Positions 1-46,654 of a DNA stretch of 46,654 bases are shown here, one piece after another. This DNA is from an uncultured Pseudomonadota bacterium. Lineage in GTDB: Bacteria > Pseudomonadota > Alphaproteobacteria > UBA9219. The notes under the pieces were generated by a model that saw only the letters and a program-made list of their open reading frames with translations, was not told the DNA's origin and made no database searches. The DNA lies in assembly GCA_903869345.1 (NCBI GenBank), contig CAIPYM010000012.1, positions 1-46,654 on the forward strand. The letters run 5' to 3'. Each line of letters starts with the position of its first letter. Positions within the stretch are counted from its first letter, which is position 1. The translations under genes were made by a program, and so were the position numbers.

Positions 1-18
1 ACGGCGGTGTTCCCTCTC

Positions 19-152
19 CCCTTGAGGGAGAGGGTTAGGGTGAGGGGTCGTAAAAAACAAGGGATTCGTAGGAGTTCAACACGCTTTTTGTTCAGGAACC
101 CCTCACCCCGGCCCTCTCCCACAAGGGGAGAGGGAGTTGCACCGCACCTCCT
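19..152. repeat. Dispersed repeat family B, copy 1
   Basis: Two inverted arms rich in CCCTC/GAGGG (about 19-50 and 98-134) flank the segment GGATTCGTAGGAGTTCAA and CGCTTTTTGTTCAG. The same blocks recur in the same order near 11850-11932 (inverted) and 36173-36252. The segment lies downstream of the ABC permease gene and contains no convincing ORF. It is a short intergenic repeat of unknown function; a folded transcript is possible because the arms can pair. Confidence 0.75.
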
Positions 153-217
153 TCGAGGTCGGTTCTTCATCTGATTCCACGCTCATTTTATGTGAGTCGA
201 GCTATAGAGTGCGCGGA

Positions 218-336
218 TGATTCCCTCGGAATTCCGGCTTGCGCCGGAATGACGATTTTTGTGGTTCCGTCTTCTCCTTCGCCGGGACGACGACAGGCGA
301 CAACACGAGAGAACCCCTGCCGTGCCGCAGGATATC
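218..336 (+). repeat. Palindromic repeat family A, partial copy with right arm
   Basis: The core is recognisable from CCGGCTTGCGCCGG and a second CTTCGCCGGGACGACG. It is followed by the family's right arm, GAGAGAACCCCTGCCGTGCC, ending about 12 bases before the stop codon of the minus-strand ABC permease. In this orientation the arm points into the 3' end of a convergent gene and does not start one. Confidence 0.7.
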
Positions 337-347
337 CACGTCGCGCG

Positions 348-1505
348 CTAGCTCCGGAACACCGTCGCGGGATCAAGGCGGAGGACTTTGCGAAGACCAA
401 AGAGGGCCGCGAAACCCACGATCAGCAACACGCCGCCCGCGCTCGTGGCCAAAAGGGACCACGGCAGATAAAACGCCAGCGCCGTGTTGCCGCGCATGGC
501 GATTCCGAACAAGGCCGACAACCCCACGCCGAGGCCATACCCGATCCCGCCGACGACTCCCGCTTGAACCAGGACCATGCGCGTCAGCGTGGCGTTCCGC
601 AGGCCCATGGCTTTCAACGTGCCAAAGGCCCGCATGCTCTCGCGCACAAAGTTCAGGAAACTCTGGCCTGCGATCACCGCGCCGACCAAAAACCCGAGGA
701 GCACCGAGATTCCGAAATTGATGGGAATGCCCGTGTTGGTGGCCCAATAATCCCAGTTCATGTCCGCAAAACGTTGGCGCGTGTAAGCGGCGAGCCCCGT
801 GGAGCTTTCCAGCGCCCGCGCTACATCCACCAGGGGAACGCCCGGCTTGGCTTTCACAAGAATGTAGCTCAGGACCCGCCGCGTGGAGGGCATAAACCCC
901 AGGGCGCGGCTGTACGTCGTGAACGCTTGCGGGAAGGTCGTGAACGACGGGTGCACCTTGGCGAGCCCCACCACAAGAGCGCGTCGGTCGTTGATCTCCA
1001 TCACGTCCCCGATTTGGAGCGGACGCGAGGTCCCATCCGCAAACGTTTGACGAAAACGATGCTCGGCGGCGTCTTGATCCACGATGATGCCATCTTCGCG
1101 GCGCAGGTCCTCCAGGCGGCCTGCGGTGATGACTCGCGGCGCACCGATCAGTGTCGCGTCGTCGAGGCCGGTGAGGTCCAAGGACTTGCGCGACCCGTCG
1201 GGCATGAGTGCGGTCTGCATGCCCTTGAACAACGGCACGGCCCACGCGACGCCCGCAACGCCGCGCACACGCTGAAGTTCCGTATCGCGCAGGGGCTTAA
1301 ACTCTTCGATGAACTCCACCGTGGGGTCCATGACCCAGATGTCCGCGAGCTCCAGGTTGCTCATAAACCCGTACGTGCGATTCATGAGGCCCCAGAAAAT
1401 CGCGGGCTGCTGCGTCATGATCAGCGAAGCGAACGTGATCCCGATGATCATCGCCATGTATTTGCCGCGATCTCCGACGAGCATTTGAAGGGCGATCAGG
1501 ATCAT
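348..1505 (-). CDS. DevC-like ABC transporter permease (FtsX/MacB fold)
   Basis: The 385-residue product is an inner-membrane ABC permease of the DevC/MacB/FtsX superfamily. It has an N-terminal membrane segment, a periplasmic domain of about 230 residues, and three C-terminal membrane segments around GISVLLGFLVGAVIAGQ, VLVQAGVVGGIGYGLGVG and LLATSAGGVLLIVGFAALFG. The opening ALQMLVGDRGKYMAMI matches the typical DevC start, so I chose the ATG at 1505. A TTG at 1601 would add 32 residues that do not resemble the family. It follows mltA on the same strand after about 110 bases. Its ATPase and periplasmic adaptor are not in view and may lie beyond the left edge. Substrate unknown; DevC relatives export lipids or glycolipids. 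Confidence 0.85.
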   Translation of the reverse strand: MILIALQMLVGDRGKYMAMIIGITFASLIMTQQPAIFWGLMNRTYGFMSNLELADIWVMDPTVEFIEEFKPLRDTELQRVRGVAGVAWAVPLFKGMQTALMPDGSRKSLDLTGLDDATLIGAPRVITAGRLEDLRREDGIIVDQDAAEHRFRQTFADGTSRPLQIGDVMEINDRRALVVGLAKVHPSFTTFPQAFTTYSRALGFMPSTRRVLSYILVKAKPGVPLVDVARALESSTGLAAYTRQRFADMNWDYWATNTGIPINFGISVLLGFLVGAVIAGQSFLNFVRESMRAFGTLKAMGLRNATLTRMVLVQAGVVGGIGYGLGVGLSALFGIAMRGNTALAFYLPWSLLATSAGGVLLIVGFAALFGLRKVLRLDPATVFRS

Positions 1506-1613
1506 GAGCTTCGGAACGGAAACGGGAGTGCGTCCCCCAGCAACGCAAGGGGCAAGGCCAAGGATACCCCACCCCGCCGCGTAGGTCCAAGGCCGAGGCA
1601 AGGGGCGACAGGG

Positions 1614-2645
1614 CTATATCCGTGGCACCAGCTTGACATACCCCCCTCGGGCTTGGAGGACGCCCGCGAGGGCTCCGGCTTCGGGCCCCGTGCCCAGGAA
1701 AATGTCCCCGCGTATGCGCCCGCGAATAGCACCCCCTCGGTCTTGGGCGATGACCAAGCGGGAGGACTCGGGCCACGGGCGTCCGTCGCCCAACCTCAAC
1801 CACAGCGGCGTACCCAACGGCCACGACGGATCCACGGCCACGCTGCGCCCCGGCGTGAGGGGAACGCCCTGCGCCCCCAGGGGGCCCACGTTCGGGGGGG
1901 TGTCCACCACACGGAAAAACACCACCGAGGGGTTGAGGTCCAGAACATCTTGCCGCTCCGCCGGGTGAGCGCGAAGCCACGCAATAATTTTGTCCATCGT
2001 CACAGGACGATCGATCGCGCCCGCGTCGGCCAGCGCGCGCCCGATGGACACGTAAGGGTGCCCGTTCTGCGCCGCGTACCCCAGACGCACCGTCGCGCCC
2101 GTGTCCAACTTCACACGGCCCGAGCCCTGGACCTCCAGAAAGAACGCCGCAATCGGATCATCGACCCACACCAAGGGCTTGGCGCGTCCGTGCAAAGAGC
2201 CTCGCGCAATGGCCGCACGATCGTCGTACGAATCGCGCCGCTCGCTCCCCGAGGCCAGGTCGCGCGGCACCCCCCACAGCGGTGTTTGATAACGCCCGTG
2301 GCGGGTCCGTGATCCCTGCAACAGGGGCTCATAGTACCCGGTGAACAGGCCGTCTTCCGGAGGGTCCAGGGCATACGGGGTAAACCACGTTTCAAAAAAC
2401 GTCCGTGCAGCACAGTCATCTCCGGGGGGAACTTCCGCCGCCGCCGCGCACACGTTCCGCCACGGGTCCCGCGTGCCCTGCACACCGCAGGATTGAACGA
2501 ACGCCCCCAGCGCCTCGCTCTGCCGGTCGTCCTGCCAGCCCGGAAGGGTGGCGAACGCGATCGGCTCCCACGTCGAAGGCATCCAGGCGCACCCCGCAAG
2601 AAGGCTTGCGAGAATGCCGAAAAGAGCAAGACGCCCCAGGCTCAC
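1614..2645 (-). CDS. mltA: Membrane-bound lytic murein transglycosylase A
   Basis: This 343-residue lipoprotein has a short N-terminal membrane segment ending in a lipobox (LLAGC), so it should be lipidated and anchored in the outer membrane. It carries the MltA domain (GLFTGYYEPLLQGS) and a C-terminal 3D domain containing the AQDRGGAIRGRIRGDIFLG stretch, where the catalytic aspartate lies in this family. The enzyme cleaves peptidoglycan glycan strands to 1,6-anhydro products. The GTG start at 2645 overlaps the stop of the upstream Tim44-like gene by four bases (GTGA), which implies translational coupling. The Tim44-mltA pairing is common in Alphaproteobacteria. Confidence 0.93.
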   Translation of the reverse strand: MSLGRLALFGILASLLAGCAWMPSTWEPIAFATLPGWQDDRQSEALGAFVQSCGVQGTRDPWRNVCAAAAEVPPGDDCAARTFFETWFTPYALDPPEDGLFTGYYEPLLQGSRTRHGRYQTPLWGVPRDLASGSERRDSYDDRAAIARGSLHGRAKPLVWVDDPIAAFFLEVQGSGRVKLDTGATVRLGYAAQNGHPYVSIGRALADAGAIDRPVTMDKIIAWLRAHPAERQDVLDLNPSVVFFRVVDTPPNVGPLGAQGVPLTPGRSVAVDPSWPLGTPLWLRLGDGRPWPESSRLVIAQDRGGAIRGRIRGDIFLGTGPEAGALAGVLQARGGYVKLVPRI

Positions 2646-3352
2646 GACCGGGTCTCAACCAACTGCCAGTTGGGATCGTGGGACGCGAGATCGCGCGCGA
2701 ACACCCACACGTCGCGGACTTCCTCGGGGTGGTCTGGATCGCCCGCCACCACGCGGCCCTCAGCGTCCCGTGTCACGTTGACCTGATGGCTTGTGAAATC
2801 CACCGTCAAGAAGGCGCGTGTCCCGTCGAGCCGCGCGGCGGTTAACGAGGCGTCCGTCAGACGTTCAATGCGGCTTTCTTGCGTCTGCTGCGCGGCGAGC
2901 CGGTCCTCCAGCGCCTGTTTGAATCGCGCAAACACATCGGGGGCCACCAGGCGTTCGAGCCGCTCGTGGTCCCCTTTGGCAAACGAGTCCACAATCAGCC
3001 CAAACGCCGCCTTCGCCCCCGCCAAAAAGGGTTTTTCGGCAAACGTCGCGTCCACCGCCTTGATCTGCAAAAGAACCCCGGCCAAGGACGTCGGCGCCAC
3101 CTCGTACGTGAGCGCTTTGTTCGGAACCGCGGAATCCAGAGCGGCATGGGATGCCCCGATCGCCTCCGCCGAGTCCTCCCCCGGTGCAGGACTTTGCGTC
3201 GTCGGCGGAGGGGGAGGCGCTTCGGGCGGCGCGGCAAAAGGGTTGGGTCGCTGGGATTCGTCCTCCCGGCGACGGCCCAAAAGGGTCCAAAGCCGCCCCA
3301 GCACCAGAACGGCCACCAACGCATAAATCAAAATGTCCACGTACTCGCCCAT
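2642..3352 (-). CDS. Tim44-domain membrane-anchored protein
   Basis: The 236-residue product has one N-terminal membrane segment (ILIYALVAVLVLGRLWTLLG), then a proline-rich linker, and a C-terminal Tim44/TIM44-like domain (VDSFAKGDHERLERLVAPDVFARFKQALEDR onward). This is the usual architecture of the alphaproteobacterial Tim44 homologue, whose role is not well defined. The ATG at 3352 is preferred because GACGAGGA lies just upstream; an ATG at 3388 would add 12 residues. It is the first gene of a coupled pair with mltA. Confidence 0.85.
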   Translation of the reverse strand: MGEYVDILIYALVAVLVLGRLWTLLGRRREDESQRPNPFAAPPEAPPPPPTTQSPAPGEDSAEAIGASHAALDSAVPNKALTYEVAPTSLAGVLLQIKAVDATFAEKPFLAGAKAAFGLIVDSFAKGDHERLERLVAPDVFARFKQALEDRLAAQQTQESRIERLTDASLTAARLDGTRAFLTVDFTSHQVNVTRDAEGRVVAGDPDHPEEVRDVWVFARDLASHDPNWQLVETRS

Positions 3353-3393
3353 GGCGTCCTCGTCGGAAAACCTTGCCGGAAACCCCACTCTAG

Positions 3394-4581
<1,188 letters not shown>

Positions 4582-4639
4582 ACACCGTCTTCTTTCCTTC
4601 CATCGTCATCCACTCTGGTTGAACGCAGAGATGGTGCCC

Positions 4640-4724
4640 GTCGTCCCGGCGAAAGCCGGGACCTCGAGAGGCGGAGAGAGCGCAAAGAACGCCCTCGGGA
4701 TTCCGGCTTTCGCCGGAAGGACGA
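4640..4724. repeat. Palindromic repeat family A, core copy
   Basis: The core holds two palindromic halves, CCCGGCGAAAGCCGGGA and CCGGCTTTCGCCGG, joined by a spacer that includes CTCGAGAGGCGG and CCTCGGGATT. It lies between the convergent 3' ends of ilvC and the 171-residue orphan gene. Confidence 0.85.
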
Positions 4725-4748
4725 TTTTTTCGGCTCCGCCCCCGTCCT

Positions 4749-5264
4749 TCAGTCGAGGCGAGCGTCCAAAAGCTTACATACCTGATCAAGTTTCTCTCTC
4801 TGTCCCGGTGAGCTCATCATTCGCCCAAACATGAGGCCCGGCAGGTTATTAATCCCTTCAGGGTATTCTCCTCCAAAGTGGCTCGCCACTGTCTCCTCCA
4901 TGCTTTGTACCCAAGCTGCCACAAGGTCAGGGTTGTTGAGTGCAGCGCTTCCATCCGCCTTGAGTGCCTGCCGATGTGCAGTCAACTCCGCCCCAACCTG
5001 CTTGGCGGCAGACACCATGGCCCCCCACTGAACCGTCCCATCGCTCGACCCCAATGCAGGAACATCTAATTCGTCCAACAACGTTGCACCAGCCTCTACA
5101 GGCTGAGACAACAGTGCACAATACGCGCTCTGCACCTGGTCTGAGGCGCTCTGTTGCGAAAGTTCACTGATGATACGTGGCAACAACCCCCACGGGTTTC
5201 GCGCCGGATAGGCTGATTGAACGTCTTGACCTATTTTATCTATTATTTCGGCAGTAACCAGCAT
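4749..5264 (-). CDS. Orphan hypothetical protein, 171 residues
   Basis: I do not recognise this protein. It is 171 residues, without signal peptide or membrane segment, and looks mainly helical. It is rich in Gln, Ala and Ser, with two consecutive stretches of similar flavour (SELSQQSASDQVQSAYCALL and GAELTAHRQALKADGSAAL). The start is firm: AGGAGGTCACC directly precedes the ATG, one of the best ribosome sites in the window. The gene and its AT-rich upstream region (5265-5345) are visibly less GC-rich than their neighbours. It stands alone between two repeats, which suggests horizontal acquisition. Function unknown. Confidence 0.7.
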   Translation of the reverse strand: MLVTAEIIDKIGQDVQSAYPARNPWGLLPRIISELSQQSASDQVQSAYCALLSQPVEAGATLLDELDVPALGSSDGTVQWGAMVSAAKQVGAELTAHRQALKADGSAALNNPDLVAAWVQSMEETVASHFGGEYPEGINNLPGLMFGRMMSSPGQREKLDQVCKLLDARLD

Positions 5265-5360
5265 GGTGACCTCCTGTTTCTAGTCGCTGATGGCCATTGT
5301 ATGGCTGACAATTCATAGTATCACATTTTCATGCAAATAAAGACTCAAAATTCGCCCTTG

Positions 5361-5527
5361 TGAGTCCCCGAAGGGGACGACACCATCCATCTCCGGCCCT
5401 TTCCGTTAGCCCAAAAGGTTGTGAGCTGGATCGCTCCGCTCGCGAGGACGGAGGAGAGGACAGGAAGGAAAATCCCGTCCATGTTGCAGTATATCCCCCC
5501 CCACGTCCCGGCTTTCGACGGGATGAC
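5361..5527. repeat. Intergenic repeat, mixed family A and C sequences
   Basis: It contains GGATCGCTCCGCTCGCGAGGACGG, cut here to GATCGCTCCGCTCGCGA, similar to the core at 21061-21090. A degraded family A arm follows (GGAAGGAAAATCCCGTCCATG around 5466-5483, abbreviated GGAAGGAAAATCCCG), and then the half-palindrome CCCGGCTTTCGACGGGATG. It fills the space upstream of the LD-carboxypeptidase gene. Confidence 0.65.
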
Positions 5528-5561
5528 GTTGAAAGGAACGACTGCTAAAGTGGCGGCCATC

Positions 5562-6530
5562 ATGTTCGCCCCGCTCCTGCCCGCGCCGTTTCCCCCTCCC
5601 CTCAAAAAAGGGGGGACCGTCGGCCTGATAGCCCCTGGACGTTGGCCGGACCCGGCGGTTGTGGACGGTACAGTGGCGCTCTTGGAGGAGCGCGGGTACA
5701 CGGTCGTCACGCACCCGCAGGTCTACCTCCGCGACGGGCAGCTGGCCGGCAGTGACGCCGCGCGAGCCGAGGCCCTGATGGACATGTTTGCGGACCCCAC
5801 GATTGACGCCGTGATGTGCGCGCGCGGAGGCACCGGGGCCCTGCCTCTGCTGAAACGCCTGAAGTATGACTTCATCGCCGCGAGTCCCAAGCCGTTCGTC
5901 GGGTTCTCGGATGCGACGGTTCTTGTCCAGGCGATTCGCCGCTTGAGCGGGTTTGTGACGTACCACGGCCCGATGGGTGTGACGCTGGTGGAGGCCGAGG
6001 CGGACCCGCGCCTCTTGGACGATCTGTTGACGTTGATCGGCCCCCCTCGGCGCAAAGGGGCGGGTCTGAAGATGGGTTACGACGGCCTTCGGGACACACG
6101 CGAGGGGCGGGCCGAGGGGATTCTTGTGGGCGGGAACATCACGCTGCTGCAGACCCTCATCGGCACGCCCTACGATTGGTCAGGCGAGCAGGCGATCCTC
6201 TTTCTGGAGGACACCGACGAGCCGCTCTACAAAATCGACCGTGCCTTGCAGCATTTCGCCCTGGCCGGAAAGTTTGAAGGCGTCCGCGCTGTTCTTGTCG
6301 GGGAGGCGACCGGCCTTCTGGACGGCGAGACGGGACGCGCTCTGCCCGACGAGCAACCCTACGGGCGCGACTTGCGGACGATCGTGGAGGCCTACGTGCC
6401 CAAAACCCTGCCCCTGGCGTTCGGATTTCCCTGCGGGCACAGCGTGCGCCTCACGACACTGCCCGTGGGAGCCTGGGTCCATGTGGACGTGCACGACACC
6501 GCCGCCACGCTGACGTTCGCGCACCTGTAG
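5562..6530 (+). CDS. LD-carboxypeptidase (peptidase family S66, LdcA/MccF type)
   Basis: The 322-residue product has the S66 pattern. A start-proximal GGTVGLIAPG is followed by AVMCARGGTGALPLLKRL and the nucleophile Ser in VGFSDATVL. The partner Glu lies in LFLEDTDEPLYKIDR and the His in GFPCGHS. These enzymes release the terminal D-alanine from muramoyl tetrapeptides during peptidoglycan recycling; MccF relatives hydrolyse microcin C. I chose the ATG at 5562 because the family-like sequence begins 17 residues later. An ATG at 5481 lies inside a degraded repeat arm with GGAAGG upstream and would add 27 residues, so the start is uncertain. Confidence 0.9.
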   Translation: MFAPLLPAPFPPPLKKGGTVGLIAPGRWPDPAVVDGTVALLEERGYTVVTHPQVYLRDGQLAGSDAARAEALMDMFADPTIDAVMCARGGTGALPLLKRLKYDFIAASPKPFVGFSDATVLVQAIRRLSGFVTYHGPMGVTLVEAEADPRLLDDLLTLIGPPRRKGAGLKMGYDGLRDTREGRAEGILVGGNITLLQTLIGTPYDWSGEQAILFLEDTDEPLYKIDRALQHFALAGKFEGVRAVLVGEATGLLDGETGRALPDEQPYGRDLRTIVEAYVPKTLPLAFGFPCGHSVRLTTLPVGAWVHVDVHDTAATLTFAHL

Positions 6531-6602
6531 ACGCGGGCGGGGGCGTGATTCTTTTTCCCTTGCTTCGCCAAGCCCCCGAGACGCCAGAGTGAAAAACGTC
6601 CC

Positions 6603-6631
6603 TTGAACGCAGCACGCGGGGCTCCTATGAT
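6603..6631 (+). promoter_or_regulatory. Putative sigma-70 promoter of the BI-1 gene
   Basis: TTGAAC (6603-6608) and TATGAT (6626-6631) are separated by 17 bases, 50 bases upstream of the ATG. This is one of the better consensus matches in the window. Confidence 0.6.
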
Positions 6632-6680
6632 AAGGAGGTAGAAGGGTCACTTATCCAACGAACGTAGGGAGGCAAACCTC

Positions 6681-7388
6681 ATGGAGCCGATGTTTCGCAC
6701 CAGTGTTGTCAGCAGCGCCGACCGCAGCGTTTACGACGCAGGTCTCCGCGCCCATATGCAACGCGTGTTTCAGTACATGGGCGGCGGTTTAGCCATCACC
6801 GGGGCCGTTGCGTTCCTCGTGGCCAACACACCCCTCGCGGCCTTCATTTTCGGCACGCCGCTGAAATGGGTCGCCATGCTCGCGCCCTTCGCGTTCATTT
6901 TCTACATGAATTTTAAAATGGCCAGCATCACCGCCTCCCGCGCCCAGACGCTGTTCTGGTGTTTTTGTGCCGCCATGGGCCTGTCCATGGCCTCGGTGTT
7001 TCTGGTGTTCACGGGGGCGAGCATCGCGCGGGCGTTCTTCATCACGGCGGGAACGTTCGGGATCATGAGTCTTTGGGGCTACACGACCAAGTCCGACCTC
7101 AGCCGGTTCGGATCGTTCCTGATGATGGGGGTCCTTGGGCTGTTCCTGGCCATGCTGGTCAACCTGTTCCTGGGATCCAGCATGATGCAGTGGATCGTCT
7201 CGGTCCTGGGCGTCGGGATTTTCACGGGCCTCACGGCGTATGACGTGCAGCGCATCAAGCAGACCTACGCCGAAAATTGGGGGGCCGAGGCCAACAACAA
7301 ACTGGCGGTCCTGGGGGCGCTGAACCTCTACCTGAACTTCATCAACGCCTTTCAGTTTCTCCTCAATCTGATGGGCAACAACCGCTAG
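6681..7388 (+). CDS. Bax inhibitor-1/YccA family membrane protein
   Basis: The 235-residue protein has about seven hydrophobic helices and belongs to the BI-1 family. Diagnostic features are the N-terminal helix starting LRAHMQRVFQYMGGGLAITG, the central GIMSLWGYTTKSDLSRFG, and the C-terminal AVLGALNLYLNFINAFQFLL with a conserved Asp in TGLTAYDVQRIKQTY. Family members are inner-membrane pH-sensitive Ca2+ leak channels or modulate membrane proteolysis through FtsH. GGGAGG precedes the ATG and a good promoter lies 50 bases upstream, so it is probably transcribed alone. Confidence 0.93.
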   Translation: MEPMFRTSVVSSADRSVYDAGLRAHMQRVFQYMGGGLAITGAVAFLVANTPLAAFIFGTPLKWVAMLAPFAFIFYMNFKMASITASRAQTLFWCFCAAMGLSMASVFLVFTGASIARAFFITAGTFGIMSLWGYTTKSDLSRFGSFLMMGVLGLFLAMLVNLFLGSSMMQWIVSVLGVGIFTGLTAYDVQRIKQTYAENWGAEANNKLAVLGALNLYLNFINAFQFLLNLMGNNR

Positions 7389-7410
7389 GCGGGGGCAGTA
7401 ACACAGAGCC

Positions 7411-7496
7411 GTCACCCCGGCGAAAGCCGGGGTCTCGGGGGATTCGTCCCCGCCCTCCCTAGCGTCTCGAGGTCCCGGCCTTCGCCGGGACGACGG
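7411..7496. repeat. Palindromic repeat family A, core copy
   Basis: CACCCCGGCGAAAGCCGGGG at the left is matched by CCGGCCTTCGCCGG at the right, with GTCTCGAGG in the spacer. It fills most of the gap between the BI-1 gene and dapB and has no recognisable arm. Confidence 0.85.
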
Positions 7497-7552
7497 AGGA
7501 AGAGACGGCGGGTTGTTTGAGCATTTGTCTTCGGCCCCTGAAAGGTCTTGTC

Positions 7553-8287
7553 ATGCCCTACGCTCTTGGGATCATCGGTTACGCGGGACGCATGGGCCAA
7601 GCCATTGGGCGCTTGGCCCTTGAGGACATGCACTGGAGCCTCAGTGGTGGGGTTGTGCGAAAGAACGTCGCCCCGCCGATCCCTGGTGTGCTCATCACAA
7701 CCAACCCTGACGAGCTTTTCCCCGTGTGCGATGTTGTGGTGGACGTCTCCTCCCCCCAAGCCACGGCAGGAAACGCGGCGGCGGCTGTGCGGTACGGCAA
7801 GGCCTTTGTGTGTGGCACGACGGGGCTCGATGAGGCCGCTCGAACGGCCTTGGCCGAAGCCGCAGCGCGCGTGCCCGTCTTGTACGCCTCCAACACGAGC
7901 CTTTCGCTGGCCGTTGTGAAAAAACTGGCTCACGAAGCCGCGCGGCTGCTCGCCCCCCATGACTACGACGTCACCATTTTGGGTCGCCATCACCGTTGGA
8001 AAAAAGACCGGCCCTCGGGCACGGCCAAAACATTGGGCGAGGCGGTGGTTGCAGGAAACGGGGGCGTTCACGCTCCACAGTTCGCGGATCTCCATGCAGG
8101 ATCGGTCGTCGGGGAGCACGAAGTGGCGTTTGTCGGGGCCCACGAGGTGATCACGATTGCCCACAGCGTCACGGACCGCGATGTCTTCGCAAGAGGGGCT
8201 CTCACGGCCGCCCTTTGGCTCGCGGATCACCCGACTCCCGGCCGATTGTACGGCATGGACGACGTGCTGGGGCTGCAGGGCGTTTAA
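7553..8287 (+). CDS. dapB: 4-hydroxy-tetrahydrodipicolinate reductase
   Basis: The 244-residue product has the DapB N-terminal NAD(P)H site (GIIGYAGRMGQAIGR), the CGTTGLDE motif, and SNTSLSLAVVKKL. The substrate-binding HHRWKKDRPSGTA contains the catalytic His-His-x4-Lys arrangement typical of the family. The C-terminus (ARGALTAALWL...GRLYGMDDVLGL) is also typical. It reduces HTPA in lysine and diaminopimelate synthesis. GAAAGG lies upstream of the ATG at 7553. Both intergenic flanks are family A repeats. Confidence 0.96.
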   Translation: MPYALGIIGYAGRMGQAIGRLALEDMHWSLSGGVVRKNVAPPIPGVLITTNPDELFPVCDVVVDVSSPQATAGNAAAAVRYGKAFVCGTTGLDEAARTALAEAAARVPVLYASNTSLSLAVVKKLAHEAARLLAPHDYDVTILGRHHRWKKDRPSGTAKTLGEAVVAGNGGVHAPQFADLHAGSVVGEHEVAFVGAHEVITIAHSVTDRDVFARGALTAALWLADHPTPGRLYGMDDVLGLQGV

Positions 8288-8307
8288 TCGCCCGCTCTCC
8301 ATCCTGC

Positions 8308-8396
8308 GTCACCCCGGCGAAAGCCGGAGTCCCAGGGGATTCCTCACGCTCTTCCCCAACGTCTCGAGGTCTCGGCCTTCGCCGGGACGACGACGG
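8308..8396. repeat. Palindromic repeat family A, core copy
   Basis: CACCCCGGCGAAAGCCGGAG at the left and CTCGGCCTTCGCCGGGACG at the right, with a spacer containing CAACGTCTCGAGG, which closely resembles the copy at 7411-7496. It lies between dapB and serS. Confidence 0.85.
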
Positions 8397-8509
8397 GGGG
8401 GTACAAGGACCTCTTATGGACTTTCGCCTCTGGACTCGCGCAAGGACCCGGCCCTAGAAAAGACACGAAGTTTTGTTTTTATCCTCCCGTTTCCCTTCTG
8501 GAGTCGTTG

Positions 8510-9799
8510 ATGCACGACCTTCGCGCCCTTCGCGCCGATCCCGCCGCTTTTGATGCTGGTCTTGCCCGGCGGGGGCTTGCGCCCTGCTCAGCGAACGTCC
8601 TCGCGCTGGATTCCGACCACCGCGCGGCCCTGACGTCCCTGCAAGAAGCCCAGGCCCAGCGCAACGATCTTTCGCAAACCATCGGCGCGTTGAAAAAAGC
8701 CGGGAAGAACGCAAGCGAGGCCTTGCGGGAAGTCGCCCATCTGAAAGACGCGATGGCCGAAATGGAAGAGAAAGCCAAGGTCCTGGGCGTCCGGCTTGAC
8801 GCCCGCCTCGCCGAGATTCCCAACATCCCCCTTCCCGAGGTTCCCGACGGACCCGACGAGTCCGCGAACGTGGAAATTCGCCGGGTTGGATCGCCGCGCC
8901 TTCTCAACAGTGCACGTTCACACGAAGCGCTGGGCGAAGAATCGGGATTCATGGATTTCGAAGCCGCCGCGCGTCTTTCGGGGGCACGATTCACGATCCT
9001 CAAAGGGCCCCTGGCCAAGCTGGAGCGGGCGCTCGGCGCGTTCATGCTGGACCTGCACACGACCGAGTTCGGGTACACCGAAGTCTCACCGCCGCTCATG
9101 GTGCGCGAGGAGATCATGTACGGCACGGCGCAATTGCCGAAATTCGCCGAGGACCAGTTTCAGACAACGTCGGGAATGTGGCTAATCCCGACCGCCGAAG
9201 TGCCGCTGACGAACCTCGTGCGTGAGAGTCTGCTCGAGCGCGAATCCCTCCCCCGGCGATTCACGGCGCTCACCGCTTGTTTTCGCGCGGAAGCGGGCGC
9301 GGCGGGGCGCGACACGCGCGGCATGCTCCGCCAACATCAGTTCTACAAAGTTGAAATGGTCAGCATCACCGCCCCCGAACAGTCGGCCGAGGAGCACGAG
9401 CGCATGACGGCCTGCGCCGAGACGGTTTTGAAACGCCTCGGGCTGCCGTTCCGAACCGTTGTTCTGTGCACAGGGGACATGGGGTTTGCGTCGCGCAAGA
9501 CGTACGACATCGAAGTGTGGATGCCGAGTCAGAATCTCTACCGTGAGATTTCCAGTTGCTCCACCTGTGGCGATTTCCAAGCACGGCGCATGAATGCGCG
9601 CTGCCGTGCGGCGGGTGACAAAACCTCCACGTTTGTTCACACGCTGAACGGCTCGGGCGTTGCGGTCGGACGGTGCCTGATTGCCGTGATGGAAAACTTC
9701 CAAGAGCCCGACGGGTCCATCGTTCTTCCTCCCGCCCTTCGTCCGTACATGGGGGGGATGGAGGTGATCCCCGGCCCCGCTCTTTCGCGAGAGACCTGA
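8510..9799 (+). CDS. serS: Serine--tRNA ligase
   Basis: The 429-residue class II aminoacyl-tRNA synthetase has the N-terminal coiled-coil tRNA-binding arm (about residues 30-100, rich in Ala, Lys and Glu). Motif 2 is [20 protein letters not shown] and motif 3 is [20 protein letters not shown]. Length and motif order match bacterial SerS. It charges tRNA-Ser in the cytoplasm; a tRNA-Ser gene lies at the right end of this window. GGAGTCGTTG precedes the ATG. Its TGA stop overlaps the ATG of the next gene (TGATG), so the two are coupled. Confidence 0.97.
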
Positions 9800-10713
9800 T
9801 GAGACTTGTTACCGCCCTGTCCGTGATGGTGATGAGCGTCGCTTTGGCGGGATGCACGCTGGGGCGTCCCCCGTCGCCGCGTGGCATCCCTTCCGCCGAA
9901 TCGCTGACGCCGGGAGAGGAAATCACCGTCGCCGCCGGTCAAAACGTCTACGCCATCGCCCGCAAGCATGATGTGGCCATGAGCGATTTGATTGCCATCA
10001 ACCACCTCAAAGCCCCGTTCGCGCTGCGTATGGGGCAACGTCTCGTTTTACCCCGAAAACCCGAAGAACCCAGGGACGATGGAGCCCTGTCCCTTCCTCC
10101 TGTTCCTCGGGATGACGTCGAGCGCACAGACCTACCCCCCCTGGCCCCGCTCGGAGGAACCGCCGGAGCCACGGCCCCCGTCGCTCCGGCTTTGACTCTT
10201 CCCGCTGCGCCCACGGAAACGCCTCCCACCGACAAGCCGCTTCTGACGACCGTTCAGTCGGCACAGCCTGTCTTGGATTCAAAACCGCCCTCGGCCTCCG
10301 CTTCGGCAGCGCCGGAGTCCCCTCCGCCCCCCGCGCTCAAGCTGGCGTGGCCTCTGCAAGGTCCCATCGTCTCGACGTTCGGCCCCAAGGCGGGCGGCCT
10401 GACGAACGATGGCATCAACATCGCCGCGCCCAAGGGATCACCCGTGACCGCCGCCGGAAACGGAATCGTCGTGTACGCGGGAAGCGAGATGAAAGGCCTT
10501 GGGAATCTTGTCCTCATCCGGCACGAAGATAAGGTCGTGACGGCGTACGCGCATCTGGACCGGATTCTTGTCGCCCGCGATTCCGTCGTTGCGAAAGGGG
10601 ACATGATCGGCACCGTCGGGAACACGGGCGGCGTCGGCACCCCGCAGCTCCACTTTGAGGTGCGCCAAAACGGTAAGCCCACCGATCCCCGCACGTGGAT
10701 CGGCGCGTCCTAG
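9799..10713 (+). CDS. nlpD: NlpD-like lipoprotein: LysM plus degenerate LytM/M23 domain
   Basis: The 304-residue product starts with a lipoprotein signal (SVMVMSVALAGC). A LysM domain follows (about residues 35-85: AAGQNVYAIARKHDVAMSDL...LRMGQRLVLP), then a long Pro/Ala linker and a C-terminal LytM domain. The zinc-binding residues of active M23 peptidases look lost: the usual HxxxD position reads NDGINI and the usual HxH reads QLHFE. This degeneration is characteristic of NlpD and EnvC, which activate amidases and do not cut peptidoglycan themselves. The start codon overlaps the serS stop. It is followed without a gap by a YibQ-like gene. Confidence 0.88.
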   Translation: MRLVTALSVMVMSVALAGCTLGRPPSPRGIPSAESLTPGEEITVAAGQNVYAIARKHDVAMSDLIAINHLKAPFALRMGQRLVLPRKPEEPRDDGALSLPPVPRDDVERTDLPPLAPLGGTAGATAPVAPALTLPAAPTETPPTDKPLLTTVQSAQPVLDSKPPSASASAAPESPPPPALKLAWPLQGPIVSTFGPKAGGLTNDGINIAAPKGSPVTAAGNGIVVYAGSEMKGLGNLVLIRHEDKVVTAYAHLDRILVARDSVVAKGDMIGTVGNTGGVGTPQLHFEVRQNGKPTDPRTWIGAS

Positions 10714-11673
10714 ATGGGCTCTCGTCCCCCGACACCTCGCGCACGTTCGCGCACCCTTACGATTTTCAGCATGCTTGGTTGGATCGTTGGCGCTCTTGGG
10801 GTGGGAGCGCTGGCCTTTTTCCTCGCCCGAAGCCTCGTGCCCAAGGTCCAGGTTCCGGCATCCTCCGTTGCCATCCATGCGACGGCCCCCTCCGAGATCC
10901 CTTTCACGGTTCCCCCCGACAAACCAACCCTCCTGCTGCAGGCCCCCGAGTCGGAACACCCCAAGCCCCCCGAGGGCCCGCGCCTCGCGATTGTGATGGA
11001 CGACATGGGCCTGAAGTCCACGGCGCTGACCCGCGCCCTGCCGCTCCCGATCACGTTGTCGTTCTTGACCTACGCGCCCCATGTGGGCACCCAAGCAGCG
11101 CAAGCTCGCGCGGCGGGGCATGAGGTCTTGGCGCACGTCCCGATGGAGCCCTTCGGAACGATGGATCCGGGCCCTGGAGCTCTGCGCGTCACGCAACCCA
11201 GCGCCGAGGTTACGCGAAGGCTTGCCGAGGCCCTGGCCCCGTTCGGCCCGCAGCTCGCGGGATTCAACAATCACATGGGCAGTCGGTTCACCGCCGATTC
11301 CGACAGCGTCCACCGGCTCGCACTAGCGGTCCGCGCGAGGGGCGTGTTCTTCCTCGATTCACGAACCAGCCGCGCCAGCCAAGCCGCCGAAGCCGTCCGC
11401 GCGTTTGGTGGACGTGCCGCGACCAACGATTTCTTTTTGGACGGCGGGTCCGAGGTCACGGTCCAAAGCGTGCTCCACAACCTCGACCGCGCCGCACGGC
11501 TGGCGCAAATGCGCGGCTCGGCCATCGTGATCGGCCACCCCTTTCCGGCCACGCTCACCGCGCTGGAATCCTGGTGCCCCGACGCCAAAGCTCATCGCGG
11601 TCTCCGGTTTGTCCCGGTGGAGGAGCTGGCGATTGGCGACTCCGAAGGGCAAAAACAGGTCCTATCGCCTTGA
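10714..11673 (+). CDS. Divergent polysaccharide deacetylase family protein (YibQ-like)
   Basis: The 319-residue product has an N-terminal membrane anchor (FSMLGWIVGALGVGALAFFL), a proline-rich linker, and a divergent polysaccharide deacetylase domain. That domain opens RLAIVMDDMGLKS and includes the typical GHEVLAHVPMEP, GFNNHMGSRFTAD and FFLDSRTS. This family (DUF610/YibQ) often sits beside EnvC-type LytM factors, and here it directly abuts nlpD (TAG then ATG), supporting a shared envelope role. The gene order serS-nlpD-yibQ replaces the more common placement beside envC. Enzymatic activity of the family is not established. Confidence 0.9.
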   Translation: MGSRPPTPRARSRTLTIFSMLGWIVGALGVGALAFFLARSLVPKVQVPASSVAIHATAPSEIPFTVPPDKPTLLLQAPESEHPKPPEGPRLAIVMDDMGLKSTALTRALPLPITLSFLTYAPHVGTQAAQARAAGHEVLAHVPMEPFGTMDPGPGALRVTQPSAEVTRRLAEALAPFGPQLAGFNNHMGSRFTADSDSVHRLALAVRARGVFFLDSRTSRASQAAEAVRAFGGRAATNDFFLDGGSEVTVQSVLHNLDRAARLAQMRGSAIVIGHPFPATLTALESWCPDAKAHRGLRFVPVEELAIGDSEGQKQVLSP

Positions 11674-11747
11674 AAAACAAGGATTTTCGCAAATTTTTCT
11701 TGCGTTGAAGGCCGGGGCGTGGTATTGACATCCCTATGGCGTACTGT

Positions 11748-11776
11748 GCCCGCGTTTCAAGATCGCGGGCTTTTTT
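11748..11776 (+). terminator. Rho-independent terminator after serS-nlpD-yibQ-like
   Basis: GCCCGCG (11748-11754) and CGCGGGC (11764-11770) form a perfect 7-bp stem with a 9-base loop, followed by six T residues (11771-11776). It should end the transcript of the upstream operon. Confidence 0.85.
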
Positions 11777-11849
11777 ATGTCCCGCAAGCTAGAGCGTGGC
11801 TCCCATAAAATGCGCACGCAATCAACGTCAGGTGCAGGTCGTGAGGGAT

Positions 11850-11932
11850 GCGCGGTGCGACTCCCTCGCCCTTTGGAAGAGAGGGCCGGGGGGCTTCTGA
11901 ACAAAAAGGGTGCTTGAACCCTTACGAATCCG
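11850..11932. repeat. Dispersed repeat family B, copy 2
   Basis: GGTGCGACTCCCTC, then AGAGAGGGCCGGGG, CTTCTGAACAAAAAG and TGCTTGAACCC, ending TTACGAATCCG. These are the same blocks as in copies 1 and 3, in the orientation opposite to copy 1. It lies between the terminator and the histidine phosphatase gene. Confidence 0.75.
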
Positions 11933-11992
11933 TCAAATGGATGATCGTAAAAATTGGTTGCGCCGCGCCCCCTCGGTGGGCATTTTGCTCCT

Positions 11993-12673
11993 ATGACAAC
12001 CGCCCTCCCCCTCCCCCTTCCCGCCCCCGTCCTGATCCTCCTACGCCACGGCAACACGTTTCGCGCCGGGGAAACGCCCGTCATGGTCGGAGCCAAAACG
12101 GACTTGCCGTTGACCGAGGAAGGCGAAGCGCAAGCCCACGCTTCCGCCGATTTTCTGACCACGGCGCTGGCCAAAGTCCCTCCGGCGGGGATCGTTGCGG
12201 GACCCTTGCTCCGCACGCGTCGTTTTGCCGAAATGCTCAGCGAACGGCTTGGCACGGCATGGCAGGTGGACGAGCGCTTGCGGGAACTGGACTATGGCGC
12301 GTGGGAAGGTCTGTCGTCCGCCCTCATTGTCGAACGGTTTGGGGCCGAGGGCCTTGCGGCCTGGGAAAACCAAGGGATTTTCCCCGAGGACGCCGGGTGG
12401 AATCCCCCTTTTGCGGAGGTTTCATCCCTTGTGCGGAGCTTCCTGGCCGAGCGCCACGCGGCCCTGACAGCGGTGCCCCCTTCTGAAAAACCGCCAACGT
12501 CCATCGCCGTCACCAGCAACGGCCTTCTTCGCGTGATCTACGCCCTCGTAACGGGCAAAGCCCCCGGCACGCAAGCCAAAGTCCGGACCGGGGGGCTTTG
12601 CGCCCTCGCGCCCGAATCCGGCGGGGCCTGGTCCATCGTCGTGTGGAACAGGGCCACCCCCAACCCAAAATAG
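11993..12673 (+). CDS. Histidine phosphatase family protein
   Basis: The 226-residue product has the phosphoglycerate-mutase/phosphatase signature VLILLRHGNT, with the phosphorylated His at residue 19. The second Arg is in GPLLRTRRFAEML, the conserved Glu region is LRELDYGAWEGLS, and a late VTSNGLLRVIY replaces the usual SHG, so the second catalytic His is not visible there (Asn instead). It is cytoplasmic and the substrate cannot be assigned. No clear ribosome site precedes the ATG at 11993; an upstream start would run into repeat-derived sequence. Confidence 0.85.
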   Translation: MTTALPLPLPAPVLILLRHGNTFRAGETPVMVGAKTDLPLTEEGEAQAHASADFLTTALAKVPPAGIVAGPLLRTRRFAEMLSERLGTAWQVDERLRELDYGAWEGLSSALIVERFGAEGLAAWENQGIFPEDAGWNPPFAEVSSLVRSFLAERHAALTAVPPSEKPPTSIAVTSNGLLRVIYALVTGKAPGTQAKVRTGGLCALAPESGGAWSIVVWNRATPNPK

Positions 12674-12823
12674 ACGCAACTCGCGGGAACGGAGGGGTCG
12701 TCTTCTCGTCAGTTCCCCCACAAAGAGCCGCCTCGGTTTCGCCATGTTGTCCGCTTAGGCTTGCCCCCATGTCTCCCCGATGGGGAGCTCAAGTTCCTCT
12801 TCTCGTCTGAAAGGATCATCACC

Positions 12824-13267
12824 ATGCGTACGTTCACCCACGTTGCGGCTCTTGCCGTTCTGTCCGCGTCGCTTGCCTTTGCGGTGGCTACTCCTGTCCG
12901 CGCTGCGGACCCGGCGCAACCTCCCGCGACCGCCACAACCGCCGCACCCCCGGCCTCCGCGACCATGCCCCCCATGGATCCCCAACTGCGGGAGCAGTGT
13001 CTGCAGATTCGCAAGGAATGCCGCGAGCGTCTGCAAACCGCCACGTGTCCTCGCAGGGGACCTGGACATTCACCCGACATGCAAGCTGCCCCCGTTGACC
13101 CCAAGGTGAAAGAAACGTGCCAACAAATTCGCAAAGAGTGCCATGAGCGCGTCGTGACAACCGGGTGCCCTCACCGCACCTGGAACAAGCAGCGGCCCAT
13201 GATGGGCCCGCATGAAGGCATGGGACGCCCGTTCCAGGCCCCCGCCGAGTCCGGTCCCAAGAACTAA
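12824..13267 (+). CDS. Exported protein with a duplicated three-cysteine motif
   Basis: I do not recognise a named family. The 147-residue product has a clear Sec signal peptide with predicted cleavage after VRA at residue 27. A Pro/Ala/Thr linker follows, then two copies of a 29-residue unit 40 residues apart (residues 50-78 and 90-118). Each unit reads P-x-D-P then C-x6-C-x8-C-P, sharing the segment QIRKEC; the cysteines are 59, 66, 75 and 99, 106, 115. The tail is rich in Met and His (RPMMGPHEGMG). The pattern could form disulfides or bind a metal such as copper. GAAAGGATC precedes the ATG. It stands alone, convergent with the hydrolase gene. Confidence 0.85.
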   Translation: MRTFTHVAALAVLSASLAFAVATPVRAADPAQPPATATTAAPPASATMPPMDPQLREQCLQIRKECRERLQTATCPRRGPGHSPDMQAAPVDPKVKETCQQIRKECHERVVTTGCPHRTWNKQRPMMGPHEGMGRPFQAPAESGPKN

Positions 13268-13334
13268 GGTTTGAGGGTCCGATTTGGCGTTAGGCCAAAG
13301 CGCCTTGGCAGGGGTGGTTTCCAGGCCTTGGAAG

Positions 13335-14012
13335 CTACCCCGCCATCGCGAGGGGCTGCTGGGTCACGGGCCGCTGGTGAAGGGCGAGGTCCAGGTAGTC
13401 CTCAATGTAATCCGTCAAAATATCCAGGTGGTCCCCGAAAAAGTGGTTCGCGCCGTCGATCACGCGGTAGTCAATCGCGATTCCGCGCTGATGGGTGAGT
13501 TTGGCGACAAGTTTTGAAACCGAAGGCTCGGGAACGATGTCGTCCACCGCGCCATGAAGAATGAGGCCCGAGGTTGGACAAGGTGCGAGGAAGCTGAAAT
13601 CCAGCATGCTCGCGGGCGGAGCGACGGAAATGAACGATTCAATTTCGGGGCGCCGCATCAAAAGTTGCATCCCGATCCACGCGCCGAACGAGAATCCCGC
13701 GACCCACGCGGCCCGTGCGTTGGGGTTTGTCGCCTGCAGCCAATCCAATGCGGCGGCGGCATCGCTCAGTTCACCTTCGCCCCGGTCGTAACCACCCTGG
13801 CTGCGTCCGACTCCCCGAAAGTTGAATCGCAACGTGGCAAAATCGCGCTCGGCAAACGTGGTGAAGAGGTTGTAAACAACCTTGTTGTTCATCGTCCCAC
13901 CGTGCTGAGGGTGCGGATGCAGAATCAGCGCGACGGGCGCAGTGGGCGACCGCCCAGGGCTGTAGCGCCCTTCCAAACGACCGGCGGGACCCGTGAAAAG
14001 AACTTCTGGCAT
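13335..14012 (-). CDS. Alpha/beta hydrolase (COG2945-like)
   Basis: The 225-residue serine hydrolase contains HPHPQHGGTMNNKVVY near the N-terminus and RFNFRGVGRSQG. The nucleophile Ser is in VAGFSFGAWIG, the Asp in LHGAVDDIVPE, and the His in DGANHFF. The layout matches the small cytoplasmic COG2945 group, whose substrates are mostly unknown. The ATG at 14012 fits the family; AGAGAAAG lies upstream. The same frame continues open to 14123, but that part is unlike the family. Confidence 0.88.
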   Translation of the reverse strand: MPEVLFTGPAGRLEGRYSPGRSPTAPVALILHPHPQHGGTMNNKVVYNLFTTFAERDFATLRFNFRGVGRSQGGYDRGEGELSDAAAALDWLQATNPNARAAWVAGFSFGAWIGMQLLMRRPEIESFISVAPPASMLDFSFLAPCPTSGLILHGAVDDIVPEPSVSKLVAKLTHQRGIAIDYRVIDGANHFFGDHLDILTDYIEDYLDLALHQRPVTQQPLAMAG

Positions 14013-14428
14013 GAAAAACGTCTTTCTCTTGTAAGGTGGGTCGCAACGGCGGACCGCTCCTGCCGATGAGCCCTCTGCCCAACGCGCTTCCCGCACGTTA
14101 GCACAAATGTCCCCCCAAACCAAGTTGAAAACGTTTTCGCAACAAGACAGGCGTTCCGCGTGCCGAGGGCCTGTGTGGGGTGCGACAGGGGTTCATTCCT
14201 TGCCTATCCGGTTTTTCGCCCTTCCCTTGACGGGGGGCGTCCACTCTCCGTTGTAAAAGGTTTTGTAGGTTGGGCTGAGGACTGTGCGGCCGCGGGGTTA
14301 AATGTCTTTATCGGGGAGAACCGTCGATTAAATAGGCCCCCCCTTCATGAAGGTCGGCTCTTGGTCTCCCCCCAAAAAACGCGAAAAGCCCCTTTATCCC
14401 TGAAAAACAACGACAAAAAGGCAAAAGA
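14013..14428. other. Intergenic region without a supported gene
   Basis: This stretch holds the upstream region of the hydrolase gene and the sequence downstream of tRNA-Tyr. An open frame crossing the tRNA on the plus strand (14160-14552) has the GWIRTSERSR stretch produced by reading antisense to tRNA genes, so I reject it. I see no repeat and no convincing terminator. Confidence 0.5.
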
Positions 14429-14514
14429 TGGTGGAAGGGGCTGGATTCGAACCAGCGAACGCTCTCGCGGGCAGATTTACAGTCTGCTGCCATTAACCAC
14501 TCGGCCACCCTTCC
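14429..14514 (-). tRNA. tRNA-Tyr (anticodon GUA), CCA encoded
   Basis: Read on the minus strand, the gene begins GGAAGGGTGGCCGAGTGG and ends with the acceptor partner CCCTTCC-A-CCA. The anticodon loop CTGTAAA gives GUA. It is a class II tRNA with a long variable arm (CCGCGAGAGCG) and an intact T arm GGTTCGAATCC. The length is 86 bases including the encoded CCA. Confidence 0.95.
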
Positions 14515-14575
14515 GGGACAAACGGCTTCCCCTCACCTCGCAGGAGCCGTAGATTCGAGGGACTTTCACGCTCGC

Positions 14576-14605
14576 CACGTAGCGGAATCCGGGGATGTTT
14601 GTCAA
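14576..14605 (-). promoter_or_regulatory. Putative promoter of tRNA-Tyr
   Basis: On the minus strand a perfect TTGACA (14605-14600) is followed after 18 bases by TACGTG (14581-14576), about 60 bases upstream of the tRNA. The -35 is consensus and the -10 is weak. Confidence 0.45.
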
Positions 14606-14660
14606 ATGTCGTGACAGACCTTTGCCTTCGTAAGATACGTCCATTTCGTGTTGGGCCTGG

Positions 14661-15785
14661 CTATAAGGGGGCCGTCCCCCCCTCCAGCGCTCGCGCAATC
14701 ACGCGGGCCGTGAAGTCCACCAGAGGGATCACCCGCGCGTAGTCCATCCGCAGGGGCCCCAGGACCCCGACCGCGCCGATCACGCGGCGGTCCTTGTCGT
14801 GGTAGGGGGCCACAATCACGCTGCACCCCGCGTGGTCAAACAGGGGCGTGGCGCTGCCGACGTAAATCTGGACGCCCTCGGCCTCGGCCACCGCCCGCAC
14901 AAGCCGCGAGGCGGCCTCCCCGGTCTCCAGGGCGTCCATCAGGCTTTGGATGCGCTCCACGTCCTCCAGCGCGGTCATGTCCCGCAGCAGCCGTGCCTGC
15001 CCGCGCACCAGCAGCTGCGGCCGATCTTGCGCCCCAGCCCAGACCGCCAAGCCTTCTTCCACAAGCCGCCGCGTCAGAGAGTCCAGCTCGGTCCGGTCCC
15101 GGCGAAGGGACTCTTCGACCTCGCCCCGCGCCTCGCTGAGCCGCCGCCCGACCAGCCGCCGGTTGAGGTATGCGCCCGCGTTCACGAGGGCCTCGGCGTC
15201 CACCCCCTGCGGCAGGCTGAGAATCCGGTTTTCGACAAGCCCGTCGGCCGTGACCAAGACCACGAGCACGCGCGTCGAATCGAGCCCAACGAATTCGATC
15301 TTTTGCAAGGGCCTGTCCAGCTTGGGGGCCAGCACAAGGCCTGCGTGGGAGGACAACCCCGCCAGCGCCTTGGTCGCCTGCGCGAGCCGTTGGGGAAGGC
15401 TTTGCCCCGCGCCCGCGCATTGGGCCTCCAGGCAGTTTTTGTCCTCCTCCCCGAGTGCGCCGACTTCAAGCAGCCCCTCGACGAAAAACCGCACGCCCGC
15501 TTCGGTCGGGAGCCTTCCTGCCGAAACATGCGGCGCTTGCAAAAGGCCCCGCTCTTCCAGCCCGGCCATCACGTGGCGGATGGTGGCGGACGACAGGCCC
15601 GAGCCGAGGCGTTCAGCGAGCCACTTGGAGCCCACGGGGGCGCCCGTGGCCACGTACGTGTTCACGACGGCCTCCAGCACGTCGCGGGCGCGTTGCGTCA
15701 GGTCCGCAAACCGGGAGGACGGGCCCTTGTCCGCCACGCCGGAAGAAAGGTTGCCGGAATCGCCGGGGTTTGAGTCATAGGGCAT
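14661..15785 (-). CDS. hrcA: Heat-inducible transcription repressor HrcA
   Basis: The 374-residue product has an N-terminal winged-helix DNA-binding domain: RARDVLEAVVNTYVATGAPVG, then SSATIRHVMAGLEERGLL and SAGRLPTEAGVRFFV, the classic HrcA signature. The C-terminal domain has GPLRMDYARVIPLVDFTARVI. HrcA normally represses groESL/dnaK-type operons by binding CIRCE (TTAGCACTC-N9-GAGTGCTAA). I find no CIRCE sequence here, and no grpE or dnaJ follows; tRNA-Tyr lies downstream instead. The ATG at 15785 has AAAGGGG about 13 bases upstream. A perfect inverted repeat lies just upstream of the gene. Confidence 0.95.
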   Translation of the reverse strand: MPYDSNPGDSGNLSSGVADKGPSSRFADLTQRARDVLEAVVNTYVATGAPVGSKWLAERLGSGLSSATIRHVMAGLEERGLLQAPHVSAGRLPTEAGVRFFVEGLLEVGALGEEDKNCLEAQCAGAGQSLPQRLAQATKALAGLSSHAGLVLAPKLDRPLQKIEFVGLDSTRVLVVLVTADGLVENRILSLPQGVDAEALVNAGAYLNRRLVGRRLSEARGEVEESLRRDRTELDSLTRRLVEEGLAVWAGAQDRPQLLVRGQARLLRDMTALEDVERIQSLMDALETGEAASRLVRAVAEAEGVQIYVGSATPLFDHAGCSVIVAPYHDKDRRVIGAVGVLGPLRMDYARVIPLVDFTARVIARALEGGTAPL

Positions 15786-15819
15786 GGCGAAGAGGGACCC
15801 CTTTCGGAAACCCGTGGGT

Positions 15820-15893
15820 TAAAGCCTGAATCGGTTCCGCAAACCCAGGCAAGGCGGGGAAGTCCTTCGGCGCGGGGATCCTTTCAGGCTTTA
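15820..15893. promoter_or_regulatory. Long inverted repeat upstream of hrcA
   Basis: TAAAGCCTGAA (15820-15830) and TTCAGGCTTTA (15883-15893) are perfect 11-bp inverted copies separated by 52 bases, 35 bases upstream of the hrcA ATG. A smaller palindrome AACCCGTGGGTT overlaps the hrcA-proximal side. In RNA the arms would close a structured loop; in DNA they could bind a dimeric repressor. It does not match CIRCE. Confidence 0.6.
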
Positions 15894-15979
15894 CGCGCCA
15901 AAACCAGTCTTGTTTCGGGGGGGGGATGCTCAATGTTGTCCCTCCCTAAAATCCCACCCCCTGCTTCTTGGTTGTTCAG

Positions 15980-17617
15980 TTAGCGCCTTCCCGTTGGTGC
16001 GACGGTCGGCCAAGGGGTCCCCCACAGGGCGGCAAAGCCTTGCGGTGACCCCCAGAGAGCGGCGGGATTATCTCCCCCCACGTCGGGTGCGAGCCCGAAC
16101 CGCTGGGCGGTCAGGGCTTGCTCGCCAAAGCTGAGGACCAGGTGCCGAGCGTAGTTCTGGCCCCGAAGGGCGCGGTCTTGGCCCTGGGCCTGAGCCGCGC
16201 AGCTACGGTCCAGAAAGGGATCGTCGCGCCGCGCCCCGCTCAGCAAAACCGTGACGGCACGCTGAGGGTAGCGCAGACGAAGGGTGTTGCGCCCCAACCG
16301 CCGTGCGTAGGGCCCAAGGTGATCCAACCCGTAGGGGGCATCATCCACGCCAGGGCAAGCGGCCGTGTCCGCAGGCGCGAACGAGGGCCCGCGCGTGTCG
16401 GGCCGAAGGGGGGTCAAGTACACGTACGACGACGGGTCGGCGACAACGAACCGGACCTTTTGCCCCGCCGATTCCAAAATCGCGGGAGCTTGCCCGACCA
16501 CCGCGTAACGGTGCGCGAGGTCCGCGCCCAAGCCGTGACCGACGATCAGCACCTCGCGCACGTTCGGAAATCGCCGGGTATCGGCCAGGTACATCAAAAG
16601 AAGATCAAGCACCGTGAACGAGCTCACGCTCCCCCGCAGGGAGTCGATGGGCAGGGATTCACCCCCCACCCACCAGCCCCCCGACGGCGGATTCAGCGGC
16701 CAGCGCGCTACGGCCCGCCCGCCCTCGGGCAGGTAGGCGGCCAGCGGAGCCAGATCCACCGCCACGGGGAATTGCGGAGCGAGGACAAAGGTTTGGTCGG
16801 CGGATCCCTTGGCCCGCGCCAGAGTCATGAACAGCGCAAGGCTTGCGGTGGCCTCACGCGTTCGATCAGGCAAAGCGATAATGGCCGTGCGAACGGCGGT
16901 ATGGTTGGCCTCCAGCGGCGTGGTGCTGGCCACGGGCACCAGTTGGGGCTTGGCCTCCTCGCCGTCGGAAAAGACGGGAAAGAACTGGGGGCCGACGGTG
17001 GAAGTCGGCAGAGGGGATTCGTACGGAACACTCGGGACGGTCGCGGCCTCTAGGGTCGGCCGGACGGTTTGGAGGCCCGCGCGGGACGGCACCACCCGCA
17101 CGTTGTTGCCGGAATCCCCCCCTATCATGGGCGCACGGTAGACCGTGTAGGGCTTGTCCCCCTCGGGCTGAGGGGGCGCGTCGTGGCGTGAAACGCGCGC
17201 CATCCCTTCCGGCGTGGGGGTGGACGCGTTCGGAGCGGGAGCCTGCGCGGTTGGCTCACGCTGGGCGGGGGGGGAAGAATCGCCCAGGCCAAAAAGGGAC
17301 GGAAAGGAAAACGACGACGTTTTTCCGGGCTTGTCAGAGGATGCGCCCGTTGCATCAGGGGTCGCGTCGACGGGCTCCTCATCGTTCGGGGGCGCCACGG
17401 GCGGCAACAAGTCCCACAGCGTGTCCCGCACATCGCCCAACGAGACGGTGGGGTCCGGAGCCTTCGGCGTCGTGCTGACGCGGCCAAACGATTTGGCCTC
17501 GGCATAAGAGCCCGCAAAACTCCCGACGACCACAAGGATCGCGCCCACGGCCCCCCAGCGACGCAAAGGCGTGAAGAACAAGCCGACCAAAGGGCGTTGC
17601 AAGAAGAGAGAAACCAT
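15980..17617 (-). CDS. Exported alpha/beta-hydrolase-fold protein, probably catalytically dead
   Basis: The 545-residue product has an N-terminal hydrophobic segment (WGAVGAILVVVGSFAGSYAEA), a low-complexity linker of about 180 residues rich in Pro, Ala and Ser, and a C-terminal alpha/beta-hydrolase domain. That domain resembles exported hydrolases with the series PSSYxYL...RP...CPGxxDxxYGL (here ADPSSYVYLTPLRP and CPGVDDAPYGLDHL). The expected nucleophile elbow GHSxG reads GHGLGAD (residues 360-366), so Ser is Gly. The region where I would expect the catalytic His reads PDVGGDNPAALWG, with Gly. This suggests a pseudoenzyme. The ATG at 17617 has AGGTGG upstream; a GTG at 17629 is possible. 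Confidence 0.75.
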   Translation of the reverse strand: MVSLFLQRPLVGLFFTPLRRWGAVGAILVVVGSFAGSYAEAKSFGRVSTTPKAPDPTVSLGDVRDTLWDLLPPVAPPNDEEPVDATPDATGASSDKPGKTSSFSFPSLFGLGDSSPPAQREPTAQAPAPNASTPTPEGMARVSRHDAPPQPEGDKPYTVYRAPMIGGDSGNNVRVVPSRAGLQTVRPTLEAATVPSVPYESPLPTSTVGPQFFPVFSDGEEAKPQLVPVASTTPLEANHTAVRTAIIALPDRTREATASLALFMTLARAKGSADQTFVLAPQFPVAVDLAPLAAYLPEGGRAVARWPLNPPSGGWWVGGESLPIDSLRGSVSSFTVLDLLLMYLADTRRFPNVREVLIVGHGLGADLAHRYAVVGQAPAILESAGQKVRFVVADPSSYVYLTPLRPDTRGPSFAPADTAACPGVDDAPYGLDHLGPYARRLGRNTLRLRYPQRAVTVLLSGARRDDPFLDRSCAAQAQGQDRALRGQNYARHLVLSFGEQALTAQRFGLAPDVGGDNPAALWGSPQGFAALWGTPWPTVAPTGRR

Positions 17618-17680
17618 CCGACAACCCACCTCAGCGTCAGGGGAAAAGACCGCTCATCACGGTAAGACCCTCCGATGAAA

Positions 17681-17700
17681 GGCGCAACACACGTTGCGCC
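17681..17700. promoter_or_regulatory. Perfect 8-bp hairpin upstream of the hydrolase-fold gene
   Basis: GGCGCAAC (17681-17688) and GTTGCGCC (17693-17700) flank an ACAC loop. It lies about 65 bases upstream of the minus-strand ATG at 17617 and about 150 bases upstream of the plus-strand leader ORF. No T-run follows on either strand, so it is not a typical terminator. Confidence 0.5.
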
Positions 17701-17846
17701 CCGCAGATACGTTGGCCCGCCACCAGGCGTTGTCGGTCGGTCCCGGCGCGGGGCGGCTGGCAAGGTCCGTTAATCAGGTGCGCAAATAAATAGATTTTTG
17801 CATCTCAACGTCCTATACTCTCACAGAGCGTTATTTCAGGAGGGGT

Positions 17847-17927
17847 ATGAAGAAGAAAAAAGTCTTCTTGGGCACCTTCAATCGCGGCCTCTCACAAAAA
17901 AGGGAATGTATGACATGGCAACCATGA
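17847..17927 (+). CDS. 26-residue leader ORF with strong ribosome site
   Basis: The ATG at 17847 follows AGGAGGGGT directly, a near-perfect Shine-Dalgarno. It encodes a basic 26-residue peptide beginning MKKKKVFLGTF and ending MTWQP. Its TGA (17925-17927) overlaps an ATG (17924-17926) of the pentapeptide-repeat gene in another frame. The ATGA overlap and the lack of a good ribosome site for the longer gene suggest that ribosomes reinitiate from this leader. An upstream -10-like TATACT lies at 17814-17819. There is no run of one amino acid to suggest attenuation. Confidence 0.5.
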   Translation: MKKKKVFLGTFNRGLSQKRECMTWQP

Positions 17928-19228
17928 CACGCGAAAATGTTCAAGCAATTATGTCTTCACATGATCCAACGTCCTCGGTGCTGGAAGGCCATGATTTGAG
18001 CGGCCTTGACTTAACGGGACTCACGTTTGATGGGTGGAATCTGACCAGAACAAAGTTCGACGATTGTCGTTTGATGGGGGTGCATTTTATTGATGCCATA
18101 CTCTACCATGCCGAGTTTCAGGGAGCCCACCTGCAAGGGGCTGATTTGTCCCAGGCCTGGGCACGTAAAGCGTGCTTTAGGGAAGCCAAGCTGAATGGGG
18201 CGGTCCTCCTGGGACTGCAGGCTATGGGAGCGGATTTTTCCCTGGCGGACATGAGCCCGGACCACCGGCAGCAGCCCGTTGGGGCGGCAAGTGCCAACTT
18301 CCAGCTGGCCAACTTTGCGGGAGCCGACCTTACGGACCTTCAAGCTCCAGATGCAAATCTTCAGCGGGCCCAGCTGGTGCCCGACCCCAGAACAGGCCGA
18401 AAAGTTGTTGCGCACAGGGCGAAGCTGATCGGAGCGCAGCTGGCCCGAATCGAGGTGCGCGACGCAGATTTAACGGGTGTACATCTTGATTATTCTACAG
18501 GGCACAACGCGTGTTTTTCCAATGTTACGATGCTAGACAGCTCGGCGCGAAACGCCTCCTGGCTGGGGGCAATATTGATCAAGATTATTGCTCCCCACAG
18601 CGATTGGAGCGGGGCTGAAATGAAGAAGAGCGACATGTTAGAGATCGACCTATCGGGCTCAACGCTTGTGGGTTGCCGATTCGACGAGAGCTCCTGGGGG
18701 AAGGTTTTGTTGTGTTCCGCTGATCTCACCGACGCCCATATGGAAAACATGGGGATCATGGAAGGCGATGCAACAATGGCCGATTTGTCGGGGATACAGG
18801 CCCCCGGCCTTAGGATTCAAGGAACGCCCGACACACCTTTCTTGTTTGATCGGGTGAGATTGTCCGGGGCTAACCTGACAGGCGCAACCTTGACCCGCGT
18901 CGCGTGCATAAGAGCGAACATGTCGTCTATGACAGCGCCAAGAATGAGGATGGAGGGGGGCGTCTTCTTTGAAAGCCGACTCCAGAACTCTGATCTGCGA
19001 AGAGCTGAGATGACGGGAGTCAAACTCTATCGTCCCCATTGGGAGATGTTCACTGTGGCCGAAGCTCTCCAGGGAACCCGGTTGGACGGGGCGATCGGTT
19101 TTCCTCCTTTGCGGCCACCCGTTGGATCTTGCGCCAACGATGCGTTACCAGCGTGGCTCCAGAGACTTATAAGGAGCCGCCATATGACTTCGGGTGTTTA
19201 CCGCAAACTGACCACGCTCCAGCCCTAA
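17924..19228 (+). CDS. Pentapeptide-repeat protein
   Basis: The 434-residue product is built largely of A(D/N)LXX-type pentapeptides, for example GHDLSGLDLTGLTFDGWNL, AHLQGADLSQA and RLSGANLTGATLTRV, in several tracts along its length. Such sequences fold into a right-handed quadrilateral beta-helix. No membrane segment, kinase or effector domain is attached. Pentapeptide proteins vary in role (gyrase protection, scaffolds, effectors), so I assign none. I chose the ATG at 17924 for its ATGA coupling to the leader ORF; ATGs at 17906 and 17915 are alternatives. The gene is lower in GC than its surroundings. Its stop overlaps the convergent gspE stop by four bases. Confidence 0.85.
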   Translation: MTRENVQAIMSSHDPTSSVLEGHDLSGLDLTGLTFDGWNLTRTKFDDCRLMGVHFIDAILYHAEFQGAHLQGADLSQAWARKACFREAKLNGAVLLGLQAMGADFSLADMSPDHRQQPVGAASANFQLANFAGADLTDLQAPDANLQRAQLVPDPRTGRKVVAHRAKLIGAQLARIEVRDADLTGVHLDYSTGHNACFSNVTMLDSSARNASWLGAILIKIIAPHSDWSGAEMKKSDMLEIDLSGSTLVGCRFDESSWGKVLLCSADLTDAHMENMGIMEGDATMADLSGIQAPGLRIQGTPDTPFLFDRVRLSGANLTGATLTRVACIRANMSSMTAPRMRMEGGVFFESRLQNSDLRRAEMTGVKLYRPHWEMFTVAEALQGTRLDGAIGFPPLRPPVGSCANDALPAWLQRLIRSRHMTSGVYRKLTTLQP

Positions 19229-20943
19229 CCCCACCTCCCCCGCTCCACATCCACGACGCGGCGGAGGTCGGCAAGCGCGACAAGGCCGGTGCGGACGCGA
19301 TCAAGACCGTCCTCGGCGAGGCTCCGAAAGCCGTTGCGTTCCGCCGCCGCGCGAAGCGCGACACGCCCGGATTCGGCGGCGATCAGGTCGTCCATCTCGG
19401 GCGTGAGGCGCAAAACCTCGGCCAGCGCCACGCGGCCTTGGGTCCCGGTCCCGTGGCAGCCGGGACAGCCCGGAGCCTCGGCCAGAATCGGGGGAACATT
19501 GGCCTCGGCGGGGTCACGCCCCAACAGCGCGTGCTCCTCCGCCGTGGCAGGGCGCGAATGCGCGCACGCGGGGCAAAGGAGCGGGACCAGCCGTTGCCCC
19601 ACGACGCCCGCGAGGTTCCCGGCGATCATCCGAGGGCTGAGCCCGAGGTCCACCAGGCGCGGAATGGATTCGAACGCATCGCCACAGTGCAGGGTCGCGA
19701 AAACCTGGTGACCCGTCAGCGCGGCGCGGAGCGCCATGCGCGCGGTCTCGGGGTCGCGAATCTCGCCGATCAGCACAACGTCGGGGTCCATGCGCAAGGC
19801 CCCGCGTGCGCCCGCCGCGAACGTCAGGCCTTGGGCTTCGGAAATGGGGGTCTGCCGGATCAGGTCAAGCGGGTATTCGACGGGCTCTTCCAGCGCGACG
19901 ACGTGCAGGTCCTCCCGGCTCAGGCGGTGCAAAAGCGCGTAAAGCGTCGTCGTTTTGCCGCACCCCGTGGGACCCGTGATGAGGGTCAGCCCCTGCGGAC
20001 GCGCGAGCAGCGATTCCAGCGCCGCCCGCGCCGGGGCCTCAAACCCCAACTGTTCCAACGTGCGCAAGGCGTGCCGGGGGTCCAAGAGGCGGAGCGCAAA
20101 CGTCTCGCCCCAGACGGTCGGCATGATCGCCACGCGGCAATCGACCGTCGTGCCCGCGCTCGTGAAGCGAAACCGCCCGTCCTGAATCCGGCGCGTGGCC
20201 GAGGCGTTCATCCCCGCGAGCGCCTTGATCCGCCGCGCCAGCGCGGGCCAGTGCTCCCGGTGGAGAACCCGCAGAGGGCGCAACCGTCCGTCCACCCGGC
20301 ACCGAACGCGGACGCACCCGCTTTCGGGCGCAAGGTGAAGGTCCGAGGCGCGCAGTTCGACGGCCTCGGCGAGCAGCTCATCGCAAAGGCGCGTGATGGG
20401 GTGCGTTGCAGCGGCGGCCGTCGCGGGGGTCTCGGAGAAGCCTTCCAGTTCCCGCAGCGTGGATTCCAGCGCCTCGGCGGGACCGTAGGCGCGACGGATC
20501 GCGCCCTCCAACAAGCCCGGCGCGACAAACCGCGGCGCGAGGACGACATCCCGCGGCAAGAAGCGCCGCAAAACATCCGTGGCCACGACATCAAAGGGGT
20601 CGGTCATGGCGATCCCAAGCTGCCCCTCGCAAAGGGCCAGCGGCAGGGCGCGGCAGCGTTCGGCAACGGCACGCGGCACCCGCGCAAGCCACGCCGGGTC
20701 GGGGACAAGGTCCTGGGGGGCGAGGGCGGGGATCCCGGCTTGGCTCGCCAGGGCCTCGGCCAGAATGTCTTCGGTGATGAACCCCAGACGCGTGAGCGCC
20801 GCGCCCAGACGCTCCTCCGCGCGGCGTTGTTCGTAAAGGGCAATCCGCAAATGATCATCGCTGAGACGAAAGTCGCGCCGCAGAATGGCACCCAAACGCA
20901 AGGGAAGGTCGTCCTCGTCCTCGCGGTCGTTGGACTGCGACAC
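19225..20943 (-). CDS. GspE/PilB-type secretion or pilus assembly ATPase
   Basis: The product is about 572 residues, a hexameric type II secretion/type IV pilus ATPase. An N-terminal GspE_N-like region (LGAILRRDFRLSDDHLRIAL...) is followed by Walker A GPTGCGKTTTLY and the Asp box region ALEEPVEYPLDLI. Walker B is RMDPDVVLIGEIRDPETA and the His box is GHQVFATLHCGD. A four-cysteine zinc motif follows (CPAC...CPGC). It powers pilin polymerisation from the cytoplasm. The GTG at 20943 fits; it lies within a repeat arm that provides AAAAAAGG and overlapping ATG/GTG codons, the ATG being out of frame. An ATG at 20988 would read through the repeat. It is the last gene of the pilus block. Confidence 0.9.
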   Translation of the reverse strand: MSQSNDREDEDDLPLRLGAILRRDFRLSDDHLRIALYEQRRAEERLGAALTRLGFITEDILAEALASQAGIPALAPQDLVPDPAWLARVPRAVAERCRALPLALCEGQLGIAMTDPFDVVATDVLRRFLPRDVVLAPRFVAPGLLEGAIRRAYGPAEALESTLRELEGFSETPATAAAATHPITRLCDELLAEAVELRASDLHLAPESGCVRVRCRVDGRLRPLRVLHREHWPALARRIKALAGMNASATRRIQDGRFRFTSAGTTVDCRVAIMPTVWGETFALRLLDPRHALRTLEQLGFEAPARAALESLLARPQGLTLITGPTGCGKTTTLYALLHRLSREDLHVVALEEPVEYPLDLIRQTPISEAQGLTFAAGARGALRMDPDVVLIGEIRDPETARMALRAALTGHQVFATLHCGDAFESIPRLVDLGLSPRMIAGNLAGVVGQRLVPLLCPACAHSRPATAEEHALLGRDPAEANVPPILAEAPGCPGCHGTGTQGRVALAEVLRLTPEMDDLIAAESGRVALRAAAERNGFRSLAEDGLDRVRTGLVALADLRRVVDVERGRWG

Positions 20944-21130
20944 GGCATAAAAGGGCCTTTTTTCAGCTCTGTTCCCTCTGTCCGTCATCGCAAGGCCCCC
21001 GACGGGGGCCGTGGCGATCCCTCATCGGATCTTTCCGCTAAGCCGAGAGGCCCTGCGCTGGATCGCTTCGCTCCGCTCGCGATGACGGTAGAGAGGGCAG
21101 GACAAAAAGGAGCATCCATGCCGTGCCGGA
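20938..21130. repeat. Full palindromic element with both terminal arms (type copy)
   Basis: The left arm reads CACGGCAT then CCTTTTTT and CCCTCTGTCCGTCATCGC. The right arm, inverted, reads GCGATGACGG, AGAGGG, ACAAAAAGGAGCATCC and ATGCCGTGCCGG. The interior differs from other family A copies and resembles the widespread alphaproteobacterial GATCGCTTCGCTCCGCTCGCGATG repeat. The element fills the gap between the prepilin stop and the gspE start, and its left arm supplies the gspE GTG. Confidence 0.8.
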
Positions 21131-21183
21131 GTTTACCGGTCCGAGGGACGCGTTCCAGAGAGGCGCGAGCGGGCGTCATCGGC

Positions 21184-22041
21184 TCACCACGTGGTTGAAC
21201 ACGCGCCCTGGCCCAAAAAGCTCACAAGCGCGTTGCGATCAAAATAAAGGAGACGATCGTCGAAATTGGCCCCTTGGGGATAATCACAAAAAGACGTGTT
21301 GCCGTCGGCGTTGCAGACTTCGGAAGCCGAAGAGGGTTCAGGAAACGACAGTCTTTCCCCGTTAAGGCCGTTTGACAGCGCCGAGGCCAGAAACGCGCCG
21401 TACCCGTTCGGCCCGTGGCTCACGAACACAACGGCGGCGGAAGGCGGGGGGACGGACTGTTGGGTGCTGTCTGAAAGTTGAACCGTAGGTGCCCCAGTTT
21501 TGCTGAGACCAGACTTGCACAAGCCCTTTGTACTCCCTCCCACCGTCGCACAGATGTGCGCGGTAACATCCGCCGTCGTGCAAGGCGTAAACGGTGGAGC
21601 GACCCCGAACGCGCCGGTCAAAGCCGGGTCCACACGCATCGTGATCCATAGGCCCCAACCGTCACGTGCAGCACTTGCGGGAAGGCCCAACGAGATGAAA
21701 GGGGGGATTCCTTCAGGGACACGGCCCTTGATCCAGTCTTGGTGAGAGGAACACGCGCCGCATGGCAAGCCAAGACCCTGGCTATCGAGAGGGACGCGCC
21801 CAAATTCGGGGCCCGAGACGGCACCCGGCGTCGGGCACGGCACGCAGCCGTTCGCGGTCACGAACGCGGCTGTGGCGCGGGCGAGGCCCTGGAGTGCGGT
21901 CTCGGTCGCGGCCCGTTGCGTGGATGCGCGAAGCGCGAGCATCGCCGGGTAAACCATCCCCGCAACGAGGCCGACGATCACAACCACCATCGCCGCTTCC
22001 ACCAGCGTGAATCCTCGGTGCTGAAGACGGGACGCACGCAT
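21184..22041 (-). CDS. Prepilin-like pseudopilin (type IV pilin N-terminus)
   Basis: The 285-residue product has a 10-residue basic leader ending in Gly, then the class III signal FTLVEAAMVVVIVGLVAGMVY with Glu at position +5, so it should be cleaved by a prepilin peptidase. The C-terminal part is Cys-containing (CVPCPTPGAVSG, CGACSSHQDW, PFTPCTTADVTAHICATVG), probably disulfide-bonded. It is large for a major pilin and may be a minor pilin or adhesin. The ATG at 22041 is 7 bases downstream of the preceding pilin stop. The frame stays open further upstream, but that part antisense-reads other features. Confidence 0.88.
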   Translation of the reverse strand: MRASRLQHRGFTLVEAAMVVVIVGLVAGMVYPAMLALRASTQRAATETALQGLARATAAFVTANGCVPCPTPGAVSGPEFGRVPLDSQGLGLPCGACSSHQDWIKGRVPEGIPPFISLGLPASAARDGWGLWITMRVDPALTGAFGVAPPFTPCTTADVTAHICATVGGSTKGLCKSGLSKTGAPTVQLSDSTQQSVPPPSAAVVFVSHGPNGYGAFLASALSNGLNGERLSFPEPSSASEVCNADGNTSFCDYPQGANFDDRLLYFDRNALVSFLGQGACSTTW

Positions 22042-22048
22042 GGAAGGC

Positions 22049-22759
22049 CTACATCCGGACACAGAGTGTGAAGGTGGGGTTGGCCCCGTAACTTTCTGCG
22101 ACCTTTCCGTCGCCGCTGCCCGAGGCGGTTGCTTGAATCGCGCCGGAATCGCTCTTGCCGTCATCCAAACGTGCATCAATCGCCTGCGCAGCGGTGGAGG
22201 GAACCTTGTTGAGGCACAAGACGGTCGTTGTGAAAACGCCCCCAAAGGCACCGTTTTGGAAGCCGTAGATTCCATTGAACGGGTTGGGCGGTTGAACAGC
22301 CATCGTTGTTGCGCCATCCGTTGTCTGGACTTGATTCTTGACAAGATCAGCGGCGCGGAGATGGGCCCAAACCCAACGACTTTCGCCTTTGCCATCACTG
22401 CCCGTTGTCTGATCCGTGTCAAAGGAGCTACCTGTCCCGACAAACCCATCGCCCATGGAGTCTAAGGTCTGTAATCTGGCGTTGGGAAAACGCCCCTTTG
22501 CCCCCGGATCATCGCCTGGCAACGCGCCGTAATTTTGGGCGTAGGCTTGAAATTGGGCCTGGTAGCCCTGAATCGCGTTGATCGCGTTGGTGATGCGGGC
22601 GTTTTGGATGACCTGTTGGCCCGTGAGCACGCCGCCGATGATCAGCCCCATGATCACCAGGACGATGGAGAGCTCGACGAGCGAAAACCCTCGGCAGGAT
22701 TCCCTCGCCCCCTGCAAGAAGGAGGAGAGGGGAACCGAGGATAGACGGCGGCATGGCAC
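22049..22759 (-). CDS. Type IV pilin-like protein with repeat-derived leader
   Basis: The 236-residue product carries the prepilin motif CRG then FSLVELSIVLVIMGLIIGG, with Glu at +5, followed by a helix (QVIQNARITNAINAIQGYQAQ) and a globular pilin head containing GYxxLPGDDPGA-like NYGALPGDDPGA. I chose the GTG at 22759. It has AAAAAAGG seven bases upstream and gives a 24-residue leader starting VPCRRLSS. Upstream the frame runs through a family A repeat to 22927 without a stop, so a version with a repeat-encoded N-terminus of 56 more residues cannot be excluded. It is cotranscribed with the secretin and the second prepilin. Confidence 0.87.
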   Translation of the reverse strand: MPCRRLSSVPLSSFLQGARESCRGFSLVELSIVLVIMGLIIGGVLTGQQVIQNARITNAINAIQGYQAQFQAYAQNYGALPGDDPGAKGRFPNARLQTLDSMGDGFVGTGSSFDTDQTTGSDGKGESRWVWAHLRAADLVKNQVQTTDGATTMAVQPPNPFNGIYGFQNGAFGGVFTTTVLCLNKVPSTAAQAIDARLDDGKSDSGAIQATASGSGDGKVAESYGANPTFTLCVRM

Positions 22760-22882
22760 AAAATGACCTTTTTTCTTAGCCCCGTCCTCTCCCCCGTCAT
22801 CCCGGCGAAGGCCGGGATCCCGAGCCGTTGAGACGATCGCCGCCTGAATCCCTCGGGACCCCGGCCTTCGCCGGGGTGACGG
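22744..22882. repeat. Palindromic repeat family A with left arm at the pilin start
   Basis: The left arm reads GGCGGCATGGCACAAAATG then ACCTTTTTTC and CCGTCCTCTC. The core holds CCCGGCGAAGGCCGGGATCC and CCCCGGCCTTCGCCGGGGTG. Read on the minus strand, the arm supplies the ribosome site, GTG start and first residues (VPCRRL) of the pilin. The core itself stays open in the pilin frame. Confidence 0.85.
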
Positions 22883-22943
22883 CTCTTTTGTCGGCCTCAG
22901 TCCCTGCACCCCATCGTTCATTCTCATCGCGTCCTCCTGAAAA

Positions 22944-24770
22944 CTAACGGTTCGACGGCGTCCACGACAACGGGCGCGGGTCGCGGTTGTAGCGTCGGTA
23001 CAGGTCCTTGTCCGCTCGGTCCGGCGTCGCGTCGTCCATGATGGTGGCCCGGAGCAGGATCACAAGCTCGGTCGTCTGCCCCTTGTTGTCACGTGACTTG
23101 GCAAGGTTCCCAAGGGCCGGAAACGTGTCAAACGGCGGCACCCCTTTTTCGGTGTTGATTGAACTGTCTTGCATCAGCCCGCCCATGACGGCGACCTCGC
23201 CCGAGTGCAGGCGCAGGACCGAATCCATCTCTCGTACGGCCAGAACGGGCACGGTGGAGGAGATGGGCTTGGTGACGTTCGCTTGCGCCGCGTTGAGGCC
23301 GATGGAGGGGTCCTCGGCGTACGCGACAATGCGCGAAATCGTGGGACGCAGCGTGAGGGCAATATCGTTGTCCTCGGTGTTGATCGCGGGTTGCACCGTC
23401 ATGACGAGTCCGACGGGCACCGTGCGCGGCGAGCTGGAGAACACGGGCGTCCCCGAAATGGGGACACCGCCCGCCGTGACGGTCGTTGGAAATTGCGCGG
23501 AGGTCAGAAAATAGACCTCGTTTCGTGCAACCTTGAGAACGGCGGTTTGGTTATTCAGCACCGTCAGGCGCGGAGACGACAGAATGCGCGTCGTGCCGAA
23601 CGAGCGCACAAGATTCAGAATGCCGTTGAAATCCGACTTGCCCACCGAGGCCGTAAACATGCCATCGGCGGCCGTTGTCGCGGTACTGAAGGGTGCGCCC
23701 GCCCCGACGGTTCCGAATCGCGCCGCCGTGTTCAGGCTGCCGTTAAACAGCGTGCGCCAGTTGATGCCGCTTTCGAAGCCTTCATCCAGCTGCACTTCCA
23801 CAATGCGCGCCTCAATCAACACCTGGGCCGAGGACCGCCGCGCCAGGTCTTTTAGGTAAGCCCGCACAGCCGCGTGTTGCCGGGAGGTCCCCAAAACGGT
23901 GACGAGCCCCGCTTGCCGATCCACGCTGAGGCGCGGGGCGGCGGAGGGACCTGCGTTGGCGGCCGTGGAAAGGGAGGCGGTTCCGGCAAGAACCTGGGTC
24001 AGGGAGTTTTCCATCTCGGCCCAGAAGTCCGCTTGGGTCGTGCCGACAACTTTGGATTGCGAGGTGTTGTCGGTGCGCCCACTGCCGCTCGCGCCGCCGC
24101 TGGATCCCGCGCCGCCCACGTCGGATTCAAACACGTTGGTGGAAATGGAAATCTCGTTCGACGCGCGGCGCGTCAGGTTCAGGTAATCCACGGGGTACGT
24201 CTGCGGATAAGGATCATCCGCCTCAATGCGCAAGAATCGCCCCTCAAACCGCGCACGAAGGCCTGCTGCCGCGCAAAGACGCTCCACGACCTCGCCCAGC
24301 GGCTCATGGTGGGCGCTGAAGACCACATGCCCCTGCACCCGCGTGTCCATCTCAAGGTTGAATCCGCCTGCCCGCGCAAGGTCCAGGAAAATGTTGCGGA
24401 GCGGCGCGTCCTCGGTCACCGTCACGGACACGCGCTTGAACGCCCCTTTAGGCCCGAGCTGTGCGGACGCACCCCCGGCCCTCACGAGGGGTTCCGGCGT
24501 GGGCGGGGACACCGCGACCGGCAGGGCGGGGATCGGCGGCTCTTGGCCCTCGGCCCGAGCCTTGCTCGTCTTCTCCGCCCCCAGCCGTTCAGGGCCCCGT
24601 TCGTGCAAGCCTTGGTAATCCTTGCGGGTGAGCGACCCCGTCGGGTCAATCGCGTTCGACGGAAAGAGCCGCCCACACCCGGCCAGGACCATCAGGACCA
24701 TCAACACGCTCAACCGAAAACCTCCGCAGAGCCCCTTGCTGGGCTGCGGCCCTCGAGTCTTGGGAGGCAT
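22944..24770 (-). CDS. Secretin of MshL/GspD type (outer-membrane pore)
   Basis: The product is about 608 residues and begins with a lipoprotein signal (LMVLMVLAGC). An N-domain at about residues 120-205 (VSVTVTEDAPLRNIFLDLARAGG...) is of the secretin/TonB short N-terminal type. The C-terminal secretin domain runs from QVLIEARIVEVQLDEGF to VPVLAVREMDSVLRLHSGEVAVMGGL and FPALGNLAKSRDN. It closest resembles MshL of MSHA-type pili and should form the outer-membrane channel. The ATG at 24770 has AAGG five bases before it; TTG 24788 and GTG 24782 are alternatives. It lies first in the pilus block, about 80 bases after cobT. Confidence 0.9.
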   Translation of the reverse strand: MPPKTRGPQPSKGLCGGFRLSVLMVLMVLAGCGRLFPSNAIDPTGSLTRKDYQGLHERGPERLGAEKTSKARAEGQEPPIPALPVAVSPPTPEPLVRAGGASAQLGPKGAFKRVSVTVTEDAPLRNIFLDLARAGGFNLEMDTRVQGHVVFSAHHEPLGEVVERLCAAAGLRARFEGRFLRIEADDPYPQTYPVDYLNLTRRASNEISISTNVFESDVGGAGSSGGASGSGRTDNTSQSKVVGTTQADFWAEMENSLTQVLAGTASLSTAANAGPSAAPRLSVDRQAGLVTVLGTSRQHAAVRAYLKDLARRSSAQVLIEARIVEVQLDEGFESGINWRTLFNGSLNTAARFGTVGAGAPFSTATTAADGMFTASVGKSDFNGILNLVRSFGTTRILSSPRLTVLNNQTAVLKVARNEVYFLTSAQFPTTVTAGGVPISGTPVFSSSPRTVPVGLVMTVQPAINTEDNDIALTLRPTISRIVAYAEDPSIGLNAAQANVTKPISSTVPVLAVREMDSVLRLHSGEVAVMGGLMQDSSINTEKGVPPFDTFPALGNLAKSRDNKGQTTELVILLRATIMDDATPDRADKDLYRRYNRDPRPLSWTPSNR

Positions 24771-24866
24771 CCTACCCTTCACGTGCAAAAACCCTCCGGG
24801 TTTGCAAGGGTATGCGCAAATCGCATACCAGCGTAGGCGTGAACCTGGTTTTTTTCCTACGAAAAG

Positions 24867-26780
24867 TCAAGGGTTCCTTCTTGCGAAACGGTCTTGCGCG
24901 GGATCAAACAAGGCCGCGAGTTGAGCGATCATCGCGCTCCCGAGGCTCTCGGGATCCGTCAGCGTCACGGCACGGCGATAGAACCGCGTGACATCGTGCC
25001 CAATCCCGAGGGCAACAAGCTCCACCGACGAGGTGTCCTCGATCCACGCGATCACGGCGCGAAGGTGGTCTTCCAGAAACGCGCCGGGATTGACGGCCAG
25101 CGTCGAATCGTCCACGGGCGCACCGTCCGATATCACCATCAGGATCCGCCGCTGTTCGGGCCGCGCCACGAGCCGCCCGTGGGCCCAGAGCAGCGCCTCC
25201 CCGTCAATGTTCTCTTTCAACAGCCCCTCGCGGAGCAGGAGGCCCAGGTTACGCCGCGCACGCCGCCAGGGGGTGTCGGCGGTTTTGTAGAGAATATGGC
25301 GCGTCTCGTTCAGGCGACCCGGCGAGGCGGGGCGGCCCGCTTGCAGCCATTCTTCGCGGGCACGGCCCCCTTTCCAGGATCGCGTTGTAAAGCCCAGAAT
25401 CTCGGTCTTGACGCCGCAGCGTTCCAGCGTCCGGGCCAGAATATCGGCGCTGAGGGCTGTCAGGAGGATCGGGCGGCCGCGCATAGAGCCCGAGTTATCA
25501 AGCAGCAACGTCACAACCGTGTCCCGAAACGGCGATTCACGCTCCACCTTGAACGCCAGCGGGTCCTCGGGCGAGGTGATGACCCGCGTCAGACGCCCCG
25601 TGTCCAGAATCCCTTCCTCTTGGTCGTCGTCCCACCCGCGCGTTTGTTGGGCCATCAGTTGACGTTGCAGGCGGTTGGCTAGACGCGCCACCACGCCGTG
25701 CATCCCCCGCGCGCGCTGGTCCAAAAGCTCGCGTAGTCGGGCGAGATCGTCCCCCGCGCACAAATCCTCGGCCCGCGCGATCTCGTCAAACGCTGTCGTG
25801 AAGGGTTTGTAGAGGGCCAACCGTTGACCGGCAGGCGAGGTGTTCGCGCCGCGTCCCGCACGGGCGCGTTGCCCCAGACGCGCCTTGCCGTCTTCGTCGT
25901 CGGGAGATTGGCCGTCGCCCTGCGAGATGCCGGGTTCTTCGCCCGGTGTCGCGGCACTGTCCTCCCCCCCGGTCGGCGTGTCCTCCGCGCTGGCCCCTTC
26001 GGTTGCAGGAAGGGGCGCTTGGGATTCGGGCGCGTCCGAAGGGGGCGGCGGCGGTTCGGGCGGTTGATCGGGCGTTGCGGCAGGCGGGGGCGTGCCGGGG
26101 GTTGCGCCCGGCTCCAGACCCGCGATTAGGCGAGCAAGCCGTCGGGCCTCCACCGTGAAGGCGGCCTGGTCGCCCAAAACCCGACGCAAACGGTCAAACG
26201 CCTCGGCGTCGCGCTCCAGGATCATCGCGTTCCACGGCGCGAGGTCCCGTGCCAAGGACGGCAAGGAGGGGGAACGGTCCGCGAAAGCGTTGTACGCCAA
26301 CAGATGCGCCAACGTCGCCAGGGGCGGATCGCTTTCACGCCCCGCGCCGAGGGTCAAACCGCCGGTCGCGTTCAAGGCGGCACTGTGCACTTGAAAGCGC
26401 GATTCCAGCCACGCGCCCACGTTGCGGGCGGTGCCCCGAAAGTGCCTCGCCCCGAGCGCTTCGCACCGCGCGTCCTCCAGGGCCGCGACAAGCGCACGTT
26501 CGTTCGACCCTGCGGTTGCAGGAGCCGCGCGGCGTGCAAGCCGCCCATCATGGTAGCGCAGGCGCAAGGCGGCCGCGTCCGCCGCCCCCCGGACCGAGTC
26601 CTGCGCGGCCAGCGTTTCTGTGGCAACCGGGCGCGGGACCAGGACTCGTTTTTCTGTCGGAGGGGTGCGGATGAGGTCGGTAAACGCGACCTCCACGTCC
26701 CCGCGTTCACCGAGCGCCTTCAGCGTCAGCGTCAGGGCCCTTTCATGAATCTCGGGTGTCTCCTCGGAGGGGGACTTCAC
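24867..26780 (-). CDS. cobT: CobT-like cobaltochelatase subunit
   Basis: The 637-residue product matches CobT in length and layout. The N-terminal helical domain includes [18 protein letters not shown]. An acidic, proline-rich linker covers about residues 224-300. The C-terminal von Willebrand A domain has an intact MIDAS motif LLLDNSGSM (Asp428, Ser430, Ser432). CobT pairs with the AAA+ protein CobS and CobN to insert cobalt into hydrogenobyrinate diamide in aerobic B12 synthesis. No other B12 gene is in view, and CobT homologues also occur in species without the pathway, so the role is uncertain. The GTG start is 3 bases after the upstream gene's stop. Confidence 0.9.
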
Positions 26781-26783
26781 GGC

Positions 26784-27575
26784 CTAGCCCTGGACAACAT
26801 CTTTGAGCCGTGCCTGAATCTCCATCAGGGGCTTAAGGGGGATGTTATCCACAACAGGAGCGTCCGCGTAATACTCGAACGGATTATCCAAATCCTTGAC
26901 AAAGAAAACCATATAAATGAGCAGAAAGGATATGAAGGCGACAAAGAAAACGCTCTCGTGGTAAGGGGAAATGTGCGTAAAAATAAGACCGACACACAAG
27001 ATAACGGAGATAATTTCCGCAATCGCGTACCCGGCTTGGTTAAAGCTCGTCTCACGGATCGTATGAATGCGCGTGATGATCCGCCGAATGGCACTTTGTT
27101 CTTGCTTCATCCGAACGATAAAATTGGCTTGGGTGAGGGGCTCAAAGGCCAGAAAATGGGTGTTTAAGTGCGAGAGGGCGCGAAACACCGTTCCTGTCCG
27201 CTCCTTTTTATCAAACCACGCAAAAAGCAAGTTGATCAAGCAATCCAGGTCGTCGATGAAGGCTTTGGCTTTCGGACTTTTGGTGTTCGCCAGGACGATG
27301 GAGCCTTCATCCGCCATGGCTTCCAGACAACAGGCCAGCTCGCCAGGCAAACGTTCGCTCTCCTTATAGTCGCCGAGGACTCCGGAGACGAGAAACCCAA
27401 TCAGGAAAACATTGGCCGAGATGATCGCCCCCATCAGGGGGCTCATCGTCAAGAACTCTACGCCGTACCGGTTGGCCAAAAACTTGAGGCTCAAGATGAG
27501 GGCGACAAACGGTAAGACCTTGGCCGTCAAACGCCATTTTGAAGGAACGAAGCGCAAAAAAGGCATGCCCATCAT
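26784..27575 (-). CDS. Hypothetical four-helix membrane protein
   Basis: I do not recognise this family with certainty; the layout resembles bestrophin-like DUF4239 proteins. The 263-residue product has two N-terminal membrane segments (VLPFVALILSLKFLANR, MGAIISANVFLIGFLVSGVLG), a cytoplasmic helical domain of about 110 residues, and two C-terminal segments (AIAEIISVILCVGLIFTHI, VFFVAFISFLLIYMVFFV). AAAGGGG precedes the ATG. It is immediately upstream of cobT (3-base gap), so the two are probably cotranslated and may act together. Confidence 0.7.
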   Translation of the reverse strand: MMGMPFLRFVPSKWRLTAKVLPFVALILSLKFLANRYGVEFLTMSPLMGAIISANVFLIGFLVSGVLGDYKESERLPGELACCLEAMADEGSIVLANTKSPKAKAFIDDLDCLINLLFAWFDKKERTGTVFRALSHLNTHFLAFEPLTQANFIVRMKQEQSAIRRIITRIHTIRETSFNQAGYAIAEIISVILCVGLIFTHISPYHESVFFVAFISFLLIYMVFFVKDLDNPFEYYADAPVVDNIPLKPLMEIQARLKDVVQG

Positions 27576-27652
27576 TTTGCAACCCCTTTGTTCGGCTGAT
27601 GTTGTCGCTGAGGGATGTTAGAGATCCCCGGAGGCTCACGCGTCGGACGTTT

Positions 27653-28429
27653 CTACCACGGTTGATAACTGTAGAGGAGTTGCTGATGCTCGGGGTCCAG
27701 GTAAATGTTGAGTGATTCCAGCCGCGTGTTGATGCGAACCCGTCCCTCGTCCGGATCCTGGTGCAGGTACCCCGGATCGTCCGAAAAGAGCTTTTTCACA
27801 TGTTTAAACGGCGAGACGTAGGTTGCTCGCAAGGTGAATCGCGCGGAGACGATGCGGTCTTGGTTCTTGCGCGTGATCAACGTGTCCAACAGAGATTTGC
27901 CTTGGCTTGCGTCCATGGGGATTCCGGCCAAGTAAATAGGTTGGTCCAGAAGCATGCGGTAGGATTTCGGCAAAATCGAGGGGCGTTTGTTGTTGCACGA
28001 GGCCGTATCGGTCGAATCAAAGGAAAAGGCGTTGACGTTGCGTAGCTCGGTTTTGGAGGTGAAGCGAAAGAGGTGGTTTTCAAAATCGTACCGGCCCAGT
28101 TGAAGCTCGGTGTCGTACGTCAGCGTTGTGGGGTATGTCACAACATGACGGCGAATGGTCTCGCGGATGCCTTCGCGGATTTTGCGCCACGTAAACTCGT
28201 CCTTGTAAAATCTCACAAAAAGCTTGCATTCCGCCATAAGAGCGTAGTCATCCAGAATGTCATCATCGTAAATATCGAGCGACCCAAAGCGGATCAACGT
28301 TTGCGTGAGCGTCAGGTAGGTGGCCGTGGTGGAGGGTTTCCCCTCCTCGGCTGGCGCAGCGGGGGCGTTCACAAGCACAAGGGCCAGAAAAGCGAGCCCC
28401 ACGCTTTGAAAGATTCGGCGTTTTTCCAT
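27653..28429 (-). CDS. Exported hypothetical protein, 258 residues
   Basis: A Sec signal peptide (VGLAFLALVLVNAPAAPA) is followed by a soluble domain with YLTLTQTLIRFGSLDIYDDD, YALMAECKLFVRFYKDEFTW and a C-terminal part rich in beta-type sequence. It may belong to the DUF4852 group, which I recall only loosely, so I give no function. GAGGGAGCGGTC precedes the ATG. It follows gpmI after 24 bases on the same strand. Two cysteines (AECKLF, ASCNNK) could pair. Confidence 0.7.
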   Translation of the reverse strand: MEKRRIFQSVGLAFLALVLVNAPAAPAEEGKPSTTATYLTLTQTLIRFGSLDIYDDDILDDYALMAECKLFVRFYKDEFTWRKIREGIRETIRRHVVTYPTTLTYDTELQLGRYDFENHLFRFTSKTELRNVNAFSFDSTDTASCNNKRPSILPKSYRMLLDQPIYLAGIPMDASQGKSLLDTLITRKNQDRIVSARFTLRATYVSPFKHVKKLFSDDPGYLHQDPDEGRVRINTRLESLNIYLDPEHQQLLYSYQPW

Positions 28430-28453
28430 GACCGCTCCCTCGGTTTGTGGGGC

Positions 28454-30004
28454 TTACACCGTGATCACAAGATTCCGCCCGTCCATCGCGGCGGGCTGGG
28501 GCAGGCCCACAAGAGCCAGCAGCGTCGGGGCGACATCGGCCAACGTCCCCGGTTGCAACCCCTTCACGCTCGCGGGGCCGTCCACCAAAATGAGTGGCAC
28601 GGGCTCGGTGGTGTGGGCTTTGTGGGGGCCGTGTGAATCCGGATCGTACATGCGATCACTGTTACCATGGTCCGCAAAAATCATCGCGAGCCCCCCCTGG
28701 CGTTTCAAGGCCTCCATCACGCGCCCGAGGCAGGTGTCCACGGCCTCGACCGCTTTAATCGCGGCGGACAAAGAGCCCGTGTGCCCCACCATGTCGGGGT
28801 TCGCGTAATTCAGGACGATAAAATCAAATTTTCCTGAATCAATCGCGGCCACCAGACGGTCCGTCACTTCCGGAGCCGACATTTCTGGCTGGACATCGTA
28901 AGGCACATGTGGCGAAGGCACGAGAATTCGCTCTTCGCCGGGGAAAACCTGATCACTTTGGCCGTTGAAGAAGAAAGTGACGTGAATGTATTTCTCGGTT
29001 TCGGCAATGCGGAGTTGTTTCCATCCAGCTTTTGCGATCACGTCCCCTAAAATATCCGTGAGCTGATTGGGGGGCAGAAGGGGTGGGCCCATCAGTTGAG
29101 TGAGACGATCCGAATACTCGGCGGTGCCTTTAGCGGCACAGAACGTGACAACGCGTCGTCGCTCAAATCCTTTAAAATCAGGGTCGAGAAGTGCCGTCAA
29201 GATTTGGCGTGCTCGGTCGGTTCTAAAGTTGACGAACAAGAGTCCGTCGCCGTCTTTCATGCCGTCGTAGGATTCCAAGACAACGGGCAAGAGACGTTCG
29301 TCTTTGATGTCCGCCGCATAACTTGCTTCAATCGCGGCCTGAAAGGTGGGGAACGACGCACCAACCCCGTCCACAACCAAGTCATACGCTTTCTGAATCC
29401 GATCCCACCGTGTGTCGCGGTCCATAGCGTAGTATCGCCCACAAAGGGTCGCAAGGCGCACATTCGGAAGAGACTCAATGTCGTGTGAGAGCTTGTCGAT
29501 TTGCTCGAGTGCGCTTTGTGGAGGCACATCGAGCCCATCCAGAAACGCATGAATGAGCACCGGAATACCCGCCTCGGCCACCAGGTGCGCCAATCCCACA
29601 ATATGATCCTGATGTGAATGCACGCCACCGGGAGAGGCGAGGCCCAACAGGTGACACGTTCCCCCCGTCTTTTTCAGCGAGTCAATCAGGACGGTAAGCT
29701 CTGCGCTGGTGCGAAACTCGCCATTCGCGAAGGCTCTGTTTAAACGCGGCAAGTACTGGAAAATCGTTCGCCCCGCACCAATCGTCAGATGTCCCACTTC
29801 GGAGGTTCCCATTTGCCCTGCCGGAAGCCCGACCTCTTCCCCTGAGGCTGCCAGGGTCGTGTGAGGGCATGTCGCCCATAGATGATCGAACACGGGCGTT
29901 TTAGCGTTGGTGATCGCGTTGTCCTCGGCGGGGGCGCGATGACCCCAGCCGTCCAAAATACACAGCATCGCGGGGCGTGGGCGGGGAGGGTTAGGGGGTG
30001 TCAT
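28454..30004 (-). CDS. gpmI: 2,3-bisphosphoglycerate-independent phosphoglycerate mutase
   Basis: The 516-residue product is a complete iPGM of the alkaline phosphatase superfamily. LCILDGWGHR carries the first metal-binding Asp. The nucleophile Ser is in GQMGTSEVGHLTIGAGR. HSHQDHIVGL, RYYAMDRDTRWDRIQKAYD, NYANPDMVGHTG and FADHGNSDRM follow in the usual order. It interconverts 3- and 2-phosphoglycerate in glycolysis and gluconeogenesis using two Mn2+. AAGGA lies upstream of the ATG at 30004. It starts 17 bases after the phaC stop. Confidence 0.96.
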   Translation of the reverse strand: MTPPNPPRPRPAMLCILDGWGHRAPAEDNAITNAKTPVFDHLWATCPHTTLAASGEEVGLPAGQMGTSEVGHLTIGAGRTIFQYLPRLNRAFANGEFRTSAELTVLIDSLKKTGGTCHLLGLASPGGVHSHQDHIVGLAHLVAEAGIPVLIHAFLDGLDVPPQSALEQIDKLSHDIESLPNVRLATLCGRYYAMDRDTRWDRIQKAYDLVVDGVGASFPTFQAAIEASYAADIKDERLLPVVLESYDGMKDGDGLLFVNFRTDRARQILTALLDPDFKGFERRRVVTFCAAKGTAEYSDRLTQLMGPPLLPPNQLTDILGDVIAKAGWKQLRIAETEKYIHVTFFFNGQSDQVFPGEERILVPSPHVPYDVQPEMSAPEVTDRLVAAIDSGKFDFIVLNYANPDMVGHTGSLSAAIKAVEAVDTCLGRVMEALKRQGGLAMIFADHGNSDRMYDPDSHGPHKAHTTEPVPLILVDGPASVKGLQPGTLADVAPTLLALVGLPQPAAMDGRNLVITV

Positions 30005-30020
30005 GGCGTGTTCCTTCATC

Positions 30021-31322
30021 CTACGAAGCCGTGTGGTTCGGGTTCCTTGTACCATACGACGTTGTTGGGGGAAAAACGGCTTGCGTTTGCAACCACGTCG
30101 CAAGCGGGGTCCAGACGGCGTGGGGGGCCTCCAGGCTGGTCAACAGACCGATGTGGCCCATCATCGGCTCGTGCAATGTGGCGTGGGGAAGAGCCCGTGC
30201 GAGCGGCAAGGCCGATTCCGGCGTGACGATCCGGTCCTTTCCCGGCACGACGGCGTAAGCGGGAACCGTCAGCTCGTGAGGATCCACGACCCGGCCCCCG
30301 ACGCGCCAGTGCCCCCTCGCCGCAAAATTGCGTCCGTAAAAATCCCGAAAACAGGTGCGTGTGACGGGGGCGGTCAGGGGCACGCCGTCGTTGAGCCAAT
30401 CCTCCGTCAAGACAAACCGCCGCGCCTCGGGACTTGCGGGATCCAGGGTCCCGAATCGCGCAAACTTGGTCATAACGTGCGTGGGTTGGAACCGCGTGAA
30501 CAGGCTTTGCAGAACGTCCACGGGCAGGACTCCGGCGGCCTCCAGGTAGGGCTCCAGCTGGACGGTCAGGTCCGCAAAGGCCGATTCGGGCGGCACGTCC
30601 CAAGGAGTCGCCATCAGGACGAGCGAGGCAGCGGCCTGGGGACGCAGAAGCGCGAGGGCCAGCGCCAAAAGGCCCCCCAGACAGTATCCCAGAACATGCG
30701 CGGGACGGCCCGTGCGCGTTGTCACGAAATCCAGCGCGGGCACGAGGCGGCGTGTCACGTAGTCATCGAGGTCAAACGCACGTTCCTTCGGCCCCGGCTC
30801 GCCCCAGTCCACGATCAACGGGTGAAAACCTTTGATCGCCAAGAACCGCGCAAACGAAGCGCCGTCGTCCAGGTCGAGAATTGTGGACCGATTCACGAGG
30901 GACGGGATGAGCAGAATCGGCGTTCCCTGTTCCGCGCCCGTCACGCCGAGATCCCGCACGACCGTTGTCCCGCTCTGCCAAACAACGGGCCCATCCGTCA
31001 GCGTACGACGGGCCGGGTGCGCGTGGTAGGCGCGGATTCCGGTCAGAAAAGCGCGGGCACGTTCATGGGCAACGTCGTTCAACAGACGCCGGAACGTGTC
31101 CTCAGCGGACAAGCCCAGCGGGGACAAAGCGGCGCGAAGGGATTCGAGCTTGGCGGCCAGAGGGACCAGGCGATCCTTGCAGGGAATTTTTTTGTCCCGC
31201 ACGCCCGCGGCCCACGTGGGGGCGCACACGGGGAAAGACGCCCAGATTGCCAGGGCCTGAAGCACCTGAGGCATCAGGGGCCTCGGAAACAGAATCCTGC
31301 GCGGAGAGGCGTCAGAGGGCAT
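30021..31322 (-). CDS. phaC: PHA synthase-like alpha/beta hydrolase
   Basis: The 433-residue protein resembles PhaC. PILLIPSLVNRSTILDL matches the region around the oxyanion site, and the lipase-like box GYCLGGLLAL carries the nucleophile Cys. The Asp is in VPGKDRIVTP and the His in MMGHIGLLTS, completing the Cys-Asp-His triad. It is shorter than typical class I PhaC (about 580-600 residues), with a reduced N-terminal domain. No phaA, phaB or phasin gene is nearby. It may polymerise hydroxyacyl-CoA or be a short-chain variant. It is first in the run leading to gpmI. Confidence 0.8.
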   Translation of the reverse strand: MPSDASPRRILFPRPLMPQVLQALAIWASFPVCAPTWAAGVRDKKIPCKDRLVPLAAKLESLRAALSPLGLSAEDTFRRLLNDVAHERARAFLTGIRAYHAHPARRTLTDGPVVWQSGTTVVRDLGVTGAEQGTPILLIPSLVNRSTILDLDDGASFARFLAIKGFHPLIVDWGEPGPKERAFDLDDYVTRRLVPALDFVTTRTGRPAHVLGYCLGGLLALALALLRPQAAASLVLMATPWDVPPESAFADLTVQLEPYLEAAGVLPVDVLQSLFTRFQPTHVMTKFARFGTLDPASPEARRFVLTEDWLNDGVPLTAPVTRTCFRDFYGRNFAARGHWRVGGRVVDPHELTVPAYAVVPGKDRIVTPESALPLARALPHATLHEPMMGHIGLLTSLEAPHAVWTPLATWLQTQAVFPPTTSYGTRNPNHTAS

Positions 31323-31514
31323 GGGGGCTCAACGCACGTCGGGGCTCGGCATCATCGTTTCGCGCCGTTCGCTTGCCACAAGACCCGTGGACGCCGCGCC
31401 CGTCAAGCGCCTTGCGAGGAGCGTGCTTGCCAAACAGGGGGCGGGCGGGGTACGAGCCGAACAGGATTCTTGAAATCCCTTGGTATCCTGTGATTCCGAA
31501 GGAGCCCCTTTCCC

Positions 31515-31997
31515 ATGACAACTCCCGCTGAACGTCTCACGTCCCTTGGTCTGATTCTTCCAACCCCGGCCGCGCCGGTTGGATCGTACGCGCCGTATGT
31601 CGTTCTTGGGAATCAGGTTGTGATTTCGGGCCAGTTGCCGCTGGAAAACGGCTCAGTGGTCGTCACGGGCCGCCTGGGGGCCGAGGTGGACGTTGCGACG
31701 GGGCAAAAGGCCGCTCGGCTCTGCGCCTTGAACCTTCTCGGCCAATTACGCGCGGCCTGCGGAGGCGATCTGGAGCGCGTGGAGAGGTGTGTGCGCCTGG
31801 GGGGGTTTGTGGCCTCGGCCCCCAACTTTTTCGATCAGGCCAAGGTGATGAACGGCGCGTCGGACCTGATGCTCGCCGTCTTGGGCGAAGAGGGCCGCCA
31901 CGCCCGTGCAGCGGTGGGGGTGCCGTGCCTGCCCCTGAATGCGGCCGTCGAAGTGGAAGGCGTGTTTACGCTTAAGACTGTTCCGAGCGGACGCTGA
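31515..31997 (+). CDS. RidA/YjgF-family protein (YjgH-like subgroup)
   Basis: The 160-residue product covers the whole RidA-like domain: VVISGQLPLENG near the N-terminus, RCVRLGGFVASAPNFFDQAKVMNGASDLML, the HARAAVGVPCLPLNAAVEVE motif with the conserved Arg, and a final VFTL. RidA proteins hydrolyse reactive enamine/imine intermediates; this longer subgroup is less studied. GGAGCCCCTTTCCC precedes the ATG. Its last 26 bases overlap the convergent ribbon-helix-helix gene. Confidence 0.9.
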   Translation: MTTPAERLTSLGLILPTPAAPVGSYAPYVVLGNQVVISGQLPLENGSVVVTGRLGAEVDVATGQKAARLCALNLLGQLRAACGGDLERVERCVRLGGFVASAPNFFDQAKVMNGASDLMLAVLGEEGRHARAAVGVPCLPLNAAVEVEGVFTLKTVPSGR

Positions 31998-32394
31998 TCC
32001 GTTCCCCATCAAACGATGCTGGGTAGGTGTTCGTGAGGGTGCCTCCGGGACCGTGCCCCGAAAGGGCGTGGCCTTCCTCGGTCGCGGCCGCTCGAAAGTA
32101 CGCCATGATGAAAACCCGGATCGCGGCTGTAAGCGACGTGTACGCAGGGCGCCGGATGGCCACCGCATTGCAAAGGGCGTGCAAGGACGTGTTTTCGCGG
32201 CGAGCAATTTCACGCAACGCACTCCACATTTCGGGCTCCAGCCGAACGCTGGTGCGATGCCCCCCGAGGGTGAGGTTGCGGCTGACCAGGGTGCTTTTGG
32301 CCGCCGTTGAACGAGGCCTGGACGTGTTGTCGGGCGAAGAGTCGTTCTCGAGGGAAGCTGAAGCCTCGAAAGCCAGGGGTGAAAGAGGGGACAT
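31972..32394 (-). CDS. Ribbon-helix-helix domain protein (RHH_4-like)
   Basis: The 140-residue product has a disordered N-terminus and an RHH domain of about 65 residues (VSRNLTLGGHRTSVRLEPEM, then WSALREIARRENTSLHALC, then SLTAAIRVFIMAYFRAAA). The layout, including the EEGHALSGHG tail, is common in Alphaproteobacteria and is thought to be a small DNA-binding regulator. AAAGGAGAAAATC precedes the ATG. A perfect GTATGA-GGA-TCATAC palindrome about 115 bases upstream could be its own operator. Its 3' end overlaps ridA. Confidence 0.85.
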   Translation of the reverse strand: MSPLSPLAFEASASLENDSSPDNTSRPRSTAAKSTLVSRNLTLGGHRTSVRLEPEMWSALREIARRENTSLHALCNAVAIRRPAYTSLTAAIRVFIMAYFRAAATEEGHALSGHGPGGTLTNTYPASFDGERISVRSEQS

Positions 32395-32509
32395 GATTTT
32401 CTCCTTTTGCGTGCAGGAAGGGGCTTAAGCACACCTCTAGGTTGTGTCATCATGGACCACACGCATTGGTAGAGCAAGAGGATCGGGGGATCAACAAAAT
32501 TATTCATGT

Positions 32510-32524
32510 GTATGAGGATCATAC
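32510..32524. promoter_or_regulatory. Candidate operator palindrome upstream of the RHH gene
   Basis: GTATGA, GGA spacer, TCATAC form a perfect 6+6 inverted repeat in an AT-richer stretch. RHH dimers bind such short inverted repeats, so autoregulation is plausible. Confidence 0.45.
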
Positions 32525-32679
32525 GCCTATATGACGGCATACCGGACTGTGTCCCATATCCCTGAAAACACAACCAAGGGTTGCAAAACGGCCCCGATGA
32601 TTCGGCCCTTTCCCGCTGGTGGGACAGGGAGGAATCATGCTGCGCGGAGAGGAGAAGACGTCTTCAGCCCTGAACAACC

Positions 32680-33456
32680 CTACCCCCCAACGTCGCCGCT
32701 GGAGAGATGATGGAGGGAACCTTCGGCGTCGCGCAGCACAAGTCGTCCGTCTTCAGCCAGCCCCTCGGAGATTCCGGTCAGAGTTGTTGTGGAATCCCGC
32801 ACGGTGAGGAGCCCCGTCAACGCCCGTGCGTTCCAGGCCGTACGCAAGGGCGCGAAGCCTTCGGTCCGTAGGCGCGTGATCCAGAACGCGAGGTGACGCA
32901 ACAGGTCTTCGCAAAGGCTTTCAAGAGCAGGAACCTTGCGGTCCCCTGCCTCGGCCCGAAGAGTCGTCGCGGGGAAAAGCGCCTGTGCGAGGGCATGAAT
33001 CCGGTTCACGCCAAATCCGAGAATCAGGGCCTCGCCCGCCGTTTCCCCCAACACGCCCGCCACCTTGCGCCCCCGGATCAGCGCATCGTTCGGCCACTTG
33101 AGGCGTACATCTTCAGGAGGAACAGCGGGCAACGCCGCGCGAATCATCGCGTGAACGGCGAGCGCCGCCGCGAAGGAATAGGTGCCGATGGGGGTGTTTC
33201 CATCGGACGGGCGCACAACCACGGACAAGTAAAGGTTGCCTGGCGGCGAATCCCATACACGCCCTCGCCGTCCCCGCCCGGCGGTCTGCGTGAGCGCTTG
33301 GACGGCAAACCCCTCAGGAGCCCCGGCCTCGGCTGCCTCCCGCGCCCGCTCTTGCGTGCTGTCGGTCGTTGCCAAAAGGCGCGGGGGAAGAAAACGGAGC
33401 ATGGAAGGAGGCAAAGGTCTCGAAGGGGGCGTCAAAAAGAGACGGCGACACGGCAT
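32680..33456 (-). CDS. birA: Biotin--[acetyl-CoA-carboxylase] ligase
   Basis: The 258-residue product has the catalytic domain without the N-terminal DNA-binding domain of E. coli BirA. It shows TTDSTQERARE, the biotinyl-AMP loop TAGRGRRGRVWDSPPGNLYLS, and RLKWPNDALIRGRKVAGVLGE. It attaches biotin to the carrier protein of acyl-CoA carboxylases. I chose the ATG at 33456, preceded by AAAAAGGAGAACCT inside a repeat arm, giving the leader MPCRRLFLTPPSRP. The likely ancestral start is the internal ATG at 33402 (MLRFLPPRL), which has no visible ribosome site. Confidence 0.92.
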   Translation of the reverse strand: MPCRRLFLTPPSRPLPPSMLRFLPPRLLATTDSTQERAREAAEAGAPEGFAVQALTQTAGRGRRGRVWDSPPGNLYLSVVVRPSDGNTPIGTYSFAAALAVHAMIRAALPAVPPEDVRLKWPNDALIRGRKVAGVLGETAGEALILGFGVNRIHALAQALFPATTLRAEAGDRKVPALESLCEDLLRHLAFWITRLRTEGFAPLRTAWNARALTGLLTVRDSTTTLTGISEGLAEDGRLVLRDAEGSLHHLSSGDVGG

Positions 33457-33571
33457 AGGTTCTCCTTTTTGTCGCATCGCTTCCTCCTTGTCACCCAAAG
33501 CCGGAATCCCGAGGGAGTCATTCACGCTCTCGCCGCCTCTCGAAGTCCTGGCCTTCACCGGGATGATGACG
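33443..33571. repeat. Palindromic repeat family A with left arm at the birA start
   Basis: The left arm reads CGACACGGCATAGGTTCTCC followed by TTTTTGTC. The core includes ACCCAAAGCCGGAATCC and CTGGCCTTCACCGGGATG. The right arm is degraded. On the minus strand the arm supplies the birA ribosome site and ATG. Confidence 0.82.
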
Positions 33572-33623
33572 TGAAGGGGACGCGGCTGAGAAATTGGCTC
33601 TATCGACGGCGCGCCGCCCGACG

Positions 33624-34469
33624 TTACGGACGCGCAATCGGCATGTTGTCAATGAGTCGTGTGGCCCCCAAATGGACCGCCACGAGAAGCCGTGCATGGC
33701 GCTGCGCCAAGGTCAGCGGCTCCAGCGTTCGTTCATCCACCAACGTGAGGTAATCCACGCGGAATCCCTCTTTGACAAGTTGCCGCTGCCCGTCGAGGAG
33801 GACCGGCTCCACGTCCTCGCCTGCGCGGAGGCGTTCCACAAGGCCGAAAAGCGTCGCGGGCAGGTGGGAAGCTTTCGCTCGCTCGGAGGGCGGCAGGTAG
33901 GCGTTACGGCTTGAAAGGGCCAGACCGTCGGCGGCGCGCCCGATGGGGGCCGGAAGGATCGTGACGGGAATCGACAAATCACGCACGGTTTGTTGGATGA
34001 TCAAAAGCTGTTGGTAATCTTTTTCGCCGAAAAAGGCGTAATCGGGGCCGACTTGCATCAAGAGCCGAGTCACAACCGTCGCAACACCGACAAAGTGGCC
34101 CGGACGGAACTTGCCTTCCAAGATGGTTGCCAGGGGGCCCGGATCGATCCGTGTCGCGAATCCAGGCGGGTAGATTTCCTCCGTCGTGGGGGCAAACAAC
34201 AGATCGCACCCTGCCGCTTCCAGCATGCACTGATCCGATTCCAAGTTGCGCGGGTAATGCTCCAGGTCTTCGCCGGGGCCGAATTGTAACGGGTTCACGA
34301 ACACCGACACGACCGTGTGCTGCGTCACGTCCTGAGCACGACGAACGAGGGACAAATGCCCCTCGTGCAACGCGCCCATCGTCGGCACAAACCCCACGGT
34401 ACCGTCCCGACCATGCCAAGGGGTCATGGCGGCTTTGAGTTCACGGACGGTGGTGACGGTGCGAATCAT
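33624..34469 (-). CDS. panC: Pantothenate synthetase
   Basis: The 281-residue ATP-grasp-independent ligase of the HIGH nucleotidyltransferase group has VGFVPTMGALHEGHLSLVRRA with the HxGH-type signature, VFVNPLQFGPGEDLEHYPR, and YAFFGEKDYQQLLIIQQ. The later GLALSSRNAYLPPSER is also typical. It joins pantoate and beta-alanine with ATP in coenzyme A synthesis. GGGG lies upstream of the ATG. It follows infC after 33 bases; panB and panD are not in view. Confidence 0.96.
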   Translation of the reverse strand: MIRTVTTVRELKAAMTPWHGRDGTVGFVPTMGALHEGHLSLVRRAQDVTQHTVVSVFVNPLQFGPGEDLEHYPRNLESDQCMLEAAGCDLLFAPTTEEIYPPGFATRIDPGPLATILEGKFRPGHFVGVATVVTRLLMQVGPDYAFFGEKDYQQLLIIQQTVRDLSIPVTILPAPIGRAADGLALSSRNAYLPPSERAKASHLPATLFGLVERLRAGEDVEPVLLDGQRQLVKEGFRVDYLTLVDERTLEPLTLAQRHARLLVAVHLGATRLIDNMPIARP

Positions 34470-34502
34470 CGGACGTATCCCCTATGAGAGAACCCTGGCA
34501 AC

Positions 34503-35060
34503 TTAACGCGCCGCGATGATCATCACAATTTGGCGCCCCTCCATGCTGGGCTCCATTTCGACCTTCCCGGCCTCGTTCAGAATCTCGCGGACTTTGCGCA
34601 AAACGCCGTGCGCGATTTCTTGGTGCGCCATTTCGCGTCCCCGGAACCGCAACGTGATCTTCACCTTGTCGCCCTCGGCTAGGAACGCTTGGGCGTTCTT
34701 CATCTTGATGGCGAAGTCGTGGTCGTCGATCATCGGGCGGAGCTTGATCTCCTTCACGGCAATCACTTTTTGCTTTTTGCGGACTTCGGCGGCTTTTTTC
34801 TGAAGCTCGTATTTGTATTTGCCGTAATCCACGATGCGGCAGACGGGCGGATCCGCGTTGGGCGAAATCTCAACAAGGTCAAGGCCCGCTTCGACGGCCA
34901 TGGCAAGGCCTTGGCCCACGGACATGACGCCTTGCATCTCCCCTTCCGCGTCAATCACGCGAATCTGGGGGGTGATGATCCCCGCGTTCAGGCGGGGTCC
35001 GGTCTCGCGTTCACGGCGGGTGTGCTCGGAACGCGTACGGCTTGGAAGAGGACTAGCGAT
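34503..35060 (-). CDS. infC: Translation initiation factor IF-3 (apparent ATC start)
   Basis: The 185-residue product (from ATC) contains the whole IF-3: NAGIITPQIRVIDAEGEMQG at the N-domain start, the basic linker KKQKVIAVKEIKLRP, and the C-domain KMKNAQAFLAEGDKVKITLRFRGRE. Upstream, two in-frame TGA codons (35082-35087) bound the frame, and between them and the conserved NAGIITPQ there is no ATG, GTG or TTG. ATC at 35060 has GAGG seven bases upstream. A rare start is expected, since E. coli infC uses AUU for autoregulation. A GTG further in (34958) would delete conserved residues. rpmI and rplT do not follow; panC does. Confidence 0.9.
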   Translation of the reverse strand: MASPLPSRTRSEHTRRERETGPRLNAGIITPQIRVIDAEGEMQGVMSVGQGLAMAVEAGLDLVEISPNADPPVCRIVDYGKYKYELQKKAAEVRKKQKVIAVKEIKLRPMIDDHDFAIKMKNAQAFLAEGDKVKITLRFRGREMAHQEIAHGVLRKVREILNEAGKVEMEPSMEGRQIVMIIAAR

Positions 35061-35274
35061 GGGGGCACCTCGGGTTTGGAGTCATCAAACCCCCGCGCTC
35101 ACCCACGACCCCTCACGGAGTCCCAGCTTTGCGCAGGGAAACAGACCCCTACCTTCAAGAAAAAACGTTCCCGCGTCAACCGAAAAGCCGCGAATCCCTG
35201 TCCCATCCCCCCCCATCGTCCCCTGGGCCACCCGCAACGTGGGCCAGGACTCCTGGGCGGATTTCTCCACAGAG

Positions 35275-36018
35275 TCATAGGGTTGGAGGTTCCAGCAGGC
35301 GGGCGCTCGCGGATTCAAGGGTGGTCTCGAGACGTTCCATGAACACCGTCCGGGGAAGTCCTGGAGGAATGGGCGGCAGGAACGCGAGCGTGACAACGCC
35401 GGGTCTCTTCAAAAAACTGTTTTTGGGCCACAGGCGGCCCGAGTTAACGGCCACGGGGACGACGGGCAGGGCAAGGGCCTGGTAAAGTGCCGCGACGCCC
35501 ACATGGTAAGGGGCCTTCGCACCGGGGGCGACGCGCGTGCCTTGGGGGAAAATCACGAGGGCGCGGCCTTCGTCGGCGGCTTGCCGCGCAGCGCGAAGCA
35601 TCCGTGTGAGGGCACGGCGTCGGCCCGCACGGTCCACAGGGATCATACCCGCGCGGCTTGCGTACCAGCCCCAGAGGGGCAGCCGCATCAACTCGGCCTT
35701 CAGGACAATGGCGGGCTGATCAAGGAGTCGTGCGAGCGTAAACGTCTCCCACGCCGATTGGTGTTTGGCGGCCACGATGTAAGGCTTGGGCGGGAGATGC
35801 TCGTACCCGACGATTGTTGCGCGAATCCCGCCGACGGAATGCTCAATCGTGTGCAGGCCCCCCAGCCAAAGGCGCATGCACGCAAACAGGCTTTTGCGGG
35901 GAAGGACCAGCGCCCCCAGGCACACGACGCACAAAAGCGCCGTCCATCCATAGAACGCAAGGTTCAAGAGGAAGGAACGCATCACGAGCAGGGAAAAGGC
36001 GAGGACGGAGGACGGCAT
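35275..36018 (-). CDS. plsC: 1-acyl-sn-glycerol-3-phosphate acyltransferase
   Basis: The product is 247 residues from the ATG at 36018. An N-terminal membrane segment (LLNLAFYGWTALLCVVCLGALVLP) is followed by the acyltransferase motifs KHQSAWET (motif I, with the alphaproteobacterial Glu variant of HX4D), MIPVDRAGRRRAL, and VIFPQGTRVAPG. It makes phosphatidic acid. The ATG lies in a repeat arm (GAGAACCT then ATGCCGT), giving the leader MPSSVLAFSLLV. The internal ATG at 35982 (MRSFLLNLAF) looks ancestral but lacks a clear ribosome site. It sits downstream of ftsE-ftsX-DUF218, a standard alphaproteobacterial order. Confidence 0.93.
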   Translation of the reverse strand: MPSSVLAFSLLVMRSFLLNLAFYGWTALLCVVCLGALVLPRKSLFACMRLWLGGLHTIEHSVGGIRATIVGYEHLPPKPYIVAAKHQSAWETFTLARLLDQPAIVLKAELMRLPLWGWYASRAGMIPVDRAGRRRALTRMLRAARQAADEGRALVIFPQGTRVAPGAKAPYHVGVAALYQALALPVVPVAVNSGRLWPKNSFLKRPGVVTLAFLPPIPPGLPRTVFMERLETTLESASARLLEPPTL

Positions 36019-36172
36019 AGGTTCTCTTGGGTTTCTCTTCACGCGTCACCCCGGCGAAAGCCGGGGTCCAGGTTTCAGTCGCCCCAGGAAAACGGCTCGG
36101 GATCCCGACTTTCGTCGGGATGACGGACGAGGGACGGAACGAAAAAGGACCTCCGTGCCATGCCGCCGTGCA
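36011..36172. repeat. Palindromic repeat family A with both arms, plsC start
   Basis: The left arm reads GACGGCATAGGTTCTC. The core includes CACCCCGGCGAAAGCCGGGG and CCCGACTTTCGTCGGGATGA. The right arm reads GAACGAAAAAGGACCTCC then GTGCCATGCCG. The left arm, on the minus strand, supplies the plsC ATG. The right arm runs directly into a family B repeat. Confidence 0.82.
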
Positions 36173-36252
36173 GGAGGATTCCAAGCACGCTTTTTGTTCA
36201 GAAACCCCTCTCCTTCAAGCAAAGAGGGAGTCGCGCTGCGCCTCCTTCACGG
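36173..36252. repeat. Dispersed repeat family B, copy 3
   Basis: AGGATTCCAAGCACGCTTTT, TGTTCAGAAACCCCTC, and GAGGGAGTCGCGCTGCGCC match copies 1 and 2 in order. It abuts a family A element and ends about 25 bases before the stop of the YdcF-like gene. Confidence 0.72.
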
Positions 36253-36277
36253 CCTGCCCATCTCTTCGATTCGGGTC

Positions 36278-36910
36278 TTATTTTGTAAGACTCTCCCGTA
36301 GGCGAATCAAGGCGAGGCTGATCAGGTATTTGGTGTACTCGCTGGCCAGCAGGCTCGCGGTGGCCGGGTGGCTCCACCAGGGATCCATGGGCACGTTGCT
36401 GGAAACAAGGGCATAAGGAAGGATGGTGACGTTCGGGAGCCCCGCGCTGAACAGCAAGAGGCTGCGCGGCATGTGGTAATTGGCCGTTACAAGCCGGATT
36501 TCGGAAAAACCCTCAACCTTAAGCCAACGACGAGTTTCCTCCACATTGCCGAGCGTGGAAGTCGCGGTCGAGCCCAACGTGATGCAGCAGGCTTGCAGGT
36601 CCGGGGCGAGGGGAATCTTGTCAAGCACGGGCGCATGATGGCCACCGGGTCCAACTCCCGAGATGAGCAGTTTTTTCCCCTTGCCCTCTGCAAGGAGGGC
36701 AAGGCCCTCTTCGATGCGTCCACTTCCGCCCGTCAACACCACAATGGCTTGCGTGGGCGGCAGGTCGGCATTCCGCGCAGGGGGCGGAAACGACCTCACG
36801 TGATCCACGAACGTTCCAAAACCCGACCCCCAAGCGCCAAGAACCCCGACTCCTAGCCCCGCCAAGAGCACACGCTTGAACGTCCTTTTGAAACGACAGC
36901 GGGAGGTCAT
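36278..36910 (-). CDS. YdcF/SanA/ElyC-like DUF218 protein
   Basis: The 210-residue product has an N-terminal membrane segment (VLLAGLGVGVLGAWGSGF) and a DUF218 domain (AIVVLTGGSGRIEEGLALLAEG, KLLISGVG, STLGNVEETRRW, IRLVTANYHMPRSLLLF). ElyC and SanA relatives act in envelope integrity and lipid-carrier homeostasis. The ATG overlaps the ftsX stop (ATGA), so translation is coupled. It sits in the ftsE-ftsX-DUF218-plsC order common to Alphaproteobacteria. Confidence 0.9.
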   Translation of the reverse strand: MTSRCRFKRTFKRVLLAGLGVGVLGAWGSGFGTFVDHVRSFPPPARNADLPPTQAIVVLTGGSGRIEEGLALLAEGKGKKLLISGVGPGGHHAPVLDKIPLAPDLQACCITLGSTATSTLGNVEETRRWLKVEGFSEIRLVTANYHMPRSLLLFSAGLPNVTILPYALVSSNVPMDPWWSHPATASLLASEYTKYLISLALIRLRESLTK

Positions 36911-37806
36911 GGCCACGCTCGCAGCTGCCCCATCGCCATGCGCCGGGCCGCAGCGCAGGCCACAAAAACAGCAAGCACAGGGACAAGTGCCATAAGGCCC
37001 GCCGCGACAAGAATCTCGTCCTGTGTGGGATGCAGGAAGGAAATGTCGAGGAACGTCCGCGCACCCATCGCGCCCATGGCAAGCGTAGCAGCGGCCAGCA
37101 CGAATCCCACCCCGGCGGCCACAAAAGCGCGTTTGCGAATCTCGGCGCGGAACAGACGTGTCAGGGTTTTGTCGTCAGCCCCCATAAGGTGAAGCATCTC
37201 CAGCGTGTCCCGTTGGGTCGTGAGCACGCTACGGCAGGCGAACGCGATTCCCAGGGCCAAGACGATCAGCACGAGCCCCACAACGCCCAGGGCGGCGATG
37301 CTGAGGCCACGGAGCAGGGGCAGGAACGTGGCGAGCGTGTCGGCGAGACTGTCCAACCGCGCCGTGATCTTGGCGGCGACAAGCGTCTGCTTGAGGCGAG
37401 GAAGATCCAAGCGCGCACCTGGGACGGCCTCCAGGTCCATCAGGATGGGCAGGGGGGCATCGGCCAGAGTCGCGGAATCAACGCCCCAGGCTTGCAGCAA
37501 CCGGCGACTTTCGTCGGTGGTGACAACGCGCGGCGGCGCAAGCGAGGGGTCGGCTTTGAGCAGAGCGAACACGCGTGGGAGTGTGTCGGACGTGCTCCCG
37601 TCTGAACCCAGAGACGCAGGCGGAATCACGAGGGTCGCGCGGCTCTGAATCGTGCGTTCGCCCACCCACGCGATGCCTCCGAATCCCACAGCGAGGCTCG
37701 CCATGACGGTGGCCAGGTAAATCAGCAAGGTCATCAAGAGGACCAGGTTCGCGCCCACGCGTCGCTCGCGGAAAGAACCTTCGAACAGAAGAGTCAGCGG
37801 ACGCAT
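36907..37806 (-). CDS. ftsX: Cell division protein FtsX
   Basis: The 299-residue product has four membrane segments: LVLLMTLLIYLATVMASLAVGF, then a periplasmic loop of about 110 residues, then SIAALGVVGLVLIVLALGIAF, VAAGVGFVLAAATLAMGAMG, and VAAGLMALVPVLAVFVACAA. Between segments two and three is the usual TLEMLHLMGADDKTLTRLF. With FtsE it forms the ABC-type complex that controls periplasmic amidase activators of the EnvC/NlpD kind; an NlpD-like protein is encoded elsewhere in the window. It follows ftsE after three bases and overlaps the next gene by four. Confidence 0.93.
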   Translation of the reverse strand: MRPLTLLFEGSFRERRVGANLVLLMTLLIYLATVMASLAVGFGGIAWVGERTIQSRATLVIPPASLGSDGSTSDTLPRVFALLKADPSLAPPRVVTTDESRRLLQAWGVDSATLADAPLPILMDLEAVPGARLDLPRLKQTLVAAKITARLDSLADTLATFLPLLRGLSIAALGVVGLVLIVLALGIAFACRSVLTTQRDTLEMLHLMGADDKTLTRLFRAEIRKRAFVAAGVGFVLAAATLAMGAMGARTFLDISFLHPTQDEILVAAGLMALVPVLAVFVACAAARRMAMGQLRAWP

Positions 37807-37809
37807 GGC

Positions 37810-38481
37810 CTAAGATCCCTCGGGAGGCGGTTGAAGAACCCCACCCTGAATCGCGAGCGTTGTTTTGCCCATGCGGGCCACAAGATGGTGTTGATGCGTG
37901 GCAATCACAACGGTTGTGCCCATTTTGTTCAGTTCCGTGAAAAGGTAGAGCAGCTTCAGCGCCGTTTGATCGTCCACGTTGCCCGTGGGCTCGTCGGCCA
38001 AGAGCAGAGCAGGCTTGTTCACAATCGCGCGGGCGAGGGCCACGCGTTGCTGCTCACCGCCGGACAATTCAGCGGGCCGCGCCTTCAGGCGGTCGCCCAG
38101 GCCCACCCAGGTCAAAAGCTCGGTCACATGACGCCGGACGGCCTCGGGCTCACCGCCCGCAAGCCACAGGGGGAGGGAAGCGTTTTCAATCGCCGTCAGG
38201 TGCGGAATCAGCCGCGAATCCTGCAACACAAATCCGAGCCGCCTTCGGAGCGCGGACAGGCTGCGGCGGTTCATCGTGGCAACGTCGTGTCCGAGCAACG
38301 TGATGCTCCCCGTGGTTGGACGAAGGGCCAGTCCCATGACGCGCAAAAGCGACGATTTTCCCGCCCCGCTGGGGCCTGTCAAAAACACGAACGCCCCCGG
38401 CTCCAGCTCCAGGGTGATGCCCGCGAGAATCGGGCGCTTGGTGCGGGAACGCACATGAACGTTATGAAGGGAAACAAGCAT
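37810..38481 (-). CDS. ftsE: Cell division ATP-binding protein FtsE
   Basis: The 223-residue ABC ATPase has Walker [16 protein letters not shown], the Q-loop in [12 protein letters not shown], the signature [17 protein letters not shown], Walker [14 protein letters not shown], and the H-loop VIATHQ. It is paired with ftsX. I chose the ATG at 38481, with AAGGGAAACA upstream. The frame remains open upstream to 38700, but that is intergenic repeat-type sequence. It heads the ftsE-ftsX-DUF218-plsC run. Confidence 0.94.
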
Positions 38482-38608
38482 GTTGGCCTTGTGTGCCCTC
38501 GGTGGTGAGTCAAGATCCCGGACGTGTCCGCCTCGCGGCGTTGTAGCATACCCGTGCGCGGAAGACAGAGCGGGGGGCGCCGGGCGGAGTGGGAGAGGGG
38601 AAAGGCCC

Positions 38609-38789
38609 GTCCGGCAAAGGCCAGGATTCCGAGCCGTTTTTCGGAACGGCTGAATCAGGAACCCCGGCTTTCGCCGGGGTCCTTTTTGAGACACGTTCAC
38701 CGCTTTTTCAAACCGCCCCGCGTCCCGGCTTTCGCCGGGACAACGAGGAGATGCGACGAAAAGGAGAAATCCTTGCCGTGCCGCAGGTT
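38609..38789 (+). repeat. Palindromic repeat family A, complex copy with right arm
   Basis: It has three half-palindromes: GGCAAAGGCCAGGATTCC, ACCCCGGCTTTCGCCGGGGT, and GTCCCGGCTTTCGCCGGGAC. The right arm is GACGAAAAGGAGAAATCC then TTGCCGTGCCGCAGG. The arm ends seven bases before the stop of the minus-strand parvulin gene. It occupies most of the gap between ftsE and the parvulin. Confidence 0.8.
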
Positions 38790-38795
38790 AACCGA

Positions 38796-39704
38796 TTACT
38801 TCGTGGCGGCGGGCTCAGGGGCTGCCGGAGCTTCTTGGCTCTTCTCGTCCTCGGCCTTGTCTTTCTTCATGGGCGTTCCATCGGGGTTGAACATCTCGAT
38901 CTTGGTTTTGGATTCCAAGCTCTTGACCAACTGCGCGGCAAGCTCTTGCCCGAGCTGGTTGGCAATTTGGTTGTGGACGGCTTCCAGCGGCGGCGGGGCC
39001 GACTTCCGGCGCTCCTCCACCTGAATGACGTGGTAGCCGAAATCGGTCTTGACGGGCTTGTCGCTGACCTCGTTCGCTTTCATGGCGAAGGCGGCGTCGG
39101 CGAAGGGCTTGACCATGGCCGTGCGCGGGAAGAATCCAAGCTCACCGCCCTCCTTGGCCGAGCCGGAGTCCTTGGACTTTTCGGCGGCCAGTTTCGCGAA
39201 GTCCGCGCCGCCCTGAAGGGCTTTGATGACGTCATTTGCTTCAGCCTCGGTGGGCACCAGAATGTGCCGAGCCCGCACTTCATCTTCGGGCTTGAACTTG
39301 GCGACCATTGCATCGTAGCGAGCCTTGATCTTGTCGTCCGTGATCTTGGGTTGGACGGACTTGTGCACATAAAGGTCGGCCACGATTTGCTCCTCAGCGT
39401 CCTTCAGACGCGCCTTGGCTTCAGGGGTGTTCTGCAACTTGTCAGCGTAGCCCTTGGCGGCCGCGAGGCGCGTGATGGCCAGGCGCTGAACAATCTGGGG
39501 ATAGAGAATCTGCGGGGGAACGCGTTGCGCGGCGTTGCCCATGTCTTGCGCCTCGCGCAAAACCTCGGACATGTAGATGGGCTGCCCCCCCACCTTCGCG
39601 ACGATGGTGTTTCCGGCCGCCGGACTTGCGGCGCTTGCCGTCGTTGGGATCATGAGCGCTCCCATGCAGGCCAGTAGAGCTGCCTGACGTAACCGTGTCG
39701 TCAT
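38796..39704 (-). CDS. PpiC-type peptidyl-prolyl isomerase (parvulin), exported
   Basis: The 302-residue product has a Sec signal peptide (MTTRLRQAALLACMGALMIP...ASA), a SurA/PrsA-like N-terminal helical region, and a parvulin domain (about residues 145-240: VRARHILVPTEAEANDVIKAL, GGELGFFPRTAMVKPFADAAF, VKTDFGYHVIQVEERR). An acidic, Ala/Lys/Glu-rich tail follows. It should assist folding of exported proteins in the periplasm. AAGGAGAACAGAAC precedes the ATG. It is transcribed alone, away from tRNA-fMet. Confidence 0.92.
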   Translation of the reverse strand: MTTRLRQAALLACMGALMIPTTASAASPAAGNTIVAKVGGQPIYMSEVLREAQDMGNAAQRVPPQILYPQIVQRLAITRLAAAKGYADKLQNTPEAKARLKDAEEQIVADLYVHKSVQPKITDDKIKARYDAMVAKFKPEDEVRARHILVPTEAEANDVIKALQGGADFAKLAAEKSKDSGSAKEGGELGFFPRTAMVKPFADAAFAMKANEVSDKPVKTDFGYHVIQVEERRKSAPPPLEAVHNQIANQLGQELAAQLVKSLESKTKIEMFNPDGTPMKKDKAEDEKSQEAPAAPEPAATK

Positions 39705-39964
39705 GTTCTGTTCTCCTTGTGTCGCAGGGTCAAAATCAAAGGGTTCAGGGTTCGTCCGAGGGCACACACCGCACGGGGCGAACCCGTCCCCCACAAGAGC
39801 GGGCGATTGTGTCATCTTTACGTCCGTTCTGAAAAGAGGGCCGCAAAGAAAGAGCGAGAAAGACCTTGCACCTCGGTTGGAAAGCCTCTAGGGTCCCCCG
39901 AGTCTGCGGAGGGGTCACGGCGTTCTTGCTAAGAATGGCGCAATCCTTTTTCGGATAGCCCTGT

Positions 39965-40041
<77 letters not shown>

Positions 40042-40172
40042 AATTTGAAAATCCTTTCAATAAGACATCGGCTGTCCGCCAAGCTGAGGGATCGCGATGA
40101 TCGCAGTCCCGTCGAAGGTCAAAGGGCTGGATGATGGATTGCGTTGGGGGATCGAAGCGATGTTCTCGGACG

Positions 40173-42968
40173 TCAAGTCCCGAGGATTCGGCCTGAGAGA
40201 GGGGACGCTTTTCTGCTTTTCCGCCGCGTGAGTTTCTTGGATTCAAGCGGACTCACGAGGCTTTGGTAAAGTTCAAACAAAAACGCCACGCGGTCGCTAT
40301 CCCCCAGAAACTTCTTTTTGGAATAGGCCGCATCCACCGCCGCATCGAGCGCCCGGTGGGCTTTGGTCAGGGCGGGGGGCATGGCGACAGGATCATAAAG
40401 AAGCGCCAAAGATACCCCAGGATGGGCCGCCCGAACGTCCAAAACCTTTTGCGCCGCGTCCTCAATTTTCTTTTTCTGCGCTGCCGTGGCGTTCAGGGGC
40501 CACGGAAAGTTGTTGTACACAATCCCGGCAGAATAGCGGTAGCGGCTTTCAAGCCTTCCGCACACAGCCTTCACCCAGGTCATGTGCATGGAGGACGAGA
40601 GCACCCCGAGGTGATAGACGGTCGCACGGGGAGCAATTTTGAGCAGGTTGCTCGCCAACGTTTTGGGTCCCACAAACCCCATCGGAATGTAGTGCCGCCG
40701 TTCCGAAGAGACTTCGGGAATCACGAGGTAGCGTGATTTCGGCATGTTTTCAAAATGGAATCGTGTGGGAGTCGTCGCGAGGTTGTTCGTAACGGGTCTC
40801 TTGCTGGCCCGCCTGAATCGCTGAACATCTTCCAATCGTTTCATCACCTCGGGCATGCTTTTAAGTTCTTTGAGAGAACACTCGCCAAGCCAGAGGCAAA
40901 AGCGCTCATAATCATTGAGAAACTCGTCGCTTCCAATCCAGCGTCGGAAATAAGGAGCAGCAGCGGGTTCTTTTTGCAAAAAGGCTTTTTTCTCGTCGGG
41001 CGTAAAGAGGTAAGAGCCACCGTCAATGGGCTGATTGCCCGTTCCAATCTCAGGAACATTACACAAGGGCGTACTTCGCCGCATCACCACGATATCCGGG
41101 GCGCCCACGAGGTAGGGGTTGATGTTCGGGAATCGTGTTTCATGGGCCTTGGTCTGCGGATCCTCGTAATCAAAAAGCCTTTTTTCGGCGCGATCGTGCA
41201 GAGCAAATCCAATGATCACGCAATGCACGGCGGCCTTGCCGTGGGCCTCGCTTGTCCATTGGAACGTGCGGTGGGCGAAGTGGATTTTCACGCCACGCCG
41301 GAGCAAATCCGACCACAGGATGCCAACCTGCTCCCCTTGGGTAATGGAGTTCGTCGAGACAAACGCGGCTTTGATCGCGGGATTGCCCTCCATGTAATTC
41401 GCCGCCTTGCGGTACCAGGCGGTGACAAAATCCAAAACACCGGCCCCCTTCACGTCATTGAACGTTTCGCGCACGAGGGACCGTTGCTCGGCGGTCATGT
41501 ATTTCGATCCGACAAACGGCGGGTTGCCGAGAATGAAACTTAAGTCAGAAGGCGCAACGATGGTCCGCCAATCCAGCCGCAGGGCATTGCCGTGAACGAT
41601 GGTCGCGGATTTCACCAAGGGAAGCCGCGTGAAGTATTTTCCGAACGCCTCGGACACCCGCAGGTTCATTTGGTGGTCCATGAGCCAGAGCGCGGTCTGA
41701 GCAATCTGGGCCGGGAACTCCTCGATCTCGATGCCGTAGAACTGATCCACGTTGCACAAAATCAGGGCGCTGACGTCCATCGCCAAGGTTGGGTTTTTGG
41801 ACAGGTCAAACAGAACACGCAGAACATCCAATTCCAAAAGGCGCAGTTCGCGGTAGGCGATCACCAAAAAGTTGCCGCAGCCACAGGCCGGGTCCAGAAA
41901 CTTGAGCGTCGCAAGTTTGCGGTGGAAATCTTCCAGCTTTTTTGGCTGGCTCTTGATCCGTGTGAACTCGGCGCGGAGATCGTCCAGAAACAACGGTCCG
42001 ATCAGCTTTAGAATGTTGTTTTCGTCCGTGTAGTGCGCCCCAAGATTCCGACGTAACTGCGGGTCCATGACCGACTGAAACAGCGCCCCGAAAATGGCCG
42101 GGGAAATGCGGCTCCAGTCCATCGCGCAAAACTCAAGCAGCATCTCGCGCATGCCACGATCAAAGGTGGCCACGGGAAGGTACTCTTCGTACAAACGGCC
42201 ATTGACGTAAGGAAATGCGGCAAGCTGCTCGTCGAGGTTCTTCATCCTTTTGTGTTCAGGTGTGTTAAGGACATCAAACAAATGGGTCAGCCACTGCGCG
42301 AGGTCCGCCCCGTCTTCCGAGGTGCGTTGCTCAATCAAATCTTGAAATTGCCGCCGCTCAAAAATGCTCGTGTCATCCGCAAACAAGCAGAACAAAACGC
42401 GCACCAGGTAAACCTCCAGCGCGTGATCGTTGTAGCCCGCCAGTTTGAGCCGATCGTGCAAAAGCCCCATGCGCTCGGCGGCGTCGGTGTTGATGGCGAT
42501 CTGATCGACCTGCGCCGTGATGGTCTGAGTCTGGTACCCCGAGATAAAATCGAAAAGCCGAATGTTCTGATAAAACTCGGCCAGCAAAAATTCGTGCTGC
42601 GTGCCGTCTTCCAGGTCATAGAGGCGGAACCGCGCGAAATCCGATACCAAAATATAGCGCGGCAAGTCGCGGTCTTTGAGGCCCGGAAAATAATCCTTGG
42701 CTTGCGCGTAGGCCCGGTCCAGGTCTTTCCCACGGGATTTATGCTCAACCAGCAAAATCCCCTTCCAAAGCAAATCAATGTACCCGTCTTTCCCGTCAAT
42801 TTTTTTGACGCGCTTTTCAAACGTCGCGACGCGCCGCCGGGACACGCCGAAAACGCTGAAGAACCCGTCCAAGAACGACTTGGCCTCGGCGTCTTCCGAC
42901 GATTCCTCCGCCCATTCACGGGAGAAATTCAGGGCGCGATCTTTGATATCGTTGAGTGAAAGGGGCAT
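40173..42968 (-). CDS. MmeI-like type IIL restriction-modification enzyme
   Basis: The 931-residue protein joins a nuclease, a helical linker, an N6-adenine methyltransferase and a target-recognition domain. The N-terminal nuclease has Asp65 in GYIDLLWKG and Glu75-His-Lys77 in LLVEHKS, the D-X9-EXK spacing of MmeI. Motif I is LDPACGCGNF (residues 359-367) and motif IV is GNPPF (481-485). The C-terminal part includes YRYSAGIVYNNFPWP as in this family. Such enzymes cut DNA about 20 bases from their site and methylate one strand. The nuclease residues look intact, so it may be active. It lies between tRNA-fMet and a sensor kinase, with no separate partner gene. Confidence 0.9.
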   Translation of the reverse strand: MPLSLNDIKDRALNFSREWAEESSEDAEAKSFLDGFFSVFGVSRRRVATFEKRVKKIDGKDGYIDLLWKGILLVEHKSRGKDLDRAYAQAKDYFPGLKDRDLPRYILVSDFARFRLYDLEDGTQHEFLLAEFYQNIRLFDFISGYQTQTITAQVDQIAINTDAAERMGLLHDRLKLAGYNDHALEVYLVRVLFCLFADDTSIFERRQFQDLIEQRTSEDGADLAQWLTHLFDVLNTPEHKRMKNLDEQLAAFPYVNGRLYEEYLPVATFDRGMREMLLEFCAMDWSRISPAIFGALFQSVMDPQLRRNLGAHYTDENNILKLIGPLFLDDLRAEFTRIKSQPKKLEDFHRKLATLKFLDPACGCGNFLVIAYRELRLLELDVLRVLFDLSKNPTLAMDVSALILCNVDQFYGIEIEEFPAQIAQTALWLMDHQMNLRVSEAFGKYFTRLPLVKSATIVHGNALRLDWRTIVAPSDLSFILGNPPFVGSKYMTAEQRSLVRETFNDVKGAGVLDFVTAWYRKAANYMEGNPAIKAAFVSTNSITQGEQVGILWSDLLRRGVKIHFAHRTFQWTSEAHGKAAVHCVIIGFALHDRAEKRLFDYEDPQTKAHETRFPNINPYLVGAPDIVVMRRSTPLCNVPEIGTGNQPIDGGSYLFTPDEKKAFLQKEPAAAPYFRRWIGSDEFLNDYERFCLWLGECSLKELKSMPEVMKRLEDVQRFRRASKRPVTNNLATTPTRFHFENMPKSRYLVIPEVSSERRHYIPMGFVGPKTLASNLLKIAPRATVYHLGVLSSSMHMTWVKAVCGRLESRYRYSAGIVYNNFPWPLNATAAQKKKIEDAAQKVLDVRAAHPGVSLALLYDPVAMPPALTKAHRALDAAVDAAYSKKKFLGDSDRVAFLFELYQSLVSPLESKKLTRRKSRKASPLSGRILGT

Positions 42969-43167
42969 GGGGACCTTGAGTCGTGGTTGGGAAAAGACAC
43001 CCGCGCCGGAACCCTCGGGCCCGTCCCGACACGCGGAAAACCTAGCACAAATCGAGAAGACCGAAAGGCTCCCGGCTCTGTCGAGGAAGCCTCAGGCCCC
43101 TCCTTCCCCCACATTCCTTGAAAAAGCCCCGTTGGGTGAAAGCTTCGAGTCGACGAAGGGGGGTGTT

Positions 43168-44631
43168 TTGGCTAGCTTGGGAGTGCCTTCCTCGTCGTGC
43201 GTGCGCAAGCTCAAGGGCCTTCTGTCCGTGTTCCCTCCTCGTCCGGCGTCCCTCCTCGTTCAACGACTCGTCCTCCTCGGGTGGATCGTCGCGGGCCTTG
43301 CGTTCGGCGCGGGGCTGGTCGTGTCCTGTGTTTCTGTCGTCCCCGCGTGGATGCCTTTTGCATCGGCGTTCGTGGTAGGGGCGCTGGCGCTCGGGGGGGG
43401 GCTCGCGTGCGCTCTTGCGAGCCGGACGTTTCTGCGATGGGCTGCCTCCGCCAAGATGCTGGCCGCTCATGCTTCGGACCTGGCCGCGCAGTGCCGAGCC
43501 CTGCAGGGTCGCGAGTGCACCCTCCGCTTGATGTTTGAAACCGCTGGCCTTGGCCTTTTTCGTCTCAGCGCGACGGGGCAATGGCAAGAAGCGAACCATG
43601 CCGTGGCAACGATCTTGGGTTATGTCTCGCCCGAGGAGCTGATCAAGGCTCAGCCGGATTTTGCGCGGAACATTTTCGTGGATTCGTTTGGGGCTCAACG
43701 TTGGCGCGAAGATCTGGAAACGTCCCCAGGCCCCCACGCAACGACCGCCGAGGCACGGCGGCGTGATGGACAAACCGTGTGGATTCACCTGAGCGGTCAA
43801 GCCATGCACAACGCCGACGGGACCCTCACTGGTATCGTCGGGACGATTCACGACATCACCAGTCGGCGCAGCGTTGAACAAGCCTTGGAACACGCCAAAG
43901 GGCAAACCGATTCCGCAAACCGAAGCCGGTCGGAATTCCTCGCGCACATGAGCCACGAGCTCCGCACGCCCCTGAACGCGATCATCGGGTTCGCTGAAAT
44001 CATCAAGGACCAACTTTTCGGTCCCGTCGGGCAAGAACAGTATGTGGAATACGCTCAGGACATCTACGACAGCGGGCACATGCTCCTTTCACTGATCAAC
44101 GATATTCTTGACATGGCCAAAATCGAATCGGGCAAACGCGCGCTCGCGGAAGGCCTCGTGGATGTCGACCAGGCGGTTCAAAGTGTCATGCGCCTGATGG
44201 CGGTACGGGCGAACGAAGGGAAAATCACCCTTCGCGCCGAGCACGTCCCCTTCCTGCCCCGCTTACGCGGCGAAGAGCGCGCCCTGAAACAAATCCTCAC
44301 CAATCTTCTCAGCAACGCCGTTAAGTTCACGCCCTCGGGAGGGAAGGTGACGTTAGATGCGCACGTGGATGATCAGGGCAGGCTTGTCGTGAGCGTGCAG
44401 GACACGGGAATCGGCATTGCGCCGGAAGATGTTTCAACCGCCCTTATGCCATTTGGTCAGATTGACAGCGCCCTCAACCGTCAGCACGAGGGCACGGGCC
44501 TGGGTCTTCCGCTCACCAAAGCCTTGGTGGAGCTTCATGGCGGAACGCTCCAGCTGGACAGCACACCTGGGCATGGAACAACGATGACCGTCGTCTTTCC
44601 CGCCGACCGAACGATTCGACATCGGGGATAG
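43168..44631 (+). CDS. PAS sensor histidine kinase, DivJ/PleC-like
   Basis: The product is about 487 residues. Two membrane segments (LVLLGWIVAGLAFGAGLVVSC, PFASAFVVGALALGGGLACAL) are followed by a PAS domain (LRLMFETAGLGLFRLSATGQ...). HisKA has the phospho-His in FLAHMSHELRTPLNAIIGFAE. The HATPase domain has NLLSNAVKFTPSGG, DTGIGIAPED and GTGLGLPLTKALVELHGG. The HisKA extension with FGPVGQEQYVEYAQDIYDSG is typical of alphaproteobacterial DivJ/PleC kinases. The start is uncertain: TTG at 43168 has GAAGGGGGG upstream; GTG at 43201 is an alternative, and an open frame runs to 42778. No response regulator is adjacent. Confidence 0.85.
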   Translation: MASLGVPSSSCVRKLKGLLSVFPPRPASLLVQRLVLLGWIVAGLAFGAGLVVSCVSVVPAWMPFASAFVVGALALGGGLACALASRTFLRWAASAKMLAAHASDLAAQCRALQGRECTLRLMFETAGLGLFRLSATGQWQEANHAVATILGYVSPEELIKAQPDFARNIFVDSFGAQRWREDLETSPGPHATTAEARRRDGQTVWIHLSGQAMHNADGTLTGIVGTIHDITSRRSVEQALEHAKGQTDSANRSRSEFLAHMSHELRTPLNAIIGFAEIIKDQLFGPVGQEQYVEYAQDIYDSGHMLLSLINDILDMAKIESGKRALAEGLVDVDQAVQSVMRLMAVRANEGKITLRAEHVPFLPRLRGEERALKQILTNLLSNAVKFTPSGGKVTLDAHVDDQGRLVVSVQDTGIGIAPEDVSTALMPFGQIDSALNRQHEGTGLGLPLTKALVELHGGTLQLDSTPGHGTTMTVVFPADRTIRHRG

Positions 44632-44779
44632 GGGCACCTGGTTGACGCTCGCGATCTTTCGATCGTGTGTCTCGTGGCTGGCCCTTGAAGCTGAGGGACC
44701 CTCCCGACAAAACCAGACAGGCCGCACCGGAACGAGGCGCCTTTTTCGGAAACAAGAAAAGGCGTGGACGGAACGCGAC

Positions 44780-45463
44780 CTACGCACAGCCCGTCTTCCG
44801 CAACGTCACATCCGGGGGGCGGACGTAGAGGGGACTCGGCGCGAACGCGGGGTCATCCCCAGCGGCAAGGGCTGCCGCCAGCGTGGAGGCCGTCACGACC
44901 TCGGGCTCGGGCGGCTCAGGGATCAGAAACGCCTCCGGCACAAGGCCGCGCAAACGCACCGCGCCGTCGCCCACGATGCGCCAGGACACCCCAGCTTCAG
45001 CGTTGATGATATCGGCCAATGCCTCGGGCGCGACGAGCCGCCACGCCTCGGGGTCCGCGCCCGCGCCAGGGCCCGCCGCAAGCCCGAGGAACGCGACAAA
45101 GGCCTCGTGCCGCTTGGATTCCAGAACAACCGCAACAGGGCCGGACAACGCGGCCGTTTGAGCGCGGTAGACCTCCCGGCGATCCACACCCAAAACGGGC
45201 CGACCGACCGACCACGCACACCCCCGCGCGGCGGCAAGGCCGACGCGGATGCCCGTAAAACTTCCAGGACCCCGGAGCGCAACAAAGCGATCCATAGCCC
45301 CAAGCGCAAATCCCGCCTCGGCCAGGGCTTCTTGCGCTAGAGGGATGATACGAGCGTCCTGCCCACGCGCCATTGTCTCGCAGCGCAGGGCCGCGACGCG
45401 TCCACCGTCTCCCACACAAACGGCGCACACCGCCCCGGCTGTCTCCAGGCCCAGAACGCGCAT
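44780..45463 (-). CDS. tsaB: tRNA threonylcarbamoyladenosine biosynthesis protein TsaB
   Basis: The 227-residue product is a pseudo-ASKHA-fold protein: MRVLGLETAGAVCAVCV at the N-terminus and GPGSFTGIRVGLAAARG are diagnostic. TsaB pairs with TsaD and TsaE to make the t6A modification at position 37 of ANN-reading tRNAs. The ATG at 45463 has AAGGACCGGCGG upstream. It follows the FMN reductase gene by 11 bases. It lacks an adjacent rimI, its common neighbour, although the window ends soon in that direction of transcription at the convergent kinase. Confidence 0.94.
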   Translation of the reverse strand: MRVLGLETAGAVCAVCVGDGGRVAALRCETMARGQDARIIPLAQEALAEAGFALGAMDRFVALRGPGSFTGIRVGLAAARGCAWSVGRPVLGVDRREVYRAQTAALSGPVAVVLESKRHEAFVAFLGLAAGPGAGADPEAWRLVAPEALADIINAEAGVSWRIVGDGAVRLRGLVPEAFLIPEPPEPEVVTASTLAAALAAGDDPAFAPSPLYVRPPDVTLRKTGCA

Positions 45464-45474
45464 CCGCCGGTCCT

Positions 45475-46083
45475 TTACATGCCAAACGGGAAATCGGGGT
45501 TGTTCAACGAAGCCACAGCCCGCATGGGCCGCAACGCGTCGGTGTAGGCGAGCAAAACCCCCAGGGCGTAATCCGCCCGCTTGCGCAGGTAAGCGTCCTC
45601 GGGTCCCGTGGGCACCTCCCCCACGAACATCCCCGCCGCGTCGCGCACGATCAGATGCTCCGGGATGTAGCAAAGGCGGGCGTTTTTGTACCCGCTGATC
45701 CGCAGCTCATCCACGGGGTAGGTCCCGCCTCGGCTGGCGGAAACGGCCACGATCAACGCGGGCTTGTGCCCAATCTCGTTCGCCGTCGTGAAAAGGAACA
45801 GGTTTTTCAGCCCGGCGGGGACCATGCCGTTCCACTCGGGCGCGATGACGACGAATCCCTCAGCGGCGCGGAGCCGTTCGGCATACGGGGCCCAGGTCTT
45901 CGTGAGCGGACTCGTGGGATCGACCGCTGTCTCGTCCCAAAGGGGCAGAGGGTTGCGCGCGAGCTCCACCAGGTCCGTGGTCACCCCCGCCCGCAGGGTG
46001 TTCAACCGCCCCGCCAGGTAAGCCCCGATTCGAGCCGATTGCGATGAAGCCCGGTGACTCCCGCTGATGAGGGCAATGTGCAT
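45475..46083 (-). CDS. NADPH-dependent FMN reductase family protein
   Basis: The 202-residue flavodoxin-fold protein begins MHIALISGSHRASSQSARIG, with the FMN phosphate loop, and has APEWNGMVPAGLKNLFLF. A long ISGYKNARLCYIPEHLIV stretch follows. These enzymes reduce FMN, quinones or azo compounds; the physiological substrate is unclear. GGAGGTTTCC precedes the ATG at 46083. It forms a two-gene unit with tsaB. Confidence 0.9.
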   Translation of the reverse strand: MHIALISGSHRASSQSARIGAYLAGRLNTLRAGVTTDLVELARNPLPLWDETAVDPTSPLTKTWAPYAERLRAAEGFVVIAPEWNGMVPAGLKNLFLFTTANEIGHKPALIVAVSASRGGTYPVDELRISGYKNARLCYIPEHLIVRDAAGMFVGEVPTGPEDAYLRKRADYALGVLLAYTDALRPMRAVASLNNPDFPFGM

Positions 46084-46372
46084 GGAAACCTCCGCCATCT
46101 TGAGCAACCCCAAAGGACCACCCTACTCCGGGCCCTGATGGGGCTCAAGCGAGCGATCAGGGCTGAACGTCCTTTCTTCTTCCGGAAATCCGGCACGCGC
46201 CTCACAAGAGATTTCATCCGGTTTTTCTCAAAAAACTTGCCCCGTTTCAGACTCGTTCGAATCAGGACCAAGGCCCCCCTTTTTCGCCCCGTCCCCTGAC
46301 TTTCTACACCTTCCTTAAAAATCAGTTGCTTTTCCCTCCCTTGAAAAAGCCCTGTCGGGGGTAAGCACGTGT
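46084..46372. other. Intergenic region without a supported gene
   Basis: This holds the upstream region of the FMN reductase gene. A weak inverted pair CCCTGAT/ATCAGGG lies at about 46134-46165. No gene, repeat-family member or strong terminator is visible. An open frame across the tRNA on the minus strand carries the GMGFEPTIES antisense-tRNA stretch and is rejected. Confidence 0.5.
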
Positions 46373-46400
46373 TTGGCAAATCCTCGAAAGTTGGTATAAA
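46373..46400 (+). promoter_or_regulatory. Putative promoter of tRNA-Ser
   Basis: TTGGCA (46373-46378) and TATAAA (46395-46400) are separated by 16 bases, 14 bases before the tRNA. The fit is good for a tRNA promoter. Confidence 0.65.
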
Positions 46401-46414
46401 CTCGCGTCCAGTGC

Positions 46415-46504
46415 GGAAGGGTGGCCGAGTGGTTGAAGGCGCTCGCCTGGAAAGCGGGTATAGGGGAGACTCTATCGTGGGTTCGAATCCCATCCCTTCC
46501 GCCA
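46415..46504 (+). tRNA. tRNA-Ser (anticodon GGA), CCA encoded
   Basis: GGAAGGGTGGCCGAGTGG at the 5' end pairs with CCCTTCC-G-CCA. The anticodon loop CTGGAAA gives GGA. The long variable arm (ATAGGGGAGACTCTAT) marks a class II tRNA, and the T arm is GGGTTCGAATCCC. It is 90 bases with the encoded CCA. Confidence 0.95.
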
Positions 46505-46654
46505 CTGGAACAGTCTAGAGGGTCCTAGAAAGTCCATATTATCAAGTCCTCACAAGGGGTTAGACGATAATTCCCGTCCCGGTCCATCCTCTTGCATCCC
46601 CCACCATCCCGGCATAAAGTGGGGGAGGAATTGGGGGACAATTTAGACACGGGG
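46505..46654. other. Right-edge sequence after tRNA-Ser, unassigned
   Basis: This sequence is less GC-rich and holds GGGGGAGGAATTGGGGGACA near the end. It has no ORF and no repeat-family match. Sequence of this kind sometimes lies between a tRNA-Ser attachment site and an integrase gene, but no integrase is visible inside the window. Confidence 0.3.

Follow-up and report, generated by a model that had tools for sequence, protein, structure and literature searches.

Small exported disulfide-rich orphan proteins carry a signal peptide, consist of few residues, are rich in cysteine and have a narrow distribution. The CHCH or twin CX9C proteins of mitochondria are two-helix hairpins with two cysteines per helix, which mature in an oxidising compartment; the outer cysteines pair with each other and so do the inner ones, as in CHCHD1 with its disulfides Cys45-76 and Cys55-66, two pairs with a constant sum (PMC12114033). 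A monomer of the copper storage proteins (Csp) can bind as many as 13 to 20 Cu(I). Their cysteines lie inside a four-helix bundle whose end carries Met/His, and some of these proteins are periplasmic (PMC7558416). Proteins of the ZraP/Spy/CpxP/CnrX group are exported and helical.

Here, we describe P0001, a six-cysteine protein encoded in a 46,654-nucleotide stretch of DNA (the window) from an alphaproteobacterium that is probably of a soil type; the source genome, 99.3% complete, comprises 76 contigs totalling 1.74 Mb. P0001 is an orphan exported cysteine-hairpin candidate, common in kind (putative signal peptide, few residues, high cysteine content, narrow distribution) and unusual in spacing: it differs from other small exported orphans in an internal 40-residue repeat with a fixed C-x6-C-x8-C-P spacing.

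Sequence features and internal repeat of P0001

The coordinates, strand and frame given by the initial annotation were correct; the start ATG is at 12824 and the stop codon at 13265-13267. Its description of the protein as secreted is supported by the N-terminus, which on inspection by eye shows a positive start (MRTFTH), a hydrophobic run and a VRA-A site, and resembles a Sec signal. Of the 120 residues of the mature protein, 6 are Cys, 6 are Met and 4 are His; no CxxC motif was seen when the sequence was read by eye. The G+C content of the window is 62%, and a search for a sigma-70-type promoter from 12600 to 13450 found none.

Features of the P0001 gene and its surroundings, in window positions
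Feature	Position	Strand	Basis
Histidine phosphatase superfamily (PF00300), upstream, ends 150 nt before the P0001 gene	11954..12673	+	Pfam
Shine-Dalgarno-like GAAAGGA, 8 nt upstream of the ATG	12809..12815	+	sequence
CDS of P0001, six-cysteine candidate exported protein, 147 aa	12824..13267	+	ORF; synonymous differences between repeats
Putative signal peptide, aa 1-27, probable cut VRA/AD (by eye)	12824..12904	+	sequence
Ala/Pro/Thr-rich linker, aa 28-49, low-confidence	12905..12970	+	sequence and AlphaFold2
Unit 1, aa 51-79; predicted helix 53-72; C59, C66, C75	12974..13060	+	repeat and AlphaFold2
Inter-unit linker, aa 80-90	13061..13093	+	sequence and AlphaFold2
Unit 2, aa 91-119; predicted helix 93-113; C99, C106, C115	13094..13180	+	repeat and AlphaFold2
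C-terminal tail, aa 120-147, with 3 Met and 1 His; pLDDT low over most of it	13181..13264	+	AlphaFold2 and sequence
Alpha/beta hydrolase, downstream, convergent	13335..14123	-	Pfam
549-aa ORF with export-like start, unmatched in Pfam at E values up to 0.001	15980..17629	-	
Pentapeptide-repeat protein, 476 aa	17798..19228	+	
Pilus/type II-like cluster: T2SSE ATPase with MshEN domain, N_methyl pilin-like ORFs, secretin	19225..24788	-	
CobT, adjoining the pilus/type II-like cluster	24867..26780		
DUF4852 protein	27653..28429	-	

The two 29-residue copies, 40 residues apart, noticed in the initial annotation were borne out: the units align without gaps at an offset of 40 with 16 of 29 residues identical, and the best 29-residue self-match of mature P0001 scored 102, a value reached by 0 of 2000 shuffles (mean 18.7, sd 6.3, maximum 49). 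The shared P-x-D-P, QIRKEC and C-x6-C-x8-C-P, named in the same annotation, were found in both units (C59/C66/C75 and C99/C106/C115). The nucleotide identity of the two copies is 57%. Ten of the 16 shared residues are encoded by different codons, and the differences fall 11, 8 and 18 times at codon positions 1, 2 and 3, giving a pS of 0.89 and a pN of 0.29 (Nei-Gojobori scheme); the two other forward frames of the repeat have only 7 of 28 residues in common. Because the codons of shared residues differ so widely, with pN far below pS, P0001 is a real gene with a duplication kept under protein-level selection, and the duplication is old since the synonymous sites are saturated. Nothing else argues as strongly for the ORF being a gene as this combination of changed codons and kept protein sequence.

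Predicted structure

When modelled with AlphaFold2 from the single sequence, helices 53-72 and 93-113 were the most confident part of the protein (pLDDT block means of 87 and 94 for residues 51-70, and of 89 and 94 for residues 91-110), and the same helices were obtained with the core alone. Both are single-sequence models, with a pTM of 0.43 (full) and 0.55 (core), so that it is uncertain how the two helices pack against each other. A coiled-coil wheel places C59, C66 and A73 of unit 1 at about 0 degrees (0, 359) and L55 and I62 at 308. V95, C99, I102, C106 and T113 repeat this pattern in unit 2; both cysteines and the isoleucine of each helix thus share one face. The hydrophobic moments are marginally above those of shuffled sequences, of which 4.4% and 6.0% reach the observed values. 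The pairs C59/C106 and C66/C99 fit an antiparallel register of 165, and the helix midpoints sum to 165.5; the constant sum of the cysteine pairs is automatic because the spacing is equal in both units, so that only the agreement with the midpoints is informative. Conservation of the cysteines is documented within the two copies of P0001 itself, no homologues having been found for comparison. Foldseek gave no match at E values up to 0.001 for either the full or the core model, and CHCH structures were absent from the VIA lists for these models, an absence that decides nothing.

P0001 and known protein families

The initial annotation recognised no known family, and this was upheld in Pfam, NCBIfam, PHROGs, PADLOC and a PDB profile search. 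Five Pfam families were listed at E values up to 10, all under the cut-off (best Folate_rec, 0.014), in a search in which the HMMER filters drop most weak matches; NCBIfam yielded one family (E 4), PHROGs one match (0.18) and PADLOC none. The PDB search with the unit profile gave no match. Whole P0001 in phmmer retrieved designed chlorophyll-dimer helices (E 4e-4, several sub-threshold pieces), which reflects composition and not homology.

A profile search with the 29-residue unit, proposed in the initial annotation as a check, recovered only the protein's own copies credibly (E 1e-20 and 5e-20) and led to no family. Beyond self, no credible match turned up among 33 genomes of the order (best E 0.05), 385 genomes of the class (6e-5 and 0.002) or 398 genomes of the phylum (0.005), the latter two sets being samples of larger groups. 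The loci behind these four values were translated and judged to be chance matches: a 48-residue frame beside longer ORFs, Arg-rich or His/Ala/Gln-rich low-complexity frames, and a 62-residue fragment frame. In the set of 24 family genomes the window's genome is the sole member of its genus, so that the search covers relatives from other genera.

Nineteen of 59 relatives' genomes (own included) had a match at E values up to 1, the best non-self value being 0.018, and among frames of 60-400 residues in 69 loci only the window's own contained two C-x6-C-x8-C units. The C-x6-C-x8-C-P pattern occurs in the DNA of the own genome at 14 places, two of which are the units, against 15 for the reversed control. 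The six-cysteine spacing was matched in 35 of the 385 class genomes, one of them the window's own. Ten loci, each from a different one of the 34 other genomes, were translated and rejected, 6 having internal stops and 4 being open but low-complexity or Arg/Ala-rich; the remaining 24 genomes were judged from the start of the match only. Close-relative pattern scans confirmed none of 588 stretches in genome contigs and no relative in 39 stretches of viral contigs, where the unit profile gave 7 stretches and likewise no relative. No relatives were found on plasmids, and the best phage matches, two records at E 0.7, lay within a DNA polymerase gene. The literature search returned no paper describing an exported protein of bacteria with a twin CX6C pattern.

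Genomic neighbourhood

Downstream of P0001, the alpha/beta hydrolase gene is followed by tRNA-Tyr and then HrcA. Both flanking genes are conserved, the hydrolase in 20 of 24 family genomes (own included) and the histidine phosphatase also in 20 of 24; when 43 flanking loci were scanned for exported Cys-rich ORFs, the P0001 gene was present only in the window's own genome. Cysteine desulfurase, Rrf2-type and DnaJ-type genes (assigned by eye) lie near the hydrolase elsewhere, with clusters in 9, 7 and 11 of 21 loci; the 20 other loci are 19 from family genomes plus L083, apparently the same contig as one of them. None of these three gene types was found near the hydrolase at the window's locus. 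For this reason the P0001 gene sits in a rearranged spot, and the adjoining genes suggest no function. In one relative (G002, locus L046, 1024-1398, minus strand) a small exported ORF containing His, Tyr and Cys lies beside the same hydrolase; it has no C-x6-C-x8-C units.

Discussion

We tentatively propose, at a little under an even chance, that P0001 is a small exported antiparallel helical hairpin, made from a tandem-duplicated amphipathic helix and stapled by disulfides, and not an enzyme. The hairpin core would have arisen by tandem duplication of one amphipathic cysteine-bearing helix. The protein would be exported via Sec and then oxidised in the periplasm by a DsbA/DsbB-type system, and oxidative folding machinery is encoded in the own genome: DsbB (103.5 bits, over the cut-off) and two Thioredoxin_4/DsbA-like matches. 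Disulfides C59-C106 and C66-C99 would staple the hairpin; the apolar seam L/V-C-I-C-L/V is probably too small to hold it alone, so the disulfides would be needed. C75 and C115 may form intermolecular disulfides, with a second copy or a partner, or may be free; bridging is suggested because they lie just past the helices, at opposite ends of the predicted hairpin and beyond mutual reach in a monomer. Its likely task would be to serve, in the envelope or the secreted fraction, as a stable module for binding or structure.

In build, such a protein would be nearest to the mitochondrial twin-CX9C hairpins. The features in common are the two-helix hairpin with two cysteines each and outer-outer and inner-inner pairing (predicted for P0001), and maturation in an oxidising compartment (presumed for P0001) (PMC12114033). 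However, P0001 has CX6C twice and not CX9C, 32 residues between the CX6C pairs instead of about 10, and a third cysteine per unit and a putative Sec-type signal in addition; no CHCH-type family is among the five Pfam families listed at E values up to 10. P0001 is not filed as a CHCH or twin CX9C protein, because the spacing and profile tests fail, and any likeness would be one of build, not of descent. That it is an independently evolved bacterial counterpart, a "twin CX6C" hairpin oxidised in the periplasm in which the third cysteine of each unit links hairpins into dimers or chains, is conceivable but rather unlikely.

A metal or redox role, suggested in the initial annotation, was not borne out: the tail is hardly enriched and no metal-resistance gene is nearby. 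The "Met/His-rich tail" was overstated, as residues 118-147 hold 3 Met and 1 His per 30 residues, a count equalled by 380 of 7938 (4.8%) 30-residue windows from 22 other ORFs of the window. It is unlikely that P0001 is a periplasmic Cu(I)- or Zn(II)-binding protein in which reduced cysteines within a helical bundle are assisted by Met/His, after the manner of Csp or of zinc-binding helical hairpins. The 6 Cys, 6 Met and 4 His of the mature protein would suit such a site, as would the position of the cysteines on the inner face of the predicted helices, for which Csp is a precedent (PMC7558416). With only 6 Cys, though, P0001 differs from Csp in capacity, and the Csp family is absent from the Pfam list (E up to 10), as is any metal family. 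With the full model, ZraP (3lay) heads the VIA list (Z 5.8, 3.9 A, 66 aligned), but for helical bundles a Z under about 13 may mean a common arrangement only, and with the core model ZraP falls to rank 5 (Z 4.5). CsoR is among the Foldseek matches at E 3.9. The ZraP/Spy/CpxP/CnrX proteins further differ from P0001, which has no Pfam match and carries cysteines in its predicted seam. The LTxxQ motif that marks ZraP/Spy/CpxP is absent from P0001 by reading, and its predicted helices are shorter than those of ZraP. No metal-resistance gene was found in the 20 window ORFs scanned, and the periplasm would be oxidising if the Dsb proteins act there. A metal or redox role is less compelling because structural disulfides would explain the arrangement of the cysteines no less well, in a genome that encodes DsbB and DsbA-like proteins.

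It is quite improbable that P0001 is a secreted interaction protein, directed against competitors or towards a host, which lacks relatives because it evolves fast. Such a protein could well be a small, cysteine-bearing orphan predicted to be exported, for which the 32 other genomes of the order yield chance-level pieces only; yet no immunity or secretion gene adjoins it, the pilus/type II-like cluster being about 6 kb or more away. Equally improbable is a thiol redox partner whose reactive cysteine(s) pass on disulfides or respond to oxidants: in the monomer C75 and C115 would lack a bonding partner, and each is directly followed by Pro, but P0001 has no CxxC motif and no redox family in Pfam or NCBIfam. 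Finally, a chance ORF in a GC-rich genome, in line with the missing relatives and the undetected promoter, is nearly refuted by two diverged copies that keep the protein while changing its codons, and by the Shine-Dalgarno-like sequence and signal-peptide-like start.

As P0001 is an orphan with only two internal copies, the finding carries small practical weight until relatives or a function are found. If the proposal of a disulfide-stapled hairpin is true, P0001 would illustrate how simply a new exported fold can arise, namely by duplication of a short cysteine-bearing helix to give a stapled hairpin, and it would represent, in an alphaproteobacterium, a convergent likeness to a fold of the mitochondrial intermembrane space.

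Follow-up and report, generated by a model that had tools for sequence, protein, structure and literature searches.

A pilin gene in the stretch of DNA analyzed here (the window, 46,654 nucleotides from an uncultured alphaproteobacterium) carries two unrelated palindromic repeats in frame ahead of its prepilin cleavage site. We judge it fairly likely that this arrangement reflects a two-repeat in-frame insertion, with translation starting at the ATG at 22927 and producing a tolerated, cleavable leader of 80 residues. Of these 80 residues, about 64 (about 193 nt) come from the two repeats; without them, about 16 residues remain, which is an ordinary leader length. An in-frame insertion between the start and the cleavage site would be the simplest account of the spacing. 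The features concerned are as follows.

22944 to 24788, minus strand: secretin gene, MshL/PilN-like, upstream of the pilin (PF00263, 97.7 bits)
22928 to 22943, minus strand: 16-nt gap between the secretin stop and the pilin ATG, with the Shine-Dalgarno (SD) sequence AGGAGG
22925 to 22927, minus strand: favored ATG start (80-residue leader), with position and SD as in orthologues
22049 to 22927, minus strand: pilin gene, 292 codons from ATG 22927 to the stop at 22049, frame uninterrupted; mature pilin F81-M292
about 22741 to 22892, minus strand: repeat 1, a CGTC-tagged inverted REP dimer, encoding about residues 12-63
22757 to 22759, minus strand: alternative GTG start in the repeat 1 tail (24-residue leader), SD −3.8 kcal/mol
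22692 to 22732, minus strand: repeat 2, hairpin CCCTCTCC..GGGGGCGAGGGAATCCTGCC, encoding about residues 66-79
22688 to 22690, minus strand: Gly80 codon, predicted prepilin peptidase cleavage site, invariant in a four-sequence alignment
21184 to 22048, minus strand: second pilin-like gene, downstream of the pilin (PF07963 over cut-off)
19225 to 20988, minus strand: pilus assembly ATPase with T2SSE and MshEN domains (PF00437, 334 bits; PF05157, 56.3 bits)

The class III motif of the pilin, R79-G80/F81-S-L-V-E85 (signal RG/FSLVELSIVLVIMG), passed the cut-offs of both PF07963 (26.4 versus 21.2 bits) and TIGR02532 (24.4 versus 16.3 bits), and the protein has the Gly-1 and the hydrophobic stretch with Glu+5 expected of a type IV prepilin. 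The secretin was not over the cut-off for MshL (TIGR02519, 210.5 versus 250.2 bits). The second pilin-like gene apparently has an ordinary short leader (MRASRLQHR/GFTLVE), its start being approximate. One peptidase A24 gene was over cut-off in the genome, encoding a PilD-type protein of 258 aa (at L114) that carries the motifs LVDLTFGVIPD and GLGDVK. Structure prediction of the pilin, based on four sequences (mean pLDDT 38), gave a leader without predicted structure, followed by a long helix.

Repeat 1 comprises a core (22794-22882), a short 5′ flank, and a 3′ tail of ~55 nt, with boundaries accurate to a few bases. Its units are of the type CGTC-ATCCCGGC-GAAG-GCCGGGAT-CC and are arranged as an inverted dimer. 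The CGTC terminal tag of CGTC-1 REPs is present at both outer core ends (near 22795 on the plus strand and 22881 on the minus strand), and the 8-bp stem and 4-nt loop of this class are matched by ATCCCGGC-GAAG-GCCGGGAT and ACCCCGGC-GAAG-GCCGGGGT. Stem positions 1 and 2 are both A-T in arm 1, and A-T then C-G in arm 2; both arms have CCC as their tail, where the published statement on CGTC-1 is only that most fit CCA. The repeat unit matched 11 times in the window versus 0 in 100 shuffles, while 174 half-sites were counted in the genome with up to 3 mismatches allowed (reversed-pattern control, 0) and the copy in the pilin returned 75 BLAST matches across the genome. The family is thus multi-copy, with dimers predominating among the aligned copies as for CGTC-1 REPs, and the claim of the original prediction that the leader is repeat-derived holds far beyond chance.

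In an alignment of 30 copies of repeat 1, 28 of them distinct, the short left flank was common to the copies and the ~55-nt tail to roughly a third to half of them; the tail consensus is ...GCTGAGAAAAAGGTCATTTTGTGCCGTGTCGCAGTATA, also given as ...GGGGCTGAGAAAAAGGTCATTTTGTGCCGTGTCGCAGTATA. It is to this tail that the VPCRRL codons belong, which are repeat-encoded as proposed but not by the palindromic arm to which they had been assigned. The pilin frame likewise stays open through the repeat core to 22927, as had been described. Because 40% of frames through core plus tail were open among the 28 distinct copies (58% through the core), the open frame is weak evidence of coding; it was dropped as proof, since the element is frequently open by chance. 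A weak match of GAGGCCGACAAAAGA in L085 (E = 0.045) hints that repeat 1 may reach further upstream, to about 22911, which we do not claim. Rfam returned microRNA-hairpin matches only, all sub-threshold and attributed to chance. Tail-like sequence in opposite orientation was also observed on both sides of some repeat 1 copies (the flanks in L064, L068, L069, and L073, and window 20985-21190). This arrangement suggests that repeat 1 may belong to a longer, MITE-like element bounded by terminal inverted repeats.

Directly after VPCRRL, the leader reads PLSSFLQGARESCR, which is encoded by repeat 2, an element unrelated to repeat 1 and missed by the original prediction. The family pattern, CCCTCTCC-loop-GGGGNGAGGG, frequently followed by AATCCYGCCG, was found in 34 genomic copies versus 0 for the reversed control. 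The best other copy was 85% identical (E = 2.6e-6), and others showed about 80-95% identity over short stretches.

Pilin orthologues were compared at 26 loci, where leaders counted from the SD-proximal start were 6-17 residues long. None of the 26 had a repeat-coded or comparably long leader, and the same leader was not found in repeat-free relatives, the observation that had been named as speaking against a repeat origin. The short-leader orthologues include relatives that are themselves rich in repeat 1 (G009, 86 half-sites; G012, 90), and a scan of genome contigs yielded three records, which are the contigs of three known orthologues, all with short leaders. The repeat insertion in the pilin leader is therefore seen in this genome alone among those compared, a single genome in 76 contigs whose genus has no other members in the comparison. 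The mature pilin was 57-70% identical in most family orthologues, and secretin-pilin synteny was kept in close relatives. Counted from the secretin stop, most family members reach the pilin ATG after about 9-14 nt and this gene after 16 nt; the distance to the cleavage codon was 253 nt here versus about 10-54 nt in orthologues.

A misjoining of the repeats during assembly, or a decayed and non-working pilin gene, could also be considered, as the assembly has 76 contigs and assemblies fail at repeats. We regard either as very improbable. The secretin-pilin-pilin order matches that of the orthologues. None of the long matches found to the pilin copy of repeat 1 exceeds about 85% identity, so this copy is not a collapsed one, and the mature pilin retains its frame and its conserved residues.

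Depending on the start codon, the leader has 80, 24, or 10 residues. To compare these starts, strength was measured as duplex energy to the anti-Shine-Dalgarno. The SD of ATG 22927, which is shared by a second ATG at codon 3, reached −10.3 kcal/mol and surpassed all 21 orthologues measured; orthologous pilin starts ranged from −4.0 to −9.3 kcal/mol, with a median of −6.6. The 80-residue leader is probably the best reading because the best SD belongs to ATG 22927, which is located where orthologous starts sit. The original prediction had put forward a 24-residue leader, and its arithmetic is right: GTG 22759 (residue 57) opens VPCRRLSSVPLSSFLQGARESCRG, with 24 residues to Gly80. This shorter leader is less supported, and the longer one that had been allowed for is favored, as the SD energy at the GTG is at background level: energies of −4 to −3 kcal/mol are reached by 31-47% of ATG/GTG sites drawn at random from the window.

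These energies also bear on whether the repeats are translated at all. With a start at GTG 22759 or TTG 22717, they would form an untranslated spacer, the REP hairpin serving, if anything, as an mRNA element between secretin and pilin. Leaders of 24 and 10 residues are of normal length (published range, 6-26; PMC4471445), an AAGG in the repeat 1 tail lies 7 nt before the GTG, and the REP dimer forms a strong hairpin (z = −4.2 for a 311-nt region). Many 5′ REPs are argued to be extragenic (PMC3733652), and in one relative (L051, G027) the orthologous pilin is preceded at a short distance by a similar repeat of the CGTC type, followed by a clear SD/ATG and a 6-residue leader. However, besides the background-level SD at the GTG, no SD duplex was found at TTG 22717, and the strong SD/ATG upstream is preserved in the pilin frame; ribosomes would therefore start there anyway. 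An untranslated spacer thus appears unlikely. Still less probable, in our view, is the use of both starts to give long (80) and short (24) prepilin isoforms. Two in-frame starts with SD-like sequence are present, and Geobacter PilA, with long and short prepilins having 29- and 10-residue leaders (PMC6201914), offers a precedent, but the inner GTG is weak and generic to the repeat tail (found at that position in 9 of the 30 aligned copies) rather than tuned to the pilin.

According to the favored reading, that of an 80-residue leader, two unrelated high-copy palindromic repeats would have entered the 5′ end of the pilin gene in frame, between ATG 22927 and the cleavage site. Ribosomes would initiate at the old SD/ATG and then translate both repeats, and the positively charged leader would remain cytoplasmic. 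Its charge (17 K/R, 8 D/E) agrees with what the positive-inside rule (PMC10191384, PMC4471445) predicts for a leader in the cytoplasm, and it lacks a membrane-like segment, with a maximum KD19 of 0.55 versus 2.64 in the pilin helix. At 80 residues, it would be about three times as long as the longest leader in a review listing prepilin leaders of 6-26 aa (PMC4471445), and would also exceed the longer Geobacter PilA leader. The PilD-type peptidase is predicted to remove it after Gly80, yielding a normal mature pilin, and the repeat-coded leader would be tolerated, presumably neutrally, because it is cleaved off and discarded. The notion of a repeat shaping a secretion signal is too strong: the class III core, with Gly-1, Phe+1, Glu+5, and its hydrophobic stretch, is conserved and not repeat-derived, and from the sequence it is the disposable leader that appears replaced or lengthened.

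Repeats were also found in other genes. In AddA (L087:850-3084, minus strand), a REP lies in frame between the helicase and nuclease domains; relatives are without these residues, their matches breaking at query ~473-520, and G005 has only 36 nt between. Judged by sequence, this genome tolerates REPs within genes, AddA being the best example. Candidate cases include an RNase E/G-like gene (L090:1038-2372, minus strand), whose single open frame appears to run through several distinct repeats, and a methyltransferase-domain gene (L074:896-1909, minus strand), the N-terminal half of which contains an in-frame REP. The C-terminal extension of PrmC (L072:1499-2659, minus strand) is REP-encoded. The N-terminus of the pilus ATPase, MTDRGNRAEKRPFYAVSQS (window 20930-20988, minus strand), also derives from the repeat 1 tail GATGACGGACAGAGGGAACAGAGCTGAAAAAAGGCCCTTTTATGCCGTGTCGCAGT; its ATG lies within a TGACGG repeat end, and this N-terminus differs in the seven orthologues read. 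It is doubtful, though conceivable, that the tail (AAAAAGG-N7-GTG) is a portable initiation signal, supplying a ribosome-binding site together with a start codon and so giving new N-termini to the genes behind it. If true, one mobile repeat would rewire the starts of the pilin and of the pilus ATPase, about 2 kb downstream in the same cluster.

In-frame REPs in genes are already known, and the pilin leader is a variation on this phenomenon. CGTC REPs have been described inside genes, including N-terminal cases and repair genes, with the warning that many 5′-end REPs are really untranslated, the start lying downstream (PMC3733652). Repeat 1 shares with them the CGTC tag, 8-bp stem, 4-nt loop, inverted dimers, and alphaproteobacterial host, as well as in-frame copies in recombination-repair genes, here AddA. 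Unlike in those cases, the REP here lies between the start and a secretion-signal cleavage site, beside a second repeat family, and many copies bear a ~55-nt tail. For a repeat, of ~150 bp, inserted in frame in unrelated genes, the classic example is that of the Rickettsia palindromic elements (PMC10969869); host and sequence are different, and the sole link is the CGTC superfamily (RPE-6 = CGTC-1, PMC3733652). Geobacter PilA likewise has two possible in-frame starts giving a long and a short leader, but no repeat is mentioned there, and the predicted lengths here are 80 and 24. MSHA-like type 4 filaments resemble this cluster in combining an MshL-like secretin, an MshEN ATPase, and class III pilins, although the secretin here falls under the MshL cut-off. 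What differs in the present gene is that the repeats lie inside a cleaved-off leader, with two unrelated families stacked as far as the codon preceding the cleavage glycine. A limited literature search found no case of repeats within signal peptides, whether of prepilins or of other proteins, which does not prove their absence.

For annotation, the pilin serves as a warning that repeat-coded N-termini may be real or may be misread starts, and orthologues together with Shine-Dalgarno strength can help decide between the two. In addition, the gene provides a natural test of the length and oddity that a prepilin leader can reach before the peptidase fails. A leader that is cleaved off would be a safe landing place for a mobile repeat, and this may help explain the survival of some in-frame repeat insertions.
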